Made by a program: the position numbers and the translations under genes | Notes under the pieces: generated by a model | Told to the model about the DNA's origin: nothing | The model's database searches: none | What the model saw: only the letters and a program-made list of their open reading frames with translations | Source of the DNA: Sandaracinaceae bacterium | GTDB taxonomy: Bacteria; Myxococcota_A; Polyangia; Polyangiales; Sandaracinaceae | Direction of reading: 5' to 3' | Length of the DNA: 64,000 nucleotides | Assembly (NCBI GenBank): GCA_019694315.1 | Contig: JAIBCE010000001.1 | Location: forward strand, 62,001-126,000 | Shown: positions 1 to 64,000 of the stretch, piece by piece | Position numbering within the stretch: the stretch's first letter is position 1 | How the letters are laid out: every line of letters starts with the position of its first letter

Positions 1-1
1 G

Positions 2-436
2 CTCGATGAGGCCTATCGCATCCCGCTCCGAACGACTCGCCTCGTCCTCGACGCGCGCGCCCGCGGCGGCCGCGTGATCGCGATCGGCACCACGGTCGTG
101 CGCGCGCTCGAGCACGCCGCGAGCTCCCTGCGCGACGCGTCGACGAGGCGCGGAGCGCTGGCAGACGTGGCGGATCAACGGATCGGCCGGGACAGCGCGC
201 TGCGTGTGGTGGAGGTGATCGTGTCCGGCACGCACGAGCCCGGCACGAGCCACCGCGAGCTCTTGCGCGCGTTCGCGCCGGATGCGCTCCTCGCCGAGGT
301 CGACGCGCGCCTCGCCGAGGAGCGCTTCCGCACGCACGAATTCGGCGACTCGGTGTGGATCGAGTCCGGCGCGAGGCTCGGGAGCGGATCCGCCCGCGAC
401 CTCGGCGACGCGAGTGTCACTCCGCGTACAGCGTGA
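2..436 (+). CDS. QueA-like SAM:tRNA ribosyltransferase-isomerase, C-terminal part
   Basis: Only the last ~144 codons are inside the window; the reading frame is open from base 2. QueA transfers and rearranges the ribosyl group of S-adenosylmethionine onto preQ1-tRNA in queuosine synthesis. The segment GGRVIAIGTTVVRALE matches the QueA core. The next motif reads VSGTHEPGTSHREL instead of the usual T-N-F-H-L-P-x-S-T-L-L, followed by a normal RFRTHEFGDSVWIE ending, so this may be the divergent QueA-like paralogue rather than the housekeeping enzyme. The last 20 bases overlap the end of the convergent ATP-grasp gene. Confidence 0.7.
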   Translation, partial: LDEAYRIPLRTTRLVLDARARGGRVIAIGTTVVRALEHAASSLRDASTRRGALADVADQRIGRDSALRVVEVIVSGTHEPGTSHRELLRAFAPDALLAEVDARLAEERFRTHEFGDSVWIESGARLGSGSARDLGDASVTPRTA

Positions 437-1634
437 TGTTCTTGGCCGCGTCGAAGCACATCTCCTTCGCGGTGTCCCAGTCGGGATGACGGCACATGAG
501 GTGACCGTCCGAGAGCAGCGTCTGCTTCCAGTCGCGGCGCGGCGTGCCCGGGCGGAGGAGCTCGTCCTCGACGATCCAGTTTCCCCAGCGCTGCTTCCAC
601 GCGTTGAGCCCGACGATCTGCGTGATGCGACCGTGGCCCTTGGCGCGCTTGAAGATGATGCCGGCGTTGTATCGGCGCGTCGCGTCCGCATCGAACGCGT
701 GCCAGCACGCCACGCGCGCCCACTCTCGGAAGAGATCGATGTCGCTCGTGTAGTTCATCTGGTCGACGATGCGCGCGCCGCCGGGGCGACAGCCGATCTC
801 GCCGAACACGGCCTCACCCTTCTTCGTGTAGAACCACTCCATGTGGGTGAAGCCGTCGCCCATGCCGAGCGCGCGCAGCACGTTGCGACCGAGCTCGACG
901 CCCTTGCGCACGAAGGGCTGCTGCATGTCCTTGATGGTGATGACCACCGGGCTGATCCACTCGTGGCTGCGCGCCTCGAGCGGCTTGGGCAGGTACTGGG
1001 TGCAGTTCTCGTAGATCGGGCGCCCACCGACGCACACCGTGTCGTAGGTGAACTCGTCGCCCTCGATGTACTCCTCGCAGCTCACCTCCACGACGTGGGC
1101 GGTGAGCGCCAGCACCTTCTCGAGGTCGACGTCCGAGTCGACGCGGTACGTGTCTGCCGAGCCGGCGCCCGCGATCGGCTTGATGATCATCGGGTAGCCG
1201 ATCTCTTCGCGCGCGGCCCACACCTCGTTCTTCGAGGTGGCACGACGCGACCTCGGCGTGCGCAGGCCCGCGGCGCGCACGCGCTCCTTCATGAGCTGCT
1301 TGTCGCGGAAGCCGCGCACGGTGTCGACGCTCATGCCCGGCACACCCCAGCGCTCGCGGATCTTGGCCGCGAGGATCACGAGGGGCTCCCAGTTCGCGAG
1401 CACCCGATCGATCTCCACGCCGCGGAGCCACTCCGTGGTGCGCTGCACGACGTCGTCCTCGTCCATGATGCGCGGCACCTGCAGGTAGCCCGAGAGGGCC
1501 TTCTTCACCATCGGGGCGAGCGAGTCGGGGTGGCTGTCGCCCACGCCGTAGACCTTCACGCCGACCTCGGCGAGGCCTCGCGTGTACTGCTGCATCTCGG
1601 GGGGATAGTTCGGCTGGAGGAAGACGACGCGCAT
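417..1634 (-). CDS. ATP-grasp domain carboxylate-amine ligase-like protein
   Basis: A 405-residue soluble protein with ATP-grasp architecture. Residues 1-108 look like the preATP-grasp Rossmann part. RDK (110-112) opens the grasp domain, IIKPIAGAGSADTY (150-163) is the ATP-binding lysine and glycine loop, EEYIEGDEF (187-195) contacts adenine and ribose, and EIGCRPGG (279-286) holds the Mg-binding acidic residue. ATP-grasp enzymes activate a carboxylate as acyl phosphate and join it to a nucleophile; the substrates cannot be read here. It is divergent to a second ATP-grasp gene of the same architecture 88 bp away. A TACCGT hexamer lies 9 nt before the ATG and no ribosome-binding site is visible. 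Confidence 0.8.
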   Translation of the reverse strand: MRVVFLQPNYPPEMQQYTRGLAEVGVKVYGVGDSHPDSLAPMVKKALSGYLQVPRIMDEDDVVQRTTEWLRGVEIDRVLANWEPLVILAAKIRERWGVPGMSVDTVRGFRDKQLMKERVRAAGLRTPRSRRATSKNEVWAAREEIGYPMIIKPIAGAGSADTYRVDSDVDLEKVLALTAHVVEVSCEEYIEGDEFTYDTVCVGGRPIYENCTQYLPKPLEARSHEWISPVVITIKDMQQPFVRKGVELGRNVLRALGMGDGFTHMEWFYTKKGEAVFGEIGCRPGGARIVDQMNYTSDIDLFREWARVACWHAFDADATRRYNAGIIFKRAKGHGRITQIVGLNAWKQRWGNWIVEDELLRPGTPRRDWKQTLLSDGHLMCRHPDWDTAKEMCFDAAKNITLYAE

Positions 1635-1643
1635 GGTGTGAGC

Positions 1644-1649
1644 ACGGTA
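1644..1649 (-). promoter_or_regulatory. candidate -10 box TACCGT, 9 nt before the ATP-grasp start
   Basis: On the minus strand TACCGT ends 9 nt before the ATG at 1634, with no Shine-Dalgarno sequence between. This is consistent with a leaderless or nearly leaderless transcript. No clear -35 was recognised. Confidence 0.4.
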
Positions 1650-1708
1650 CCAAGAACGGACACGTACGTTCCATCGCGATCGCGCGCCGATGGCTCACTG
1701 CGCGCGTG

Positions 1709-1714
1709 TATCCT
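1709..1714 (+). promoter_or_regulatory. candidate -10 box TATCCT, 8 nt before the second ATP-grasp start
   Basis: TATCCT ends 8 nt before the ATG at 1723. It supports this ATG over the in-frame one at 1690, which lies upstream of the hexamer. Confidence 0.45.
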
Positions 1715-1722
1715 CGTCGCCG

Positions 1723-2958
1723 ATGAGCCTCCGCAACGTCGTCTTCGCCGCACCCTTCCCTCTCGAGACCACCATGCGCTTCGCGCGCGCCGCAGCGCGC
1801 CTGCCCGACGTGCGCCTCCTCGGCGTGATGCAGGAGAGCCCCAAGGGCGACGACGCGCGGATGTTCTCGGACCTCGTGCGCGTCTCGGACGGTCTCTCTG
1901 CGCAAGACCTCGTCGATGCCTGTCGCGTGCTCAGCAAGCGCCACGGACCGATCCACAGGCTCACCGGCATCCTCGAGCCGCTCCAGGTGCAGCTCGCCGA
2001 GGCGCGCTCGGTGCTCGGCATCCCGGGCACCGATCCGCGCACGGCCGATCTCTTCCGCGACAAGGCCCGCATGAAGGACGCGCTGCGCGCCGCAGGCCTG
2101 CCGACTGCGCGCCACAAGCTCGTGCGCAGCTGGAAAGACGCCGAGGACTTCGTGAACGAGGTGGGCTTTCCGATCGTGATGAAGCCCCCGGCAGGCATGG
2201 GCGCCAAGGCCACGTTCCGCGTGAGCGACGTCGCCTCGCTGCGCGGCGCGCTCGACGCGGTGCAGCCGAGCGCCGATCGACCGGTGCTCGCCGAGGAATT
2301 CCTCAAGGGTCGCGAGTTCAGCTTCGAGACGATCACGATCGCGGGAAAGCCCTTGTTCCACTCGATCTCCCACTATCTGCCCGCGTGCCTCGAGGTCCTC
2401 GAGAACCCGTGGATCCAGTGGAGCTGCCTCCTGCCGCGCGACATCTCGGGGCCCGAGTACGACGCCCCGAAGAAGATGGGCCTCGCGGCAGTGCAGGCGC
2501 TCGGCCTCGACTCGGGCTTCACGCACATGGAGTGGTTCCAGCGCTCGGCGAGCTCCAAGGTGGGCGAGCCCCTCGCGATCGGCGAGATCGCGCAGCGCCC
2601 GCCGGGCGCGAACATCACGCGCATGACCGGCCTCGCGCACGACTTCGATCCCTACCGTGCGTGGGCGCGCGCCGTGGTCGATCAGGCCTTCGATGGCCCC
2701 TACGAGCGCAAGTACGCCGTGGGCTGCGCGTACCTCCGCGGCATGGGCCGCGGCCGCGTGGCGCGCGTGACCGGCGTCGAGGCCGCGCAGCACAAGGTCG
2801 CGGGGCTCGTGGAGGAGTTCAAGCTCCCGACGGTGGGCGCGCCCAAGAGCGACAGCTACGAGGGCGATGGCTTCGTCATCGTGCGACACCGCGACACCGA
2901 CGTCGTGCGCGCCGCGCTCAAGGCCATCGTCGAGACGATCAAGGTCGAGTACGTCTGA
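1723..2958 (+). CDS. ATP-grasp domain carboxylate-amine ligase-like protein (paralogue of the divergent neighbour)
   Basis: A 411-residue ATP-grasp protein. It has the same order of motifs as its divergent neighbour: a DLFRDKARMKDALRAAGLPTAR entry to the grasp domain, VMKPPAGMGAKATFR as ATP loop, AEEFLKGREFSFET, THMEWFQR, and IGEIAQRPPGAN at the metal site. The strong parallel suggests an old duplication kept as a back-to-back pair, perhaps acting on related substrates; that is inference. Partners normally seen beside peptide-making ATP-grasp enzymes (precursor peptide, transporter) are not present. The start at 1723 is preferred over 1690 because the protein then begins right at the conserved domain and a TATCCT box sits just upstream. 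Confidence 0.8.
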   Translation: MSLRNVVFAAPFPLETTMRFARAAARLPDVRLLGVMQESPKGDDARMFSDLVRVSDGLSAQDLVDACRVLSKRHGPIHRLTGILEPLQVQLAEARSVLGIPGTDPRTADLFRDKARMKDALRAAGLPTARHKLVRSWKDAEDFVNEVGFPIVMKPPAGMGAKATFRVSDVASLRGALDAVQPSADRPVLAEEFLKGREFSFETITIAGKPLFHSISHYLPACLEVLENPWIQWSCLLPRDISGPEYDAPKKMGLAAVQALGLDSGFTHMEWFQRSASSKVGEPLAIGEIAQRPPGANITRMTGLAHDFDPYRAWARAVVDQAFDGPYERKYAVGCAYLRGMGRGRVARVTGVEAAQHKVAGLVEEFKLPTVGAPKSDSYEGDGFVIVRHRDTDVVRAALKAIVETIKVEYV

Positions 2959-3006
2959 CGACGACGCTGCGCACCCTCACCGGCTGACGGTCGTTTCCTC
3001 TGGGGA

Positions 3007-3012
3007 TACGAT
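3007..3012 (+). promoter_or_regulatory. candidate -10 box TACGAT, 7 nt before the LysR start
   Basis: TACGAT ends 7 nt before the GTG at 3020; no ribosome-binding site intervenes. It supports GTG 3020 over upstream in-frame starts. Confidence 0.4.
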
Positions 3013-3019
3013 CGCGACC

Positions 3020-3943
3020 GTGAGCGCCACGACCCAGCTCTTCGACGGCATCCTCCCCTTCGTCCGCGTCGCCGAGACGCGCTCGTTCCGGCGGGCCGCC
3101 GAGACGCTCGGGGTGACCACCGCGGCCGTCAGCAAGTCGGTGCGGCGCCTCGAGACGGACCTCGGCGTGGCGCTCCTCGTGCGCACCTCGCGCTCGGTCA
3201 GCGTCACGCCCGAAGGCGAGGCCTTCCTCGCAGCCTGTCGTGACGCGGTCGGGGTGCTCGGCGCAGCGCGCGCCGCCGCACAGGAGTCGCGTCGCAAGCC
3301 ACGCGGCGAAGTCCACCTCACGTGCTCACCCATCCTCGGCCCCTTGCTCGTGCGCGCGCTCGGCCGGCTCGTCGAGCGCCACCCCGCGCTCACGTTCCGT
3401 CTCACCATCACCGATCGCCTGCTCCGGCTCGTGGAGGAGCGGATCGACGTGGCCGTGCGCCTCGGCGCCCCGGAAGACTCGAGCCTCCTCGGCCGCCCGC
3501 TCTGGACGCCGCGCTGGGTGACCGTGGCCTCGCCGCGCTACCTCGCGACCCACCCCGCGCCCGCGACCCCGGCCGAGCTCGCCGAGCACGCGTGTCTCCG
3601 CTTCGTGGGTCCGAACGGTCGCCCCCGCGCCTTCACCTTCCTCGATCGCGATCGTCGCACGCCGCTGACCGTGCCCGTCGACGGCCCGCTGCTCGTCGAT
3701 CACGGCGAGCGTCTCGTGGACGGCGCGCTCGCGGGCATGGGCATCTGCCAGGTCCTCGACTTCATGGTCGAGGACGCGATCGCCGCGGGCCGCCTCGTGG
3801 AGGTGCTCGCGCCCGTGGCGGCCCCCGGGCCCGGCGTCCATGCGCTCTTCGCGCGCGAGCGCAGCCGCTCGGCGAACGTGCGCGCCACGGTGGCATTCCT
3901 CGCCGAGCAGCTCGGTCGGCGAGCCGCTCGGACCGATCGTTGA
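3020..3943 (+). CDS. LysR-family transcriptional regulator
   Basis: A 307-residue LysR-type regulator. The N-terminal winged helix-turn-helix is plain: FVRVAETRSFRRAAETLGVTT followed by AAVSKSVRRLETDLGVALLVR and TPEGEAFL. The C-terminal two-thirds is the periplasmic-binding-protein-like effector domain. The GTG at 3020 puts the HTH about 10 residues from the N-terminus, as usual; the longer frame would add about 50 residues of unrelated sequence. An SDR oxidoreductase begins 69 bp downstream on the same strand and is a natural candidate target, though LysR genes more often face their targets divergently. The effector is unknown. Confidence 0.92.
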   Translation: MSATTQLFDGILPFVRVAETRSFRRAAETLGVTTAAVSKSVRRLETDLGVALLVRTSRSVSVTPEGEAFLAACRDAVGVLGAARAAAQESRRKPRGEVHLTCSPILGPLLVRALGRLVERHPALTFRLTITDRLLRLVEERIDVAVRLGAPEDSSLLGRPLWTPRWVTVASPRYLATHPAPATPAELAEHACLRFVGPNGRPRAFTFLDRDRRTPLTVPVDGPLLVDHGERLVDGALAGMGICQVLDFMVEDAIAAGRLVEVLAPVAAPGPGVHALFARERSRSANVRATVAFLAEQLGRRAARTDR

Positions 3944-4012
3944 CTGCTGGTTGACGGAGCGTCTCCCCCGCGCCCCCTGCCCGCGGCCCGCCGACAGAGG
4001 CAGCGTGGGGCC

Positions 4013-4957
4013 ATGAGCGTCTCGGTGCCGTCTCCTCACTCGAACGAACGACGCGTCGCCGTGATCACGGGCGCGAACCGCGGCCTCGGCCTCGCGACCG
4101 CACGGAAGTTGCTCACCACGGGGCACCGTGTCGTGCTCGCCGTCCGCGACCTCGCGGCGGGACGCACGACGGCAGCCAGGCTCCGCGACGAGGTCCCTGA
4201 CGCCGACGTGGACGCGATGGAGATCGATCTCGCCTCGGTCTCGTCGGTGCGCGACTTCGCGCGTGCGTTCCGCGCGACGCGCTCGCCCCTTCACCTCCTC
4301 GTGCTCAACGCCGGCCTCATCGCGCCCGAGACGCTGCGCACGACGGACGAGGGCCTCGAGCTCCAGCTCGCCACGAACCACCTCGGTCACTTCGCGCTCA
4401 CGACCGAGCTTCGTGACTTGCTCGTGCGCTCGGCGCCGGGCCGTGTGGTCGTCGTGTCCTCCACGATGCACATCCCGGGCACGGGCCCCGGCAAGGGCCC
4501 CGACTTCGACTACGCGAACCTCGGTGGGCAGAAGTACTACGACCCGATGGTGTTCTATCAGAGCTCGAAGCTCGCGAACGTGTGGTTCACATACGCGATG
4601 GCGCGACGTCTCGAAGGCACCGGCGTCACGGTGAACGCGGTGTGTCCGGGCTTCGTGCCGGAGACCGCGGTGCCGAAGGCGACGGGCCTTCAGCGCGTGC
4701 TCTTCCGGTGGGTGTTCCCGCTGCTCCCCCAGGCGCGTACGGTGGATCAGGGCGCGAGCGGCATCGCGTGGGTGTGCGACGCCCCCGAGCTCGAAGACGT
4801 CACCGGCAAGTTCTTCACGGACCGACACGAGCGTCGCTCGAGTGACGAGTCGTACGACGTGGAGAAGCAAGAGCGCCTCTTCCGCGAGTCGGAGGCTTGG
4901 GTCGCCGAAGCGCTGGCACGCGCGGACTGGGCACGCGGCGGACAGCTCCTGGCCTGA
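4013..4957 (+). CDS. short-chain dehydrogenase/reductase (retinol-dehydrogenase-like)
   Basis: A 314-residue SDR. The NAD(P)-binding motif is VITGANRGLGLA near residue 20, NAGLI marks strand 4, and YQSSKLANVW carries the catalytic Tyr-x-x-x-Lys. Length and the SSKLANVW segment resemble the retinol-dehydrogenase/protochlorophyllide-reductase-like branch, which reduces or oxidises hydrophobic carbonyls or alcohols; the true substrate is unknown. It follows the LysR gene and ends 18 bp before the convergent Cys-rich lipoprotein gene. A second SDR of similar type lies at 28.7-29.5 kb. Confidence 0.9.
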   Translation: MSVSVPSPHSNERRVAVITGANRGLGLATARKLLTTGHRVVLAVRDLAAGRTTAARLRDEVPDADVDAMEIDLASVSSVRDFARAFRATRSPLHLLVLNAGLIAPETLRTTDEGLELQLATNHLGHFALTTELRDLLVRSAPGRVVVVSSTMHIPGTGPGKGPDFDYANLGGQKYYDPMVFYQSSKLANVWFTYAMARRLEGTGVTVNAVCPGFVPETAVPKATGLQRVLFRWVFPLLPQARTVDQGASGIAWVCDAPELEDVTGKFFTDRHERRSSDESYDVEKQERLFRESEAWVAEALARADWARGGQLLA

Positions 4958-4975
4958 GCGCGCCGACCGAGAGGA

Positions 4976-6457
4976 TCAGCGGCAACCTTGGGTGCGCGTG
5001 GCGACGTTCGCGCGGCAGAAGAGGAAGAGGACGCCGTTGCACGTCGCCCAGCTCCCTTCTTCTCCACAGCCTGGCACTGCGTCGAGCCAACCTGCCGACG
5101 AGTTGCATCCGAGGCGGATGAGCGCGTCGCACGAGACGGTGCCGTCGAGCTCGCGCTCTTCGCCATTGCGGCAGTCGTAGTCGAAGCTCTCCGTCCCCGA
5201 CGCGTCGAGGTACGGAGCGGCGAAATAGCTCGTCTGCCCGGGATTCACGAGCTCGTTGGTGTCGAGACAGTCGCTGCAGTCGAGCACCCAGTCCGGACCT
5301 GGCGCGCTGCACGACTCCATCGTGACGAGCCGATCACCGAAGTGGTCCCCGTCGGCGTCGCGACACCAGCGAACGATCGCCCCCGCGCCGTCGGCCGTGG
5401 CGGGATTGCAGTCGTCGTCGATGCCGTTGGCGCAGATCTCGGGCAAGCCAGGATGCCGGCGCGGATCGGTGTCGTCACAGTCGCCGCCGAACGAGCCGCA
5501 GGTCATGCCCTCGACGAAGCCGTCGTGGTCGTCGTCGCCCACGAGCACCTGGCCGCAACGCGGTGCGTCGCTGGACATCGGCACGCACGTGGGCGCGAAG
5601 CAGGGGCCGGCCGTGCAGGGGATCGACGCCGGATCGGCCTCGCACACGCGCCCCGTCACGCGTCCGCCGGCATCGGTGATCGGTCGGCAGACCTCTCTGC
5701 CATCGCAGGGATCTCCGTTCTGACAGTCCTCGTTCGTCGCGCAGTCGAACCGGCAGCCGGTGCAGCCGAGGCCCGGAGGGTCACAGAGCTCGCCCGTGGC
5801 CGTTTCGACGATCCCATCGCCGCAGTGGACAGGCGAGCAGAGGCCCGCGACGCAGACGCCCGTGGTCGTGCCGGTGTCGGCCGCGAACGTGCAGCTGCCC
5901 ACGACGTTCTCGTAGTGGCAGAGGTGGTCCATGCACGTGCCCCTGGTGCAGTCGGTGCCGGGACAGCCGAAGTCGTCATTGCACGGCCACTGACACGTGC
6001 GCGGGTCACACGCCGGGTGCATCACCGGCTCACACGCCTCGCCCGCGCCCACGAAGCCGTCGCCGCACCCTGCCACCACGCAGCGCCCCGACACGCAGAG
6101 CTGCGGCGGAAAGTCGCCACAGGGCTCGCCGTCGATGGCGGTCGTGCACGCCGGATCGAGCCCGGCGTCACCCGACCAGGCGTCGGTCGCAGGTGCGTCG
6201 AGGTGCGTGTCCTCGCGGAAGCCGTCGACGGGCTGCTCCTGCGCGTCGATCGCCGCGTCGAACCTCGGGTCGCTCCACGCATCGGGGCGCGGGCCCGCGT
6301 CGAGGTCGGCGTCGGGGGCCGCGTCGGGGCTCGCCGCGTCCGACGCCGCGTCCATTCCTGCCGCGGACGCATCACGGCGCGGAGGGGCGAAGTCCGCCGA
6401 GAGGCCGCAGCCGCCGAGCGCGAGGAGGGTGAGGACAGAAGCGATGCGTCGGCTCAC
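4976..6457 (-). CDS. Cys-rich lipoprotein with myxobacterial Cys repeats and a MopE-type metal-binding motif
   Basis: A 493-residue secreted lipoprotein. The signal ends in LLALGGCG, a good lipobox. A long Asp/Ala/Pro linker follows, then several CGDG-type Cys-rich repeats of the kind common on myxobacterial cell surfaces (CGDGFVGAGEACEP, CGDGIVETATGELC), and later GGDCDDTDPRRHPG with ICANGIDDDCNP, which is the MopE-like copper/calcium-binding motif. The protein is probably surface-exposed and metal-binding. The GTG at 6457 is chosen because it begins a clean signal peptide and a TACCCT box lies 6 nt upstream. It follows hxsB on the same strand by 74 bp but seems to have its own promoter. Confidence 0.8.
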   Translation of the reverse strand: MSRRIASVLTLLALGGCGLSADFAPPRRDASAAGMDAASDAASPDAAPDADLDAGPRPDAWSDPRFDAAIDAQEQPVDGFREDTHLDAPATDAWSGDAGLDPACTTAIDGEPCGDFPPQLCVSGRCVVAGCGDGFVGAGEACEPVMHPACDPRTCQWPCNDDFGCPGTDCTRGTCMDHLCHYENVVGSCTFAADTGTTTGVCVAGLCSPVHCGDGIVETATGELCDPPGLGCTGCRFDCATNEDCQNGDPCDGREVCRPITDAGGRVTGRVCEADPASIPCTAGPCFAPTCVPMSSDAPRCGQVLVGDDDHDGFVEGMTCGSFGGDCDDTDPRRHPGLPEICANGIDDDCNPATADGAGAIVRWCRDADGDHFGDRLVTMESCSAPGPDWVLDCSDCLDTNELVNPGQTSYFAAPYLDASGTESFDYDCRNGEERELDGTVSCDALIRLGCNSSAGWLDAVPGCGEEGSWATCNGVLFLFCRANVATRTQGCR

Positions 6458-6463
6458 TCGCCC

Positions 6464-6469
6464 AGGGTA
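6464..6469 (-). promoter_or_regulatory. candidate -10 box TACCCT, 6 nt before the lipoprotein start
   Basis: TACCCT on the minus strand ends 6 nt before the GTG at 6457. It suggests transcription separate from the upstream hxsB gene. Confidence 0.4.
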
Positions 6470-6531
6470 GCGCAGCGCTCGCGCACGATGCGCGTCACGC
6501 GATGTGGACCTCTGCGTCGGGACCGTGCGCC

Positions 6532-8097
6532 TCACCCCGCACGTTCGGGTCGCTGCACGAAGTGCTCGCGCGGGCGGATCGTCGTCCAGCGGTGGAGGAT
6601 CTCGAGCGTCTCGGCGTCGGCGGTGGCGAGCGTCTCGAAGAGATAGTCCTGGACGCCCTTGTGGACGGCGCAGACGTGGCTCTCGCGGGCGCGTCCGAAG
6701 ATCGAGCCGAGGGTCTTGTGGTTGTGTGCCGTCTGCGTTCCGCAATACGGGTTGTAGGCGCACGACACGCAGTCCGGCTGTCCGTCGAGGTTCGAGGCGA
6801 TCACGGTCGAGCGCACCGTGGGATGGCCCACGACCTCGCGGTAGCGCGCCGTGCGCACGTCGGAGGCGAGCAGGAACGCATCGTCGCCGCGCTCGTGGAG
6901 CATGCGGCCCTCGTCGCTCGTGAACACCTTGCCGTCGTAGTTGTAGGCGAGGGCGCCGACGCCGGCGCCCTCGGGGCTGCGGATGTCGAGGAAATTCGGA
7001 TCCTCGCCGCGGAGGATCTTCGTGAGGAAGATGGCCGCGTAGCGCTCGAGGAGCTGCGTGCCCGAGCGATTGAGCGACAGCACGTAGTCGGTCGCAGCCC
7101 GGTAGTACGCCAGGTAGTCGGCGCGAGGATACTCGACGATCTTGGCGGTCTTCTCCGCGAAGCCGAACGGGTCGATGGGCCGGAGGAAGATCGACTTCAC
7201 CCCGAGTGACACGAACGTGTCGACGATCTCCTTCCACCGCTCGAGCGAGCTGCGCGTCGTCGTGAGGAGCGCCTCCACGTGGTAGAGGCTCGGGTCGAGG
7301 CCCGCTGCGACGTAGGCCTCGTTGATGCGGCGAATCCAGTACGCCGCCACGCGATACGCGGAGCCATCGTTGCGAGCACCGCGCCCCTCGGCAGGCGCGA
7401 GGGGCAGCTTGCGCTGCTTGTCGTGGAGCTCCTCGGGGCCGTCGATCGACGTGCAGATCTGAACCTTGTTGGCGAGGAGGAACGCGAGCTTGTCCTCGTC
7501 CATGAGGGCGAGGTTCGTGACCATCGTGAACTCGACGGGCTTTCCGGTCTCGCGGCTCTTGGCCTGACCGCGCTCGACGATGCGCTTCACGATCGGGAAG
7601 TTCACGAGCGGCTCTCCGCCCTGGAATTCGATCGTGAGCGAGGGGCTCGTCGTCTGGAACGCGAGATCCACCGACGCGTCGGCGATCTCGGGCGTCATGT
7701 CGGTGTGCACCGCGTCCATCTCGGCGCGCGAGGCGTGGCAGTAGAGGCAGGTCTCGTTGCAGCGCAGCGTCACGATCATCATGTGGAGGATCGGACCGCG
7801 ATCCAGGTGGACGCGGCGATGCTCGAGACGCGCGCGCGCGGCCGCGACGTCGTGGTGTGCGCGAAGGAAATTGCGCTCCCGGAGGAGCGTGTGGAGGCTC
7901 GAGGCGGGATCGAGCGCGCCCGCGACGAAGGCGCGGAGCTCGTCGGACGTGAGCACCGCCCAGTTCCCCTCGAGGTTCGTGATCACCACGCGCTCGGCGT
8001 GCGGGAGCTTGCGGAAGCGGAAGAAGGCGGGGCGATCGAGGTCGAGGGCGAGGCCGCGCAGGAGCGCGCCGTCGTCATACGTGGGGATGGCAGTCAC
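6532..8097 (-). CDS. hxsB: HxsB-like radical SAM maturase (His-Xaa-Ser system)
   Basis: A 521-residue radical SAM enzyme. The cluster motif CNETCLYC (C113, C117, C120) is followed by a GGEP motif (160-163). A C-terminal SPASM-like set C443, C446, C452 and C476 should bind extra iron-sulfur clusters. The family is suggested by the N-terminal FFRFRKLP block, LHMMIVTLRCN, IEFQGGEPL, IFLRPIDPFGF, and YNYDGKVFTSDEGRML, all features I recall from HxsB, the maturase that works with HxsC and HxsD on His-Xaa-Ser repeat peptides. Here HxsD-like genes lie divergently at 9.4-10.1 kb, but no hxsC or repeat substrate is seen. GTG 8097 is preferred over GTG 8154 because a TAGCGT box lies between them, 7 nt upstream of 8097. 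Reaction and substrate are inferred only. Confidence 0.82.
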   Translation of the reverse strand: MTAIPTYDDGALLRGLALDLDRPAFFRFRKLPHAERVVITNLEGNWAVLTSDELRAFVAGALDPASSLHTLLRERNFLRAHHDVAAARARLEHRRVHLDRGPILHMMIVTLRCNETCLYCHASRAEMDAVHTDMTPEIADASVDLAFQTTSPSLTIEFQGGEPLVNFPIVKRIVERGQAKSRETGKPVEFTMVTNLALMDEDKLAFLLANKVQICTSIDGPEELHDKQRKLPLAPAEGRGARNDGSAYRVAAYWIRRINEAYVAAGLDPSLYHVEALLTTTRSSLERWKEIVDTFVSLGVKSIFLRPIDPFGFAEKTAKIVEYPRADYLAYYRAATDYVLSLNRSGTQLLERYAAIFLTKILRGEDPNFLDIRSPEGAGVGALAYNYDGKVFTSDEGRMLHERGDDAFLLASDVRTARYREVVGHPTVRSTVIASNLDGQPDCVSCAYNPYCGTQTAHNHKTLGSIFGRARESHVCAVHKGVQDYLFETLATADAETLEILHRWTTIRPREHFVQRPERAG

Positions 8098-8104
8098 GGG
8101 CGAA

Positions 8105-8110
8105 ACGCTA
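8105..8110 (-). promoter_or_regulatory. candidate -10 box TAGCGT deciding the hxsB start
   Basis: TAGCGT on the minus strand ends 7 nt before GTG 8097. If real, transcription begins at about 8097 and the longer frame from 8154 cannot be translated. Confidence 0.45.
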
Positions 8111-8207
8111 TCAAATCCCCCTCGCGCTCGATGTCCCCGCTGTGAGCCAACCACGAGGCACGCCGCGGTACCGAATAGACGAGAGCGCGTACCGGTTCGG
8201 AGACGTC

Positions 8208-8213
8208 AGGAGG
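8208..8213 (+). promoter_or_regulatory. strong ribosome-binding site aggagg for the SPFH gene
   Basis: A perfect AGGAGG 10 nt before the ATG at 8224, one of the few classic Shine-Dalgarno sites in the window. It contrasts with the leaderless-looking genes around it. Confidence 0.7.
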
Positions 8214-8223
8214 AAGTGTCGTC

Positions 8224-9285
8224 ATGTCCACCAGCTCGTGGAGCCCGTTCCGGCTCTATTCCATCGGTGCCCTCGTCGCGGTGCTCCTGCTCTCCTCGAG
8301 CTGCCTCTTCTACGCGTCCTGTACGCGCGTGGACGTGGGCCACGTGGGCATCCGCGTCCACCTCGCGGGCTCCGAGCGCGGCGTGGAGGACGCGCCCATC
8401 GTGACCGGCTGGGTCATGTACAACCCGGCCACCGAGGAGATCATCGAGTTCCCCACCAACGTGCAGAACGTGGTGTGGACCGCCGACCTCCACGAAGGAT
8501 CACCGACCGACGAGTCGATCACGTTCGCGTCGCGCGAGGGTGTGAGCGTCAACGCCGACGTGGGCCTCGCGTTCCACATCGACCGCACGATGGCGCCGCG
8601 CCTCTACTCGCGGTTCCGCGAGCGCGACATCTCGGTGCTAGCGCACGGCTACGTGCGCAACGTCGTGCGGGAGGCGATCTCGGAGGCCGCCTCGCAGATG
8701 GAGGTGCAGGACATCTACGGCGTGCGCAAGACCGAGCTCCTGCACCAGGCGCAGGCCGCGATCGAGGAGCGCCTCGGAGGCGATGGCTTCGTCGTCGATC
8801 AGCTCACGTTCGTCTCGGCGCTGCGCCTGCCGCCGAACGTCGTCGACTCGATCAACGAGGCCATGGCGGCCACGCAGAACGCGATCCAGGCCGAGAACCG
8901 CGTGCGTCAGGTCCGGGCGGAGGCCGAGCAGAACATCGCGCAGGCGCGCGGTGAGGCCGAGGCGTCGCGTCAGCGCGCGCAAGGTGAGGCCGACGCGATC
9001 CTCATCCGCGCGCGGGCCGAGGCGCAGGCCAACGAGATCATCCGGCTCTCGACCTCGCCCGAGGTCATCGCGTACCGGCAGACGCAGCGCTGGGACGGGC
9101 AGCTCCCCGTGGTGGTGGGCGGCACGAGCGGCGTGCCCGTGCTGACGCTCGAGTCGAGCCAGTTCCTGCGAATCTCCGAGCAGGAGCGGAGCGATCGGCT
9201 GCGCGAGCTCCTCGGCAGCACGCCTGCCTACGCGCCCGCGTCCGACGCGACGCCACCCGCCGCGGACGCCCCGGCGACGCAGTGA
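8224..9285 (+). CDS. SPFH/Band-7 (prohibitin-like) membrane-anchored protein
   Basis: A 353-residue SPFH-domain protein. One N-terminal membrane helix (about residues 9-29) is followed by VDVGHVGIRVHL, the start of the SPFH/prohibitin fold, and then by a long charged coiled coil rich in AEAE/RQRAQGEADA repeats (about 220-275) typical of stomatin, prohibitin and HflK. A Pro/Ala tail ends the protein. Family members form large membrane-bound rings that scaffold partners, often proteases. The gene is divergent to hxsB and precedes the two HxsD-like genes, so it may belong to the same unit, although a hairpin at 9312-9331 separates it from them. Confidence 0.88.
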   Translation: MSTSSWSPFRLYSIGALVAVLLLSSSCLFYASCTRVDVGHVGIRVHLAGSERGVEDAPIVTGWVMYNPATEEIIEFPTNVQNVVWTADLHEGSPTDESITFASREGVSVNADVGLAFHIDRTMAPRLYSRFRERDISVLAHGYVRNVVREAISEAASQMEVQDIYGVRKTELLHQAQAAIEERLGGDGFVVDQLTFVSALRLPPNVVDSINEAMAATQNAIQAENRVRQVRAEAEQNIAQARGEAEASRQRAQGEADAILIRARAEAQANEIIRLSTSPEVIAYRQTQRWDGQLPVVVGGTSGVPVLTLESSQFLRISEQERSDRLRELLGSTPAYAPASDATPPAADAPATQ

Positions 9286-9311
9286 CGGTGTGAGAGAACG
9301 GAGGAGCGCGA

Positions 9312-9331
9312 CGCCTGCTCCGCCGCAGGCG
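9312..9331 (+). terminator. short hairpin between the SPFH and HxsD-like genes
   Basis: Perfect 7-bp inverted repeat cgcctgc/gcaggcg with a 6-nt loop, 26 nt after the SPFH stop. No T-tract follows, so it could be an attenuator, a weak terminator or a processing stem. Confidence 0.4.
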
Positions 9332-9351
9332 ATCGTGTTACGCGTAGCGGC

Positions 9352-9882
9352 ATGACCGAGGCCGTCCCGTCCCTGCCCCCGGAGATCGCCGCGATCGATC
9401 TCGCGGACACCAGCATCGCGCTCTCCATCGACGCCACTACGTACGGGCTCGAGGCGCTCCAGGCCGCCGGCTACACGTTTCTCGATCGCGCCTACGTGAT
9501 CCTCGATCGGCCCTCGCCCGAGCGCTATCGCGTGACGCTCGCGCCCAAGAAGAGCGAGGGAGAGCTTCGTGCGCAGCTCACCCGCCTCGCGGGCGAGTTC
9601 GCGAACGAGCTCCTCGCCGCGGCCTATCGACAGCGCCTGCAGCACGAGAACCGCGCGCTCATCGAGAGCGTCACGATGCGCACCGTGGCAGGCGCGATGG
9701 GCCCGGCAGAGGCGGCTCCTTCGCTCGAGGAGCTCGAGGCCTTCGACTTCTCTGCGGAGGCCTTCGAGGATCCGCTGGGGATCGCGATGAGCTGGGAAGA
9801 GAAGTACGGAAAGAAGTCTCCACCGAGCGCCGGCGAGCCACCTCCCTCGACGTCGTCGGACGGCGAAGAGGGCCCGCGCTGA
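9352..9882 (+). CDS. hxsD: HxsD-like protein of a His-Xaa-Ser type maturation system
   Basis: A 176-residue soluble protein. The core YGLEALQAAGYTFLDRAYVIL, a middle strand RYRVTLAPK, then GEFANELLAAAYRQRLQHENRALIESV and a later FEDPLGIAMSWEEKYGK match what I recall of HxsD (small protein with an LxNDxxLRE-like helix that accompanies HxsB and HxsC). The role of HxsD is not firmly known; substrate recognition or scaffolding is likely. It overlaps the next gene (TGATG at 9880-9884), so the two are translationally coupled, which argues that the proteins act together. A low-complexity Ser/Pro tail ends it. Confidence 0.7.
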   Translation: MTEAVPSLPPEIAAIDLADTSIALSIDATTYGLEALQAAGYTFLDRAYVILDRPSPERYRVTLAPKKSEGELRAQLTRLAGEFANELLAAAYRQRLQHENRALIESVTMRTVAGAMGPAEAAPSLEELEAFDFSAEAFEDPLGIAMSWEEKYGKKSPPSAGEPPPSTSSDGEEGPR

Positions 9883-10091
9883 TGCGCACGCTGCGCTTGC
9901 ACCGCGAGCTCTACCGCGGCGAGGCGATCGACGCGGCCGCGAAGATCTACGCGTCCTATGCGCAGATCGCGCTCGTCGAAGAGCCCGCGTACTGGGTCGT
10001 GAACGTCACGGCGAGCTCGCCGGCGCGCGAGCTGCGCGTGGCGCGCGAGCTCGCGAACCAGGCCCTCGGCCTCACCGTGCGCGATCGGTAG
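9882..10091 (+). CDS. small second HxsD-like protein
   Basis: A 69-residue protein whose order of elements repeats the HxsD core in short form: YRGEAIDAAAKIYASYAQI, then YWVVNVTAS, then RVARELANQALGLTV, the counterpart of the GEFANELL helix in the preceding gene. It starts inside the stop of that gene. Two HxsD-type proteins in tandem suggest a heteromer, one full length and one minimal. Its last 20 bases overlap the convergent methyltransferase gene. It is too small to predict anything further with safety. Confidence 0.65.
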   Translation: MRTLRLHRELYRGEAIDAAAKIYASYAQIALVEEPAYWVVNVTASSPARELRVARELANQALGLTVRDR

Positions 10092-10779
10092 CCGCGTCGG
10101 ACGCGACGGTCGCCTCGCCCACGAGGCCGCTGCTCACGATCCACGGAAGCTCGAGGCGCCGATCACCGAGCGCACCCGTGTCGAAGCCCGCCGCGGCGAT
10201 CGCGCCCCGCGCGTCGGTGAGCGGATCGCAGCCGCCGAGCAGCGCCTTCCACGCAGGGCGCACGACACGCTGCGCCGTGCGCATCGCTCCGGGTCGTGCA
10301 CCCACGTGCTCCGCGATCACGAGGCGCCCTCCGGGCGCGAGCACGCGGCGCGCCTCGGCGAGCATCACGTCCGCGCGACGCACGGAGCAGAGGACGAACG
10401 TGATCACGACGCGGTCGAACGAGGCGTCGTCGAACGGGAGCGGTCGCGAGCCGGAGAGCACCTCGAGGCGGCTCGGGACCCCCGTGCGATCGGTCCAGCG
10501 ATCGAGGCGCTCCTTCGCGAGCTCGGCCAGGCCCTCGGCCGGCTCGATCGCCACGAGCTCGCTCATGCCGGCGGTACGACCGCGGTAGTACGGGAGGTTC
10601 GAGCCCGTCCCGAAGCCGAGCTCGAGCACGCGCCCCCCCACGCCCGCGAGGAGCTCACCGCGGAGCGGCTCGACGCCGCGCATCCCGTCATCGAGCAGGT
10701 GCGAGAGGACGTGCTTCTGGAACGCGCGCTCGAGCCGCGACTGCGTCCGCGCGCCTTCGATGCGATCGGTCACGCCCAC
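10072..10779 (-). CDS. class I SAM-dependent methyltransferase
   Basis: A 235-residue methyltransferase of the UbiE/type-11 kind. VLELGFGTGSNLPYY is SAM motif I, VAIEPAEG is motif II, LPFDDASFDRVV is the acidic post-II motif, and LAPGGRLVIAEHV is motif III. FQKHVLSHLLDDG at the N-terminus is typical of small-molecule or lipid methyltransferases. The acceptor is unknown. It is 16 bp downstream of a TlpA-like thioredoxin gene on the same strand and probably co-transcribed with it. Its end overlaps the HxsD-like gene tail to tail. Confidence 0.88.
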   Translation of the reverse strand: MGVTDRIEGARTQSRLERAFQKHVLSHLLDDGMRGVEPLRGELLAGVGGRVLELGFGTGSNLPYYRGRTAGMSELVAIEPAEGLAELAKERLDRWTDRTGVPSRLEVLSGSRPLPFDDASFDRVVITFVLCSVRRADVMLAEARRVLAPGGRLVIAEHVGARPGAMRTAQRVVRPAWKALLGGCDPLTDARGAIAAAGFDTGALGDRRLELPWIVSSGLVGEATVASDAATDRAR

Positions 10780-10795
10780 GTCCGCGGCAGCTCGG

Positions 10796-11410
10796 TCAGC
10801 CGCCCGAGCCGACGAGCGCGTTGATGCCGTCGGTGATCGTCTGGCCTTCGGCGGGCGCGAAGCCCTCGCGCTCCCACGTGATGCGGCCCTCGCGGTTGAC
10901 CCAGATCGAGAACGGCGCGGAGCGGCGCGGGTTGAGCTGCGTGGTCACGCGCGTGTCCAGGTCCGTGACGATGTCGAAGGTGATGCCGAGCCGGCGCGCC
11001 GCAGGGCCCACGCGGGACACCGTCGTCGCGTTGTCCATGGAGATGCCCACCACGCGCAGACCGGCCGCGCGGTGACGCTGGTAGAGGGTCTCGTAGAAGG
11101 GCAGCTCTTGCTGACAGGGCACGCACCACGTCGCCCAGAAGAGGATGACGACGGGGTGGTGCCCGATGAGCTCACCCATGCGGAATTGCCCCGAAGAAGG
11201 GCCTCCCACGGCCGCGGGCAGCGTGAAAGGGGGCGGCTGACCACCCACACGCGCGCGGGCCGACGACACCGGCGAGAGCGTGTCGAGCAGCGCCCCGAGC
11301 GAGGCCCGCGACGCATCGGACGCGACGTCGCGCGGGCGAGGCGCGATCGCGAGGCCGCACGCGAGGCCGAGGGCGAGACCGACGATCGACAGGGCACGGC
11401 TCAGGCGCAT
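10796..11410 (-). CDS. TlpA/ResA-like thioredoxin-fold protein, periplasmic
   Basis: A 204-residue membrane-anchored or secreted thioredoxin-fold protein. The N-terminal helix RALSIVGLALGLACGLAIA is a signal or anchor. The catalytic motif is WCVPC within FWATWCVPCQQELPFYETLY, followed by ISMDNATTVSRV and a late VNREGRITWEREG strand. Such proteins reduce disulfides in the periplasm, for example in cytochrome c maturation, but no cytochrome genes are nearby. ATG 11410 is chosen because it starts the signal sequence, with GGAG upstream; the longer frame adds non-signal sequence. Confidence 0.87.
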   Translation of the reverse strand: MRLSRALSIVGLALGLACGLAIAPRPRDVASDASRASLGALLDTLSPVSSARARVGGQPPPFTLPAAVGGPSSGQFRMGELIGHHPVVILFWATWCVPCQQELPFYETLYQRHRAAGLRVVGISMDNATTVSRVGPAARRLGITFDIVTDLDTRVTTQLNPRRSAPFSIWVNREGRITWEREGFAPAEGQTITDGINALVGSGG

Positions 11411-11515
11411 GGGGGCTCCGACGGTGGGGGGACGAGCCTCATTCAAGACCGAGGGGCCCCCACCATGCAATCGCTTCGATCGCCGGAGCATCGAGCGCGG
11501 CCACGAGTGAGGATC

Positions 11516-13180
11516 TCAGGCGGCTCGACGACGGCGACCGCGCCACGCGAGGAGCCACAGCGCGAAGGCGATCGGGCCGAAGCCCGTGACCGGCGTGCTC
11601 GCGGCCGCGCAGAACAGACCCGAGCCGTACGAGCTCCGGCTCACGGCGCAGAACGAGGCGCTGCTCGGGTGCTCGGGCGAGCGGAACCACGCCTCGGGGA
11701 TCTCCGGCGTGCCCATCGCGCGAGGGTAGGTGCGCTCGTACGTGAACGTGCGCGGAGGCGCCGCGCTCGAGGCCACCCCACCTCCTTCGCAGCACGCGAG
11801 CGGGATGCGGACGCGCGTCGTGAGCTCGACTGTGTGCGTGGGCGCCGGGGCCACCGCCGAGATCGGCACGATGCGCGAGTCCTCGAGCGTCTCGTGCTGC
11901 TGACGCGCGAGGCGAAGGTGCGTGAGGGTGCCTCGTGTGAGCCCGAAGCTCGCGAGCGAGCCGACGAGATCGGCCGTGCCCGCGGCGAGCGTGAGGGCGC
12001 TTCCGTCCTCGGCGTCGACGCGTCCGGCCGCGAGCACGTAGGCATCGGTGAGCACCGTGCCGCCCTCGGGATCGAACTGGAGCCGGTTCTGGATGGGCAC
12101 CTCGTCGCCGGGCCAGCTCACGACGAGCGGCGAGAGCCCCGTCACGCCGAGCTCGGTCGTGGCGAGATCCTCGGGCGGGTGCACGTCGAGCGCGACGAAC
12201 CAGCGGCCCGCGCCCACGTAGGCCGAGAACGCCTCGTCATCGACCTCGTCGTGCGCGAAGCCGTTCGCGTCCATCCAGAGCACGAGCGCCTCGAGGCTCG
12301 AGGCCGAGAGCGCGGTCACCGAGTACGCCTCGGAGACGGGGATCGTCTCGTACGAGACCGTCCCCGCGTCGCCGTAGTCGATCTGGTGTGTCCCGCGGCT
12401 TCCCGTGCCAGGCCGGTAGTACGCGCTGTCCGACGACCCGCATCCATAGAGCGCGAGGGGCGCGGCGGCGATCGTCGCGAGCACCTCCTCGCTGCTCGGC
12501 CCCTCGGCCTCGCTCGTGTAGTGCGGATCGGTGCACTGGAAGCCGAGGCTCGCGTCCTCGGTGACGAGGACGGTCTCGTGCACGCGCTCGCTCAGCGAGT
12601 CGCCCACCGCGGCGAGCTGACTGAACGCGTCGCTCGGCCCGAGCGCCACGTCGGGCCGTGCGGCCACGGGCATGACGAGCCCTGCGTGACCGCCCCCTCC
12701 GAGCAGACGCGGCTGGATGACGAGACTGACGATCGGGCTGTGCACCTCGGTCGCCGGCTCACCGTGTCGACAGACCCGCGCGACGCCCGCATCGGGCGCG
12801 CCCGCGTCCACGCCCGTGCTCGTGATCGGCGTGAGCCCCAGCGCCTCGAACGGCGGCAGGTGGCTCGAAGGCACCTCGTGATCGAGCATGTCTCCGAGCT
12901 GCCTGCGGCCCCAGTCCGAGAGGCTCAGCGCCTCGTCGTCCTCGGGACAGCGGTAGTCGATGATCACGTCGTCGAGCACGACGAAGAACGCGTTGGTGGT
13001 GGCGTCGAAGGCCACCGGCGGCGCCTCTTCCGACTCGACCACGCGGCAGATCGCCCGTGCGTGCGCGCTCGTGAGCGAGCCGCCGAGCAGGGCCGCGGCC
13101 GAGAGCGCGCGGACCATCGAGAGACGGAGAGACCCCTTCGCCGCGCCTGACGCGCGACGACCCGAAGCAAGCGATGTCAT
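11516..13180 (-). CDS. DUF2330-type secreted protein with MYXO-CTERM-like tail
   Basis: A 554-residue exported protein of unknown function. The signal peptide ends near SAHA. The body resembles DUF2330: a LEALVLWMDANGF block, YVGAGRWFVALDVHPP, then LSPLVVSWPGDEVPIQNRL. The end, GFGPIAFALWLLAWRGRRRRAA, is a hydrophobic stretch plus Arg cluster like MYXO-CTERM sorting tails, which anchor or release proteins at the myxobacterial cell surface. A good ribosome-binding site GGAGG lies 8 nt before the ATG. Cys pairs (CCEGGG, FCAVSR, LFCAAA) suggest disulfides. Confidence 0.78.
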   Translation of the reverse strand: MTSLASGRRASGAAKGSLRLSMVRALSAAALLGGSLTSAHARAICRVVESEEAPPVAFDATTNAFFVVLDDVIIDYRCPEDDEALSLSDWGRRQLGDMLDHEVPSSHLPPFEALGLTPITSTGVDAGAPDAGVARVCRHGEPATEVHSPIVSLVIQPRLLGGGGHAGLVMPVAARPDVALGPSDAFSQLAAVGDSLSERVHETVLVTEDASLGFQCTDPHYTSEAEGPSSEEVLATIAAAPLALYGCGSSDSAYYRPGTGSRGTHQIDYGDAGTVSYETIPVSEAYSVTALSASSLEALVLWMDANGFAHDEVDDEAFSAYVGAGRWFVALDVHPPEDLATTELGVTGLSPLVVSWPGDEVPIQNRLQFDPEGGTVLTDAYVLAAGRVDAEDGSALTLAAGTADLVGSLASFGLTRGTLTHLRLARQQHETLEDSRIVPISAVAPAPTHTVELTTRVRIPLACCEGGGVASSAAPPRTFTYERTYPRAMGTPEIPEAWFRSPEHPSSASFCAVSRSSYGSGLFCAAASTPVTGFGPIAFALWLLAWRGRRRRAA

Positions 13181-13300
13181 GAAGCGAACCTCCGAAAGAA
13201 AAGAACCGACCCGAACGTGACCGCGCCCGACACGCGGCCGAAGGCCACGCGCTACAAGAAGCGCGCCGCTCGGAATCGCCCTGTTTCATCGGGTTCGTGG

Positions 13301-13315
13301 TGTGCCACTGGCACA
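13301..13315. promoter_or_regulatory. 15-nt dyad, operator-like
   Basis: The sequence tgtgcca-c-tggcaca is a perfect 7-bp inverted repeat with one central base, overlapped by a second one (ccactg-gca-cagtgg, 13305-13319). It lies in the 187-bp gap upstream of the DUF2330 gene. It could bind a dimeric regulator; none is identified. Confidence 0.3.
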
Positions 13316-13367
13316 GTGGGCCCCGCGCAACCGCCCGGAGCCGGGCGCGAGCGTCACGCGAGGAGCC

Positions 13368-14267
13368 TCACATCCAGCGACGACGCCGGAGCTCGAGCGC
13401 GCACACGAACGACGAGAGGATCGAGACGGCGATGATCGCGGCGAAGGCCCACGGCTGGCCCGACCACGGCACCGGAACGTTCATTCCCCAGTAGCCCGCG
13501 ACCGCGAGCGGCGGCGTGAGGATCACCGTCACGGCGGCGAGCAGCTTCATCACGTCGTTGAGGTTGTTCGAGATGACGGAGGCGAACGCGTCCATCGTCA
13601 CCGCGAGCGTCTCGCGCTCGAGGTTCACGATCTCGAGGGCCTGACGGATCTCGATGAGCGTGTCCTCGAGCGCGCCGCGGTCTTCCTCCGGCACCTCGAG
13701 CCAGTGCGTCTCGCGCAGGCGCTGCACCACGAGCTCGAGCGACTTCAGCGCGGACGCGAAGATCACGAGCGACTTCATGAGGCGCACGAGCGCGAGCACC
13801 TCGCGGTTGCCGAGCGAGCGCGAGAGGTGCGCCTCCTCGGCGTCGATCGCGCGCTCCACGTCGGCCGTCGCCTCGAGGAACGCATCGGCCGCCGCGCGGA
13901 GGTGCGCGAGCACCACGCGATGCGGCGCGCAGGGCTCCGAGAGAGCGGCCGCGCGCACGCGATCCACGAGCTCGGGACCGTCGAGCGCGATCGTGACCGC
14001 ATCGCGGGCGCCCAAGACGAGGCTCAGCGGCACCGTGGCCCACGGCACGTCGCTGCCCTGCGGCATCCGTCGCGGCATGCGGAGCACGACGAGCGTCGCG
14101 TCTGCCGTCTTGGCGATGCGCGGTCGCTCGTCGGGATCGAGCGCGTGCGCGAGCAGGTGCTCTGGCACGCCGTGCGTAGCGACGAGGGCCTGCCGCTCCT
14201 CGTCGCTCGGTCGGTTGGCGACGATCCACGCGCCCCCACCGCTCATCTCGTCCACGCGCTCGAGCAT
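13368..14267 (-). CDS. CorA-family divalent metal (Mg/Co) transporter
   Basis: A 299-residue CorA-like channel. The long helical cytoplasmic domain (RAIDAEEAHLSRSL, then a stretch of coiled helices) leads to two C-terminal membrane helices. The signature YWGMNVPVPW, with the essential Gly-Met-Asn of the pore loop, lies between them. RRRRWM is the cytoplasmic end. The ATG at 14267 lies 4 bp after the stop of the upstream membrane-protein gene; a second in-frame ATG at 14246 is possible. Family knowledge: a pentamer importing Mg2+ or, in the ZntB branch, transporting Zn2+. Context with an ABC ATPase and a CxxC membrane protein is unusual. Confidence 0.9.
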   Translation of the reverse strand: MLERVDEMSGGGAWIVANRPSDEERQALVATHGVPEHLLAHALDPDERPRIAKTADATLVVLRMPRRMPQGSDVPWATVPLSLVLGARDAVTIALDGPELVDRVRAAALSEPCAPHRVVLAHLRAAADAFLEATADVERAIDAEEAHLSRSLGNREVLALVRLMKSLVIFASALKSLELVVQRLRETHWLEVPEEDRGALEDTLIEIRQALEIVNLERETLAVTMDAFASVISNNLNDVMKLLAAVTVILTPPLAVAGYWGMNVPVPWSGQPWAFAAIIAVSILSSFVCALELRRRRWM

Positions 14268-14271
14268 GCGT

Positions 14272-15312
14272 TCACCCGAAGAGAGAGGCGCCGCCGCTGA
14301 TCCACGCGAAGCGCGCGACCGGATAGATCGCGACCGCGACGGCGACGAGCCAGCCCACCGCGGCCGAGCGCGCGAAGCGACGTCGCAGCGCGATGGCGAG
14401 CGCGGGCTCCGGCACGCGAGACGACGCGATCGCCGAGGTGCCCAGCGCGAGGCTCGAGCCGAGCGCGAGCGCGAGCGCTGCGTAGAGAGGCCAGCCGATG
14501 CCGCCGCTCTCCTCGACGCGGAGCAGACAGAACGGGCACTGGTGCACCGGCGTCTCGTAGGCGTGCGGCGCGACGTAGCCGACGATCGCGGGCACCGAGG
14601 CGATCGCCGCACCGAGCGACGCGAGGCTCGCGAGGCCGGCGACGATCGCCGCGGAACGTTCGTTCCGCACGCGCGTCGACACGAGCGCGAGGGCTGCCGC
14701 GAGCACGCCGAGGATCACCAGCGCGAGCATCGCCTGCGGCTCGGCCCCGCCGTCGCGCCCGAGCACCGAGGCCGCGCGCGGGCCGAAGCCCGTGGAGCAG
14801 CACGAGGCGATCACGCGGAAGTCGAGGTCGAGCGCGAAGCGCGTGGAGGCCACGAAGCTCGCGACGACGAGCGGCCCCACGAAGAACGCGCCGACGAGCT
14901 TGGCGCGGGTGAGGACACCCTCGCGCTGCGTGAGGTCGATCGCGTGCAGCGCACGCCACGACGAGGCGGCGAGCGCCGACAGGATCGCGAGCACGAGCGC
15001 GCGGAAGCCCCACGCGCTCGAGGCGAGCACGCCATAGGCGCACATGGCCCCGCGCAGCGAGCCCGCGAGCCGATCGGCCCCGGAGACCGCCAGCAGCAGA
15101 TCGAGCCACGCGAACGCACCTGCGAGCGAGAACAGGGTGGACACGAGCTCGATCTGCTTGTCGAGCGCGAGGCGCGAGGCCGACGTGGCGCGCACGTCGT
15201 CGCGGAGCAGCGCACGGCTCGCCACGACCATGGCCGCGATCGCGAGCGCCGCGGCGCTCAGGCCGACGACGACGCGCGCGAGGAGCCATGGCCGGAAGAG
15301 GTTCTCGATCAC
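14272..15312 (-). CDS. polytopic membrane protein with a CxxC motif, function unknown
   Basis: A 346-residue integral membrane protein with about eight hydrophobic helices. I do not recognise the family. Notable residues are an ASCCST pair and HQCPFCLLRVEESGG, a CxxC redox- or metal-binding-like motif placed before the helix GWPLYAALALALG. It is not an FtsX-type permease. The GTG at 15312 overlaps the stop of the ABC ATPase gene as GTGA, so the two are translationally coupled and this protein may be the membrane partner of that ATPase. The CorA-like gene follows after 4 bp. A role in metal or redox handling is only a guess. Confidence 0.75.
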   Translation of the reverse strand: MIENLFRPWLLARVVVGLSAAALAIAAMVVASRALLRDDVRATSASRLALDKQIELVSTLFSLAGAFAWLDLLLAVSGADRLAGSLRGAMCAYGVLASSAWGFRALVLAILSALAASSWRALHAIDLTQREGVLTRAKLVGAFFVGPLVVASFVASTRFALDLDFRVIASCCSTGFGPRAASVLGRDGGAEPQAMLALVILGVLAAALALVSTRVRNERSAAIVAGLASLASLGAAIASVPAIVGYVAPHAYETPVHQCPFCLLRVEESGGIGWPLYAALALALGSSLALGTSAIASSRVPEPALAIALRRRFARSAAVGWLVAVAVAIYPVARFAWISGGASLFG

Positions 15313-16076
15313 GTCGCACCTGCACCGTCGAGCACCGGCGCGACGGGCGCGGCCGCCGCGCCCTCTCCTCGATCCTCGACCGACGCGACGCGCCCGTCCG
15401 CCATGGCGATCACGCGATCGACGCCGGCGTGATCGATCACCCGCGGGTCGTGCGTGGCGACGACGATCGTGCGCTTGCCGCCGAGGTGCGTGGTCTCGGT
15501 GCGCAGCTCGTCGAGCCACGCGAGGAGCTCCGCGGTGCTCGCCGCGTCGAGGTGCGCCGTGGGCTCGTCCAGGAGGAGCACGGGCGGGTCGAGGACGAGG
15601 GCGCGGAGGATCGCGACCCGCTGTCGCTCACCGCCCGAGAGCTTCTTCGCGATGGTGCCGCGATGTCGCGAGAGACCGATGCGCTCGAGGCGCTGGGCGA
15701 GGCGCGCCTCGTCCTCGGCGCTCGGGCCACCGATCGGCACGAGCGGCAGGAAGAGGTTCTCGTCCACCGACATCTCGGGCACGAGCGCGAGCTCCTGGAA
15801 CACGAAGCCCACCTCGTCACGCCGGAGCGCAGCGCGGTGCCGATCTCGCAGGCGCACGATCGAGCGCCCGAGCACGCGGATCTCCCCTGCGCTCGGCGCG
15901 ATCATCCCTCCGAGCAGCGAGAGCAGCGTGGTCTTGCCGCAGCCGCTCGGGCCGCGGAGCAGCGTCAGCGAGCCGGGCTCCACGCGCATCGTGACGCCGC
16001 GCACTGCGTGCACCTCGCGCGCGCCATCGGGATATCGCTTGTCGACGTCGACGCACTCGAGGGCGGGCTCGGCCAC
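15309..16076 (-). CDS. ABC transporter ATP-binding protein, LolD/MacB-like
   Basis: A 255-residue ABC ATPase. GPSGCGKTTLL is Walker A, VFQELALVPEMSVDENL holds the Q-loop, LSGGERQRVAI the signature, PPVLLLDEPTAHLD Walker B and THDPRVI the switch His. The signature and the DREN-like Q-loop context fit the LolD/MacB/FtsE subgroup that powers lipoprotein or peptide extraction. The GTG at 16076 fits the family start (VAEPALECVDVDKRYPDG) and a TATGGT box lies 6 nt upstream; the longer in-frame ORF is not conserved-looking. The partner is probably the coupled downstream membrane protein. Confidence 0.9.
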   Translation of the reverse strand: MAEPALECVDVDKRYPDGAREVHAVRGVTMRVEPGSLTLLRGPSGCGKTTLLSLLGGMIAPSAGEIRVLGRSIVRLRDRHRAALRRDEVGFVFQELALVPEMSVDENLFLPLVPIGGPSAEDEARLAQRLERIGLSRHRGTIAKKLSGGERQRVAILRALVLDPPVLLLDEPTAHLDAASTAELLAWLDELRTETTHLGGKRTIVVATHDPRVIDHAGVDRVIAMADGRVASVEDRGEGAAAAPVAPVLDGAGAT

Positions 16077-16082
16077 GCGCGC

Positions 16083-16088
16083 ACCATA
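16083..16088 (-). promoter_or_regulatory. candidate -10 box TATGGT, 6 nt before the ABC ATPase start
   Basis: TATGGT on the minus strand ends 6 nt before GTG 16076 and would start the ABC/CxxC/CorA operon as a leaderless transcript. It supports the short start. Confidence 0.45.
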
Positions 16089-16143
16089 GCACCGGGCCCG
16101 AGGCCCCTCCCCGCGCGGCACCGTCCATGCGAAGGTCCCGCCC

Positions 16144-16995
16144 ATGTACGGCCTCCGCACCCTCAAGCTCGAAGCCCACGATCTCGACGCTGCCAAGCGC
16201 TTCTACACCGAGGCGCTCGGTGTGAGCCCCTACTTCGATCAGCCCTTCTACGTGGGCTTCGATGTCGACGGCTACGAGCTCGGCATCACCCCACGCGAGA
16301 GTGCGTCCGAGGGCCCGGGCCAGCACGTCTCCTACCTCTCAGTGATCGACGTCGACGCCGAGATGGCGCGCTGGATCGCGATGGGCTGCACGGAGCGCGA
16401 GGCCGCGACCGACGTGGGCGGCGGCCTCCGCCTCGGGGCCGTCCGTGACCCGTTCGGCAACGCGATCGGGTTCATCAAGAACCTCCACTTCGCGCCGCGC
16501 CTCGTGACCGCCGCGGCCGACGATCTCTCGCCACGCGAGATCGTCCACGAGCTCGTCGTGCCGCTGCCGCGCACGCGCGTCTGGACGCTGTGGTCGAGCG
16601 GCGAGGGCCTCGCCACCTGGCTCGTGAACCGCGCGAGCGTCGAGCTGCGTCCTGGTGGGCCGTACGAGATCTACTTCGTGGACGAGGCCCCCGAGGGCAC
16701 GCAGGGAAGCGAGGGCTGTCGCGTCCTCTCGTTCGTGCGCGAGCGCATGCTGTCGTTCACGTGGAATGCGCCTCCCCACCTCGGTAAGACGCGCTGGGAG
16801 AACACCTGGGTCGTGCTCGAGTTGTCGGACGCCGACGGCGGCACGCGGGTGCGCGTCACGCACACGGGGTGGCCCGCGAGCGGCCTCGCGAGCGAGCCGC
16901 AGTGGGAGCAGACCTTCGCCTACTTCGATCGCGCGTGGGCGGGCGTGCTGCAGGCGCTGGCAGGCTACGCCGCCACCGGGAAGAAGCCGACGTGA
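16144..16995 (+). CDS. VOC-domain / AHSA1 (SRPBCC) fusion protein
   Basis: A 283-residue two-domain protein. Residues 1-120 are a vicinal-oxygen-chelate (glyoxalase/bleomycin-resistance) domain: TLKLEAHDLDAAKRFYTEALGV and the closing LGAVRDPFGNAIGFI. Residues about 130-275 are an AHSA1-type START-like domain: VVPLPRTRVWTLWSSGEGLATWL, GGPYEIYF, MLSFTWNAP, and a C-terminal helix WEQTFAYFDRAWAGVLQAL. Each family is common alone; the fusion in this order is less so. The VOC metal site may bind a small electrophile and the AHSA1 cavity a hydrophobic ligand, but no ligand is known. It is the first of a tightly packed series; the next start overlaps its stop. Confidence 0.88.
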   Translation: MYGLRTLKLEAHDLDAAKRFYTEALGVSPYFDQPFYVGFDVDGYELGITPRESASEGPGQHVSYLSVIDVDAEMARWIAMGCTEREAATDVGGGLRLGAVRDPFGNAIGFIKNLHFAPRLVTAAADDLSPREIVHELVVPLPRTRVWTLWSSGEGLATWLVNRASVELRPGGPYEIYFVDEAPEGTQGSEGCRVLSFVRERMLSFTWNAPPHLGKTRWENTWVVLELSDADGGTRVRVTHTGWPASGLASEPQWEQTFAYFDRAWAGVLQALAGYAATGKKPT

Positions 16996-17963
16996 ACGAT
17001 CATTCCGCGACGCGCACGCGCGACGCGCTCGCGGCCTCGCCGCTCGCTGGCCTGCTCACCGGCCTCCTCGCCGCGGGCTGCGGCGCCGCGCCGATCGAGC
17101 CGACCACGACCGAGATCGTCGCGCCGAGCGCGCTCCTGACCTGGGCGCGCGCGCCCTTCACGCTGCGCTTCGCCGACGGGGTCGTGCTCGCGGTCGAGGC
17201 CGACGGCGCGATCCTGCGCGACGGTGAGCGCGTCGCGACGATCCACGACGACGGTCGCGTCACCGATCTCGCCGGGACGGCGATCGCCACCCTCATCCCC
17301 GATGGCCAGGTCGCCTACCGCGGCAACCTCCACGCGGCGCGCCTGCGCGCGCTGCTCTCGGCGCTCGACGGCGCACCGCAGACGGTCCTCCGCGAGGGCG
17401 CCGACGATCGCCTCGTGCTCGAGGGCGAGCAGCTCACGATCGCACCGAGCCATGGGTGGCCGAGCGGCACGGCCGAGCTCGAGTGGCCCGCAGGGCCGAG
17501 CGCCGCAGCCCAGCCCCTCGTGGTGCTGCTCGCGATGCTCGAGCTGATCGAGCACCCGCGCGGACATGCGTTCCCCGCGCCCCCGCCGCACATCGAGACG
17601 CCCCCGGATCTCGCGTCACCACCGCCGCAGGCGACGAGGATGGCGAGCGGCCTCGTGTACCTCGTGCTGTCTCCCGGTCGCGGCACCGTGCACCCGAGCG
17701 CGAGCTCCCGCGTGCGCGTGCACTACACGGGCTGGACGACGGATGGCCACGTCTTCGACAGCTCCATCACACGCGGCGAGCCCGCGGAATTTCCCCTGAG
17801 CGGAGTGATCCCGGGCTGGACCGAGGCCGTGCCGCTCATGGTGGAGGGCGAGCGCGCGCGTTTCTGGATGCCGCCCGCGCTCGGCTACGGCGAGCACCCG
17901 CGCCCAGGCATCCCCGCGGGCACCCTCGTGTTCGAGATCGAGCTCCTCGCGATCCTCCCATGA
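16992..17963 (+). CDS. FKBP-type peptidyl-prolyl isomerase lipoprotein
   Basis: A 323-residue exported protein. The N-terminus ends in LLAAGCGAAP, a probable lipobox, so it should sit in the membrane facing the periplasm. The middle part is not recognised. Residues about 225-323 are an FKBP domain: VRVHYTGWTTDGHVFDSS, FPLSGVIPGWTEAVPLM, ARFWMPPALGYGE, GTLVFEIELL. FKBPs isomerise Xaa-Pro bonds and help secreted proteins fold. The GTG at 16992 overlaps the previous stop (GTGA), and the gene ends in an ATGA overlap with the next, so translation is coupled on both sides. Confidence 0.87.
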   Translation: MNDHSATRTRDALAASPLAGLLTGLLAAGCGAAPIEPTTTEIVAPSALLTWARAPFTLRFADGVVLAVEADGAILRDGERVATIHDDGRVTDLAGTAIATLIPDGQVAYRGNLHAARLRALLSALDGAPQTVLREGADDRLVLEGEQLTIAPSHGWPSGTAELEWPAGPSAAAQPLVVLLAMLELIEHPRGHAFPAPPPHIETPPDLASPPPQATRMASGLVYLVLSPGRGTVHPSASSRVRVHYTGWTTDGHVFDSSITRGEPAEFPLSGVIPGWTEAVPLMVEGERARFWMPPALGYGEHPRPGIPAGTLVFEIELLAILP

Positions 17964-19750
17964 CCCGCGCACGTCCGAGGCCCACGAGCGCTCGCTGGCG
18001 CTCGCTCCTTCGCACGAGCGATCGTCAGCTCGCCTCGTGGCTGCTCGAGTCCGTGCTCTCGCTGCGCGCGCGGCGAGGGGAGCTCGCGCGGTGGGCCGAG
18101 CTCGCGGCGCTGCCCGAAGGAGAGGTGCTCGCCTCGCCCTGGGGCGCGCGCATGATCGCGCTCGGCCTCGAGGTCGGAGCGACGACCGTGGAGCACGAGC
18201 TCCGGCCGCTCCTCGCCTGGCATCGCTCGATCCTGCCAGACGACGCCGTGCACGACCCGCGACACGGGCACTGGCTCCGTGGCGCGCTCCGCACGGGCAA
18301 GTACGAGGAGTTCTGCGCGGAGGATCCGTTCGCGAGCTACCACCCCGAGCACTCGGCGAAGTGGGCCCCGCACGAGTGGCTGCACCGCGCGGTCGGCGTG
18401 CACGCGCGCTCGGACGCCAGCCCCTTCGCGCGCTACCTCGGCGCGCGCATGAACGAGCTCCTGCCCGTGGCCACGTGGTACGGCCTCGAGCACGCGCTCC
18501 GGCTCGATCACGAGGGCGACTTCGATCGCGAGCGCGAGCGACGCGAGCCCGCTGCCCCCGTCGCGCGGGCGCGCTGGCTGACCGAGAGCGAGCGCTCGCT
18601 CCGTGCGCGCGCGAAGGCCGCGATCCCCTTCGTGCGCTGGACCCTCGAGCGCACGGCGCGCGAGCTCGCGGCCCTCGACGAGGAGCTCGCGAGCGGAACG
18701 TTCGTTCCGTCGCCCGACGCCGGCCGCGAGTCCTTTCCCGGCGTTCGCCTCGACGCGTCCACGGACGCCATCGCCTACGTGCACGCGCACCGCGCGCGGC
18801 TCGAGAGCCCGGCCACCTCGCACGCGCTCGACGTGCTCTCGAGCGAGAACCTCCCCTCGATCCACGGGCTCCGCGCCCGCATCGAGCACGTGCTCGATCG
18901 GCTCCTCTTCGCGCCGCTCGTCCTGCGTGCGTCGTCGGTGCGTCTGCGCATCCGGGCCAACGTGCTGCTCGATCTCCTCCTGCGCGCGGCCCTCGTGGAT
19001 CCGAGCGAGCCACGCCGCGCCCTCGTCGCCGAGGCCCGGGCGCTCGTGGCCCGCCGCGCGCTCGCGGCCGTCTCGCTCGCGCGCTTCGCGACCACGCTCG
19101 AGCGCTCGCTCGCCGCGCGCGTGGGACCCTCGCGCGCCGCCGCCGTGACCGCCCGCGGCCTGCGCGCGCCGCTCGTGTCGATCGACACACGCCCGCTCGC
19201 GCGCGGCCTCCGGAGCGTCACGCCACGCACCGCCCACCTGCTCGGTCCGCGCGGCACACGCGCCCTCGTCGCGGAGCTCGTCTCGGGCGGGCCCGCGCGC
19301 GGTCACCTCGCAGCGCGCGTCGGGCAGGCCCTCACGCCCACCCACCCCGCGCTCGCGTCGCTCGCACACCTCGAGCACGTGATGGACGCGCCCGAGGCAC
19401 AGGAGCCGCGCGAGGGCTGGCGCCTCAGCGCACGCGAGGCCGACGACGACGCCTACGTGACGCTCCGGCGCGGTGTCTCGCTGCACCGCTTCGCGCACGA
19501 CGTGCTCGCGCTGCACCGCGGCGAGCGCGCGCCCGATCGCGAGATCACCCTCGCTGCCGCGACGATCGAGGGGCAGGCCGTGCTCTGCGAAATCCCCGAC
19601 GCCGTGGCGAGCGTCCTCTCTCGCGCGCCCTCGCACCGCCTCGGCGCGCTCGCCCGCGCGATCGGCGCGGAGGTGCTCGAGGCGCTCGACGCGATCGGCT
19701 TGCTCGTGGTCCTTCCCGCGATGCCATCGCGCCGCGTACGCTCGCCGTGA
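17960..19750 (+). CDS. large protein of unknown function with an HExxH motif
   Basis: A 596-residue Arg/Ala/Leu-rich, mostly helical, apparently cytosolic protein that I do not recognise. The most conserved-looking part is near residues 114-180: KYEEFCAEDPFASYHPEHSA, then HEWLH at 138-142, which fits the HExxH zinc-metalloprotease pattern, then MNELLPVATWYGLEHALRLDH, whose Glu could be a third ligand. Whether this is a true zincin is uncertain. Start ATG 17960 overlaps the FKBP stop. The place between an FKBP lipoprotein and a DUF4328 membrane protein hints at an envelope-linked role, which is inference. Confidence 0.75.
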   Translation: MTRARPRPTSARWRSLLRTSDRQLASWLLESVLSLRARRGELARWAELAALPEGEVLASPWGARMIALGLEVGATTVEHELRPLLAWHRSILPDDAVHDPRHGHWLRGALRTGKYEEFCAEDPFASYHPEHSAKWAPHEWLHRAVGVHARSDASPFARYLGARMNELLPVATWYGLEHALRLDHEGDFDRERERREPAAPVARARWLTESERSLRARAKAAIPFVRWTLERTARELAALDEELASGTFVPSPDAGRESFPGVRLDASTDAIAYVHAHRARLESPATSHALDVLSSENLPSIHGLRARIEHVLDRLLFAPLVLRASSVRLRIRANVLLDLLLRAALVDPSEPRRALVAEARALVARRALAAVSLARFATTLERSLAARVGPSRAAAVTARGLRAPLVSIDTRPLARGLRSVTPRTAHLLGPRGTRALVAELVSGGPARGHLAARVGQALTPTHPALASLAHLEHVMDAPEAQEPREGWRLSAREADDDAYVTLRRGVSLHRFAHDVLALHRGERAPDREITLAAATIEGQAVLCEIPDAVASVLSRAPSHRLGALARAIGAEVLEALDAIGLLVVLPAMPSRRVRSP

Positions 19751-19755
19751 GGGTG

Positions 19756-20382
19756 ATGTACACGTACGAAGACCTGGGCTGGCGAACACCGTTCGTCGTC
19801 ATCGCCATCCTCCTCAACGTGGTGCTGGGGCTCGTCACGGCCGGGCTCGGCCTGCTCGTCGGCGAGAGCGATCCGAGCCTGCTCCTGGCCGCGATCCTCG
19901 TGCCCGCGTTCTTCGGCTCGCTCGGCAGCTTCCTCGCGTCGATCATCGCGGTCTGCGTGTGGACGCATCGCGCCTGCGCGAATGCGCACGCGATCGCGGG
20001 AGACTGGGTCGCACCGTCGCTCACGCCGAGCGAAGCGGTGTGGGCGTACTTCATCCCGTTCGTGAACCTCGTGCGGCCCTACCAGGCCACGCGCGAGATC
20101 CAGCTCGCGAGCCAGGGCGAGGCCGGCGACTCGCCGCTCCTCAGCGTGTGGTGGGGTGCGTGGATCGTGGGGAACATCCTCGCGAACATCGCCTTCCGCA
20201 TCGACTCGGCCGGTCTCGACTTCGCCTCGAACTGCGTGCACGCGGTCGCGGGCGTGAGCCTCGTGGTGCTCACGCGCCACATCCACCAGCTCCAGAGGAC
20301 GCGCTTCGAGGAACAGCGCCGCAAGAACGCGCCCGACGTGGCCTCGTTCCGAGCGGCGCCCGAGGCGCGCGTCGAGCCCTGA
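19756..20382 (+). CDS. DUF4328-like membrane protein
   Basis: A 208-residue membrane protein. Hydrophobic helices occur at about residues 12-38, 46-70 and near the C-terminal third. The segment VWTHRACANAHAI followed by EAVWAYFIPFVNLVRPYQATREI is the hallmark of DUF4328, a family of uncharacterised membrane proteins in actinobacteria and myxobacteria. A GTG at 19747 overlaps the previous stop and is an alternative start three codons earlier; ATG 19756 is used here. The gene closes the series that begins with the VOC-AHSA1 gene. Confidence 0.8.
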   Translation: MYTYEDLGWRTPFVVIAILLNVVLGLVTAGLGLLVGESDPSLLLAAILVPAFFGSLGSFLASIIAVCVWTHRACANAHAIAGDWVAPSLTPSEAVWAYFIPFVNLVRPYQATREIQLASQGEAGDSPLLSVWWGAWIVGNILANIAFRIDSAGLDFASNCVHAVAGVSLVVLTRHIHQLQRTRFEEQRRKNAPDVASFRAAPEARVEP

Positions 20383-20521
20383 TCGAGCGCTCTTGCCGGC
20401 TCGAGCGCTCTTCGCCCCGGTGCGCTCCGGCAACGAGCACCGCGCGCGTTGCGTGCGCGCGACGATGCGATTTCGGACCGCGACCTTCCCCACGACGAGC
20501 GCGCGACCCACGCTCCGCGGC

Positions 20522-21445
20522 ATGACCGAGCACGAGAGCGCCCCTCCGATCACGCGTCGTCAGGCGATCCTCGCGGGCGTCGCCGCCTCTGCCGCGGCGC
20601 TCGCGGCGAGCCCCGACGACGCCGACGGCCAGGCCCGCGCACGACGCGCCGCGCGCATGCCCGTGGCGTACCTACCGCACGGCGGTGGCCCCTGGCCCTT
20701 CGTCGATCTGGGCTTCGGCGATCGCCGCGAGCTCGACGCGATGGCGAGCTATCTCCGCTCCGTCTCGGCGATCGGTCCCACGCGCCCCCGCGCGCTCCTC
20801 GTGATCTCGGCGCACTGGGAGGAGCCCGTGCCCACCGTGATGACGAGCAGCGCACCCCCGATGCTCTACGACTACTACGGCTTTCCCCCGGAGTCGTACA
20901 CGATCACGTGGCCAGCCCCTGGCGACCCCACGCTCGCGCGGCGTGTGCGCTCGCTGCTCTCGCAGGCAGGCCTCGAGAGCGCGGAGAACGCCGAGCGAGG
21001 CTTCGATCACGGGACGTTCGTTCCGCTCAAGCTCGCGTTTCCGGAGGCCGACGTGCCCACGGTGCAGCTCTCGCTCGTGCGCGGCCTCGAACCCCGCACA
21101 CACCTCGCGATCGGTCGCGCGCTCGCGCCGCTCCGCGACGAGGGCGTGCTCATCGTGGGCAGCGGCATGAGCTACCACAACCTCCGCGCGTTCGGCCCGC
21201 GCGCGGCGCCCATCTCCGAGGCCTTCGATGCGTGGATGCGCGAGGCGTGCGCCCAGCCGCGCGCCGAGCGCGAGGCGCGCCTCACCGCGTGGGCCAACGC
21301 ACCCGCTGCCCGCGCCGCACACCCGCGCGAGGAGCACCTCCTGCCGCTCATGGTGATCGCGGGCGCCGCCGGCGACGACCACGCCGACGTGGCCTTCGAC
21401 GGAACCCTCATGGGCCTGCGCCTCTCGGCGATCCACTTCGGCTGA
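20522..21445 (+). CDS. LigB/DODA-type extradiol dioxygenase with Tat-like signal
   Basis: A 307-residue protein. ITRRQAILAGVAASAAALAAS near the N-terminus looks like a twin-arginine signal, so a folded metal enzyme should be exported. The mature part is a class III extradiol dioxygenase of the LigB/DODA family: YLPHGGGPWP, VISAHWEEP, GFDHGTFVPL and GSGMSYHNL carry the expected metal-binding His and active-site residues. Cytosolic relatives open catechol or DOPA rings with Fe2+ or Zn2+. An exported form is unusual. A CACGCT hexamer, close to the TANNNT pattern, ends 7 nt before the ATG. Confidence 0.85.
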   Translation: MTEHESAPPITRRQAILAGVAASAAALAASPDDADGQARARRAARMPVAYLPHGGGPWPFVDLGFGDRRELDAMASYLRSVSAIGPTRPRALLVISAHWEEPVPTVMTSSAPPMLYDYYGFPPESYTITWPAPGDPTLARRVRSLLSQAGLESAENAERGFDHGTFVPLKLAFPEADVPTVQLSLVRGLEPRTHLAIGRALAPLRDEGVLIVGSGMSYHNLRAFGPRAAPISEAFDAWMREACAQPRAEREARLTAWANAPAARAAHPREEHLLPLMVIAGAAGDDHADVAFDGTLMGLRLSAIHFG

Positions 21446-21494
21446 GACTCGTTCGAGCGGACACGCGGCGGCGCGCGCGTGGCACCATGGCGCG

Positions 21495-23027
21495 GTGAGC
21501 CTCGAAGAGAAGCCCGCCGTCCTTCGCGTGCCGCCCGACACCGACGTCGTGCGCGAGCTCGAGATCCTCGCGCGCGCGCGCCACCCGCTGATCCACGTGG
21601 ACTCGCACGAGGAAGAGCGCGTGGGCGTGCTGCTCGATCACCTCGCCGAGCGCCTCGGCGCGCAGCGCTTCGACTGGACGCCGCACCGCGGCCTCTTCGA
21701 TCTGCGCGGCGGCGATCCGGTGAAGGACTCGATCGATCCGGCCGTCGCCCTCAAGTGGGTGAGCAAGGTCGCCTCGCACTACGTCTTTCACTTCCGCGGC
21801 TTCGGCCACCACCTCGCCGACAAGGCCGTGGTCTCGCAGCTGCGCGAGCTGCACCACGACATGCTCTCGAGCCGCAACGTGATCGTGTTCACCGACGAGG
21901 CCGAGATCCCGAACGCGCTCACGGGCCTCGTCACGCACTTCACGCTCGCGCCGCTCACGAGCGGCGAGTACCACCGCCTCGTGTCCGCGATCATCCGCGA
22001 CCTCCGCCAGCGCGGCAGCGTGGATGTGGTGCTCACGCCCGAGGACGTGCACGCCCTGCTCGAGGACCTCAAGGGCCTCACACTCTTCGAGGTGCAGAAG
22101 GTCGTGACCGAGGCCGTCGTCGAGGATCGACGCCTCGACGCCAAGGACCTTCCGCGCATCCGCGAGGCCAAGATGCGGATCGTGCAGCGCTCGGGCGTGC
22201 TCGAGTACACGCCCGCGGCGCACACGCTCACCGACGTGGCCGGCCTCACGCGCCTCAAGGAGTGGATCCAGAAGCGAGGCAGCGCGCTGCGCGATCCCGT
22301 GGCCGCCAAGAAATTCGGCGTGGAGCCACCGCGCGGCCTCTTGCTCCTCGGCGTGCAGGGCTGCGGCAAGAGCCTCAGCGCCAAGGCCGTGGCCAACGAG
22401 CTCGGCATGCCGCTGCTCCGCCTCGATCCCTCGAGCCTCTACAACAAGTACTTCGGCGAGAGCGAGAAGAACCTCCGCCGCGCGATCAAGCTCGCCGAGG
22501 CGATGGCGCCCGTGGTGCTCTGGATCGACGAGCTCGAGAAGGCCTTCGCCTCCGTGGGCGACGGCGGCAACGACGGCGGCGTCTCGCACCGCATCTTCGG
22601 CACCTTCCTCACCTGGCTCGCGGAGAAGAAGGAGACCGTGTTCGTCGTCGCCACCGCGAACGACGTCTCGCGCCTTCCGCCCGAGCTCGTGCGCAAGGGA
22701 CGCTTCGACGAGATCTTCTTCGTGGATCTGCCCGGCCCCGAGGCGCGGCGCGCCGTGCTCTCGCTCCACCTCACACGGCGAGGCCACGACCCGAAGTCGA
22801 TCGAGCTCGACTCGCTCATCGCCGCGAGCGAGGGCTTCAGCGGCGCCGAGCTCGAGCAGGCCGTGGTCGCCGCGCTCTACACGGCCTTCCATGCGAAGAA
22901 GCCCCTCGACGCCGACATGATCCGCGCCGAGATGAACGCGACGATCCCCCTCTCGCGCACGATGAGCGAGAAGATCGCCGGCCTCCGCGCGTGGGCCAAG
23001 GATCGCGCCGTGCCTGCGGACGGCTGA
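21495..23027 (+). CDS. AAA ATPase, Ycf46-like
   Basis: A 510-residue AAA protein. Residues 1-240 form an N-terminal domain with no Walker A, containing VIVFTDEAEIPNAL and LTLFEVQKVVTEAV. The AAA module follows: LLLGVQGCGKSLSAKAVA (Walker A), VVLWIDELEKAF (Walker B), VVATANDVSRLPPEL (sensor 1), KGRFDEIFFVDLP with the Arg finger region, and GFSGAELEQAV (sensor 2). This two-part order matches Ycf46-like ATPases of plastids and bacteria, which have been linked to CO2 use in cyanobacteria but are of unclear role elsewhere. GTG start at 21495; a CACCAT hexamer ends 6 nt upstream. Confidence 0.88.
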   Translation: MSLEEKPAVLRVPPDTDVVRELEILARARHPLIHVDSHEEERVGVLLDHLAERLGAQRFDWTPHRGLFDLRGGDPVKDSIDPAVALKWVSKVASHYVFHFRGFGHHLADKAVVSQLRELHHDMLSSRNVIVFTDEAEIPNALTGLVTHFTLAPLTSGEYHRLVSAIIRDLRQRGSVDVVLTPEDVHALLEDLKGLTLFEVQKVVTEAVVEDRRLDAKDLPRIREAKMRIVQRSGVLEYTPAAHTLTDVAGLTRLKEWIQKRGSALRDPVAAKKFGVEPPRGLLLLGVQGCGKSLSAKAVANELGMPLLRLDPSSLYNKYFGESEKNLRRAIKLAEAMAPVVLWIDELEKAFASVGDGGNDGGVSHRIFGTFLTWLAEKKETVFVVATANDVSRLPPELVRKGRFDEIFFVDLPGPEARRAVLSLHLTRRGHDPKSIELDSLIAASEGFSGAELEQAVVAALYTAFHAKKPLDADMIRAEMNATIPLSRTMSEKIAGLRAWAKDRAVPADG

Positions 23028-23100
23028 CGCGAGCGACGCGGCGCACGTCCGCACGCGAGGCAATCCGCGCACCTTCGTGGCTCGTGGGATCGCGCGACGC

Positions 23101-23106
23101 TATCTT
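23101..23106 (+). promoter_or_regulatory. candidate -10 box TATCTT, 6 nt before the 23113 start
   Basis: TATCTT ends 6 nt before the ATG at 23113. It supports this start over the in-frame one at 23077. Confidence 0.45.
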
Positions 23107-23112
23107 CGGCAC

Positions 23113-23700
23113 ATGACGAACCACCGCACGAACCTCACCCTCCTCCTCGGTGTGCTCGCCCTGGCGCTCGTCGCCTCCGCCCCTAGCGCCGCGGAGGCCC
23201 AGACGCGTCGGTCCGGTCCGCTCTTCGTGAGCGCAGGCGTCGGCCCCTTCGTGCTCTTCGACGTGGACACGAGCTTCCGCCTCGAGGGCCAGTTCGGCTG
23301 GCACCCAGGTGGCCACGACGAGGGCTTCTTCCTCGCCGCCGACTTCGCGTTCGCGATCGAGCGCCACTACGCGCAGGTCTACGGCGGCATCCGCCTCGGC
23401 GGAGACATCGAGGTCTTCGCGAACAACGACGTGGCCGTCCTCCTCACGCCGCAGGGCATGGGCGGCTTCGGCTTCATGGACTTCGGCTACGGCGCAGGCG
23501 GCTACGGCTTCCTCATCTTCCAGCCGAGCTTCCAGGTGGACGTGGCCCTCCTCGAGCGCGTGCTCTGGGTGTGGGCGCGCCCGGTGGGCTTCGACTTCCT
23601 CGTCTTCCCCGACACGTTCCGCCGCAGCGACGGCGCCCGCGGCCTCGACTGGTACTGGGGCTATCAATTCATGGCCGGCGCGCGCTTCAATTTCGGCTGA
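23113..23700 (+). CDS. predicted outer-membrane beta-barrel protein
   Basis: A 195-residue exported protein. A signal peptide with LLLGVLALALVASAPSAAEAQ is cleaved after AEA. The mature part alternates hydrophobic and polar residues in short strands rich in Gly and aromatics (FVSAGVGPFVLFDV, FRLEGQFGWHPGG, FGFMDFGYGAGGYGF) and ends in ARFNFG, typical of small barrels. The function is unknown. It is transcribed alone; a strong hairpin terminator follows. Confidence 0.75.
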   Translation: MTNHRTNLTLLLGVLALALVASAPSAAEAQTRRSGPLFVSAGVGPFVLFDVDTSFRLEGQFGWHPGGHDEGFFLAADFAFAIERHYAQVYGGIRLGGDIEVFANNDVAVLLTPQGMGGFGFMDFGYGAGGYGFLIFQPSFQVDVALLERVLWVWARPVGFDFLVFPDTFRRSDGARGLDWYWGYQFMAGARFNFG

Positions 23701-23724
23701 CGCCTCGCAGCGGTCTCCTCGAGC

Positions 23725-23750
23725 ACGGGCGCGGAGCGATCCGCGCCCGT
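23725..23750 (+). terminator. hairpin terminator after the 23.1-kb outer-membrane gene
   Basis: Perfect 11-bp inverted repeat acgggcgcgga/tccgcgcccgt with a 4-nt GCGA loop, 24 nt after the stop and 36 nt before the next start. GC-rich with only a short T run after it. Confidence 0.7.
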
Positions 23751-23773
23751 TCCAATTGCGGCGCCACAAGCGG

Positions 23774-23779
23774 TACGGT
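23774..23779 (+). promoter_or_regulatory. candidate -10 box TACGGT, 7 nt before the TerB start
   Basis: TACGGT ends 7 nt before the ATG at 23787, in the short space left after the preceding terminator. Confidence 0.4.
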
Positions 23780-23786
23780 TCGCGCC

Positions 23787-26445
<2,659 letters not shown>

Positions 26446-26505
26446 ACACAGCACGTCTGGCCCGCGGCATCTGGTTCATACTGAGGATTCGTAACGAGGC
26501 TCTCG

Positions 26506-27798
26506 ATGCGACGCTTCCACAACTGGTCTCGGACCCAGGCGTCGGCGGAGGTCGCGTGGGAGTCGCCGCGGAGCGAGGCCGAGGTGGCCGACGTGCTGTC
26601 GCGCGCGCGCCGCCAGGGAAAGCGCGTGCGACCCGTGGGATCCGGCCACTCGTGGTCGGCCATCGCGGTGCCCGAGGCGATCGCGCTCGATCTCTCGAAC
26701 CTCGCCGCGCCCCTCGAGATCGACGCGGCGCGCCGCACGATCCGCGTGCAGGCGGGCATCCAGCTCAAGACCCTCACGGCCACGCTCGATCGCGTGGGCC
26801 TCGCCATGCCGATCCTCGGCTCGGTGAGCGAGCAGACGATCGCGGGGGCCACCTCCACGGGCACGCACGGCTCGAGCCTCGCCTACGGCAACCTCGCGAG
26901 CCTGATCGAGGAGCTCGTGATCGTGACGCCCGCCGGCGAGCGGCATGTGCTCCGCCGCGGACAGGGCGACTTCGACGCCGCGTGTGTGGGCCTCGGCGCG
27001 CTCGGCATCGTCACCGAGCTCGTGCTCCGCGTGAGCACGGCGTTCGCGCTCGTGGGCGAGGTGCAGACACGGCCGATCCTCGAGATCGCCCGCGATCTGG
27101 CGTCGATCGGCGCGAGCACGGACTTCGTGAAGGTGTGGTGGCTCCCGGGCTCGGAGGGCGCGCAGATCTTCCGCTATCACCGCACGCCGCTGCCGCCCGC
27201 CGACGTGCGCCTCGAGCGCTGGCTCGACACGCACGTCACCAATCGCGTGCTCTTTCCGGCCGCGCTCGCGGTGAGCGCCCGCCTGCCGCAGCTCACGCGG
27301 CGCATCAACCGCGCGGTGGCGCAGAGCTACCTCGAGCGGCCGGCGGTGCCGATGCGGAGCGATCTCGCGTTCAACGTGGCCATGCCGCCCATTCATCGAG
27401 AGACGGAGTACGCCTTCGATCTCGCCGACGCTCCCGCGGCGCTCACGGCCATCGCGGAGTCGATCGAGCGTGAGCGGCTCGCGGTGAACTTCCCGGTGGA
27501 GGTGCGCTTCGTGCGCGAAGACGCCGCGTGGATGAGCCCGGCCTACGGTCGCCCCACCGTGCAGATCGGCGGCTACATGAGCGATTCCGTCGATCTGCCG
27601 CGCTTCTTCCAGCGCTTCGAGGAGATCTCGCAGTCGCTCGCGGGCCGCCCGCACTGGGGCAAGGAGATGAAGGTGGACGCCGCCTACGTGCGCCAGGTCT
27701 TCCCGCGGCGCGACGACTTCGTGGCGCTCGCGCGGCGCTGGGATCCCGACGGCACGCTGCGGAATGCCTTCCTCGACCGCGTGTTGGGCCAGGAGTGA
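26506..27798 (+). CDS. FAD-dependent sugar-1,4-lactone oxidase (ALO/GLO family)
   Basis: A 430-residue flavoprotein of the VAO family. VRPVGSGHSWSAIA is the FAD-binding loop with the His that is usually covalently linked, and GATSTGTHGSSL plus GLGALGIVTELVLRV complete the PP-loop domain. The C-terminal HWGKEMKVD and RRWDPDGTLRNAFLDRVLG are typical of D-arabinono-1,4-lactone and L-gulono-1,4-lactone oxidases. Such enzymes oxidise sugar lactones or sugar alcohols with O2. An SD-like GAGG lies 6 nt before the ATG. The next gene starts 5 bp after the stop. Confidence 0.9.
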   Translation: MRRFHNWSRTQASAEVAWESPRSEAEVADVLSRARRQGKRVRPVGSGHSWSAIAVPEAIALDLSNLAAPLEIDAARRTIRVQAGIQLKTLTATLDRVGLAMPILGSVSEQTIAGATSTGTHGSSLAYGNLASLIEELVIVTPAGERHVLRRGQGDFDAACVGLGALGIVTELVLRVSTAFALVGEVQTRPILEIARDLASIGASTDFVKVWWLPGSEGAQIFRYHRTPLPPADVRLERWLDTHVTNRVLFPAALAVSARLPQLTRRINRAVAQSYLERPAVPMRSDLAFNVAMPPIHRETEYAFDLADAPAALTAIAESIERERLAVNFPVEVRFVREDAAWMSPAYGRPTVQIGGYMSDSVDLPRFFQRFEEISQSLAGRPHWGKEMKVDAAYVRQVFPRRDDFVALARRWDPDGTLRNAFLDRVLGQE

Positions 27799-27803
27799 CC
27801 GCG

Positions 27804-28646
27804 ATGGCGCCCGCGCTTCCCTCGTCTCGTCTCCGCGACGCGCTCTCGGCGCCTCGCAGGGGTGTGGTCGGCTTCTTCCGCGGTGTCGGCTTCGCGTTCC
27901 GGGGCGCCAAGCGCGTGTACCTGGAGGAGCCCGATCTGGCTCGTTATTGGGTGATCCCGATCGTCGTCACCACGGTCGCGCTGATCGGCTCGCTGGGCCT
28001 CGTGTACCTCTACGGCGGCGAGCTCACGAGCGCGATCTGGAGCGCGCCCACCGGCGACGACTGGCTCGCCTCCCTGGCGCGCGGCGCGCACTGGCTCTTC
28101 TCCGGCCTCGTCACGCTGGTGCTCGCGCTCCTGGCGCTGATCGTGACCATGCTCGTGGGCTCGATCGTGGCCGCGCCGTTCAACGCGCGCCTCGGTGAGG
28201 TGCTCGACGAGCGAGTGACCGGCATGCCCACGCCGCCCTTCGCGGTCTCACGCGTGCTCATGGACGTGGTGCGCACGATGGTGATCGAGACCGTGTTCTT
28301 CGTGGTGAACACGATCCTCTTCTTCGCTTCGCTCGCGTTCCCGCCGGCCACGCCCGTGCTCGGCATCGTGGGCATGGTGCTCGCCGGCTACTACTTCGCG
28401 ATCGCCTACCTCGAGATCCCCCTCGTCGCGCGCGACGCGACGTTCTCGGAGCGCTGGCAATTCTGGTCCTCGCACCCCATGGCCATCCTCGGGTATGGCA
28501 CCGGCGTCGCGCTCTTTCTCTTCATCCCCATCGTGAACCTGCTCTTCATGCCCGCCGCCGTCGCAGGAGGGGTGTTGCTCTTCGCCGAGCTGAGCGGTCA
28601 CGTGAAGCAGAGTGCCAGTCCGTCCGGCGGTGTGCCTACCGAATGA
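27804..28646 (+). CDS. EI24-domain membrane protein (CysZ-like)
   Basis: A 280-residue membrane protein with four or more hydrophobic helices. GVGFAFRGAKRVYLEEPDLARYWVIPI at the N-terminus, IVAAPFNARLGEVLDERVTG in the loop and LEIPLVARDATFSERWQFWSSHP are typical of EI24/CysZ proteins. CysZ imports sulfate in enterobacteria, but most family members are uncharacterised. AGGAG at 27791-27795, inside the end of the previous gene, is 8 nt before the ATG at 27804, which supports this start over the overlapping GTG at 27795. Confidence 0.88.
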   Translation: MAPALPSSRLRDALSAPRRGVVGFFRGVGFAFRGAKRVYLEEPDLARYWVIPIVVTTVALIGSLGLVYLYGGELTSAIWSAPTGDDWLASLARGAHWLFSGLVTLVLALLALIVTMLVGSIVAAPFNARLGEVLDERVTGMPTPPFAVSRVLMDVVRTMVIETVFFVVNTILFFASLAFPPATPVLGIVGMVLAGYYFAIAYLEIPLVARDATFSERWQFWSSHPMAILGYGTGVALFLFIPIVNLLFMPAAVAGGVLLFAELSGHVKQSASPSGGVPTE

Positions 28647-28687
28647 GCGCGAAGACACGAGTGCTTCCGCGTCCCTGACCGTCGCGA

Positions 28688-29524
28688 CTACTTCGTCCAC
28701 TCGGCCGAGCGACGTCGGAGCTCGTCCTGGAGGGCCACGTCGTGCGAGAGGGGATTGGGCTCCTTGGCGCGTTCCTTGTCGTAGAAGAGGCCCGACTCGG
28801 TCGCGAGCGCGGGGTCGGTCGCACAACGGAGCTGCGTGCGCGCGCCCTGCTCGTTGGTGAGGAGGAAGGGCCGGAGCAGGAGCGCGAACTTGCCCATGCG
28901 GCGCTGCCAGATGTCGGAGGCCACACCGCCGGGGTGCACGGAATAGGTGGTGACCTTCGTGCCCGCGAGGCGGCGCGCGAGCTCCTTGGCATGGAGCACG
29001 TTGCAGAGCTTGCTGACGAAGTACTCGGGCAGCGCCGTCGTGTGCGCCGTGGGCTTGCGCAGCGCGTCCCAGTCGATGCCCTTGGCGCGATAGTGCCCCT
29101 CGCTCGAGACGTTCACGATACGTCCCTGGGGCGCGCGCTGGACGAGCGGCAGGAGCTTCTCCGTGAGGAGCCACGGGCCGAGGTGGTTCGTGCCGAAGGT
29201 CAGCTCGAAGCCGTCCTTGGTGAGGCCCTGGAGACCCGCGATCCCCGCGTTGTTCACGAGCACGTCGATGGGCAGATCCATCGCGAGGATCTCGTCGGCC
29301 GCGCGGCGCACCGAGGCGAGCTCGCCCAGATCGAGCGCCACGAAGCGCACGTCGGTGCTCGGAGCGCGAGCTCGGAGCGCGTCGAGCACGGGCTGCGTCT
29401 TGTCGCGGCTCCGCGACGCCACGACGAGGCGACCCGCACCGCGATCCGCGAGGGCCTCCACCGTGGCCCGACCGAGGCCGGTGTTCGCGCCCGTGACCAC
29501 GAACGTCTTGTCTCTGAGCTCCAT
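28688..29524 (-). CDS. short-chain dehydrogenase/reductase
   Basis: A 278-residue SDR. TFVVTGANTGLGRATV is the cofactor loop, NNAGIAG lies on strand 4, and EYFVSKLCN holds the catalytic Tyr-x-x-x-Lys, preceded by NVSSEGH with the catalytic Ser. It is of the same retinol-dehydrogenase-like type as the SDR at 4.0-5.0 kb, but clearly diverged. GAGGA lies before the ATG. It stands alone, convergent to the EI24 gene (41 bp) and divergent to the M23 gene. Confidence 0.9.
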   Translation of the reverse strand: MELRDKTFVVTGANTGLGRATVEALADRGAGRLVVASRSRDKTQPVLDALRARAPSTDVRFVALDLGELASVRRAADEILAMDLPIDVLVNNAGIAGLQGLTKDGFELTFGTNHLGPWLLTEKLLPLVQRAPQGRIVNVSSEGHYRAKGIDWDALRKPTAHTTALPEYFVSKLCNVLHAKELARRLAGTKVTTYSVHPGGVASDIWQRRMGKFALLLRPFLLTNEQGARTQLRCATDPALATESGLFYDKERAKEPNPLSHDVALQDELRRRSAEWTK

Positions 29525-29610
29525 GCGTCCTCGCCTCGTCGAGCACGAGGGATGATGCGGCCCGCGCCGCGGTTCAACACTCGTTTACGTTTGTTCACCG
29601 CCGGCTCGGT

Positions 29611-29616
29611 TACGCT
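29611..29616 (+). promoter_or_regulatory. candidate -10 box TACGCT, 7 nt before the M23 start
   Basis: TACGCT ends 7 nt before the ATG at 29624, in an otherwise unusually T-rich stretch. Confidence 0.45.
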
Positions 29617-29623
29617 CCCGTGC

Positions 29624-30580
29624 ATGCCGATGCCGTCGATCGTCGAGTCCATGGGTCTTCTGCCGCCGCGCGAGCGCCTGCGACAAGCCCTCATCGCCCT
29701 GCGCGGCGACGAGGACGTGCCGCCCGCGAAATTCGGCCTCTCGAGCCTGCGCCTCCTCGACCCGACGCTCTCGGTGCCGCTCTGGCGCGGGCGCGACGCG
29801 GTGCACCGCAAGGCGGTGATCTCGAACCTCTTCAACCACCGGCAGACCCCCATCGAGCTCGGCTGGTCCGTGGAGAAGACGCAGGTCGAGGACTTCCGCG
29901 GCGGCGACTCCACCTACGACAGCCACAACGGCACCGACTTCTGCATCCCTCGCGGCACCACGCTGCTCGCGCCCGCGAGCGGCCGCGTGGTGCGTGTGGT
30001 CTCGGAGTTCCACCGCGGGGGCCTCAAGGTCGCTATCGACCACGGAGAGGGCCTCGTCACCTCGAGCGCGCACCTGGCCCGCGCCCTCGTGAAAGAGGGT
30101 GAGCGCGTGCGCCGCGGCCAGCCCGTGGCGATCACTGGCTACAGCGGCCTCGACTCCCTCGTGAGCTTTCCGTGGGGCATTCCCCACATCCACTTCAACG
30201 TGTGGCTCGACGGTCAGCCGGTCGATCCGTTCGCGCGCGTCTCGGTGCCCGGCGAGGCCAGCCTCTTCGTGGGCGGCTGGCCCACGCCGATCCCCGCAGG
30301 GGTCGAGGCCGAGGAGCCCGCGGACTCCGACTACGACCCTTCCGCCCTGGACGCGCGCATCGAGCGCTGCATCACGAAGAGCACGCGAGAGCGCCTCTCG
30401 AAGGTGGAGCCGCTCGCGCTCCGAGGAGGCCAGTGGGTCTTCGAGCGCAACTACTACCCCACACGCTTCGCCGATCGCTCGAGCCCACTTCGCGAGACCC
30501 ACCCTCGGCGCGAGCGCCTGCATCTGCCCTTCTCGGCGGATCGCTTCGATGGCGTCGTGTTCCGGAGCGAGCTCCGATGA
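29624..30580 (+). CDS. M23-family peptidase (LytM/peptidoglycan endopeptidase-like)
   Basis: A 318-residue protein with an M23 domain at about residues 100-205. SHNGTDFCIPRGTTLLAP carries the first His and the Asp of the zinc site (HxxxD), and IPHIHFNVWLDG carries the HxH motif. M23 enzymes cut peptidoglycan cross-links, usually outside the cell. No signal peptide is visible (N-terminus MPMPSIVESMGLL), so it may be cytosolic, exported another way, or work on a different substrate. A C-terminal part of about 90 residues is not recognised. The tandem repeat array starts directly after its stop. Confidence 0.85.
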   Translation: MPMPSIVESMGLLPPRERLRQALIALRGDEDVPPAKFGLSSLRLLDPTLSVPLWRGRDAVHRKAVISNLFNHRQTPIELGWSVEKTQVEDFRGGDSTYDSHNGTDFCIPRGTTLLAPASGRVVRVVSEFHRGGLKVAIDHGEGLVTSSAHLARALVKEGERVRRGQPVAITGYSGLDSLVSFPWGIPHIHFNVWLDGQPVDPFARVSVPGEASLFVGGWPTPIPAGVEAEEPADSDYDPSALDARIERCITKSTRERLSKVEPLALRGGQWVFERNYYPTRFADRSSPLRETHPRRERLHLPFSADRFDGVVFRSELR

Positions 30581-30582
30581 GG

Positions 30583-31319
30583 AGAGCCTCGCTCTGAATC
30601 TGGCCCTCGCGCGACATCCCCGTGCCTCACGGGCGCACCCTCGGAGGCGCGAGCCAGTCCTCCCTGCTCCCATGGAACCAGGAACATGGAGGTACGCGCC
30701 GCGACGCGACCGCGCGTGAGCCTCTGCATTCTCGCGTCTGATCCGAATTCCGGAATCCCGGATCCGCAGAGCGCGACTTCGCCGTGCCTCACGGACGCAC
30801 CCTCGGAGGCGCGAGCCAGTCTGTCTCTGCTCCCAATCGAACAGGAACATGGAGCACGCGCCGAAACGGGAGCTCGCGTGAGCCTCTGCATCCTCGCGTC
30901 TGATCGGAGTCTCGCATGCGCAGAGCGCGACCTCCCCGTGCCTCACGGACGCACCCTCGGAGGCGCGAGCCAGTCTGTCATGCTCCCAATCGAACAGGAA
31001 CATGGAGGCACGCGCCGAAACGGGAGCTCGCGTGAGCCTCTGCATCCTCGCGTCTGATCGGAGTCTCGCATGCGCAGAGCGCGACATCCCCGTGCCTCAC
31101 GGACGCACCCTCGGAGGCGCGAGCCAGTCCCTTCCTGCTCCAATCGAGCAAGGACATGGAGGTACGCGCCGCAAACGGGGCTCGCGTGAGCCTCTGCATT
31201 CTCGCGTCTGGTCCGAATCCCGAAATGCGGATCCGCAGAGCGCGACATCCCCGTGCCTCACGGACGCACCCTCGGAGGCGCGCGCCAGTCTGTCTCTGCT
31301 CCCATGGAATCAGGCCTCA
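30583..31319. repeat. tandem repeat array, about five imperfect 154-162-bp units
   Basis: This is the only gene-free stretch over 300 bp. It is filled by direct repeats: a degenerate first unit (30583-30738), then units starting at 30739, 30901, 31055 and 31209 (spacings 162, 154, 154), the last cut short at the stop of the flavin oxidoreductase gene. The segment gacgcaccctcggaggcgcg is nearly identical in all, as is gtgagcctctgcat. Units differ at their left end (gatccgaattccggaat versus gatcggagtctcgcatg). Because 154 is not a multiple of 3, reading frames do not stay in phase, which argues against a repeated protein. Confidence 0.9.
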
Positions 31320-32348
31320 GCCCACGTCGTGGCGCAGGCGCGCAAAGGACGCGAGTGGGTCTCTCCCCTCCGCGAGATCGGCGAGCACCCGGCCCACCCA
31401 GGGGCCGGTCTTGAAGCCGTGACCGCTGCAGGCGCTGGCGTAGAAGACGCCCTCTCTCACGCGGCCGATGCGGAAGTCGTCGCCCGGAAGGGTCGTATAG
31501 AGACAACGGCCCACCGCGCCGAGCGTGGGCTTGTCATCGAGGAAGCGGCGCCCCGCGAGGCGGTAGATCTCTTGCTGGTGCTCGGGATCTCCGGTGCGCG
31601 AGAGCTCATCCGCGTCGATCGCCGGGCCCGGCGCGTGCACACCCACCTTGGGCGGATGGCCGTCGATCGCGGGGAATCCGTAGAGGAGCGAGGGCCCGTC
31701 CTCGATCCACACGGGGCCCTTCCACGCGCGACCGAGCAGGTGTCCGAACGTCTGCACCGTCACCACGACGGGCAGCGGCACGAAGCGACCGATCCAGCCG
31801 CCCGCACAGAGCAGCACCGCGTCGTGCTGCGCCTCGAGCGTCGCGAGCTCGTCCACCCGCGCGCGCACGAGCGTGGCGCCGTGGGCCTCCGCGTCCGCGA
31901 GCGTCGCGGCGAGCGCGCGGTCCGCCCGCACATAGCCCGCCTCGGGCGTGAGCACCCCGACCTCGTCGGTGAAGATCTCGATGCCTCCTGGAACCGGCGT
32001 CTTCGTCGTACGCAGCGAGTGCGCCACCCCGAGCTCCGTGAGCCCACGGACGAGCGACTCCATGCTAGGCGCGTCCTTCTTACCGACGTAGAGCAGCCCC
32101 ACCTCGTCCACGAGCGAGCTCGACGTGTCGCGCTCGAGCTCCGCCCAGAGCGGATAGGCCTCCATCATCACCGACGTGTAGAACGGATCCGAATAGGCCC
32201 TTCGCACGATGCGACTGGCCCCATGCGAGCTCCCGTGCGCGTGCCCGCGCTCGAATTGCTCGTAGAGCGACACCGAATGACCCCGCCGCGCGAGCGTGCG
32301 CGCCGCGCTCGCCCCGACGATCCCCGCGCCCACGACTGCCACTCTCAT
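31317..32348 (-). CDS. FAD-dependent oxidoreductase, monomeric sarcosine oxidase-like (DAO family)
   Basis: A 343-residue flavoprotein. VAVVGAGIVGASAARTLARRGHSVSLYEQ is the FAD dinucleotide loop, followed by HGSSHGASRIVRRAY, the flavin-attachment region of monomeric sarcosine oxidase and N-methyltryptophan oxidase; a Cys for covalent FAD may be supplied by CSGHGFKTGP near the C-terminus. It likely oxidises a secondary amine with O2. A strong site GGGAGGAA lies before the ATG at 32348. It is third in an operon after a Tat small subunit and a GMC oxidoreductase. Confidence 0.88.
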   Translation of the reverse strand: MRVAVVGAGIVGASAARTLARRGHSVSLYEQFERGHAHGSSHGASRIVRRAYSDPFYTSVMMEAYPLWAELERDTSSSLVDEVGLLYVGKKDAPSMESLVRGLTELGVAHSLRTTKTPVPGGIEIFTDEVGVLTPEAGYVRADRALAATLADAEAHGATLVRARVDELATLEAQHDAVLLCAGGWIGRFVPLPVVVTVQTFGHLLGRAWKGPVWIEDGPSLLYGFPAIDGHPPKVGVHAPGPAIDADELSRTGDPEHQQEIYRLAGRRFLDDKPTLGAVGRCLYTTLPGDDFRIGRVREGVFYASACSGHGFKTGPWVGRVLADLAEGRDPLASFARLRHDVG

Positions 32349-32401
32349 CGGATTCCTCCCTCTGCCGACCTGACCCGACTCCCTGCCCGAAGGCCTGTCG
32401 C

Positions 32402-33919
32402 TCATGCGAGCTCGAGACCCCGCGCCACCTTGAGCGCGAAGGTGTAGATCGAGAGCTGCGGCGGAGTGCCGATCGAGGTGGGAAAGAGAGAGCCGTCGGT
32501 CACCCACACGTTGTCCATGGTGTGGAGACGCCCCGTGGCGTCGACCACGCTCGAGCGCGGGTCGGTGCCCATGCGCATCGAGCCCATCGGGTGCACCGCC
32601 GTGAGCGGCACGTCGTGCGGGTGGAAGCGCTCCTCGGTGATCTCCTCGAGCTCGGCCTCGGTGCGAATCGTGGCCGGCGGGACGCCGGGCATCATCACGT
32701 CTCGGGCCCCCGCGGCGAGGAGGATGCGCGAGGCCTCGCGCGCCCCGAGCGCCAGCTGCGCCCGATCGGAGGCTCCGGGCACATAGGCGATGCGCGTGCG
32801 ATCGCCCTCGAGGTACACGCGACCTTCCGTCACGTCGTGCACCATCGCCGCGAGCACACCGAGGTGCGGATAGGCACGCATCGCGGAGAGGAGGCGCGGA
32901 CCGAAGCCCGGAGTCACCGTGGCCGTGCCCACCGGGTGGGCGAAGCTCGGGAGGATCCACGCGCGACGCTCGGAGCCCGGGCTGAGATCGAGGAATTCCG
33001 TGCACTCGTAGCTCTGCGGGATGCCGCGCCAGCCCTCCACGCGCTCCTCGAAGCGCCCCGCCACCGCCACGCCCGGATGGAGATGGAGATGCCGACCGAT
33101 CTGCTGGTGCGGATCGGGAAGGCCACTCCGGAGCGCGACGCTCGCCGAGCCGATCGCGCTGCCCGCCAGACACACTGCCTCGCAGCGAACCTCGAAGTCG
33201 CCTCGCGGCACACCGTGCTCGTCGAGCAGCCGGCCGCGCACCGCGCTCGCGCGACGGTCGTCGTAGACCACCCGATCGACCCGCGCGTCACTGACCACCA
33301 CCGCGCCCCGGCGCATCGCCTCGGGCAGGAGCACGCGCAGGGCGTTCTTCTTGCCGTCGTAGGCACAGCCGAGCTCGCAGAAGCCGCTCCCGATGCAGCG
33401 ATCATCGCGGTTGTGCGAGAGCATGCCTCCCGCGTGCCCGAGCGCCTCGACACCCCGCTTGAACACGGCGTTGTGACTCGAGAGCTGCTCGGGGCGAATC
33501 GGCACCACGCCGAGGAGCGACTCCACCTCGGCAAAGAGGGGATCGAGCGTGGCTGTCTCGAGGCCGGAGAGCCCGAATTCCTCGCGCCAGTGGGCGAGGA
33601 TCTCGGGCGCCGTGCGCTTGCAGAGGTTGGTGTTGTGCACCGTGGAGCCGCCCACTCCGCGGCCCGAGAGCACGAGGAGCGAGAGGTCGTCGGTGCGCTG
33701 ACCACCGAGCTCGCGGAAGAGCGAAGGGAGCATGTGCTCCTCTCGCTGATCGAATTGCCGGGGCCGGTGATAGGCACCCTCCTCGAGGACCACGACCGAG
33801 AGGCCGCGCCCGGCGAGCTCGTAGGCCGCCATGGAGCCACCGGCGCCACTGCCCACGATGGCCACATCGCACGAGAGCGAGAGCGGCGAGCGCTCGAGCC
33901 TTCCGCGTCGCACGGTCAC
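32402..33919 (-). CDS. GMC-family FAD oxidoreductase
   Basis: A 505-residue flavoprotein of the GMC family (cholesterol/glucose/gluconate-type dehydrogenases). VAIVGSGAGGSMAAYELAGRG binds FAD, SGRGVGGSTVHNTNLC is the GMC signature 1 region, and the C-terminus VHPMGSMRMG with LFPTSIGTPPQLSIYTFAL holds the catalytic His and the closing FAD motif. GFCELGCAYDGKKNA resembles bacterial membrane-bound GMC subunits. GTG 33919 overlaps the stop of the upstream Tat-signal gene (GTGA), so the two subunits are coupled and probably form a complex. Confidence 0.92.
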   Translation of the reverse strand: MTVRRGRLERSPLSLSCDVAIVGSGAGGSMAAYELAGRGLSVVVLEEGAYHRPRQFDQREEHMLPSLFRELGGQRTDDLSLLVLSGRGVGGSTVHNTNLCKRTAPEILAHWREEFGLSGLETATLDPLFAEVESLLGVVPIRPEQLSSHNAVFKRGVEALGHAGGMLSHNRDDRCIGSGFCELGCAYDGKKNALRVLLPEAMRRGAVVVSDARVDRVVYDDRRASAVRGRLLDEHGVPRGDFEVRCEAVCLAGSAIGSASVALRSGLPDPHQQIGRHLHLHPGVAVAGRFEERVEGWRGIPQSYECTEFLDLSPGSERRAWILPSFAHPVGTATVTPGFGPRLLSAMRAYPHLGVLAAMVHDVTEGRVYLEGDRTRIAYVPGASDRAQLALGAREASRILLAAGARDVMMPGVPPATIRTEAELEEITEERFHPHDVPLTAVHPMGSMRMGTDPRSSVVDATGRLHTMDNVWVTDGSLFPTSIGTPPQLSIYTFALKVARGLELA

Positions 33920-34563
33920 GACGCGCGCTCCCGCGAGAGGCGCGCGGTCTCCACCCAGCCCGCGGGCGGGCGGGCGACCATCGGGCCGTCGTAGCCGAGG
34001 GGGCCCCAGGTGAGCGGGTGAGAGAAGAAGCCCATGGCGCAGAGGGCCTTGAGCGCGTTGAACGCGCCGCGGAGCAGGCCCACGGGGCTCGTCTCCATCG
34101 CCTCGAGCACACGATCCTGCTCGGAGCCCGAGAGGCGCGTGAAGCGCGACGCGTAGCCCGCACCGAGCGGCAGGAGGTGCTCGACGACGTGGAGGAGGCG
34201 GCGGAGATCGCGGCGGTTGGCGTCGTCGAGACGCGCCACGAAGACGTCGATGGAGGAGGCCACACCGAGCTCTTCGGGGCTGGGATATGCGGCCTGTCCC
34301 TCCACGGGCTCGTCGGCGCGCAGCATGCGCGACGCGACGGCCTGGACGACGAGGTACTCCTTGGGGCTCAGCGCATAGAGCGCCTCGCGCGCGGCTACGG
34401 GCAGCTCGTAGCCGGAGCTCTGGTACGCGAGCACACCGCCCGCGCCGAGCAGGAGCGCGCCGCCCACGCCGAGGCGCACGAAGCGTCTGCGGCTCGTGGC
34501 GGGACCGGAGGCGGCCTCGGGCCTCGGATCCGTCGAGGAATTCGGGCGTTCGTCGCGCGTCAC
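33916..34563 (-). CDS. Tat-signal gluconate-2-dehydrogenase subunit 3-like protein
   Basis: A 215-residue exported protein. TSRRRFVRLGVGGALLLGAGG is a twin-arginine signal. The rest (LSPKEYLVVQAVASRMLR, DVFVARLDDANRRDLRRLLHVVEHLLPL, FTRLSGSEQDRVLEAM) fits the gluconate 2-dehydrogenase subunit 3 family, the small partner that carries GMC dehydrogenases through the Tat pathway by hitchhiking. The GMC gene next to it has no signal of its own, which fits. GTG start. The electron acceptor, usually a cytochrome c subunit, is not in this window. Confidence 0.88.
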   Translation of the reverse strand: MTRDERPNSSTDPRPEAASGPATSRRRFVRLGVGGALLLGAGGVLAYQSSGYELPVAAREALYALSPKEYLVVQAVASRMLRADEPVEGQAAYPSPEELGVASSIDVFVARLDDANRRDLRRLLHVVEHLLPLGAGYASRFTRLSGSEQDRVLEAMETSPVGLLRGAFNALKALCAMGFFSHPLTWGPLGYDGPMVARPPAGWVETARLSRERAS

Positions 34564-34638
34564 GTCCCGAGACGTACGCGATGGAGGGCCGCGACGTCCA
34601 CGGCCGTGGCTCGCGCGCGGGAACCTTTTCGATCCACG

Positions 34639-36164
34639 ATGGTCTCACACGAGATCGCGCTCGCGCGATCCACCCCGCCCGCGATGCGACCCCACGACTC
34701 GACGCGATCCCTCGTCGCTCCCGTCTCCGCGGCCCGGCCCGCGTGCTGGGTCGCGGTCGCGTGTCTGCTCGTGCTCGTGAGCACGGCCGCGCTCGTGGGC
34801 TGCGCGAGCGCGCCTCGTGCGGGCCACACCTCTGGCGCGCTCGTTCGCGCGCGACACGACGCGATCTCCAGATCGCTCTCCGTGGAGGGCGAATTCGCGA
34901 CGCGCTCGGACGAGGAGCACGAGGAGCACGGGGAGCACCAGGAGCACCAGGAGCACCAGGAGCACCAGGAGCACCAGGAGCACGAGGTGCACGCGTCGAC
35001 CGAGCCTCTGGTCGCGCTGCCCGAGGCGCCCGACGATGGCCAGCCGCACGCGTGGCTCTATCGTGTGAGCGACGGCCTTCATGCGCCCTCGTATCTGCTC
35101 GGCACGCTGCACGTGGGGGTGGCCTTGCCGCGCGCGCTGCCGCGCCCCCTCGATCGCGCGATGCTCGGGGCCGAGCGCGTGGTGATGGAGATCGATCTCC
35201 GGGAGGCGCAGCGCTACCTCGCCACGCCGAGCCGCGGCCGACACGGTCACGCGCGTCGCATCGATCAGGCGCTACCGGCCGAGACGTGGACGCGGCTCAC
35301 GACGGAGCTCGCATTCGTGGCCTCGCCCGAGCAGATCGCGGCGGTGCCGCCGGGCATGCTCGCGATCTACCTGCGTCAGGTGCGCATGGCCGAGGTGGAG
35401 GCGCCGACGATGGCTTCTGGCGCGCGCCGGGCACGGCCTCGGCCACACACCTCGATCGCTGGATCTTCGACTGGGCGAGCACGTGGTGTGTGCCGTTCGT
35501 GGCGCTCGAGACGCCCGAAGAGACCGTGGAGGCGCTCGCCGACGTGCCGCACCGTGATCCGATCGAGGCCCTGCGCCGCATGGTCGATGATCCCGAGCGC
35601 GCCCGCGCCGAGGCCCGCGCGCTCCGCGAGGCGTATCTGTCGCTCGACGAGGCGCGCATCACCGACGTGCTCTCGCAGATGACCGATGCAGAGCGCCACG
35701 CGACCTTCGCGGTGCGCAATCGCGCATGGATGACCCGCCTCCGCCCCGCGCTCACCGAGGGCGGCGCCTTCGTGGCCGTGGGCCTCGCGCACCTCGTGGG
35801 GGAAGAGAGCCTCGTGGCGCTCCTGCGCGCCGAGGGCTTCGAGGTCGAGCGCGTGCGCGGCGACGGCGACTTCGCCCCTCGCGCCCCCGACGAGGGCTGG
35901 ACGTGGTCCCACGCCCCGCGCCAGCCCGCGCGTCATGGAGCAGCACCGCCCTCGTCGACCTCAGCGGCGCAGGCGCTCTCTCCATCGCCGCATGCGGAGG
36001 TCGCCCAGGTCCTTGGCGACGCCGAGGATGCGGTGCCATTGCGTGCTCTTGCTCGAGCCGGCGCGGCGGGGGCGGCACTCGATCGTGACCACCGTGCTGG
36101 GCGTCTTCTTCGCGAGCAGGCGGATCGGGAGCTCGAAGTTGAGGAAGAACGTGTCGGGCGGTAG
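34639..36164 (+). pseudogene. TraB/GumN-family lipoprotein split by a frameshift
   Basis: Two open frames together make one TraB/GumN-type protein. The first (from ATG 34639) has a lipoprotein signal ending in ALVGC, a His/Glu/Gln repeat linker, and SYLLGTLHVGVALPRALPRPL. The second frame supplies WRAPGTASATHLDRWIFDWAS, FVALETPEETVEAL and FVAVGLAHLVGEESLVALLRAEGFEVERV, the family's C-terminal block. The switch is at about 35406: one missing G (gcgccg|acgat for gcgccggacgat) restores the frame. It could be a real mutation or a sequencing error. The second frame runs on to 36164, overlapping the convergent GT2 gene by 200 bp. The family is of unsettled function; some members resemble metalloproteases. 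Confidence 0.8.
34912..34992 (+). repeat. 9-bp coding repeat gagcaccag (Glu-His-Gln linker)
   Basis: About nine near-identical 9-bp units encode EEHEEHGEH followed by repeated QEH. It lies between the lipobox and the TraB domain of the frameshifted gene. His-rich linkers of this sort can bind metal ions; slippage is likely here. Confidence 0.85.
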
Positions 36165-36710
36165 CGCGTCGGGATCGAAGAGCTCGCGCTCGACCAGATA
36201 GGGGCCGTCGCTCTTCATCCACACGCCGTGCACCCCCGCGATCAGCGCGCGCACGCCGAAGGAGAAGAGCTTGCGGTCGAGGCCGTCGTCGCGGCGGCGA
36301 TAGACACTGAAGACCACGCGCGCGGCGTGACGTCGCTGTGCGTCGCGGAGCGTGCCGATCGCCTCCGGAGCGATCTGGCCGTCGGCCGGGAGGAACGTGA
36401 TCCACGTGCCGCGCGCGTGACGCACGCCCGTCTTGAGCGCGGCGCCGATGCCGCCGTTCCTCGCGTGCCGCACGACCACGTGCGCGCGGCCCGCGAGCGC
36501 CTCCTTGGCGCGTGCGGCGGTCGCGTCGCGCGAGCCGTCGTCGACGAAGACCAGCTCGGCGTCGGGCTCGTGACGATCGAGCCAGAGCGCGAGCTCCGAG
36601 AGCACCGCGCCGATGTTCTCCTCTTCGTCGAACGCGAAGACGATCACCGAGAGCGAGGGCGCGGTGGCCGAGCGCTCCTCGGACACGATCTCGACGGGCC
36701 GCGCTGCCAT
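35961..36710 (-). CDS. family 2 glycosyltransferase
   Basis: A 249-residue GT2 enzyme without membrane helices. SVIVFAFDEEENIGAVLSEL opens the nucleotide-binding fold, VFVDDGSRDATAA is the first Asp motif, and NGGIGAALKTGVRHARGTWITFLPADGQI resembles dolichyl-phosphate-mannose-synthase-like transferases. A late KKTPSTVVTIECRPRRAGSSKS matches the tail seen in polyprenol-linked sugar transferases. The gene lies 11 bp downstream of a hexapeptide acyltransferase, so both may act on a surface glycan. Its 3-prime end overlaps the read-through frame of the TraB pseudogene. Confidence 0.88.
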   Translation of the reverse strand: MAARPVEIVSEERSATAPSLSVIVFAFDEEENIGAVLSELALWLDRHEPDAELVFVDDGSRDATAARAKEALAGRAHVVVRHARNGGIGAALKTGVRHARGTWITFLPADGQIAPEAIGTLRDAQRRHAARVVFSVYRRRDDGLDRKLFSFGVRALIAGVHGVWMKSDGPYLVERELFDPDALPPDTFFLNFELPIRLLAKKTPSTVVTIECRPRRAGSSKSTQWHRILGVAKDLGDLRMRRWRERLRR

Positions 36711-36721
36711 CGAGGGCGGCC

Positions 36722-37255
36722 TCACGCGCCGTGGCGCATGTAGAGGATCTTCGCGGGGTTGCCCGCGACCACCGCGTAGGCAGGCACGTCCTTGGTCACC
36801 ACCGCGCCCGCGCCGATCTGCGCGCCGCGGCCGATGCGAACGCCGGGGAGCACGATCGCTCCGACGCCGAGATCCGCGTCGTCCTCGATGACGACTGGCT
36901 CGAACACGAGCGGCGCATGCAGGATGGGTGTCTCCGGCGTGACCTCGTCGTGGTGCGAGGTGAGGATCTTCACGCCGGGCCCGATGCCCACGTTCATCCC
37001 GATGGTGAGCCCGCCGGCCGCGTGGAGGAAGCACTGCTGACCGATCCAGCTTCCGTCGCCGATGCGGAGCTCGTTCTTGTAGTAGCCCTTGAGCATCGCG
37101 TGGTGGCCCACGTAGACGTGCGCGCCGAGGTGCACGTTCTCGGGGTGGAACACGAGGCAGCCCTCTTCGAGGATCGTGCCCTCGCCGCACGAGGCGAGCT
37201 CCTCGCGCGTGAAGCGTCCAGTGCCGTGGGTTCGCGGAGGTCGGGGGTCGGCCAT
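36722..37255 (-). CDS. hexapeptide-repeat (left-handed beta-helix) acyltransferase
   Basis: A 177-residue LbH protein. Repeating [LIV]-G-x4 hexapeptides are visible: IGDGSWIGQQCFLHAAGGLTIG, IGPGVKIL, LGVGAIVLPGVRIGRGAQIGAGAVVTKDVPAYAVVAGNPAKIL, the last being the usual C-terminal motif. SHHDEV carries the likely catalytic His. It resembles sugar O-acetyltransferases of the WcaF/maltose acetyltransferase kind. With the next GT2 gene it suggests decoration of a polysaccharide or glycolipid. TATCCT ends 6 nt before the ATG. Confidence 0.9.
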   Translation of the reverse strand: MADPRPPRTHGTGRFTREELASCGEGTILEEGCLVFHPENVHLGAHVYVGHHAMLKGYYKNELRIGDGSWIGQQCFLHAAGGLTIGMNVGIGPGVKILTSHHDEVTPETPILHAPLVFEPVVIEDDADLGVGAIVLPGVRIGRGAQIGAGAVVTKDVPAYAVVAGNPAKILYMRHGA

Positions 37256-37261
37256 TGCCCG

Positions 37262-37267
37262 AGGATA
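37262..37267 (-). promoter_or_regulatory. candidate -10 box TATCCT, 6 nt before the acyltransferase start
   Basis: TATCCT on the minus strand ends 6 nt before the ATG at 37255; it would drive the acyltransferase-GT2 pair as a leaderless transcript. Confidence 0.45.
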
Positions 37268-37333
37268 TGCGCGTTCGCGGGGACTGGCGCGAGAACGATC
37301 ACGCGAGGCGCGATCCGTGCGATCACTCGGGCC

Positions 37334-37639
37334 ATGCTCGGCATCGGCATCGGTGAGGCTGTGGTGATCCTCGTGATCACGGCGGTGTGCGGGGCGCCGG
37401 TCCTCGCGCTGATCGTGATGTTCGCCCTGACGGTGATCGACACCGTGCGGCAGAAGGGCCGCTGGGGCATCAACCTGGCCAAGACCACGTGCCCCTCGTG
37501 CGGCACGCCCGCGCCGACGTTCCGCAGGCCCGCGAGCTTCGAGGAGGCCATGTGGGGCGGCTGGACCTGCGCGACGTGCAGCCTGCGCATCGACAAGTGG
37601 GGAAGGCCGCGCGACGAGGCGCCGCCGCCGTATCGGTGA
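37334..37639 (+). CDS. small membrane protein with two CxxC zinc-ribbon pairs
   Basis: A 101-residue protein. Residues 4-35 are hydrophobic (VVILVITAVCGAPVLALIVMFALTVI), one or two membrane helices. The cytosolic part has TCPSCGTPAP and TCATCSLRID, two CxxC pairs likely binding one zinc ion. Family unknown to me. Such small proteins often serve as regulators or assembly factors. It stands alone, divergent to the acyltransferase gene. Confidence 0.75.
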   Translation: MLGIGIGEAVVILVITAVCGAPVLALIVMFALTVIDTVRQKGRWGINLAKTTCPSCGTPAPTFRRPASFEEAMWGGWTCATCSLRIDKWGRPRDEAPPPYR

Positions 37640-37724
37640 GCGTCGCGTCGACGCGGTCGATCCGCTGACTCGACGATTCGCGCAGGCACAGAATTTCCTG
37701 GGCCGCCCGAGCGTAGATCGCGTC

Positions 37725-40328
37725 ATGAGGGTCAGGGAGCACACGGGCCGGTGCGGCTCGAAGGTCTCGTCGTGTCTGGCGATCGCGCTGTCGCTCTCGG
37801 CGCTCTCGGCGCTCTCGGCGCGGGCGTCGGCGCAGACCCTCGACGGCGCGCTGGCCAACGCGCAGCTCGGGCGCGCCCTCGCGATGCAGGGCGGACGCCT
37901 CGTGGTGGGCGAGCTCGTGGACGGAGACGAGACGGTGGGGCGCGCGTACGTGTACGACGTGCGCGGCGCGAGCCCCGTGCTCGAGGCCACGCTGAGCCCG
38001 TTCGGCCCCGAGAACGCAGAGCACTTCGGCATGAGCGTGGCGATCGACGGTGATCGCGTGTTCGTGGGCGCGCCCGACGCGGACGCGTACTCGCTCGGCG
38101 CGCTCTACGTGTTCGAGCGACAGAGCGATGGGCGCTGGCTCGGTGTGCAGCGGCTCGTGGAGTCGCCGCGCGGGGAGCCGCCGCGGATCGGGGGGCCCGA
38201 CAATTTCGGCGGGTTCTTCGGGTGGCGCATCGTGCCCGTGGGGGACGTGCTCGCGGTGTCGGCACCGTACTACGACCGCTGGCGCACGGCGCAGGGCGCG
38301 GTGGTCTTCTTCACGCGCGACGCGGGCACGGGCCTCTACACGCAGGCGCTCCTCGTCGCGAGCCCCGCGACCACCCACGACCCGACGTGCAGCAATTGCG
38401 AGCTCTTCGGCTTCGGGCTCGCGTTCGATGGACATCGCCTCGCGGCGTCGAACGGCAAGAACGAGACTGTGTATCTCTGGGACGTGGACACGAGCGCAGG
38501 GGTCCGGCTGAGCGGGCCGCGCACGATCACCCGCGCCACGTACGCGGACGCGACCGGGCCGCGGCGTGACCTCTTCGGCTGGGGCCTCGCCTACGCGGGG
38601 AGCACGCTCTTCGCGGGCGCGCGCAACGCGTACGTGGGCGGGCTCGAGCGCGGCGCTGTGCTCGCGATCGACGAGGCGAGCGGCACCGAGGAGCTCGTGG
38701 TCGGCGCGAGCATGCCCTTCGGCACGCTGCCCGGCACACCGAGCTTCGGGACGAGCATCGTGAGCGACGGGGATCTCGCCGCGATCGGCGGCGACGACCT
38801 GGCGAACGTGCGCGTGCTCGAGCGCGTGGCGGGCCGCTGGCGCCTCGGACGCACGATCACGACGACGGCCAGCTACGGCCGCTTCGGCTCGACGCTCGCG
38901 CTCGAGGGAGGCCTGCTCGCGATCGGCGCGCCGAACGAGGACACCTCGCACGGGGCGCACGCCGGACGCGTGTCGCTGCACTGGCTGGCGCTCGTGGGCG
39001 AGAGCTGCGACACGACGACCCTCTGCGCGAGCGGCACGTGCGACGCGGGGCTCTGCGTCGATGGCGTGCCCACCGACGCGGGGATCCGCGATGCGGGCCC
39101 GGCCGACGCCCGTGTGGTGGATGCCAGTCCCGTGGATGCCAGTCCCGTGGATGCCAGTCCCGTGGATGCCAGTCCCGTGGATGCCAGTCCCGTGGATGCC
39201 AGTCCCGTGGATGCCAGTCCCGCGGATGCCAGTCCCGTGGATGCCAGTCTCGTGGATGCCAGTCCTGGGAACGCCGATGCCGGTCTCGCGTCGATGCCGG
39301 ACACGGGCCTCGTGCCGCGGGTCGAGGTGAGCTGCGCGTGCCGCGCGGTCGGAGGCACGGGGCGGAGCGGCGGAGGGCCGCGATCGCTCGGGATCCTGGC
39401 CCTCTTGGTGCTCGGTCTCGTGCGTCGTCGTCGGCTCGCGCGTCACGCGGCGGGGCTCGCCCTGCTCGGGTCGCTCGCGCTCTCGTGCCCGGTGGCGCAG
39501 GCCCAAGCGACGTCGTCCACGGACGCCTCGACTGCGGAGACCACGCCTCCCAGCGAGGCCGCGCTCGCCGAGGCGCGGGCGCGCTTCCAGCTCGCGCAGG
39601 CGCACTATGCAGCGGGCAGCTTCGCCGACGCGGCCGAGGAGCTCGAGCGGGCGTATGCGCTCTCGGGCCGTGACGCGATCCTCTACAACCTCCACCTCGC
39701 GTACCGGGAGATGGGCGACGTGCCGCGCTCGGCCGAGGCGCTGCGCCGCTACCTGGCGGTGGCCGACGAGGATGATCTGCCCGTGGAGCGGCGCGCGCTC
39801 GAGAACCGACTCGCCGCGCTCGAGCGCACGCTCGCAGCGAGCCGCCCCGAGGTCCGGGACGACATTCGACCCGACATCCATCCCGACATCCATCCTGATA
39901 TCCGGGGCGAGCTCCGAGCCGAGGAGCCCAGTGACACCGCGCCGCAGCTGGCGGGCGAGGGCCTGTCAGAGACCACGACGGGCCTCGATCTCGCGCCCGG
40001 CGCGATCGTGCTCGGAGTGGGCGGGGCGAGCCTCGTGGCCTCTGCGATCCTCGGCGCGATCGCGGCCTCCACCCTCGCGGAGCGCGATCACGCATGCAGC
40101 CTCGGGGTGTCCGGCGATCTCTGCCCGGCGTCCTATGATCAGGCCTCGATCGTCGAGCGCTTCGTGGTGCAGCGAGACGTCGCGTGGGCTCTCTTCGCAG
40201 GTGGCCTCGGCGTGGCAGCGACCGGCGCCGTACTCCTCGTGGTGGGCGCGAGCGACGATGCGCCCTCGCCCGTGAGCGCCACGTGCGGGCCCACGGGCTG
40301 CGAGCTCGCTGCGACGATGCGCTTCTAA
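37725..40328 (+). CDS. secreted FG-GAP-like protein with internal MYXO-CTERM-like tail fused to a second secreted TPR protein
   Basis: An 867-residue open frame with a double plan. Residues 1-37 are a signal (ALSLSALSALSARASAQ). About 38-420 are FG-GAP/integrin-like repeats (FGMSVAIDGDRVFVGAPDAD, FGWGLAYAGSTLFAGA, FGSTLALEGGLLAIGAPNED). A short Cys pair region (425-447) and ten VDASP repeats follow. CACR at 537-540, a Gly/Arg spacer, LGILALLVLGLV (555-566) and RRRR make a MYXO-CTERM-like tail. It is followed at once, in frame, by a second signal-like stretch ending AQA (591-593), a TPR-like domain (about 608-690) and a C-terminal membrane region. No stop separates the halves; GTG 39420 could start the second. 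Confidence 0.8.
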   Translation: MRVREHTGRCGSKVSSCLAIALSLSALSALSARASAQTLDGALANAQLGRALAMQGGRLVVGELVDGDETVGRAYVYDVRGASPVLEATLSPFGPENAEHFGMSVAIDGDRVFVGAPDADAYSLGALYVFERQSDGRWLGVQRLVESPRGEPPRIGGPDNFGGFFGWRIVPVGDVLAVSAPYYDRWRTAQGAVVFFTRDAGTGLYTQALLVASPATTHDPTCSNCELFGFGLAFDGHRLAASNGKNETVYLWDVDTSAGVRLSGPRTITRATYADATGPRRDLFGWGLAYAGSTLFAGARNAYVGGLERGAVLAIDEASGTEELVVGASMPFGTLPGTPSFGTSIVSDGDLAAIGGDDLANVRVLERVAGRWRLGRTITTTASYGRFGSTLALEGGLLAIGAPNEDTSHGAHAGRVSLHWLALVGESCDTTTLCASGTCDAGLCVDGVPTDAGIRDAGPADARVVDASPVDASPVDASPVDASPVDASPVDASPVDASPADASPVDASLVDASPGNADAGLASMPDTGLVPRVEVSCACRAVGGTGRSGGGPRSLGILALLVLGLVRRRRLARHAAGLALLGSLALSCPVAQAQATSSTDASTAETTPPSEAALAEARARFQLAQAHYAAGSFADAAEELERAYALSGRDAILYNLHLAYREMGDVPRSAEALRRYLAVADEDDLPVERRALENRLAALERTLAASRPEVRDDIRPDIHPDIHPDIRGELRAEEPSDTAPQLAGEGLSETTTGLDLAPGAIVLGVGGASLVASAILGAIAASTLAERDHACSLGVSGDLCPASYDQASIVERFVVQRDVAWALFAGGLGVAATGAVLLVVGASDDAPSPVSATCGPTGCELAATMRF
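39117..39266 (+). repeat. ten tandem 15-bp coding repeats (gtggatgccagtccc)
   Basis: Ten units encode VDASP with two variants (ADASP, VDASL). Near-perfect identity at DNA level implies recent slippage expansion. It is the linker before the MYXO-CTERM-like tail. Confidence 0.95.
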
Positions 40329-40376
40329 ACAGAATCGCCGAGACAGTGGATCATCCGCGTCGAGGCGATTCTGTTT
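40327..40376 (+). terminator. 13-bp perfect inverted repeat overlapping the stop codon
   Basis: aaacagaatcgcc (40327-40339) pairs perfectly with ggcgattctgttt (40364-40376), loop 24 nt. The left arm begins within the TAA stop of the fused gene and the right arm ends in TTT. A terminator is likely; the long loop is unusual. Confidence 0.65.
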
Positions 40377-40407
40377 CGCGGAGCGGAGTTGGGTGGGGGG
40401 CCCCGAA

Positions 40408-40495
40408 CCGGCTTCGCCGGGCGGGGGGCGGGTCTGCATCAGACCCGCCGAAAGGAAGGCTACACATGACTCGGCGTCTCGCCGATCATGTGTAG
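40408..40495. repeat. cluster of three perfect hairpins
   Basis: After the terminator come ccggc-ttc-gccgg (40408-40420), ggcgggtctg-cat-cagacccgcc (40427-40449), and ctacacatga...tcatgtgtag (40460-40495), which encloses cggcg-tct-cgccg. With the terminator this makes four stems in about 170 bp of intergenic DNA. Role unknown: terminator cluster, REP-like element or RNA. Confidence 0.7.
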
Positions 40496-40561
40496 TGCGC
40501 TCCGACGAGAGCGATCGCCCTCGGATCGGCGCATTTCACGTTGGTCGAGGAGGCGCTCGTG

Positions 40562-40567
40562 TAGCAT
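40562..40567 (+). promoter_or_regulatory. candidate -10 box TAGCAT, 9 nt before the 40577 start
   Basis: TAGCAT ends 9 nt before the ATG at 40577. No Shine-Dalgarno sequence is seen. Confidence 0.4.
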
Positions 40568-40576
40568 CGTCGGCGC

Positions 40577-42121
40577 ATGTCGCGTCCCTCTCTTCGGCTC
40601 GCCTCTTCGCTCGTCCTCGCGCTCGTGGGCCTCTGGGCCGCGCCGCTCGCCGCACAGACGGTGCAGCTCGGCGAGCCCAACGCGAACCGCTTCTATGCCT
40701 CGCCGGCGGGCGGCTTCTTGATGGTCGATGGCTCGGACGTGTCGGGCGAGCTCCAGCCGTACTTCTCGGTGATGGCCGACTACTCGCATCGGCCGATGAC
40801 GCTCGACAACGTGCGCGCGCTGACCGTGGGCGGCGACCCGCGCAACGACGACCTCGACGTGGTCGGCGGCATGACGACCCTCCAGATCAACGGCGCGCTC
40901 GCGCTCTTCGATCGCCTGCAGATCGGCCTCAACATCCCCGTGGTGCTCCACACGTTCGGGGCCTCGTACGAGTGGACCCAGGCGGCCTGCAGCCCGCCGG
41001 AGTGCGATCCGCCGCAGCCCATGCACCTCTACCGCTTCCGTGGCGGCGACGGCGCGACGCTCGGCGATCCGCGCCTGCACCTGCTCGTGAACATCATCGA
41101 TCCGGACGATGCGAGCGGCATCGGCTTCGGTGTGGCGGCGTGGGCGACAGCGCCCGTCGCGCGCGCGGTCCTGCCGGGCCGGTATGCGGGCGACCCGAAC
41201 GTGGCGTTCGGCGGGCACCTGATCTTCTCGGTGGCGGTCGAGCGCTTCCGCGCGGCGATCAACCTCGGCGGCGCCTACCACGACACCGCGCAGATCGTGC
41301 TGCGAGAGGGCGTGGAGGGCTCGGCGCGCACGCCGGAGATGACCTGGGGCGCGGCCGCGCAGTACGACTTCGACGAGATGTGGGGCCTCCTCGCGGAGAT
41401 CACCGGGGCGACCACGTTCGGGCTCGTCTACGACAACGAGGCGCCCACCGAGCTCCGGGCTGCAGGCGTGCTCCGCATCGACGACTTCACGATCCGTCTC
41501 GGCGCGGGCGCGGGCCTCGCGTACGCGATCGGTGTGCCCGTGTTCCGCGTGCTCGGAGACATCGCGTACTCGCCGCGGCCGGTGCACGACAGCGACGGCG
41601 ACGGTCTCAAGGACGACGTGGACAACTGCCCCGCCGACGACGAGGACTTCGATCAGTACGCCGACGAAGACGGATGCCCCGAGCCCGACAACGACGACGA
41701 CGGCGTGCTCGACGCGACCGACCAGTGCCCGAACGACGCCGAGGATCGCGATGACGTGAACGACGAGGACGGCTGCCCCGATCCCGACGACGACGGCGAC
41801 GGGATCGCCGACGGCTACGACTCGTGCCCTGCGCAGCCCGAGGATCGCGATGGCGACCGCGACGACGATGGCTGCCCCGACACCGATCGCGATCGCGACG
41901 GCCTCAACGACGACGTGGATCGCTGTCCCGAGGAGCCGGAGGACACCGACGGTCTCGGCGACGAGGACGGCTGCCCGGACGTGGACTTCGACTCGGACGG
42001 GGTGCCCGACAGCGACGACGAGTGCCCCGAGGAGGCCGAGGATCGAGACGGCTTCGAGGACGCCAACGGCTGCCCGGAGGAGGGCTCGGCGCCCGTGCGC
42101 GGGCGGCAGCGCGGCCGGTGA
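40577..42121 (+). CDS. outer-membrane protein with thrombospondin type-3 (Ca-binding) repeats
   Basis: A 514-residue exported protein. The signal ends in PLAAQ. Residues about 25-330 look like an outer-membrane barrel (strands such as IQINGALALFDRLQIGLNIPVVLH, AAINLGGAYHDTAQIVL). From about residue 335 there are six to seven Asp-rich repeats of the type DxDxDGxxDxxDxCP (DSDGDGLKDDVDNCP, DNDDDGVLDATDQCP), which bind Ca2+ in thrombospondin type-3 and OmpA-linked proteins. The usual C-terminal OmpA peptidoglycan-binding domain is absent; the protein ends in a short Arg-rich tail. Confidence 0.85.
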   Translation: MSRPSLRLASSLVLALVGLWAAPLAAQTVQLGEPNANRFYASPAGGFLMVDGSDVSGELQPYFSVMADYSHRPMTLDNVRALTVGGDPRNDDLDVVGGMTTLQINGALALFDRLQIGLNIPVVLHTFGASYEWTQAACSPPECDPPQPMHLYRFRGGDGATLGDPRLHLLVNIIDPDDASGIGFGVAAWATAPVARAVLPGRYAGDPNVAFGGHLIFSVAVERFRAAINLGGAYHDTAQIVLREGVEGSARTPEMTWGAAAQYDFDEMWGLLAEITGATTFGLVYDNEAPTELRAAGVLRIDDFTIRLGAGAGLAYAIGVPVFRVLGDIAYSPRPVHDSDGDGLKDDVDNCPADDEDFDQYADEDGCPEPDNDDDGVLDATDQCPNDAEDRDDVNDEDGCPDPDDDGDGIADGYDSCPAQPEDRDGDRDDDGCPDTDRDRDGLNDDVDRCPEEPEDTDGLGDEDGCPDVDFDSDGVPDSDDECPEEAEDRDGFEDANGCPEEGSAPVRGRQRGR

Positions 42122-42230
42122 GACACGCGGCCCGAGCAGAGCGCGTCGTTTCTTTGCGTTTCGTCGCGGCTCCGCGGATTCCTTGCGCGAGGAAGAGGCA
42201 CAAGCGAAACCACGGGTCCCCGGAGGTTTC

Positions 42231-42668
42231 ATGAGCCTGGTCGACGTCTTGACGGATTCATCGAAGAAGGCGGATGTGGTCCGCGACTGCCTCGACATCA
42301 TCGACCGCGAGGTCGCTGACAAGGGCGGCTTGTCGGGCATGGCGATCAAGGCCGGCTACAAGGCCGTGCAGGGCATCAAGCCCGGCTTCGTGAAGAACGT
42401 CGTGGACGATCTGCTGCCCGAGTTCGCCAAGGCGATCGAGCCCGTCTACAACGAGGGCAAGAGCGCCGGAAAGCCCACGATCTCGCACCTCGAGGGCAAC
42501 GCAGGCCGCGTGGCCGATGCCCTGCTCGCGATCACCGACGGAAAGGCCCAGCGCAGCAAGAGCGGCGTGGTGAAGGCCACCTACGAGCGGCTCCGTCCGA
42601 CCGCGAAGAAGAACGTCGAGCAGTCGGTGCCGCGCCTGGCGCGCCTCGTCGAGAAGTACGCGGGATGA
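42231..42668 (+). CDS. DUF6918-like small helical protein
   Basis: A 145-residue soluble protein. DVVRDCLDIIDREVADKGGLSGMAIKAGYKAVQGIKPGFV, VDDLLPEFAKAIEPVYNEG, VADALLAITD and a final RLRPTAKKNVEQSVPRLARLVEKYA agree with what I recall of the DUF6918 family, known mainly from actinobacteria; function unknown. GGAGG sits before the ATG. The next gene begins inside its stop (ATGA), so the two are translationally coupled. Confidence 0.75.
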   Translation: MSLVDVLTDSSKKADVVRDCLDIIDREVADKGGLSGMAIKAGYKAVQGIKPGFVKNVVDDLLPEFAKAIEPVYNEGKSAGKPTISHLEGNAGRVADALLAITDGKAQRSKSGVVKATYERLRPTAKKNVEQSVPRLARLVEKYAG

Positions 42669-43267
42669 GCAGCGCGGCGATCACGCCGGCCAGGCCGTCT
42701 GCGCTCGCCCCGAGCGGAGAGCGCTGGACGTGGCTCTCGATCATGGAGCGCGCCTCGAGCGCGGACCTCGAGCGCGTGATGCTCGCGGGCACGCCGCCGG
42801 ACATGAAGGGGCTGGTGGGCTGGGAGTGGAGCGGCGGCAACTGCGTGAAGCTCTACTCGCTCCTCGGCATCCGCCGCTTCGTGAAGGGCTTCTACGACGG
42901 ACCGCCCCGCGATCAGGGGCCCGAGCCCTTCGTGCAGGGCTACAACATCGCCTCTCCGGGCCTTCCGCTCGACGCGGCGCCGCGCTGCAAGCCGAGCGAC
43001 GAGGCCCCACACCGCTACGGCTTCTATCGCGTGCACGCGCCGGTGCGCGGTGCGCGCGACAGCCGCTACGAGAACGCGGTGCTCCTCGACTACGGCCTGG
43101 GCGGCAATGGCCTCTTCGGTCCGCCGCTGCGCGACTACGTGGTGCAGGTCTATCCGGACGATCCCGATCTGCTGCTCGGCAAGGCCTATGGGGCGATCGG
43201 CCCGATCCGGATCCCGCTCAACTACTTCGTGCTCTCGCGCTGGCGAAAGCACGAATTCCGAGGCTGA
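42665..43267 (+). CDS. conserved-looking protein of unknown function
   Basis: A 200-residue soluble protein that I do not recognise. Features are WTWLSIMERASSADLERVMLAGTPPDMKGLVGWEW near the N-terminus, GRR-like FVKGFYDGPP, and a C-terminal YVVQVYPDDPDLLLGKAYGAIGPIRIP, NYFVLSRWRKHEF. Many aromatics and a compact size suggest a lipid- or ligand-binding fold, which is a guess. It is coupled to the DUF6918-like gene by an ATGA overlap. Confidence 0.75.
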   Translation: MSSAAITPARPSALAPSGERWTWLSIMERASSADLERVMLAGTPPDMKGLVGWEWSGGNCVKLYSLLGIRRFVKGFYDGPPRDQGPEPFVQGYNIASPGLPLDAAPRCKPSDEAPHRYGFYRVHAPVRGARDSRYENAVLLDYGLGGNGLFGPPLRDYVVQVYPDDPDLLLGKAYGAIGPIRIPLNYFVLSRWRKHEFRG

Positions 43268-43303
43268 GACGACGAGCCTGCGCTGCGGGCCACTGGAGAC
43301 GAC

Positions 43304-43873
43304 ATGCGCTCTCTGACGACGATGATGGGTGTGCTGGCGATCGGATCGCTCGCGATCGTGGGCTGCGGCGGCGGTGGATCGAGCACCACGACCACCACGA
43401 CCCCGCCCGCGCACAACGGCAACACGAGCAACGCAGGCAGCAGCTCTCACGAGGAGATCCGCGCGGGCTTCCTCCACGGCTGTCAGGACGAGTGCGCCGC
43501 ACGGAGCGCCGCGGCCACCTGCACGCACTACTGCGGCTGCATGCTCGAGCGCATGGAGCAGGACGGCCTCGAGGCGCGCGTGTCGCAGCTCAACGCCGAT
43601 CCGCAGGCGGTCACGACCGATCCGTTCTTCCAGCGCTCGATCGCGACCTGTCAGCCCGACCTCATCACCTCGAGCTGGGTGAACGGCTGCGCGTCGGACG
43701 ATCCGTCGCGACAGCCTCTCTGCACGTGCGTGCTCGGTCGCCTCTGCGCGGGTCGGAGCGAGAGCGAGTGCGCGCTCTGGATCCTCCAGAATCCGCACTA
43801 CGGAGAGCAGCCCACGGAGGTCACGGAGCTCCAGGGCGCCGCGCAGCTCTGCCGCGGCGGGAGCCAACCCTGA
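43304..43873 (+). CDS. Cys-rich lipoprotein
   Basis: A 189-residue exported lipoprotein with lipobox LAIVGC followed by a Gly/Ser/Thr-rich linker. The mature domain has about ten cysteines (HGCQDECAARS, CTHYCGCMLERM, LCTCVLGRLCAGRSESEC) that likely form disulfides. No family recognised. GGAG precedes the ATG. It lies between the unknown 200-residue protein and FabD and may be transcribed with the former. Confidence 0.75.
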   Translation: MRSLTTMMGVLAIGSLAIVGCGGGGSSTTTTTTPPAHNGNTSNAGSSSHEEIRAGFLHGCQDECAARSAAATCTHYCGCMLERMEQDGLEARVSQLNADPQAVTTDPFFQRSIATCQPDLITSSWVNGCASDDPSRQPLCTCVLGRLCAGRSESECALWILQNPHYGEQPTEVTELQGAAQLCRGGSQP

Positions 43874-43979
43874 CGCGAGCATGCCTCCGTGGTCGCGGCC
43901 TCCGCGGTGTGAGGAATCCGTGGTGACGTGAGGGCGCGGTCGTGTTTCGTGGTGGTCGCTCGAGTCGAGGAGAACGGTC

Positions 43980-44918
43980 ATGGGCAAGGTCGCGTTCGTG
44001 TTCCCGGGTCAGGGCTCGCAGAAGATCGGCATGGGCAAGGAGGCGTTCGACGCGAGCGACGCGGCGCGCGCCGTCTTCGAGGCCGCCGATCGCGCGCTCG
44101 AAGGAGGGCTCTCCAAGCTCTGCTTCGAGGGGCCCGACGAGGACCTCAAGCTCACCAAGAACACGCAGCCCGCGATCCTCACGAGCTCCATCGCGATCCT
44201 CTCGGCCTTCGGCGAGACGCCGGACGTGGTCGCAGGACACAGCCTCGGCGAGTACTCGGCGCACGTGTGCGCGGGCACGCTGCGCTTCGAGGACGCCGTG
44301 CGGACCGTGCGACTTCGCGGTGAGCTGATGCAGGCCGCGGTGCCCGTGGGACGAGGCGCGATGAGCGCGATCCTCAAGCTCGATCGCGCGCCGCTCGAGC
44401 AGATCTGCACGGAGATCGAGGCCGAGACGGGCCTCTGCGTGGAGCCCGTGAACTACAACTCGCCGGGCCAGATCGTGATCGCGGGCGACGCCAAGGCCGT
44501 GGAGCTCGCGGGCGAGAAGATGAAGGCCGCGGGCGGCCGCGCGATGCCGCTGCCCGTGAGCGCGCCCTTCCACTGTCGGCTGATGAAGCCCGCGGAGGAG
44601 GGCCTCGCGCCTGCGCTCGAGAAGATCGCGTTCTCGGATCCGAAGCTGCCGGTGTACGTGAACGTCGACGCGGCGCCCGTGACGAACGGCGACCTCGCGC
44701 GCGACTGCCTCGTGCGGCAGGTGAGCCGCTCGGTGCGTTGGGAAGACGCGATCGTGCGGATGAAGAGCGAGGGCGTGACGCTCTTCGTGGAGATCGGCAC
44801 GGGCAACGCGCTCACCGGCATGATCAAGCGCACGGTGGAAGGCGTGAAGTGCCTGAGCGTGCAGAAGCCCGACGACTTCGCAGCGGCCAAGGCCGCGATC
44901 GCCGAAGCGCGCGGCTGA
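43980..44918 (+). CDS. fabD: malonyl-CoA:ACP transacylase FabD
   Basis: A 312-residue acyltransferase. FVFPGQGSQKIGMG opens the domain, GHSLGEYSAHVCAG carries the nucleophilic Ser, ETGLCVEPVNYNSPGQIVIAG and PVSAPFHCRLM hold the catalytic His, and EIGTGNALTGMIKR closes it. FabD loads malonyl groups onto acyl carrier protein for fatty-acid synthesis. No fabH, fabG or acpP is adjacent, so it stands apart from a fab operon; a discrete trans-acting PKS loader cannot be excluded. GAGGAG lies 8 nt before the ATG. Confidence 0.93.
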   Translation: MGKVAFVFPGQGSQKIGMGKEAFDASDAARAVFEAADRALEGGLSKLCFEGPDEDLKLTKNTQPAILTSSIAILSAFGETPDVVAGHSLGEYSAHVCAGTLRFEDAVRTVRLRGELMQAAVPVGRGAMSAILKLDRAPLEQICTEIEAETGLCVEPVNYNSPGQIVIAGDAKAVELAGEKMKAAGGRAMPLPVSAPFHCRLMKPAEEGLAPALEKIAFSDPKLPVYVNVDAAPVTNGDLARDCLVRQVSRSVRWEDAIVRMKSEGVTLFVEIGTGNALTGMIKRTVEGVKCLSVQKPDDFAAAKAAIAEARG

Positions 44919-44992
44919 GACGCCGCGGAGACTTCGCGTCGAGCTCCACACCGATCTCCGTTCGCGCCGGCGTTCTGGCACGCTGCGCGATC

Positions 44993-46567
44993 ATGCGCGT
45001 CCTCGGTCCATGCCTCGCCGCCTTCGCTCTCGCGTCGTGCGGTCCGTCTCCATCGTCCGACGACGCGGGCACCGACGCGCCGCTCGCGGTGGACGACGCG
45101 CCCGCGCCGAGCGATGTGGGCTCCGACGCAGGCCCTCTGCCTCCGCCCACGCCCACCGGCGTGTTCCCTCTGCATCGGCGCACCGCGCTCGACTGGGATC
45201 GTCCCGACCAGGGCGAGGCCGTGCCCGCCGCCGACGTGGAGCTCGCGACCGATCAGCTCCTCGATCTCCTCGCACGCACGGACTGGCTCGATCTCGTGGC
45301 CGATCGTGCGCATGGCTGGCCCGAGTCGGATCCCGAAGGCGGTTATTGGTACGCGACCTGGTGGAGCGGCGTGACCGTGCAGAAGCGCGGCGACCACCTC
45401 ACCTACGTGCACTCGCCCGATGGGGCCGACAACAACGGCCTTCGCACGGCGCAGCTGCTCGAGGGCGCGTGCTACGCGCATCGGATCTGGGGTGATCCGC
45501 GCGAGCTCCTGCTCGTGCGACGCCTCGTGCGCGGCTTCTCGAGCTGGTCGATGTCGATGGAGCGCACGAGCGACGAAGAGCGCGGCCTGCTCGCGCGCGC
45601 GGCGTATCCGCGATCCGTCGAGGACACCGCGCGCGGGATCTCCATCGACTACGCGGCCGATCGACCGGGCGAGCCCGGACCACCCTCGTACTACGTGCAC
45701 CTCACGGACAACCCGTACTGGCCCGACGTGTACGTGAAGAACATCCGCAGCAAGGACGATATGGGTCACATGCTGCGCGCGGTGGCCTTGCTCGACACGT
45801 GCGAGGGACGGCTCGGCGACGCCGACGCAGAGGCCGAGCTCGTGGAGATGCGGCGCCTCTACCAGGAGTGGGCGCAGCGCGTGGAGCACGATGGCATGCG
45901 CATCGCGAGCCGCGACGAGTCGGGCGCGCTCTTCCAGCCCGAGGGCGATCTCGCGACATACGTGGTCACCGCAGGGATCGAGTGCGCGGCGGGCTATGCC
46001 ATCCCGCTCCTCTCGCGCTTCGACACGAACGGCTACACGTGCCGCAACCCCGGTCTCGGGCCCGTGTCCGATCCCGCGACCGGCATCCCGAGCGGCGCGC
46101 TCCAGATCCTTCGCACGCACCACGAGGCCGCCGCGGGGCTCGCGCTCGCGAGCGGTCGCGACGACACGGCGCGCGCGCTCCTCGAAGGCCTCGCGGCGCG
46201 CATGGAGGGCATCCTCGATGCCTACGACACGGGCACGCCGCCCGAGATCGCGCACGCGGGCGACGTGGTGCAGCTGATCCTCGAGTCGGCCGCGCTCGGT
46301 GTGCCGCTCACCTCGCGCGAGGTGCGCTTCCTCCACGCGCGCCTCGGCGAGGCGGCCGCGGGCTACGACACCACGCAGCCCGCGTGGCACGTACGCGACG
46401 CGAGCGTGCCCGACGGTGACTACGCGTTCGAGCCCGGAGGTCCCGGCGTGGACATGAAGGATCTCGCGCTCTTCCTCGGCCTCTGCAGCGCGCAGTGGGT
46501 GAGCCCCTCGGGCCGCGCGGTGATCGACTGTGATCGGGTGCGCGCGAGCACGCGACCGGGGGAGTGA
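44993..46567 (+). CDS. lipoprotein of unknown function, alpha-helical
   Basis: A 524-residue lipoprotein: lipobox AFALASC, then an Asp/Ala/Pro linker. The body is helical with Trp-rich parts (GYWYATWWSGVTVQ, RLVRGFSSWSMSMERTSDEERGLLARAAYPRS, DDMGHMLRAVALLDTCEG), reminiscent of alpha/alpha-toroid glycosidases or lyases, but I cannot name a family. An in-frame end near 46567 is followed by the sulfatase-like gene. A CACGCT hexamer ends 8 nt before the ATG at 44993. Confidence 0.75.
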   Translation: MRVLGPCLAAFALASCGPSPSSDDAGTDAPLAVDDAPAPSDVGSDAGPLPPPTPTGVFPLHRRTALDWDRPDQGEAVPAADVELATDQLLDLLARTDWLDLVADRAHGWPESDPEGGYWYATWWSGVTVQKRGDHLTYVHSPDGADNNGLRTAQLLEGACYAHRIWGDPRELLLVRRLVRGFSSWSMSMERTSDEERGLLARAAYPRSVEDTARGISIDYAADRPGEPGPPSYYVHLTDNPYWPDVYVKNIRSKDDMGHMLRAVALLDTCEGRLGDADAEAELVEMRRLYQEWAQRVEHDGMRIASRDESGALFQPEGDLATYVVTAGIECAAGYAIPLLSRFDTNGYTCRNPGLGPVSDPATGIPSGALQILRTHHEAAAGLALASGRDDTARALLEGLAARMEGILDAYDTGTPPEIAHAGDVVQLILESAALGVPLTSREVRFLHARLGEAAAGYDTTQPAWHVRDASVPDGDYAFEPGGPGVDMKDLALFLGLCSAQWVSPSGRAVIDCDRVRASTRPGE

Positions 46568-46645
46568 TCACCCGCAGCGCTCGCTGGCGATCGCCGCGGA
46601 CGTCGGTCCTTTACGCGTGATCGTCGACGCGCAAAGCTCGCGCCC

Positions 46646-49015
46646 GTGATCGATCGACGCGCGCTCCTCCTCCTCGCCGCGGGCCTCTGCGCCTGCGGCT
46701 CTTCGTCCGACACGCCGCCCGCCACCGCGACGCCGACCGAGGGCACCACGACGCCCGAAGAGGGCGAGACCGCGCCGCCGGCGACGACGGAATCGCCCTC
46801 CGGAGAGGGCGATCACGCGACCACGACGACCCCGAGCGCGCCGCGCGGCACGCCCCGGGTGCGCTACGCGCTCGCGCGCCACGTGCCTCGCGCGGAGCTC
46901 CGTCAGGACGACACGCTCGTCCTCGACATGGGTGTGCCGGGCGCCGCGAAGTACACGATCGGCGGCTGGCGCACCCGCGTGGGCGCGAGCGTGCACGAGC
47001 GCCCCGCGGGACAGCCCGAGGCGAGCGCGAGCGTGATCGAGAACGTGACGGGCTTCGTGATCGTGCCCTCGGACGCGCCCGGTCCCCGCACGTTGCGCAT
47101 GCGCGCGCGCGCGCTCGGCGACGGTCGCCTCACGGTGTACGTGGACGGCGAGACCGTGGGCCTCGCGCGCCTGCCGACCGACGGCACCTACGGCGTGGTC
47201 GAGATCACGATCCCCGCCGAGCGCCTCCACGTCGGCGAGAACATGGTGCAGCTGCGCATCCCGCAGACGGGCGTGCTCCCGCGGCCTGCGAGCGAGGGCG
47301 GCGCGATCAGCAACGCGGGCGTGCTGATCGACTGGATCCGCCTCGGTCCCGCCACCGATCCACACGCGAGCGAGCAGCCGCCGAGCCCCGAGACGCTGGC
47401 GACGGTCGACGGCTCGCATGCGCGTCTCTCGATCCCCGATGGCTGGACGCTCGGCTACACGATGGAGATCCCCGACGGCGCGCGCCTGCGTGGCGTGGCC
47501 GAGGGCGAGGGTCACGTGGAGGTGCTCGCGCTGCGCGACGGGCACGAGCCCACGAGCGTGGGCCGCATCGCCGCGGGCAGCTTCGACCTCGACCTCGACG
47601 CGCTCGCGGGCTCGATCGCGCGCCTCGATCTGCGCGCCTCGGGCGAGCTGCGCCTCACCGATCCGACCGTGGTCACGCTCGACGGGCGACCCACGGCCAC
47701 GCGCCCCACGATCAGAAACGTGCTCGTCTATCTCACGGACACGCTGCGCGCGGACAAGCTCCATCCGTATCGCCCCGAGTCGCGTGTGCGCACGCCCAAC
47801 TTCGACAGCTGGGCGCATGGCGCGGCGGTGATGATGCGCGGCCACGGCCAGGAGAACTGGACCAAGCCGAGCGTCGCCACGCTGCTCTCGGGCCTCTTTC
47901 CGTGGGAGCACCACGCGACGACCGAAGACGCCGTGCTTCCCGCGGACGTGCAGCTGCTCTCGGAGCGCCTCGGGCGTGAGTTCCACTCGGGCGCGTTCAT
48001 CGCGAACGGCTTCTGCTCCGATCGCTTCGGCTTCCGTCAGGGCTGGGACACGTTCCGCAATTACGTGCGCGAGGGCGAGCGCAACCAGGCGCAATTCGTG
48101 GCCGCCGACGTGCTCTCGTGGCTCGACGAGCGCCCGCAGGACGAGCCCTTCTTCCTCTACGTGCACACGGTCGATCCGCACGTGCCGTACTTGCCGCCCG
48201 AGGAGATGCTCGCGCTCTACGATCCGAACCCCTACGACGGACCGGTCGACTTCAACCGCGACCGCGAGCTGCTCGAGCACGTCAAGAGCGGCTCGCTCCA
48301 GGTGAACGAGCGCGATCGCGAGCACCTCGAGGCGCTCTACGACGGAGAGATCACCTACCACGACGTGCACTTCGGCTCGATCATGGAGGGCCTCGAGCGA
48401 CGCGGCCTGGCCGAGAGCACGATCGTCGTGTTCACCGCGGATCACGGCGAGGAGTTCTTCGATCACGGCTCGGTCGGTCACGGCCACAGCGTCTACGAGG
48501 AGCTCATCAACGTGCCGCTCGTGGTGCGCGTGCCGGGCGTCACCGACGAGGGCGTGCGCCTCGACGACTCGGTGGGCCTCGTGGACGTGCTGCCCACGAT
48601 CTACGACGCGCTCGGTCGACCCATCCCGGACGACCTCTCCGGTGAATCGTTCCTCCCGCTGCTCCTCGGCCAGACCGCCGACGCACCGCGCGTGGCGGTG
48701 ACCGGCTTCATGGAGGGCTGGCGCGCGGTGAACGTGGGCCGCCTCAAGCTCATCCAGCGAACCGAGCGCCGCGTGATGCTGCACGACCTCGTGGAGGATC
48801 CCGACGAGCTCACCGACGTGAGCGCGGATCGTCCCATCGCAGTGCGCTACGCGCGTGGCCTGCTCGGCCTCCACCTCGCGGGCGTGGAGCGGCCGTCGCG
48901 CCAGCGCGCAGCCATCCGCGAGGAGCACCTCCAGATCGACGCCGAGACGCGTCGACAGCTCGAGGAGCTCGGCTACGCGGGCGCCTCGCGCGCCGGCGTC
49001 GCACAGCCGCATTGA
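46646..49015 (+). CDS. sulfatase/alkaline-phosphatase-superfamily lipoprotein with Thr in the nucleophile position
   Basis: A 789-residue lipoprotein (lipobox GLCACGSS after a short signal). An N-terminal beta-rich part of about 350 residues precedes the catalytic domain. VLVYLTDTLRADKLHPY gives the first metal Asp, FLYVHTVDPHVPY and VFTADHGEEFFDHGSVGHGHSVYEE the others. The nucleophile segment is ENWTKPSVATLLSGL, with T406 where sulfatases need Cys or Ser (C/S-x-P-x-R) for formylglycine. So it is probably not a true sulfatase but a phosphatase, phosphodiesterase or phosphoglycerol-transferase-like enzyme. The GTG start is the only one giving a clean signal. Confidence 0.85.
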   Translation: MIDRRALLLLAAGLCACGSSSDTPPATATPTEGTTTPEEGETAPPATTESPSGEGDHATTTTPSAPRGTPRVRYALARHVPRAELRQDDTLVLDMGVPGAAKYTIGGWRTRVGASVHERPAGQPEASASVIENVTGFVIVPSDAPGPRTLRMRARALGDGRLTVYVDGETVGLARLPTDGTYGVVEITIPAERLHVGENMVQLRIPQTGVLPRPASEGGAISNAGVLIDWIRLGPATDPHASEQPPSPETLATVDGSHARLSIPDGWTLGYTMEIPDGARLRGVAEGEGHVEVLALRDGHEPTSVGRIAAGSFDLDLDALAGSIARLDLRASGELRLTDPTVVTLDGRPTATRPTIRNVLVYLTDTLRADKLHPYRPESRVRTPNFDSWAHGAAVMMRGHGQENWTKPSVATLLSGLFPWEHHATTEDAVLPADVQLLSERLGREFHSGAFIANGFCSDRFGFRQGWDTFRNYVREGERNQAQFVAADVLSWLDERPQDEPFFLYVHTVDPHVPYLPPEEMLALYDPNPYDGPVDFNRDRELLEHVKSGSLQVNERDREHLEALYDGEITYHDVHFGSIMEGLERRGLAESTIVVFTADHGEEFFDHGSVGHGHSVYEELINVPLVVRVPGVTDEGVRLDDSVGLVDVLPTIYDALGRPIPDDLSGESFLPLLLGQTADAPRVAVTGFMEGWRAVNVGRLKLIQRTERRVMLHDLVEDPDELTDVSADRPIAVRYARGLLGLHLAGVERPSRQRAAIREEHLQIDAETRRQLEELGYAGASRAGVAQPH

Positions 49016-49041
49016 GTGGGCGCGGGGGCGGCCCTCGGGCG

Positions 49042-50166
49042 TCAGGGCGCAGTGTCGTGGAAGCGCGCGCGGTCGTTCTCGAGCCAGCCGAGCAGCCAGT
49101 CGAAGAGGAGCGTTCCGTCGGCCGAGCGGAGCGTCGCGGCCTCGCCGAGGATCACGTGGTGATCGGACTCGACGACGAAGTAGCGCGTGGTGTCGTTGTC
49201 ATCGAGGGTGGCGAGAAGCGGCCCATAGAGCGGCGAGATGTCGGCGATGCCCCAGAAGGCAGTGATCACGCTGTCGTGCGTGGTCGCCATGAGGCCGAGC
49301 CGAGAGGCGGGGTAGCGCGCGTCGAAGTAGTCGTCGTACGCGGAGAAGGTGCTCGCGCAGTCGGTGCAGTCGGTGGGCGTCTCCATGTTCCACGCCGCGC
49401 GCCATGTCGCGTACTGCGCGGTGCTCGGCTGAAGGAGCGGTGCGCTGTCGGCGAGGAGGGCGAGCTCCGCGGCGGGCCACGCGTCGGCGAAGCGGCCCCA
49501 ATTGAGCTGTGTTCCGTAGCCACCCGCCGAGAAGCCGATGACGCGCACGCGCGCAAAGGCCGGCCACGCGCCGCGCACTGCGTCGAGGATGCGCTGCGTG
49601 TTCACCGCGCCGCGGTGATGGACGCGCTGGCCCGAGGGCGCACCGGGATAGTCCTGCACGGCATCGCCGGCGTGCAGATCGCCCGTGCAATACGGCACGA
49701 ACACGATGCTCGCCTCGCGGAACGGATTGAGCGGCGCCGCGCGATCGTCCCAGCCCGTCGCCATGGAGAAGCCGCCGCGCTCCACGTCGAAGATCGCGCG
49801 TGTGTAGTCCTCGTGCACGTGCGTGGCCGTGTTCATCACGAAGCAGGTCTGGGCATCCCAGCACGCCCCGCCCCCCATCATCACGACGAGCAGCTCGGTG
49901 GCGCCCGCGTGAGGATTCACGCCGACCGCCATCGGTGAGCCGTTGCCGCACACCGCACCTGCGATCGGCACGTACGACCACGCATCCACGGGGAGATCGC
50001 CGAGGCTCGTCGCGGGGCCCGCGTCGTCTGGCGACGCGCCTGCGTCGATCGGCGACGAGGCGTCCGCGGCCGCGTCGGCTCGAGCCGCGTCCAGGGGCGT
50101 CGCAGGCTCGCCACAGGCCATCGTTGCGCCCGAGAGGATCGAGAGAGCGAGGAGGGCTCGACGCAT
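49042..50166 (-). CDS. pectinacetylesterase/Notum-like serine hydrolase, lipoprotein
   Basis: A 374-residue lipoprotein (signal with ATMAC, then an Asp/Ala linker). MMGGGACWDAQTC at about residue 95 is the oxyanion-forming block of the pectinacetylesterase family, VIGFSAGGYGTQLNW carries the nucleophilic Ser, LLADSAPLL follows, and a late FVVESDHHVILG may give the His. Family members remove acyl groups from polysaccharides or lipids. ATG 50166 is used because it starts the signal; TAGCCT ends 7 nt upstream. Convergent with the sulfatase-like gene. Confidence 0.85.
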   Translation of the reverse strand: MRRALLALSILSGATMACGEPATPLDAARADAAADASSPIDAGASPDDAGPATSLGDLPVDAWSYVPIAGAVCGNGSPMAVGVNPHAGATELLVVMMGGGACWDAQTCFVMNTATHVHEDYTRAIFDVERGGFSMATGWDDRAAPLNPFREASIVFVPYCTGDLHAGDAVQDYPGAPSGQRVHHRGAVNTQRILDAVRGAWPAFARVRVIGFSAGGYGTQLNWGRFADAWPAAELALLADSAPLLQPSTAQYATWRAAWNMETPTDCTDCASTFSAYDDYFDARYPASRLGLMATTHDSVITAFWGIADISPLYGPLLATLDDNDTTRYFVVESDHHVILGEAATLRSADGTLLFDWLLGWLENDRARFHDTAP

Positions 50167-50173
50167 CCCGAAG

Positions 50174-50179
50174 AGGCTA
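50174..50179 (-). promoter_or_regulatory. candidate -10 box TAGCCT, 7 nt before the esterase start
   Basis: TAGCCT on the minus strand ends 7 nt before the ATG at 50166, supporting that start over in-frame codons up to 50346. Confidence 0.45.
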
Positions 50180-50290
50180 CCCGACCCTGCATCGCTGCGA
50201 GACCGGGTTTCGTCCGTGCAACAAGTGGGACCCCGAGTCGCGATTTCTCTAGGTTTTTCCGTTGGCCCGAGGAATGCTGAGCGCCGGAGC

Positions 50291-50620
50291 ATGTCCGACC
50301 GGCAAGGTCTCGATGCGAGTGTGGAGCGCCTCTTGTCTGGCCTCATCGGTCACGCAGTGGCCCGCACGATCGTCAAGCAGGCCCACACACGCGCTCCGGT
50401 CGGCCTCGGTGACGATCCGGGCTCCGCGCGTGCGTTCGTGCGCGGTCCGCTGCTCGACGTGCTCTCGCCGCTGGTCGGTCGCGGCGAGGCCGCGCGGCTC
50501 GCGCACAAGGTCGAGCGGTCGCTCGCCGAAGAGCGCGACTGGCCCGTGCCGGAGGAAGACACGCTGCCGGGCGCACGACGTAGCTCGAACCCCGGCGGCA
50601 ACGGGATGAACGAGCGGTGA
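50291..50620 (+). CDS. small protein of unknown function
   Basis: A 109-residue protein, not recognised. It contains LLSGLIGHAVARTIVKQAHTRAP and FVRGPLLDVLSPLVGRGEAARLAHKVERSLAEERDWPV, a helical, slightly basic chain with a Ser/Gly-rich tail. A TAGGTT box with a short leader lies about 40 nt upstream, and GGAG sits 3-4 nt before the ATG. Divergent to the esterase gene. Confidence 0.55.
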   Translation: MSDRQGLDASVERLLSGLIGHAVARTIVKQAHTRAPVGLGDDPGSARAFVRGPLLDVLSPLVGRGEAARLAHKVERSLAEERDWPVPEEDTLPGARRSSNPGGNGMNER

Positions 50621-50667
50621 GAGCTCGGCGCCCCGCGCGACCGCTGGGCGGGATCGCACCGAGGCGC

Positions 50668-50673
50668 TAACGT
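50668..50673 (+). promoter_or_regulatory. candidate -10 box TAACGT, 8 nt before the 50682 start
   Basis: TAACGT ends 8 nt before the ATG at 50682. Confidence 0.4.
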
Positions 50674-50681
50674 CTCGGCCT

Positions 50682-51479
50682 ATGCGCGTCTCGCCGGTCT
50701 CCCTCGTCTTCGTGGGTCTCGTCGCTCTCCTCCTCCCCGCGTCGGCCGCGGCACAGGCCGCCATCGCGCCCCCGCCCCGCGTGCAGGTGACCGACTTCAC
50801 GGTCGATGGCGATCCGCCACCTGCCGAGTACCGCGAGCTCCTCGCGAACGCGATCGCGCCGGCGATCGGCCAGGTCGAGCAGTGCTACGACCGGCGTCTC
50901 GCCGTGAACCCGCGCCTCGCGGGTGACTACCGCCTGCGCCTCTGGGTCTCGGCGCGACAGGTGATCCGGGCGACGCCCGAGAGCTCGGTGGGCGACACCG
51001 ATCTCGAGGAGTGCGCGCGCGCGGCGATCCGCCAGTTCACGCTGCCGCCGCAGGCGCCCGAGGGTGGCGCGACCGTGCGCTTCGTCGTGCGCTTCACGGC
51101 GCCTCCGCCCGGCACGGTCGCGGTGACGCCCAGCGCGCCGACCGTGACCCTCACGCCGATCGCGCCCACCCCGCCGCCCGCGATCACGAACCCCCGCGTG
51201 ACCGTGCGGATCGAGGCGATCCGCGGCGCGCTCGCGGCGCCGAGCCTCGAGAGCAGCTTCCCCGCGGTGGGCTTCGAGGCGTGCGCGAACGGCCAGACCG
51301 GTGAGGTCCCGGTGGCCGTGTCGATCAACGCGCGCGGTCAGATCGCCGCGAATCCAGGCCGCGGGACGCTGCGCGATCGCGCGGTGCTGCGCTGCGTCGA
51401 GCAGCACCTCGAGGCCCTTCACGCGCCCGCCTCGCCCGGCCGCACGCGCCTCCGCGCGATCTTCACGTTCGTCCGCTGA
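50682..51479 (+). CDS. AgmX/PglI C-terminal-like secreted protein
   Basis: A 265-residue exported protein; signal ending in ASAAAQ. The mature part contains AIAPAIGQVEQCYDRRLAVNPRLAGDYRLRLWV and VGDTDLEECARAAIRQFTLPP, the pattern (paired Cys, Gly-x-Tyr) of the AgmX/PglI C-terminal domain found in many myxobacterial secreted proteins and gliding-motility components. A second, shorter Cys module follows a Pro-rich linker (FEACANGQTGEVPVAVSINARGQIA). Function is probably periplasmic binding. Confidence 0.75.
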   Translation: MRVSPVSLVFVGLVALLLPASAAAQAAIAPPPRVQVTDFTVDGDPPPAEYRELLANAIAPAIGQVEQCYDRRLAVNPRLAGDYRLRLWVSARQVIRATPESSVGDTDLEECARAAIRQFTLPPQAPEGGATVRFVVRFTAPPPGTVAVTPSAPTVTLTPIAPTPPPAITNPRVTVRIEAIRGALAAPSLESSFPAVGFEACANGQTGEVPVAVSINARGQIAANPGRGTLRDRAVLRCVEQHLEALHAPASPGRTRLRAIFTFVR

Positions 51480-51544
51480 TCCATCGATCGAGGCCGCACC
51501 TGCCTCGGGCGATCTCGTGTCTCGGTCCGCCCGCGCGAGGCTGG

Positions 51545-51550
51545 TACGCT
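51545..51550 (+). promoter_or_regulatory. candidate -10 box TACGCT, 7 nt before xdhA
   Basis: TACGCT ends 7 nt before the ATG at 51558. It would drive the xdhA-xdhB unit from a leaderless start. Confidence 0.45.
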
Positions 51551-51557
51551 GCGCGCG

Positions 51558-53099
51558 ATGAGCGCCATCACCTTCGAGCTCGACGGCGAGCGCGTGACCG
51601 TGGACAGCGTGGACCCGAACACCACGCTGCTGCACTGGCTCCGCGCCAACGGAAAGACCGGCACGAAAGAGGGCTGCGCCGAGGGCGAGTGCGGCGCCTG
51701 CGCGATCGCGTGGCGCGCCAACGGCCCCGATGGACGCGCGCGCTGGGAGATCGTGAACTCGTGCCTCGTGCTCCTGCCCTCGGTGCACGGGCGCGAGCTC
51801 GTGACGAGCGAGGGCCTCGCCCCCCGCGCGGGCCGAGACGCCGGTGACCTCCATCCAGCGCAGGCCTGCATGGCCGAGGGCGGTGGCTCGCAGTGCGGCT
51901 ACTGCACGCCGGGCTTCGTGATGGGCCTCTTCGGCGAGATGTACCGCGCGACCGAGGGGCCGCTCGATCCCGAGTGCATCGCGGGCAACCTCTGCCGCTG
52001 CACGGGCTACCAGCCGATCCGCGACGCCGCGACCAAGCTCGCGACGATCCGCACGCGAGCGCACGACGCCGTCGATCCGTTCCGCGAGAAGCTCGCCACG
52101 CCCGTCCCCGCGCTGCCCGCGCTCGAGCACACGCACACGAGCCCGCTCACCGGTGGCACGAGCCGCTCGTTCGCGAGGCCCACGTCGCTGCGCGAAGCGC
52201 TGTCCGTGCTCGCGCGCGAGCCGCATCGCACGATCGTGAGCGGCGGCACGGACGTGACGGTGGAGATCAACCAGCGCCACAGGCGTCACGACGCGCTGCT
52301 CTCGCTCGAGGCCGTGCCCGAGCTCGGTGTCTTCGAGGAGCGCGACGACGTGGTCCTGATCGGCGCGGGCGTGACGCTCGCGTCGATCGAGGAGCGGCTG
52401 CACCCGGCGCCGAGCGGCGCGCGATCGATCATGGCGCACCCGCCGCTCGGCCAGGCGCTGCCGATGCTCGCGCAGCTCCTGCCGCTCTTCTCGTCGCGCC
52501 TCATCCGCACGCGCGCGACGCTCGGTGGCAACCTCGGCACGGCCTCGCCCATCGGCGATGGGCCTCCGGCCCTGCTCGCGCTCGACGCCGAGGTCGTGCT
52601 CGCGTCCTCGGACGAGCGAGGCGAGCACATCACGCGTCGCATCGTGCCGCTCGCGGGCTACTTCCTCGGCTATCGCAAGACCGCGCGCGCGCCGAACGAG
52701 CTCATCGAGGCCATCCGCATCCCGAGGCCTTTCTATGCCATCCAGCGCTTCTACAAGGTCTCCAAGCGCAAGCTGGACGACATCTCGAGCGTCGCGGGCG
52801 CCTTCTGCGTGGATCGCGACGAGGACGGCCGAGTGAGCCGCGCGCGCCTCGCGTTCGGAGGGGTCGCCGCGACGCCGGTGCGCCTGACGGAGATCGAGGC
52901 CCGCCTCGTGGGACGGCACCTCGCGCCGAGCGACGTCGAGGAGCTCGCCCGCGACGCCGCACAGAGCGTGACGCCCATCGACGATCACCGTGCGAGCGCG
53001 CGCTACCGACGCGCGATGGTCGCGAGCCTCCTGCGCAAGCTCGCTCACGACGTGAGCAGCGCGAGCGCGGGCGCGAGCAGCCTGGAGGTGTCGCCGTGA
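51558..53099 (+). CDS. xdhA: xanthine dehydrogenase small subunit XdhA (Fe-S and FAD domains)
   Basis: A 513-residue protein with the XdhA layout. Residues 1-170 hold two [2Fe-2S] clusters: GCAEGECGACAI with a following Cys, and CGYCTPGFVMGL with GNLCRCTGYQPI. Residues about 200-480 are the FAD-binding and C-terminal domain of the CO-dehydrogenase-flavoprotein type: IVSGGTDVTVEINQ, LGGNLGTASPIGDGPPALLAL, and LDDISSVAGAFCV. With XdhB it oxidises hypoxanthine and xanthine to urate and passes electrons to NAD+. The next gene overlaps its stop. No xdhC (cofactor insertion) is found in this window. Confidence 0.93.
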   Translation: MSAITFELDGERVTVDSVDPNTTLLHWLRANGKTGTKEGCAEGECGACAIAWRANGPDGRARWEIVNSCLVLLPSVHGRELVTSEGLAPRAGRDAGDLHPAQACMAEGGGSQCGYCTPGFVMGLFGEMYRATEGPLDPECIAGNLCRCTGYQPIRDAATKLATIRTRAHDAVDPFREKLATPVPALPALEHTHTSPLTGGTSRSFARPTSLREALSVLAREPHRTIVSGGTDVTVEINQRHRRHDALLSLEAVPELGVFEERDDVVLIGAGVTLASIEERLHPAPSGARSIMAHPPLGQALPMLAQLLPLFSSRLIRTRATLGGNLGTASPIGDGPPALLALDAEVVLASSDERGEHITRRIVPLAGYFLGYRKTARAPNELIEAIRIPRPFYAIQRFYKVSKRKLDDISSVAGAFCVDRDEDGRVSRARLAFGGVAATPVRLTEIEARLVGRHLAPSDVEELARDAAQSVTPIDDHRASARYRRAMVASLLRKLAHDVSSASAGASSLEVSP

Positions 53100-55474
53100 G
53101 CGCCGAGACCAAGCCCCTCGACACCGCGCGCCGCGAGGCAGCGCTCGCGAGCGCGCCGCACGTCGGCCGCGCCGTCGCGCACGAGTCCGCCGAGCTGCAC
53201 GTGACGGGCGCCGCGCTCTACACCGACGATCTCGCCGCGCGAACCAAGGGCGTGCTCGCGTGCTGGCCGGCGTGTGCGCCGCACGCGCACGCGTGGCTCG
53301 ATGACCTCGACGTCTCGCCCGCGCTCGCGGTGCCCGGCGTGGTCCGCGTGCTCACGGCGAGCGACGTGCCGGGCACCAACGACTCGGGCGCGAGCCGCCT
53401 CGACGAGCCGCTCTTTCCCCGCGCTGCCGAGGGCGGCGGCGATCCGCGCCCCGAGATCCTGTACGCGGCGATGCCAGTGGCGTGGGTGGTCGCGGAGAGC
53501 GAGGAGGCCGCGAAGCTCGGTGCCGCGGCCGTGATCGCGCACTACACGCCGCGACCGCCCGTGCTCACGATCGCCGACGCGATCGCGGCGGGCGCGTTCC
53601 ACGTGGACGGGCAGAAGATCCGGAGGGGCGAGCCCGAGGAGGCGCTCGCGCGCGCACCGCACCGCCTCGAGGGCAGCCTCGAGATGGGTGGACAGGAGCA
53701 CTTCTACCTCGAGACGCACGCGTCCCTCGCGTACGTGGACGAGGCGGGCTCGGTCTTCGTGCACGCGTCCACGCAGCACCCCACCGAGACGCAGGACGTG
53801 GTGGCGCGTGTGCTCGCGCGACCGAAGAACGACGTGGTGGTGCAGCAGCTCCGCATGGGCGGAGGCTTCGGAGGCAAGGAGACGCAAGCCAATCCCTTCG
53901 CGTCGATCGCGGCCCTCGGCGCGGTGCTCACGAAGCGGCCCGTGCGCGTGCGCCTCGATCGCGCCCGCGACATGCAGCTCAGCGGCAAGCGACACCCCTT
54001 CCACGCCGCGTGGAAAGCGGGCTTCGACGACGAGGGACGCCTCCTCGCGCTCGACGTGCAGCTCACCTCCGACGGCGGGCACTCGCTCGATCTCTCGTTC
54101 CCCGTGCTCGGGCGCGCGCTCTTCCACATCGACAACGCGTACTTCTTGCCGAGCGTCGAGGTGCGCGGGCGCGTGGCCAAGACGAACAAGATCTCCAACA
54201 CCGCGTTCCGTGGCTTCGGCGGCCCGCAGGGCATGCTCGTGATCGAGGAGATCGTCGATCGCATCGCGCGCACGCTGGGCCTCCGCCCCGAGCTCGTGCG
54301 GCGCAGGAACCTCTACCGGCCTGGGCAGACGACGCACTACGAGCAAGAGGTGGTGCACGCCGAGCGCCTCGAGCGCGTGATGACCGAGCTCGCGGCGTCG
54401 AGTGAATTCGAGGCGCGGAGGGCCGAGATCGACGCCTTCAACGCTGCCCATCCGCACGTCAAGCGAGGGCTCGCGATCACGCCGGTGAAATTCGGTATCT
54501 CGTTCACTGCCAAGTACTACAACCAGGCTGGCTCGCTCGTGCTCGTCTACAAAGACGGCTCGGTGCAGGTCAGTCACGGCGGCACGGAGATGGGTCAGGG
54601 CCTCTACACGAAGGTCCGCCAGATCGCGGCCGATGCGCTGGGCGTGTCGCCCTCGACGATCCGCATCATGCCCACGCGCACCGACAAGGTGCCGAACACC
54701 TCCGCCACCGCGGCCTCCGCGGGCACGGATCTCAACGGCGCCGCGGTGAAGGACGCGTGCGACACGATCCGCGGGCGCCTGGCCGCGCTGGCGGCGCCGC
54801 TCCTCGACTGCAGCGCGAGCCGCGTGGTGTTCCGCGAGGGCGTGGTCGCCTCGGGCGACGATCCGGCCAAGGCGATGTCGTTCGCGGCGCTGGTCGATCG
54901 TGCCTATCACGAGCGCATCCAGCTGAGCGCCAATGGCTTCTACCAGACACCCGACATCCACTACGACCCTGCGGCGGGGCGCGGGAGACCCTTTTACTAC
55001 TACTCGTTCGGCGCCGCCGTGAGCGAGGTGGAGATCGATGGGTTCACGGGGATGTATGGACTTCGCCGCGTGGATCTCCTCCACGACGTGGGCGACTCCA
55101 TCGCTCCGAGCCTGGACGTGGGCCAGATCGAGGGCGCGTTCGCGCAGGGCGCAGGGTGGCTGACGCAGGAAGAGCTCGTGTGGGACCGCGAGGGCATCCT
55201 GCGCACGAGCAACGCCTCGACCTACAAGCTCCCGAGCCTCGGCGAGTGCCCGCCGGTCTTCCGCACGAAGCTCCTCACGGACGCCCGCTCGCTCGGTGTC
55301 GTGCACGGGAGCAAGGCCGTCGGCGAGCCGCCGTTCATGCTCGCCTTCAGCGTGCGCGAGGCCCTCAAGGACGCGATCGCCGCGTTCGGAGGGCACGGCC
55401 TCGTGGAGCTGGCCTCGCCTGCTACGCCCGAGGCGGTGTACTGGTCGATCGACGCGCGCCGGCTGCTACCCTGA
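53096..55474 (+). CDS. xdhB: xanthine dehydrogenase molybdenum-binding subunit XdhB
   Basis: A 792-residue molybdopterin subunit. GQEHFYLETHASLAY, RMGGGFGGKETQANP, FRGFGGPQGM, GGTEMGQGLYTKVRQIA and KAVGEPPFMLAF are the Moco contacts of the xanthine-oxidase family, with the last GEPPFML carrying the catalytic Glu region. The GTG at 53096 overlaps the xdhA stop (GTGA). Substrate is probably a purine, from the family and the XdhA partner. The stop overlaps the -10 box of the next gene. Confidence 0.94.
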   Translation: MSAETKPLDTARREAALASAPHVGRAVAHESAELHVTGAALYTDDLAARTKGVLACWPACAPHAHAWLDDLDVSPALAVPGVVRVLTASDVPGTNDSGASRLDEPLFPRAAEGGGDPRPEILYAAMPVAWVVAESEEAAKLGAAAVIAHYTPRPPVLTIADAIAAGAFHVDGQKIRRGEPEEALARAPHRLEGSLEMGGQEHFYLETHASLAYVDEAGSVFVHASTQHPTETQDVVARVLARPKNDVVVQQLRMGGGFGGKETQANPFASIAALGAVLTKRPVRVRLDRARDMQLSGKRHPFHAAWKAGFDDEGRLLALDVQLTSDGGHSLDLSFPVLGRALFHIDNAYFLPSVEVRGRVAKTNKISNTAFRGFGGPQGMLVIEEIVDRIARTLGLRPELVRRRNLYRPGQTTHYEQEVVHAERLERVMTELAASSEFEARRAEIDAFNAAHPHVKRGLAITPVKFGISFTAKYYNQAGSLVLVYKDGSVQVSHGGTEMGQGLYTKVRQIAADALGVSPSTIRIMPTRTDKVPNTSATAASAGTDLNGAAVKDACDTIRGRLAALAAPLLDCSASRVVFREGVVASGDDPAKAMSFAALVDRAYHERIQLSANGFYQTPDIHYDPAAGRGRPFYYYSFGAAVSEVEIDGFTGMYGLRRVDLLHDVGDSIAPSLDVGQIEGAFAQGAGWLTQEELVWDREGILRTSNASTYKLPSLGECPPVFRTKLLTDARSLGVVHGSKAVGEPPFMLAFSVREALKDAIAAFGGHGLVELASPATPEAVYWSIDARRLLP
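55467..55472 (+). promoter_or_regulatory. candidate -10 box TACCCT inside the end of xdhB
   Basis: TACCCT ends 6 nt before the ATG at 55479 and includes the first base of the xdhB stop codon. The downstream gene may therefore have its own start of transcription. Confidence 0.4.
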
Positions 55475-55478
55475 CCCC

Positions 55479-56165
55479 ATGCATCGACGTGACATCCATC
55501 GACGTGATGTCCTCGGGCTCGCCGTGTCCTCTCTCGTGCTCGGAGCGATGGGTCCCGCGGGCGCGCGGGCCGACTGTGCGATCCCCGAGGAGCGGGCGAG
55601 CTGGCTCGCGACGCGCGTGCATGCCGGCGCACGGGCCTTCGTGTGGCTCGGACAGCCCGAGGGCCTGCCGGTGCCGACGTCGCTCGACAGCTCGCTCGGC
55701 GCGCTCCCGATCACGTGGGCGGTCCCGGGCGTCGCGATGATCACGATCGCACCGTCGGCGTCGGGCGAGCTCGTGATCCACGCGCCACCGAGGGCGGCCC
55801 GTCGCACGGGCGACGATCTCCGCATCACGATCACCCCTGGCGCGCCGACGGCGCGGCTCAGCGCGCCGCCCCAGCACGTGCGCCTCGAGACACGCACGCG
55901 CCCGCTCCACTACGACCCCGCGGCCGAGTACGTCACTGCCTACTTCGACGCCGCGCCGGGCGCGCGTCACCTCCTCGCGCGCTGGGGGCGCGTCGGCTCG
56001 TTCGTCACCCTCGAGGCGGGCGCGAGCAGCGCGGAGATCTTCGCGGTGGGCCGCTGCGGCAATCGCCCGCTCGATGTCCCGGCGCCGCGACGGGGCGAGA
56101 CCGTGGAGCTCGCGCTCCTCGACGAGGAAGGCAACCTGTCGGCGTTCGTGCGCACGACGGCCTGA
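55479..56165 (+). CDS. Tat-signal protein of unknown function
   Basis: A 228-residue protein starting HRRDIHRRDVLGLAVSSLVLGAMG, a probable twin-arginine signal with cleavage near ARA. The mature part has no family that I recognise; it is beta-rich (TWAVPGVAMITIAPSASGELVIHAPP, ARWGRVGSFVTLEAGASSAEIFAVG) and could be a small secreted beta-sandwich. It starts 4 bp after xdhB, so it may be a partner of the enzyme, though XDH itself is cytosolic. Confidence 0.65.
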   Translation: MHRRDIHRRDVLGLAVSSLVLGAMGPAGARADCAIPEERASWLATRVHAGARAFVWLGQPEGLPVPTSLDSSLGALPITWAVPGVAMITIAPSASGELVIHAPPRAARRTGDDLRITITPGAPTARLSAPPQHVRLETRTRPLHYDPAAEYVTAYFDAAPGARHLLARWGRVGSFVTLEAGASSAEIFAVGRCGNRPLDVPAPRRGETVELALLDEEGNLSAFVRTTA

Positions 56166-56184
56166 CTCGAGGGCGCGTCGCGCG

Positions 56185-56375
56185 TCCCGAGCAGACTGTC
56201 CATCCTCCGACTCGAATCTCGAGTCGATGCGACGGCAGACTGCCCATCATCCGACTCGAATCGATGCGACGGCAGACTGCCCATCCCCCGACTCGAGTCT
56301 CGAGTCGATGCGTGGGCAGACTGCCCATCATCCGACTCGAGTCTCGAATCGATGCGAGGGCAGACTGCCATGTCG
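56185..56375. repeat. 44-bp tandem repeat array with internal dyads
   Basis: Five copies of a unit beginning gcagactg start at 56191, 56235, 56272, 56316 and 56360 (spacings 44, 37, 44, 44). Each holds gactcgagtctcgagtc-like palindromes; the 37-bp copy has lost 7 bp of the dyad. It lies in the 220-bp space between two convergent genes and might act as a two-way terminator. Except for the repeats nothing else is seen in that gap. Confidence 0.9.
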
Positions 56376-56385
56376 GATGGCATGG

Positions 56386-57660
56386 TCAGCCGCCGCAGCC
56401 GGTCTCGCCCGTGGTCTCGGTGCAGGTGCAGGACCCGCAGGCGCCGCGGCTGCGCCAGTCGCCGTTGCAGCACTGGTAGCTGCGCGAGCAGGCGTGGTTG
56501 CCATACGTGCCACCGTAGGTGTGATGGCAGCTCGCACCGGCCGGCGCAGGCGCGGGGGCCGGCGTGGGGGCCGGCGCGGGCGTCGAGCCGAGCGAGCTGG
56601 TGCGCGCAGTGCTGATGATGTCGGGGATACGCGCGTGGAGATAGTCGCCCGGGCACGAGGTGGTCTGTCCGGGGTGATCGCGGTGGCCCTTCACGGTGCT
56701 CGACGAGACCGAGATGCCATAGAGGTGAGACAGAGTGCCGATGAGGCGCCCCGCGGCATTCAGCATGACGGTGGGCGGGTGATCGGGGCCCAGGCCCGCG
56801 CAGCCGCTCGAGTGGAAGCAGCCGACGAACGAGATGCCGATGTTGCCCGTGTTGTTGCCCGAGACGTGCGCGCCGAGGAGATGGAGCGGGCGACCCTCGT
56901 AGATCGTGCCGTCGACGCCGATGAGGAAGTGGTAGCCGATGTCGCACCAGCCGCGGCTGTCCATGTGATAGGTCTGGATGCCACGCACCTGACGGCGCGG
57001 GTCGGTGGAGCCCGTGACGGTGTGGTGGATCGCGAAGCGAACGCGCGAGCTGTCGCGGGCGGTGCAGCGCGTGGCGCGGGCGCCCCACGACTCGCGGCTC
57101 GTGATGCCGATGCCCGTGAGCTCAGTGCGGAGCGCGGCGCGCGTGGCGCCCAGATCCTCACCCGAGGCGTCGTCGTGGACCTCGGGGATCACGGCGTTCC
57201 AGCGGAGCGTGCGGATGCGCGCCGTGTCGGTCGCGAGGATGCGGAGCATGGCGCCGTCGCCCACGCCGAGATCGGCGACACCCACGTGCGTGTCCTCTTC
57301 ACCCCAGCTCGAGCTCACCGTCGCCCAGCGACCCGCGAGGTCGCCATCGAGGCTGCGCGCCTCCATCGCAGGGAGCTCACCAGGCTCGACGAGCTCGACC
57401 AGCACGCCCACGCGGGTGACGCCGTCGGGCGCATCGAGACGAGGCGACACGAGCCACTCACCTTCAGGTGTCCAATCGTTGAACATGCCTTCGCCGAAGA
57501 GCTGGACCTCGGCGATGTTGTCGCCCTGCGTCGGCGTCTCGCGCTCGCCGAAGCTGTTCACGCAGCCAGCGCAGGCTGCGGCGCAGAGAACGAGGAGGGT
57601 CGCGCCGCGGAGCATCGAGCGGGTCAGCGTGCAGGCGGTGGTGGGCTCTCGGGTCGTCAT
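56386..57660 (-). CDS. PGRP-type N-acetylmuramoyl-L-alanine amidase, lipoprotein
   Basis: A 424-residue lipoprotein (lipobox AAACAGC). Residues about 55-175 are an N-terminal beta domain. The amidase_2/PGRP domain follows: FAIHHTVTGS gives the first zinc His, YHFLIGVDGTIYEGR the Tyr and Glu region, and KGHRDHPGQTTSCPGDYL the second His and the Cys. It should cut the bond between MurNAc and L-Ala in peptidoglycan. After a Pro/Ala linker a Cys-rich tail (SYQCCNGDWRSRGACGSCTC) may bind substrate. Confidence 0.9.
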   Translation of the reverse strand: MTTREPTTACTLTRSMLRGATLLVLCAAACAGCVNSFGERETPTQGDNIAEVQLFGEGMFNDWTPEGEWLVSPRLDAPDGVTRVGVLVELVEPGELPAMEARSLDGDLAGRWATVSSSWGEEDTHVGVADLGVGDGAMLRILATDTARIRTLRWNAVIPEVHDDASGEDLGATRAALRTELTGIGITSRESWGARATRCTARDSSRVRFAIHHTVTGSTDPRRQVRGIQTYHMDSRGWCDIGYHFLIGVDGTIYEGRPLHLLGAHVSGNNTGNIGISFVGCFHSSGCAGLGPDHPPTVMLNAAGRLIGTLSHLYGISVSSSTVKGHRDHPGQTTSCPGDYLHARIPDIISTARTSSLGSTPAPAPTPAPAPAPAGASCHHTYGGTYGNHACSRSYQCCNGDWRSRGACGSCTCTETTGETGCGG

Positions 57661-57804
57661 GCCCCCTGACGTCGCAGGAGGTGTGCACAGCTCGAACACC
57701 CCTCCGTGCGATCGGGAGGCAGCACCGGGCGGAACGGGGCTCCAGACCTCCCCGAACGGAGGGTCGCGTCGAAGTGCCCGCAGGAGCCCAAGGAAATAGG
57801 GAGG

Positions 57805-57834
57805 TTGCGAGGCGTGGAGTGACCCCGATATACT
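57805..57834 (+). promoter_or_regulatory. sigma70-like promoter TTGCGA-N18-TATACT for the ferredoxin gene
   Basis: TTGCGA (57805-57810) and TATACT (57829-57834) are 18 bp apart, the best -35/-10 pair found. The ATG at 57844 begins 9 nt after the -10, so transcription would start about 3 nt before it. No Shine-Dalgarno sequence. Confidence 0.6.
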
Positions 57835-57843
57835 CGCGGCGCC

Positions 57844-58149
57844 ATGGCGACCCACATCACCAGTGACTGCATCAACTGCGGTGCCTGTGAGCCCGAGTGC
57901 CCCAATCAGGCGATCAGCGAGGGCGACGACGTCTACGTCATCGACCCGAATCTCTGCACCGAGTGCGTGGGCTTCTACGACCACGAGGCATGTCAGGCGG
58001 TGTGCCCGGTGGAGTGCTGCCTCCCCGATCCGGCCCGGCCGGAGAAGGAGGAGGACCTCATCAAGCGCGCGGTCGCGCTGCACCCGGACGATGCGGCGCT
58101 GAAGGATCGCGCGGCGAAGAACGAGTTCCTCTCGCGCTTCCGCAAGTGA
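57844..58149 (+). CDS. 2[4Fe-4S] ferredoxin, YfhL/Alvin type
   Basis: A 101-residue ferredoxin. CINCGACEPECP binds the first [4Fe-4S] cluster; LCTECVGFYDHEACQAVCP with its longer spacing binds the second, the pattern of Allochromatium-type ferredoxins. The C-terminal 30 residues are helical (EEDLIKRAVALH). It transfers low-potential electrons to an unknown partner. A good candidate reductant for the radical SAM enzyme 50 kb away cannot be judged from context. It starts at a likely leaderless promoter. Confidence 0.92.
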   Translation: MATHITSDCINCGACEPECPNQAISEGDDVYVIDPNLCTECVGFYDHEACQAVCPVECCLPDPARPEKEEDLIKRAVALHPDDAALKDRAAKNEFLSRFRK

Positions 58150-58192
58150 CCCGCCCTCGCGACGTGCCTCCGCAGGCGCGCTGGGTGACGAC

Positions 58193-58906
58193 GTGACGAA
58201 GGCGATGGGCCAGCGAGCGCTGCTCGCGGCCCTTCTGGCGTCCTCGGCGACGGCGTGTGCGCCAGCGCTGCCATCGTTCGCGGGCTCTCGCACCACGCCG
58301 GCCGATCGCGTCGACGTGGTGGCGGGCATGGCCGCGCGTGTGCCGACGGGTGATCTCGCCTCGGGTGACTCGCTCGCGCTCGCGGGCCCCGCGGGCATTG
58401 CGCCTGCGGGCGCGCTCCGCGTGGGCGTCTCGCCCGAGCTCGACATGGGCCTCGTGGTCTCGTCGGCGTCCGGCCGAGCCGAGCTGCGCTACGGCACGCG
58501 CGTGGGACAGCTGCGCGCGCACGTGGGGCTCGCGGGCTTCGGTGGCTACGCGGTGACCGACCCGGACGCGAACGGCGCGCAAGGAAGCGGCTGGCGCGCG
58601 GGCGCCTTCGTGCCGCTCACGCTCGCGTTCGACGTGGCCGGCATCCTCGAGGCGTGGGTCGGTGCGCGCTTCGCGTTCGAGCGCGTCGAGGGTCAGCTCG
58701 GGCCGATGGCGATGGGCCTCGCGAGCGACGCGTGGGGCGTGCGCGGCGGCGGGGTGCTCGGGGCGGCGCTGGGCTTTCGCCGCGTGCACGTGCTCGCCGA
58801 GCTCGCGATCGACGGCGAGTGGTGGAGCGGCCACGCAGGCAGCGTCGCGTTCGAGCGCGCTGGGGTGTCGCTCACGCCCGCGTTCGCGCTGCGCGTCCGC
58901 TTCTGA
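58193..58906 (+). CDS. predicted outer-membrane protein
   Basis: A 237-residue exported protein. The N-terminal signal (ALLAALLASSATAC) ends in a Cys that may be a lipobox. The rest alternates short Gly-rich strands (LRVGVSPELDMGLVV, RAHVGLAGFGGYAV, WVGARFAFERVEG) and ends in LRVRF, an aromatic terminus typical of outer-membrane barrels. GTG 58193 is used; ATG 58205 is possible. Confidence 0.65.
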   Translation: MTKAMGQRALLAALLASSATACAPALPSFAGSRTTPADRVDVVAGMAARVPTGDLASGDSLALAGPAGIAPAGALRVGVSPELDMGLVVSSASGRAELRYGTRVGQLRAHVGLAGFGGYAVTDPDANGAQGSGWRAGAFVPLTLAFDVAGILEAWVGARFAFERVEGQLGPMAMGLASDAWGVRGGGVLGAALGFRRVHVLAELAIDGEWWSGHAGSVAFERAGVSLTPAFALRVRF

Positions 58907-58930
58907 TCGCACCGGCGAGGGCGCACGCGC

Positions 58931-60544
58931 TCACGGGCAGCGTCCGGAGATCGTCGCGCAGCGCAGGGCGCGCACCCGCGTGTACACGGGATAGGGCGCG
59001 CCGCCGGGATCCATCCACGCGAAGTCGTTCCACGCGTCGTCGCGGAGGATGAACGGCATGATCGCGTGCAGGCGTGGGTGTGTGAGCCACGGATCGCGGT
59101 AGGCGGACTCGGTCCAGGTCGCGATCTCCTCGCGCGTGCCGCCGTTCATCGGACAGCGCGCACCGGGCTGACACCAGCCGGTCTCGGTGAGGAACACGTC
59201 GAGGCTCGGACGGCCGATCGTCTCGAGCTCGCGCTCGAAGACGTGCAGGCCCGTGCTCGCCCGGTCGTAGGGCACGAAGAACGCGTAGCCGAGGCCCTCG
59301 GCGGGGTAGCTGTGGCTCGCGAACGCATCGACGTGATCGAAGACGTCGGGCACCGCGCTCTGCATGTCGCGCAAGTAGTCGAGCGAGGTGTTGCCCGCCT
59401 CGAAGCCCTCGGCGCCGCACTCGCAGCGGCGCACGCCGCCAGGGGCCAGGCCTGCGTTGAGCACGCGGATGCGCGGGTCCCCGATCGCGTGGAGCGCGCT
59501 CGCGACGTCGCGGAGCAGGGCGGCGTACTCGGCCGCCATCTGCGCGCCGCTGATCCATCCACCCGAGACCGATCCCGCCGTGCAGCGCCACTCGTAACAG
59601 AGGTTCGGCTCGTTGTGGACCTCGACGTAGATCGGCCAGCCCGCGCGCAGAGGCAGGCCCTCGAGCACGCGACGGTACGCGGCAGCGAGCTCGGTGTAGC
59701 GCAGGTGATCGGAGCCCGGATCGGCCTGCTCGCGCACGAAGCCGTCGTCCCAGGGGGGCCCGATGCGCACGACGGGCACGAGGTCGCGCGCATACGCCGC
59801 GGCGATCGCGCTCGACCACGAAGGATCGGGCCCCGCCGTGTCGCGACGCACACCAGGGAAGATGAGCTTCACGTGCCCACCGGGGCCGACGAGATCCGCG
59901 GCGCGATCGAGATCGGTCGCGTCGCCCGGTCCGACGAAGCCGATGCCGAAGCGGTTCGTGGGCGGGCCGCTGGCGCTGCCCGCGTCGTGGGGACCTGCGT
60001 CGATCGGCGCGCTGCCCTCGTCCACCCAGAGCGCACAGCGCGCGACGGAGGTGGCGCCCATGTCTGCCGTGAACTCGAGATCGAGCAGGCCGGCGGACAG
60101 ATCGCGCACCGTGAACGACCACGTGTAGGGCCCGCTGCCCGTGATCGGCCCGCCCTCGACGCGAGGACTGCCCACGCCGCGCGCGGTGAGCCCGATGTAG
60201 ACGTAGCCCGGTGTGTCGGTCACCGAGACGCTCAGCGCCTCCCCCGCACGAACCGAGCGCGGGGAGATCGAGAACCTCGGATCGCACGGCAGGGCCCCCA
60301 CGTCGCGCGCGACGGGCGCATCCACGCTGGCGGCATCCCACCCGTGCGCATCGAGCCCCGGCGCGTCGAGGCCCGGGGCATCGAGACCCAGCGCATCGAG
60401 GCCCGGCGCGTCGAGGCCCGGCGCGTCGGCGGAGGCATCGAGCCGACCTCCATCGCCGCGAGGCGAGAGCGCTGTGTCGCAGCCCGCCGCGGCGAAGAGC
60501 ACGAGCGACGGAGCGAGCCACCGAGCCGAGAGCGACGCGCGCAT
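58931..60544 (-). CDS. clan GH-A glycosidase-like lipoprotein
   Basis: A 537-residue lipoprotein (lipobox LFAAAGC) with a linker of DAPGL repeats. After a small Ig-like region, residues about 200-530 fold as a TIM-barrel glycosidase: IYVEVHNEPNL has the NEP acid/base motif, SHSYPAEGLG a typical His/Tyr loop, and VFLTETGWCQ the nucleophile Glu of clan GH-A. Substrate could be a beta-glucan or mannan. Family number not assigned. Convergent to the 58.2-kb outer-membrane gene (24 bp apart). Confidence 0.82.
   Translation of the reverse strand: MRASLSARWLAPSLVLFAAAGCDTALSPRGDGGRLDASADAPGLDAPGLDALGLDAPGLDAPGLDAHGWDAASVDAPVARDVGALPCDPRFSISPRSVRAGEALSVSVTDTPGYVYIGLTARGVGSPRVEGGPITGSGPYTWSFTVRDLSAGLLDLEFTADMGATSVARCALWVDEGSAPIDAGPHDAGSASGPPTNRFGIGFVGPGDATDLDRAADLVGPGGHVKLIFPGVRRDTAGPDPSWSSAIAAAYARDLVPVVRIGPPWDDGFVREQADPGSDHLRYTELAAAYRRVLEGLPLRAGWPIYVEVHNEPNLCYEWRCTAGSVSGGWISGAQMAAEYAALLRDVASALHAIGDPRIRVLNAGLAPGGVRRCECGAEGFEAGNTSLDYLRDMQSAVPDVFDHVDAFASHSYPAEGLGYAFFVPYDRASTGLHVFERELETIGRPSLDVFLTETGWCQPGARCPMNGGTREEIATWTESAYRDPWLTHPRLHAIMPFILRDDAWNDFAWMDPGGAPYPVYTRVRALRCATISGRCP
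60350..60440 (-). repeat. 15-bp coding repeats (Leu-Asp-Ala-Pro-Gly linker)
   Basis: Six near-copies encode LDAPG with variants (LDALG, LDAHG) in the linker of the glycosidase-like lipoprotein. Such linkers recur in many lipoproteins here. Confidence 0.85.
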
Positions 60545-60587
60545 CGGGGGATCGTCGCTCAGCCTCGCGCGCGCGGAAAGGTGTGCC

Positions 60588-61124
60588 TCAGCGCGTGGGC
60601 TTCTTGTAGGGCTCGAGGCGGGTTCGGAGCTCGCCGATGCGCGCGCCGAGGAGCTGGAGCAGGTAGTGCGTACCGATCTCGCCCTTGAGCACGTAGTCGT
60701 CGATGTCGATGAGGAGCGCCATCGTCGCGAACACGCTGTTGAGCTCGTGGTTGAGGCGGATCCCACCGAGCACGGGCAGGCGGAAGAGGTTCGCGAGGTC
60801 GGTCTTGAACATCGTGACGAGGTCGTCGGGGTCGGAGAGGTAGTTCTTCACCTCGGCCGTGATCGTGAGCGTGGCCTTGCTCCCGAGGAGGGCCGCGCTG
60901 ACGACGCCCGTGCCCGTCTTGCGATCGAGGCGCACGTAGACGTTGGTGAGCACCGGATCACGGAGCGCGCGGAACTTCACGATCTGGAGATCGTCGTTGG
61001 CCTGGAAGCGGATGGCCGTGTAGCCGGTGCGGCTCATCGCGCGGACGAGCTCGCCGACGAGCAGCTCGTCCTTGGACTCGCGGATCTCGGCCTTGTGGTT
61101 GAACTTCGTGAGCAGGTCGAACAT
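60588..61124 (-). CDS. protein of unknown function, possible YbjN-like fold
   Basis: A 178-residue soluble protein. Alternating strands (TAIRFQANDDLQIVKF, TNVYVRLDRKTGTGVVSA) and a final helix pair after MALLIDIDDYVLKGEIGTHYLLQLLGARIGEL suggest a YbjN/T3SS-chaperone-like fold, at low confidence. Its C-terminal half resembles the C-terminal part of the gene just upstream (15 bp apart), which shares NIDDYV-type and YxLL elements. Both may be parts of one module. Confidence 0.65.
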   Translation of the reverse strand: MFDLLTKFNHKAEIRESKDELLVGELVRAMSRTGYTAIRFQANDDLQIVKFRALRDPVLTNVYVRLDRKTGTGVVSAALLGSKATLTITAEVKNYLSDPDDLVTMFKTDLANLFRLPVLGGIRLNHELNSVFATMALLIDIDDYVLKGEIGTHYLLQLLGARIGELRTRLEPYKKPTR

Positions 61125-61139
61125 GAGGCCTCCGATCCG

Positions 61140-61907
61140 TCAGCTCGTTCGTCCGCGGAGGTACTTGCGGAGCGCGTGCACCGTGCTCCCCACGTGCGTG
61201 GTGAGGAGCCCGTAGTCCACGGAGAGATCCGCGTGCACGTAGTCGTCGATGTTCCAGAGCAGATCGATCTGCACGTAGACGTAGCCGGCGGTCACGTCGG
61301 CATCGACGGTGATGGTGCCGGGCTCGGGGTTGGCGATGAAGCCGCTCTTGTACTCGGCCTTGAGCGCCTGCCAGACGCGGCCGAATTCGGCGACGGGCTC
61401 CCCGTAGCCCACGATCACGCTCGCCTGGTGTCCGAGCACGCGTGAGGCGAGCAGGCTCGGCGTGAGGTGGCGCAGCTGGAACACGATGCGCGCGCGGCTC
61501 TTGAGCTCCTCGAAGCGCAGGTGGTGGTGCTCTCCGGTGCTGCGCAGATCGATCAGCGAGAAGCCGTTGTCGAGCGTGCTCGTGATCACCGCGCCGATCA
61601 GCACCTCGTCGATGAGCGTCGCGCGCTCCTCCTGGTGGAAGTACTCCCAGCTCTTCTTCACGAGCGCACCGAACACGCGATCGCGCTCGTCATCGAGGGC
61701 GACGCGTCGCTCGTCGAGCAGACGACGTGCGCCCGGCTCGCTGGCGATCGAGAGCCAGCCGGTGGCGCCCTGGTAGGTGAACGTGACGTCGGGGGGGAGG
61801 CGCCCGTGCACGACGTGATCGACGATGGCGTGGAGCGTGATCGGACCGAAGGGACCCTGTGGGCCCGGCACGAAGAAGAGGGCTTGGTCCGGCGGAGGCG
61901 CGCTCAT
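61140..61907 (-). CDS. GYF_2-domain protein with a C-terminal part like its neighbour
   Basis: A 255-residue protein. Residues 10-55, FFVPGPQGPFGPITLHAIVDH and GRLPPDVTFTYQGATGWLSI, are a GYF_2/DUF4339 domain, which binds proline-rich or membrane protein segments. After a helical linker, residues about 135-255 have a strand/helix pattern with QIDLLWNIDDYVHADLSVDYGLLTTHVGS, comparable with the next gene. ATG 61907 follows a TATCAT box; the longer in-frame ORF is not supported. Confidence 0.75.
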   Translation of the reverse strand: MSAPPPDQALFFVPGPQGPFGPITLHAIVDHVVHGRLPPDVTFTYQGATGWLSIASEPGARRLLDERRVALDDERDRVFGALVKKSWEYFHQEERATLIDEVLIGAVITSTLDNGFSLIDLRSTGEHHHLRFEELKSRARIVFQLRHLTPSLLASRVLGHQASVIVGYGEPVAEFGRVWQALKAEYKSGFIANPEPGTITVDADVTAGYVYVQIDLLWNIDDYVHADLSVDYGLLTTHVGSTVHALRKYLRGRTS

Positions 61908-61913
61908 GGGCCG

Positions 61914-61919
61914 ATGATA
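61914..61919 (-). promoter_or_regulatory. candidate -10 box TATCAT, 6 nt before the GYF-domain start
   Basis: TATCAT on the minus strand ends 6 nt before ATG 61907. Confidence 0.45.
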
Positions 61920-62102
61920 CGGCGCGCCAGGCCGCGCGCGCGTCACCTCGTGACGTGCAGCCCGTCGTGTCCGGATGCCCTGTTCACGGCCATCCTGCGT
62001 GGAGGACGCGCGAGCCGCCGCGATCGGCTCACGCAACATTCCGAAACGCGCGCGGCCTGCGTTCGGTCGAACGAACACGCACGGCGGCGCACCTCGTGAG
62101 AC

Positions 62103-62981
62103 ATGACCCAGCCGCACGTGTCTGGTCCGTTCGCGTCTCGCTCACCGTCGTCGTCCACTCGGTACGTGCTCGCGCTCGTGATCGGCGCGCAGCTCGGTGC
62201 GCTGAGCGTGACTGCGCGCGTACAGGCACAGTCGAGCACCACGAGCGCGCAGCCCGGCCTCACGCTCTTTCGCGGCAGCGGCACCTCGCCCTATCGCCCC
62301 GATCCCCACAGCGCAGAGTGGATCGCGTGGGAGCGCCCGCGGATCGAGCTCTACCCCGAGCGAGAGTCGCCCTACCCGTTCGTGCGATCCGATCGCGATC
62401 CCGTGCGCCTCGAGGTGATGGGCGGCGTGAACGCGCCGCTCGGGATCGAGCTGACCCTGCGGCTCGCGATCCTCCAGCACTTGCTCCTCACGGCCTCTGC
62501 AGGCGTCGTGACCTTCGGCGGCGCAGCGCGCGACGTGGCCGCGGGCTACGTGAGCGCGGAGGCCGCGGACAGCGCGCTCCTCGTGGACGGAGCGCTCGTC
62601 TTGCGCGTGGGCTTGGGCGTCCGGATCGTCGAGGGCCTCGAGATCGTGGGCGGCTACGCGTCGCTCCACCGCGAGCTCACGGTGCGCTCGGACTTCCTCT
62701 CGCTCCTCGGCGTGACCAGCGTGACGAGCGCCGAGGGCCGCGTGACCCTGGGCGCGGTGTGGGCCGAGCTCGGCTACACGTTCACGATCCTCGATCACTT
62801 CCTCGCGCGCCCCGCGATCGGCGTGATGCACGTGGTGGACGCGAGCGCGACGCTCACGAACACGAGCGTCAGCGACAACGAGGCCGCGACGCTCGTGCGC
62901 GCAGCGACCACCGTCGAGACGTACTCCGAGCAGTACGGCACCTCGCCGACGCTCTCGGTCACGCTGGGCTATCGCTTCTGA
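62103..62981 (+). CDS. predicted outer-membrane beta-barrel protein
   Basis: A 292-residue exported protein. The N-terminal 42 residues contain a signal (VLALVIGAQLGALSVTARVQAQ). Strands such as VRLEVMGGVNAPLGIELTLRL, LTASAGVVTFGGA and GRVTLGAVWAELGYTFTI, and the end TLGYRF with a terminal Phe, are typical of outer-membrane barrels. No family recognised. Convergent to the last gene; two hairpins lie between. Confidence 0.75.
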   Translation: MTQPHVSGPFASRSPSSSTRYVLALVIGAQLGALSVTARVQAQSSTTSAQPGLTLFRGSGTSPYRPDPHSAEWIAWERPRIELYPERESPYPFVRSDRDPVRLEVMGGVNAPLGIELTLRLAILQHLLLTASAGVVTFGGAARDVAAGYVSAEAADSALLVDGALVLRVGLGVRIVEGLEIVGGYASLHRELTVRSDFLSLLGVTSVTSAEGRVTLGAVWAELGYTFTILDHFLARPAIGVMHVVDASATLTNTSVSDNEAATLVRAATTVETYSEQYGTSPTLSVTLGYRF

Positions 62982-62982
62982 C

Positions 62983-63043
62983 GCGGGCGAAGCCCGCAGC
63001 CCAAACTTCCGAATCTTCGCGCCGCGCCAAGATTCTCGGAAGT
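62983..63043. terminator. two hairpins between convergent genes
   Basis: gcgggc-gaa-gcccgc (62983-62997) and an imperfect long stem acttccgaatctt (63005-63017) with aagattctcggaagt (63029-63043). Symmetric placement between two stops suits a bidirectional terminator. Confidence 0.6.
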
Positions 63044-63049
63044 AGTAGA

Positions 63050-64000
63050 TCAGAGCGACCAGCGGAGCGCCGCGCCGATGTGCGCGCTCTGCGGCGCACG
63101 GTTCCAGTGCGGCTCGTTGCCCAAGCCCAGCTCGAGCACGAGCGACAGGTCGCCGAGCGTCGCCTCGCGGACGCACACGCCCGCGGTGAGATCGAGGTGC
63201 GCCTCCTCGAGGATGCGCGGCGTGTTGGGCGCGAGGTAGCTCGCGTGCACGCCGCCACAGAGCTGCACGTTGTCGACGGCCGCCGCCGGCGAGCCCGAGC
63301 GGAGCACCACGTCGACCGCCATCTCGACGCTCTGTGTGCCGCCCACGTCGTCGGCGAGCGTCGTGTCGGAGAAGACGTGCAACCCCGCGGACAAGCGCAC
63401 GAGGCCGTGCAGGAGCCCGCCGTCGAAGAGCAGGCCGCCGCGCGCGAAGAGCTGGTTCGTGAGGAGCGATCCGCTCGGACCGAGCGTCGTGTAGTCGCCC
63501 ACGTGCTCGAAGCCGCCGCCGACGAAGAGCGCGAGGCTGGCCGAGACGGGCGTGCGATAGGTGATCGAGCCCGTGAACGCCGTCCGCACGTACTCGTGCG
63601 GCAACGACAGTGTGCCCGCGCTCTGGAGCACCACGAGCGGCTCGAGGCGCACACGAAAGCCCACCGCCTCGCGATACGCGTCGAGGCCTGCGCCCACGCG
63701 GATGCGCATGCCGTCGTCGTGCAGGCCCACCGACGTGAGCGGTGCGTTCACGGAGGCCACACCGAGCTCGAGGCGATCGATCGCGCGAGGCAGCTCGTCC
63801 GGAGGCGAGACCGGTGCGGCGACCTCGGGGCTCGGCGCACGGAACGGGCTGGCGAGCCGCCGCGCGAACGAGATCTGTGCGGCCCGCGCCATCGCGCGTC
63901 TGCGCTCGACGAGCAACGCGTGCTGGAGGTGTCGTCGCTCCTCCTCGGGATCCTCGTCCCCGAGCGCCTCGTCGCCGTGCAGGGCCGCGTCGTCGAGCGG
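63050..64000 (-). CDS. predicted outer-membrane protein, N-terminus outside the window
   Basis: At least 316 residues, open to the right edge; a TTG at 63916 is in frame but the frame continues upstream without a stop (a charged segment rich in Glu/Asp/Arg), so the true start is beyond base 64000. The visible part has barrel-like strands (LELGVASVNAPLTSVGLHDDGM, ARGGLLFDGGLLHGLVRLSAGL, IGAALRWSL at the end). Possibly related in type to the convergent barrel gene. Function unknown. Confidence 0.65.
   Translation of the reverse strand, partial: PLDDAALHGDEALGDEDPEEERRHLQHALLVERRRAMARAAQISFARRLASPFRAPSPEVAAPVSPPDELPRAIDRLELGVASVNAPLTSVGLHDDGMRIRVGAGLDAYREAVGFRVRLEPLVVLQSAGTLSLPHEYVRTAFTGSITYRTPVSASLALFVGGGFEHVGDYTTLGPSGSLLTNQLFARGGLLFDGGLLHGLVRLSAGLHVFSDTTLADDVGGTQSVEMAVDVVLRSGSPAAAVDNVQLCGGVHASYLAPNTPRILEEAHLDLTAGVCVREATLGDLSLVLELGLGNEPHWNRAPQSAHIGAALRWSL

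Follow-up and report, generated by a model that had tools for sequence, protein, structure and literature searches.

C-terminal sorting tags are regarded as the ends of proteins, and polyproteins of exported proteins are, to our knowledge, rare in bacteria. Proteins with a MYXO-CTERM tag are exported by Sec, anchored by the tag helix, lipidated on cysteine (a proposed step), cleaved by MrtX in a Cys-dependent manner and delivered to the cell surface by type II secretion (PMC11980579). One internal MYXO-CTERM tag is already published: Guo, Haft and Wall (2025) reported that such tags are rare, described MXAN_5598 of Myxococcus xanthus as a probable gene fusion whose N-terminal part was proposed to be processed at the internal tag, and cited precedents for sorting tags functioning in mid-protein (PMC11980579). 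There MXAN_5598 is described as one atypical case, and the main text contains neither split twins nor a start-codon analysis (PMC11980579). In a related arrangement, the ORFs of TraA and TraB overlap by four bases (PMC3325183).

The gene described here lies in a 64-kb stretch of Sandaracinaceae DNA (the window; 71% GC). Translation of positions 37725-40328 on the forward strand, which carries all parts of the gene given below, yielded a single stop-free open frame of 867 codons, followed by a stop. In order, the product consists of a signal peptide, FG-GAP repeats, a PVDAS linker, a CACR motif with a transmembrane segment and RRRR, a second signal-peptide-like segment ending in AQA, a TPR region and two hydrophobic helices. 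The original prediction of a complete sorting-type tail in mid-protein, followed in frame by a second signal-like segment and TPRs, was borne out, the motifs being located exactly as claimed. GC contents at codon positions 1/2/3 were 0.72/0.57/0.90 in the N-terminal half, 0.82/0.67/0.86 at the junction and 0.77/0.55/0.87 in the C-terminal half. The frame is coding in both halves and across the junction, with codon periodicity intact.

The first signal peptide (residues 1-36; 37725-37832) was predicted by eye, with a putative cut at ASA. It is followed by a beta-propeller-like FG-GAP repeat domain (residues about 87-418; 37983-38978), which matched FG-GAP_2 in Pfam at 1.4e-18 and had no match among solved structures in the PDB. 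A low-complexity Asp/Ala/Pro linker (39060-39308) leads to the CACR motif (residues 537-540; 39333-39344), the expected site of lipidation and myxosortase cleavage, and to the predicted first junction helix, TM1 (LGILALLVLGLV; residues 555-566; 39387-39422). The RRRR cluster (residues 567-570; 39423-39434), predicted to be cytoplasmic, also provides the positively charged n-region for the second signal peptide, whose hydrophobic segment, TM2 (residues 571-593; 39435-39503), ends in AQA (591-593) and aligns with signal peptides at the N-termini of standalone homologues (e.g., C576 of the window's genome). The predicted second product (39504-40325) comprises TPR helices at about 611-705 and hydrophobic helices at about 757-792 and 806-840. 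Its match to TPR_14 in Pfam was weak (8.9e-4) and under the family cut-off; against PDB structures the TPR part matched consensus TPRs only (5.5e-19). An AlphaFold model of the full chain was of low confidence (mean pLDDT 46.8; about 40 at the junction) and placed helices at 554-566 and 572-593; we took it as weak support for these two junction helices only.

Some further features of the region were recorded. The linker contains a 15-bp tandem array (39117-39265; 9.9 copies, 97% match) that codes for the PVDAS repeats and likely varies in length among strains. Two Cys pairs occur in the C-terminal region (40080-40327), one of them common to both fused homologues described below, and the last residue is Phe in all three fused proteins. 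The next gene downstream (40577-42121) encodes 514 aa with a signal peptide and thrombospondin type 3 repeats (TSP_3); its product is possibly an outer-membrane barrel protein, and the gene may be a neighbour in function.

TIGR03901, the official profile for MYXO-CTERM, did not match the window protein, and the tag is not C-terminal, with 297 residues following RRRR. Its assignment as MYXO-CTERM-like rests on the tripartite layout, namely a short motif with invariant Cys, a hydrophobic helix and an Arg cluster, and on the fused homologues. In these, the paralogue on contig C162 of the window's genome (G000) scored 21.5 bits in the genome scan (cut-off 20) and 15.2 bits as a full-length protein, and the orthologue on contig C90 of a congener (G001) scored 15.2 bits. 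CxC was invariant in the three fused homologues and in seven of seven genus-level junctions. The window's genome also encodes an MrtX-like Rce1 protease (C256; NF040593, 2.5e-26; PF02517, 9.3e-17), whose match to NF040593 covered the C-terminal part only and reached about 95 of 180 bits, under the curated cut-off.

Genus-level comparisons were made between G000, an 8.67-Mb draft of 630 contigs, and G001 (MAG UWPOB_DELTA5), the one further genome of the genus that the search covered. The orthologue (L038:2697-6524) carries both halves in one frame at 41% identity, and the paralogue (L047:57-3245) is a second fused gene with 39% identity over residues 466-867. Alignment of the fused copies showed CxC, the Arg cluster, the second signal with its signal-peptidase-like end at the same place and the TPRs, all in one frame; these continuous homologues thus retain the CxC-TM-Arg signal in their middle. 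The congener and the paralogue have this junction in the same position, so it is not a product of chance. The original prediction had offered a fusion of two genes by stop loss as one explanation. Since both the orthologue and the paralogue share the join, a stop lost recently or an error in the reads is rejected; as an ancient origin, fusion is supported by the standalone TPR halves elsewhere and by the tree given below. In the other relatives inspected, the TPR half was a standalone gene, about 300 codons long, with an N-terminal signal peptide of its own aligning where the fused junction lies.

Among 22 TPR halves placed in a tree, the standalone C576 grouped with the three fused copies in a single clade (100/96), within which C576 was nested beside the window copy (98/93); a tree constrained to unite the three fused copies was disfavoured (p-AU 0.02). 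The fusion thus appears to be old and to have been undone once, because a standalone gene nests inside the fused clade, and the simplest history suggested by the sequences is one fusion and one later release. As the tree was drawn from chosen loci, this history is a reading rather than a proof. The signal peptides of the standalone homologues and the position of C576 also indicate that the TPR part can function unattached. An apparent split FG-GAP/TPR pair at G046:C26 was discarded, there being no MYXO-CTERM tag upstream.

We then considered internal tags elsewhere in the phylum. Of 74 TIGR03901 matches checked in G000 and 72 in G001, nearly all were followed by a stop 0-42 residues further on. 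Internal matches were found at C162 and C420 of G000 and at C90, C6, C79 and C80 of G001, and in every one of these a second signal peptide or a lipobox came next; the exception among internal tags, G000:C623 (L147), continued into 413 in-frame low-complexity residues without a second signal peptide. G000:C420 and G001:C6 share the order amidase_3, MYXO-CTERM, lipobox and second protein, while G001:C79 joins a Cys-rich protein to a lipoprotein with MopE repeats and G001:C80 joins FG-GAP repeats to a lipoprotein. Because TIGR03901 alone misses the window tag and other fused tags (e.g., G000:C73), a junction profile (A2) was built from seven joints and run over 144 genomes of the order. This search gave further stop-free, full-length matches in other families, and the 26 matches that were read (25 full-length plus G083:C200, which covered profile positions 5-53) had the same layout. 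They included Cys-rich proteins joined to MopE lipoproteins, a second recurrent family (e.g., L257, L262, L263, L270, L272, L274), NIDO proteins joined to lipoproteins (L266, L269), the L259/L260/L232 family, a protein with a Peptidase_M2 partner (L264), and L276 (G016:C169), in which FG-GAP repeats and MYXO-CTERM precede OmpA with partial TraB similarity. Altogether, 41 stop-free joints from MYXO-CTERM to a second signal peptide were located in at least seven protein families, and sampling the phylum more widely yielded seven additional joints, one of them in the single-contig genome G268. These counts describe recurrence and not frequency, because the search profile includes the second segment. 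In at least seven families an internal tag was almost always followed by another signal peptide or lipobox, and an AxA signal-peptidase-like or lipobox end was present in nearly all junctions. Separately, a junction-profile match at G001:C251:1029-1175 (L326) spanned one TGA and may represent a same-frame split pair.

The same two halves were also found as neighbouring genes when a profile of the MopE family (A3) was run over 189 genomes. Both states were present in each of G002, G006, G053 and the window's own genome, which has a fused copy on C73 and a split pair at C595:23975-24675, on the contig of the window. In all eight split pairs that were read, which come from the one MopE-lipoprotein family, the first gene's stop overlapped the second gene's ATG (ATGA in seven, TGATG in one). 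A Shine-Dalgarno sequence (GAGG to AGGAGG) lay 5-6 nt upstream of that ATG in seven of the eight, inside the codons of the terminal arginine-rich tail. The split locus of the window's genome (L138; G000:C595:22800-25600), outside the 64-kb window, shows the MYXO-CTERM and MopE lipoprotein genes overlapping at ATGA, with GGAGG in the arginine codons. The fused joints differed in this respect. Starts were scored in 40 of the 41 (G053:C33 was left out, its lipobox having been missed by the search pattern): 10 offered no start codon in frame from the arginines to the second signal segment, 30 contained some start codon, and two had a start with a Shine-Dalgarno sequence of at least 4 nt. The contrast between fused and split forms had a Fisher p of 3.7e-6, which is indicative only, given the relatedness of the sequences. 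In the tree made to count the fusions of the MopE family, 18 of the 22 inner branches were open, and we therefore give no number of origins for that family. As a side observation, the stops of terminal MYXO-CTERM genes overlapped an NTG of a frame of at least 60 codons in 19 of 67 cases in G000 and 17 of 60 in G001 (about a quarter); some of these frames encode exported proteins and others are probably chance frames.

Taken as a whole, we consider it probable that the window gene encodes a two-product precursor, made as one chain, whose membrane hairpin would be cut by myxosortase on one side and by signal peptidase on the other. Of the three explanations in the original prediction, a polyprotein cleaved at the sorting site is the best supported. 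The direct basis of the precursor reading is the continuous frame, its conservation, the missing initiation signals and the gene for an MrtX-like protease; we infer the topology, the two cleavages and where each product ends up. The first part (signal peptide, FG-GAP repeats and linker) would be exported and would end in a MYXO-CTERM-type signal internal to the chain, the hydrophobic helix of which would act as a stop-transfer segment and leave RRRR in the cytoplasm. Export would resume at the next hydrophobic segment, which would serve as a second signal peptide and bring the TPR part to the outside. A tag in mid-chain with a signal peptide after it is expected to form a hairpin with RRRR inside. 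Cleavage by MrtX on the CxC side would then yield a lipid-anchored FG-GAP protein destined for the surface, and cleavage by signal peptidase I after AQA would free the TPR protein in the envelope. Counting against the precursor reading, TIGR03901 misses the window tag, the MrtX candidate falls below the cut-off and 30 of the 40 scored joints hold start codons; the low confidence of the model at the junction, the origin of the split pairs in a single family and the relatedness of the sequences compared weigh against it as well. Initiation without a Shine-Dalgarno sequence is possible.

The main rival, which we regard as unlikely, is that the chain is never cut and functions as a single polytopic membrane protein whose two domains lie outside the inner membrane, tethered by the helical hairpin. 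The topology (out, TM1, RRRR in, TM2, out), the two helices of the low-confidence model and the retention of the frame in orthologues all suit such a protein. A mere tether, however, would have no need of CxC, a motif that all three fused homologues and the seven junctions retain, and in nearly all junctions the second segment keeps a signal-peptidase-like AxA or a lipobox at its end; moreover, the split twins of one family are two proteins, and a standalone TPR copy arose within the fused clade.

It is less plausible still that the second half is a separate same-frame gene starting at the GTG at 39420-39422 (V566), as had been proposed originally, the long frame being an in-frame overlap without biological read-through; we hold this improbable. 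The GTG stands directly before the arginines in the window gene and in the paralogue on C162, and overlapping stop and start codons are the rule in the split pairs and in TraA/TraB (PMC3325183). However, the GTG of the window gene has no Shine-Dalgarno sequence, and it is not conserved, because the orthologue on G001:C90 has no ATG, GTG or TTG from the arginines to the middle of the second hydrophobic segment; G000:C420 likewise has no start codon between the tag helix and the lipobox. A start backed by a Shine-Dalgarno sequence was missing from 38 of the 40 fused junctions, a quarter of which had no usable start at all, as against one of the eight split pairs. With no stop after the tag, ribosomes must therefore read on. 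A recent accident, whether stop loss, pseudogene formation or assembly error, is refuted in the main and deserves very little credence. The genome is indeed a draft in many contigs, but the join occurs in the assembly of another species and in the paralogue, similar joins are present in the single-contig genomes G002 and G268, and codon periodicity is unbroken across the junction.

Since the same join occurs in unrelated families across the phylum, paired envelope proteins may be synthesized as a single chain that is cut in the membrane. For the Myxococcota in general we offer, as a tentative proposal that we take seriously without holding it probable, that a MYXO-CTERM helix, an Arg cluster and a second signal peptide or lipobox form a dedicated polyprotein junction. 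Partners would be made either from stop/start-overlapping genes whose Shine-Dalgarno sequence lies among the arginine codons or together in a single chain that myxosortase and signal peptidase I or II cut on either side of the hairpin, fixing 1:1 synthesis. Were the joint cut on both sides, it would provide a route to equal amounts of surface proteins and their envelope partners, and in fused genes the surface protein would probably have the C-terminal half as its partner, in the way that TraA has TraB. The joint is also a clean substrate for asking whether myxosortase requires its tag at the end of the chain.

Several known systems resemble the window gene in part. The fbcH gene of Bradyrhizobium encodes a cytochrome b/c1 polyprotein. 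Like the precursor proposed here, this bacterial polyprotein is split at a signal peptide within the chain; unlike it, fbcH involves neither a sorting tag nor a myxosortase, and the proteins are unrelated. The NCBIfam lipo-invert profile NF058595 gave sub-threshold matches of up to 28 bits (cut-off 37) on several MYXO-CTERM-to-lipobox junctions and no match on the window protein, and it is named for a C-terminal anchor, not a two-protein joint. With the system of TIGR03901 and MrtX (NF040593) the gene shares the Cys motif, hydrophobic helix and Arg cluster, and an MrtX-like protease is encoded in its genome, whereas TIGR03901 tags are C-terminal and the window tag is internal and lies outside the profile. 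TraA and TraB, like the split pairs found here, are a MYXO-CTERM surface protein followed by an exported partner in overlapping ORFs, but they are two genes with a stop between them and not a fused frame. As far as the literature searched shows, the recurrence of the joint in many unrelated families, the stop/start-overlapping split twins and the missing initiation signals of the fused form are new beyond the work of Guo, Haft and Wall. The closest counterpart is MXAN_5598, in which, as in the window gene, an internal MYXO-CTERM tag stands in frame between an N-terminal adhesin-like region and a second envelope protein. The second half of MXAN_5598 is an outer-membrane barrel with OmpA, absent by Pfam from the window protein, which has TPRs instead; among the joints found, L276 has the layout nearest to it. 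Judged by this shared layout, the window gene would work like MXAN_5598.

Follow-up and report, generated by a model that had tools for sequence, protein, structure and literature searches.

Between the stop codon of one gene (ending at 40328) and the ATG of the next (40577), a gap of 248 bp in the window, by which we mean the whole 64-kb stretch of DNA analysed here, holds four perfect stem-loops in a row, which raises the question of what kind of sequence this is. The preliminary description offered either a REP-like cluster or a structured RNA upstream of a next gene taken to encode an outer-membrane protein, with RNA folding, covariation and recurrence elsewhere in the genome as checks.

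Layout and folding of the structured gap

All stems are present as described, namely AAACAGAATCGCC/GGCGATTCTGTTT at 40327-40376, the first bases of which overlap the TAA stop of the upstream gene, CCGGC-TTC-GCCGG at 40408-40420, GGCGGGTCTG-CAT-CAGACCCGCC at 40427-40449, and the nested stems CTACACATGA..CGGCG-TCT-CGCCG..TCATGTGTAG at 40460-40495. Folding of 40320-40580 gave -148.4 kcal/mol compared to -111.5 +/- 5.2 kcal/mol for 200 dinucleotide shuffles (z = -7.05), none of which folded equally low, a structure far beyond chance. Both termini of 40325-40495 carry an imperfect inverted repeat (80% over 20 nt, 16 of 20 positions matching). The four stem-loops are one 171-bp dispersed element, here termed family A, rather than separate features (Table 1). 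Consensus scans of 40325-40495 identified no promoter-like site and predicted no U-tract terminator.

Regulation of the downstream gene (40577-42121) by a structured RNA leader in cis would be consistent with the position of the element upstream of that gene, its strong fold and the covariation described below. However, copies lie beside unrelated genes, behind stops as well as at starts, and the homologue of the downstream gene in a same-genus genome has no copy upstream of it. Furthermore, the window contained no Rfam match at the gathering score, and permissive searching yielded one sub-threshold, chance-like match in each of two runs. A leader for the next gene, as the preliminary description had it, is hardly credible on this evidence, and an outer-membrane function of that gene was not confirmed, Pfam showing only thrombospondin type 3 repeats.

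The upstream gene product (37725-40328) contains FG-GAP repeats (Pfam), and a 15-bp tandem repeat of 9.9 copies inside this gene (39117-39265) encodes VDASP repeats. The window also holds a tandem array with a 154-bp unit in 4.4 copies (30609-31304) and another with a partly palindromic unit of ~44 bp (GGCAGACTGCCC..CTCGAGTCTCGAG; 56191-56369), possibly another REP-like repeat.

Table 1. Features of the family A element in the window (window coordinates) and of the related family B.
Feature	Position	Strand	Basis or remark
Family A element including C-TA and TA-G borders	40325..40495	+	At least 13 near-full-length copies, this one included, in own genome
TAA stop of upstream gene (37725-40328)	40326..40328	+	Left target TA plus first base of the element
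Left TA, putative target duplication	40326..40327	.	CTA precedes 12 of 15 distinct exact left ends
Left terminal inverted repeat AACAGAATCGCCGAGAC (17 bp, imperfect)	40328..40344	+	Inverted-repeat search; exact left ends of copies
Left end hairpin, 13-bp stem with inner pairs	40327..40376	+	Inverted-repeat search, folding
Conserved core, common to family B and related genomes	40377..40449	+	Alignment, covariation
Core hairpin 1, CCCCG-AA-CCGGC-TTC-GCCGG-G-CGGGG	40401..40426	+	Helix 1: 95.4% of cells paired, two-sided changes in 7 of 10 pairs
Core hairpin 2, GGCGGGTCTG-CAT-CAGACCCGCC	40427..40449	+	Helix 2: 85.8% of cells paired, two-sided changes in 6 of 10 pairs
Right end hairpin, perfect 10-bp outer and 5-bp inner stems	40460..40495	+	Exact hairpin at 7 places in own genome, reversed control 0
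Right terminal inverted repeat, CACATGATCGGCGAGAC on the - strand (17 bp, imperfect)	40476..40492	-	Inverted-repeat search; ends of copies
Right TA, putative target duplication	40493..40494	.	Flanks of copies
End sequences of these elements			AACAGAATCGCCGAGAC, GAGCACCGAT, GCTTGCGGG
Family B, full-length	L203 1501-1656 and 7 further loci		Own genome

Families A and B in their own genome

The genome of origin (G000; 8.67 Mb, 630 contigs) contains many copies of the element. A 261-bp query returned 65 matches, among which are hairpin arms aligned to their own complement, with 40 of 168 candidates scored, so that copy counts are minima. With the 171-bp query, at least 13 copies covering at least 161 bp were identified at 85-100% identity, confirming the expected recurrence, and at least four, including the one in the window, are identical over 171/171 bp. 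The flanks of the copies are unrelated and similarity breaks off sharply at CTA...TAG; further copies are internally deleted or cut by contig ends. Among 20 family A loci, 19 are intergenic or overlap only the stop of a gene, and the remaining one (L029) overlaps a weak gene call. The length of 171 bp lies below the limit of ~300 bp for miniature inverted-repeat elements (MITEs), and the terminal inverted repeats recur in the copies. Plasmid records yielded no match, and viral contigs none to one exact 25-nt end pattern.

The flanks of seven family A copies were queried against four genomes including the same-genus G001, which lacks the core according to the covariance model described below. 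Two G001 sites (corresponding to L003 and L009) align on both sides of the junction with the element absent. At a third, the orthologue of the L002 gene (57% identity over 147 residues) has a TGA of its own as stop, at an unchanged codon position, and hardly any sequence separates the two convergent genes. For the remaining four copies, G001 matches were one-sided or missing. The locus in the window is uninformative as an empty site because the same-genus region also lacks the upstream gene. Family A is dispersed and has been recently copied. The sequence flanking 12 insertions is palindromic over 7 bp at L003 and over 3-5 bp at the remaining 11, a pattern that was considered without a null model and dropped.

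A motif in the flanks of three family A copies (L004, L006, L014) led to a second family, B, of 156 bp (copies 141-156 bp), which has hairpins at both termini in the same layout as family A and the same kind of core in its interior, but different ends, consisting of the perfect 12-bp sequence TAGAGCACCGAT (target TA included). Family B is joined to or lies beside family A at these three loci. A third recurring module, GAGAGATGGAGAAA..AATCGCC..GGGGACGCCACG..GGGGTTGCGCAGCAACCCC, was observed at L182 (from ~143), L185 (1501-1815) and L021 (downstream of 1116), either fused to family B ends or in the vicinity of family A, and the repeats look mosaic.

The borders of both families share a common pattern. 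The 15 distinct exact left ends of family A that were compared for a preceding CTA (Table 1) all come from loci fetched by similarity and none by end pattern. In family B, 31 of 32 exact ends follow TA, with C preceding the TA in 27 of 31, and all eight full-length copies read C-TA...TA-G, of which the outer C and G alone are independent evidence because these loci were fetched by a pattern holding the TA. Two occurrences of TA with C and G present once each would be the expected footprint of insertion into the TA of CTAG, the putative target duplication being read from flanks, since divergence of the intergenic sequence leaves no base-exact empty sites. CTAG is very rare in the window, with four sites (three coding, one intergenic, none at stops), a number too small for a statement on enrichment, and 50 TA sites lie outside coding bodies, three of them in stops.

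Some of these borders coincide with stop codons, as called here and in relatives by a custom codon-usage gene caller rather than taken from an annotation. The upstream gene in the window ends in TTC-TAA, and in six of 20 examined copies in its own genome (L001, L002, L006, L007, L010 and L015) the left end of family A makes the stop of the neighbouring gene, with the qualifications that L015 reads TGA and that the gene called at L007 is a stub of 34 aa. At least one end of family B is exactly the TAG of a neighbour in five of eight full-length copies. In one of these (L196, 1501-1656), each end provides the TAG stop of one of two convergent neighbours, as though a single palindromic CTAG common to both genes had been split. 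Family A copies adjoin gene starts as well as stops, and this family is therefore not orientation-locked.

The conserved core in related Polyangia

The core of the element matches genomes beyond the genus. Four families of the order contributed 25 core copies (24 distinct) to an alignment in which 13 of 20 pairs have two-sided changes, and the covariation score of 0.390 exceeds those of shuffled (0.157) and slid (at most 0.121) alignments, so that the covariation looked for is present, in the core of a dispersed element. A covariance model of the core detected it in 19 of 144 genomes of the order, eight of which had contributed sequences to the model. Among 282 genomes sampled across the phylum, nine contain the core, seven of the same order (own genome included) and two of the same class. 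The number of candidates scored per genome was limited, which makes all copy numbers from the model (up to 34) lower bounds. An exact core pattern searched against 84,980 species genomes retrieved six stretches, all from Myxococcota, Myxococcales, Sandaracinaceae or Deltaproteobacteria MAGs. That the core is kept while the ends change argues for a function. In one genome (G010:C27:22721-23144), three successive core matches occur at a spacing of 175 bp.

To the right of the core, relatives show a strict orientation. Sixty stretches, among the best-scoring copies, were fetched from six genomes, and the pattern matched 52 core copies, 36 of them from the congeners G002 and G007; five without a usable right-hand neighbour (two called inside an ORF) were excluded. 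In the remaining 47 copies, a gene was called within 200 bp to the right of the core, and its stop codon faces the core in 45 and its start in two, with a stop-to-core spacing of mostly 9-10 nt from the end of the pattern. No such rule applies to the left side, where 20 stops and 13 starts were found within 250 bp. A copy in G014 (L068, 733-887) has its core ~10 bp behind a tRNA-Val gene, facing the 3' end of that gene in the same sense.

Orthologues of 11 core-flanked G002 genes were identified in G007 at 87-98% identity. Directly behind the same stop, G007 has nothing similar in seven cases, internally shortened forms in three and an ambiguous sequence in one. This comparison indicates turnover of the elements at genes and stops that themselves persist, gain and loss being indistinguishable. 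Two further G002/G007 locus pairs share both flanks and element, and some copies are therefore inherited. In related Polyangia, this core is combined with other ends in a family that lies directly behind stops in one orientation, its presence differing between congeners.

Ordinary strong intrinsic (rho-independent) terminators, alike because of their base composition or because they descend from a common ancestor at the same genes, without any movement, would likewise place stable GC-rich hairpins directly behind stop codons, and the two locus pairs with shared flanks and element fit this explanation. Yet the copies here are near-identical and dispersed, four of them identical over 171 bp between unrelated flanks, with several hairpins in fixed order and, by consensus scan, no U-tract, and the element is absent at seven of 11 orthologous stops in the congener as well as at the three family A sites in G001. 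We consider terminators without movement very improbable. For the mobile elements preferred here, the position of the core behind stops and its stable hairpins suggest a role in ending transcripts or protecting their 3' ends; the missing U-tract and the indecisive G-U strand asymmetry, examined as a sign of an RNA role (31 versus 19 cells), argue for leaving a terminator role as a possibility.

Proposed mechanism and relation to known mobile repeats

The search for a parent transposon covered IS630-type loci and RAYT-type (Y1_Tnp) genes. The own genome has a single IS630-type match, a partial gene (L212, 1090-1875) near a contig end and downstream of a prs-like gene. Eight IS630-type loci (one from the own genome, seven from G002 and G007) were compared with the ends of both families and gave no convincing match, only scattered ones with at least two mismatches. 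Some MITEs have no known parent, and a MITE-like membership is kept here for this reason.

Taken together, 40325-40495 is in our judgement probably one copy of a MITE-like, non-autonomous mobile element with a putative insertion into the TA of CTAG and a terminator-like core. The inverted ends, TA borders and turnover point to a transposase acting in trans, which might be one that duplicates TA and prefers CTAG, such as that of IS630/Tc1-mariner. IS630 is said to prefer the TA in CTAG, going by the title of a 1991 report by Tenzen and Ohtsubo. Insertion into this site would leave C-TA...TA-G borders, and where CTAG served as a C-TAG stop codon, the end of the element would rebuild the stop, as TAA by the left end of family A and as TAG by both ends of family B, making the insertion silent. 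The core would act as a terminator-like or 3'-end-protecting module. IS630/Tc1-mariner elements are described as duplicating TA (PMC2170065), and the likeness to them lies in the TA flanks in CTAG context as read from the flanks of copies; the elements described here, in contrast, have no transposase inside, and their ends are absent from the eight loci compared.

The elements could alternatively be MITEs of an IS5-type rather than an IS630-type transposon, some IS5-related MITEs targeting CTAG or YTAA. One of them, MITEPsy1, is described as a MITE targeting these motifs, inserting after them and duplicating the target (PMC3189936). A 4-bp duplication, however, would leave CTAG on both sides, and the copies read only C-TA at the left border and TA-G at the right, which makes an IS5-type origin unlikely.

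Another explanation is a REP/BIME-type repeat moved by a RAYT (Y1 HUH) transposase, in which GTAG-tagged hairpins are excised as single strands. REPs are described as dispersed palindromes mainly behind genes, and GTAG-tagged REPs as able to supply a TAG stop (PMC3733652). The elements likewise are dispersed palindromes behind genes with perfect end hairpins, family A has GTAG at the end of its right hairpin (for family B, the terminal letters are CTA-G), and the own genome has six Y1_Tnp matches (best 4.8e-9), which keeps a RAYT conceivable for family A itself. However, no Y1_Tnp match was found in the core-bearing G002, G003, G007 and G043, and the core-free G001 has 11; moreover, the units of 171 bp (A) and 156 bp (B), compared to 20-40 bp, comprise several hairpins and have inverted ends with TA on both sides, and core copies in relatives are strictly oriented. 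Movement by a RAYT thus seems improbable, and of the suggested REP-like cluster the dispersed palindromic repeat stands, as one composite element in place of a cluster.

Extending the MITE-like reading, we tentatively put forward as a possibility that a Polyangia superfamily of mobile 3'-end modules exists, in which a conserved two-hairpin core within several end types would insert exactly at or behind stops (in CTAG or CTGA contexts, and in one orientation in relatives), rebuilding TAA or TAG or leaving TGA and so keeping proteins unchanged, and in which transcript ends would be gained and lost by transposition via a targeting enzyme.

Bacterial MITEs such as RUP, NEMIS, ERIC and Nezha are characterised in one source as non-coding, shorter than 300 bp, with inverted ends, many gene-adjacent copies and stable hairpins (PMC3733652). 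Families A and B resemble them in their small size, lack of coding capacity, inverted ends, many gene-adjacent copies and stable hairpins, but differ in an interior that shows conservation and covariation across genera, with different ends in each family, in the placement exactly on or behind stops and in having no parent among the eight IS630-type loci. A literature search found no description of families A and B, nor of such repeats in this bacterial group, to which they add repeat families. The novelty lies in an element of the MITE kind that combines a covarying, conserved interior with differing ends and exact stop-codon placement. The usual view of bacterial MITEs is that of degenerate transposon ends around an interior without meaning. 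In the present elements, conservation lies in the interior and variation in the ends, and their placement at stop codons is so exact that the protein keeps its sequence. Should the core terminate or stabilise transcripts, these elements would represent a natural mobile terminator rewiring gene ends between close species, and the pairs with and without the element at the same stop codon (seven of 11 genes in two congeners) make this effect directly testable.
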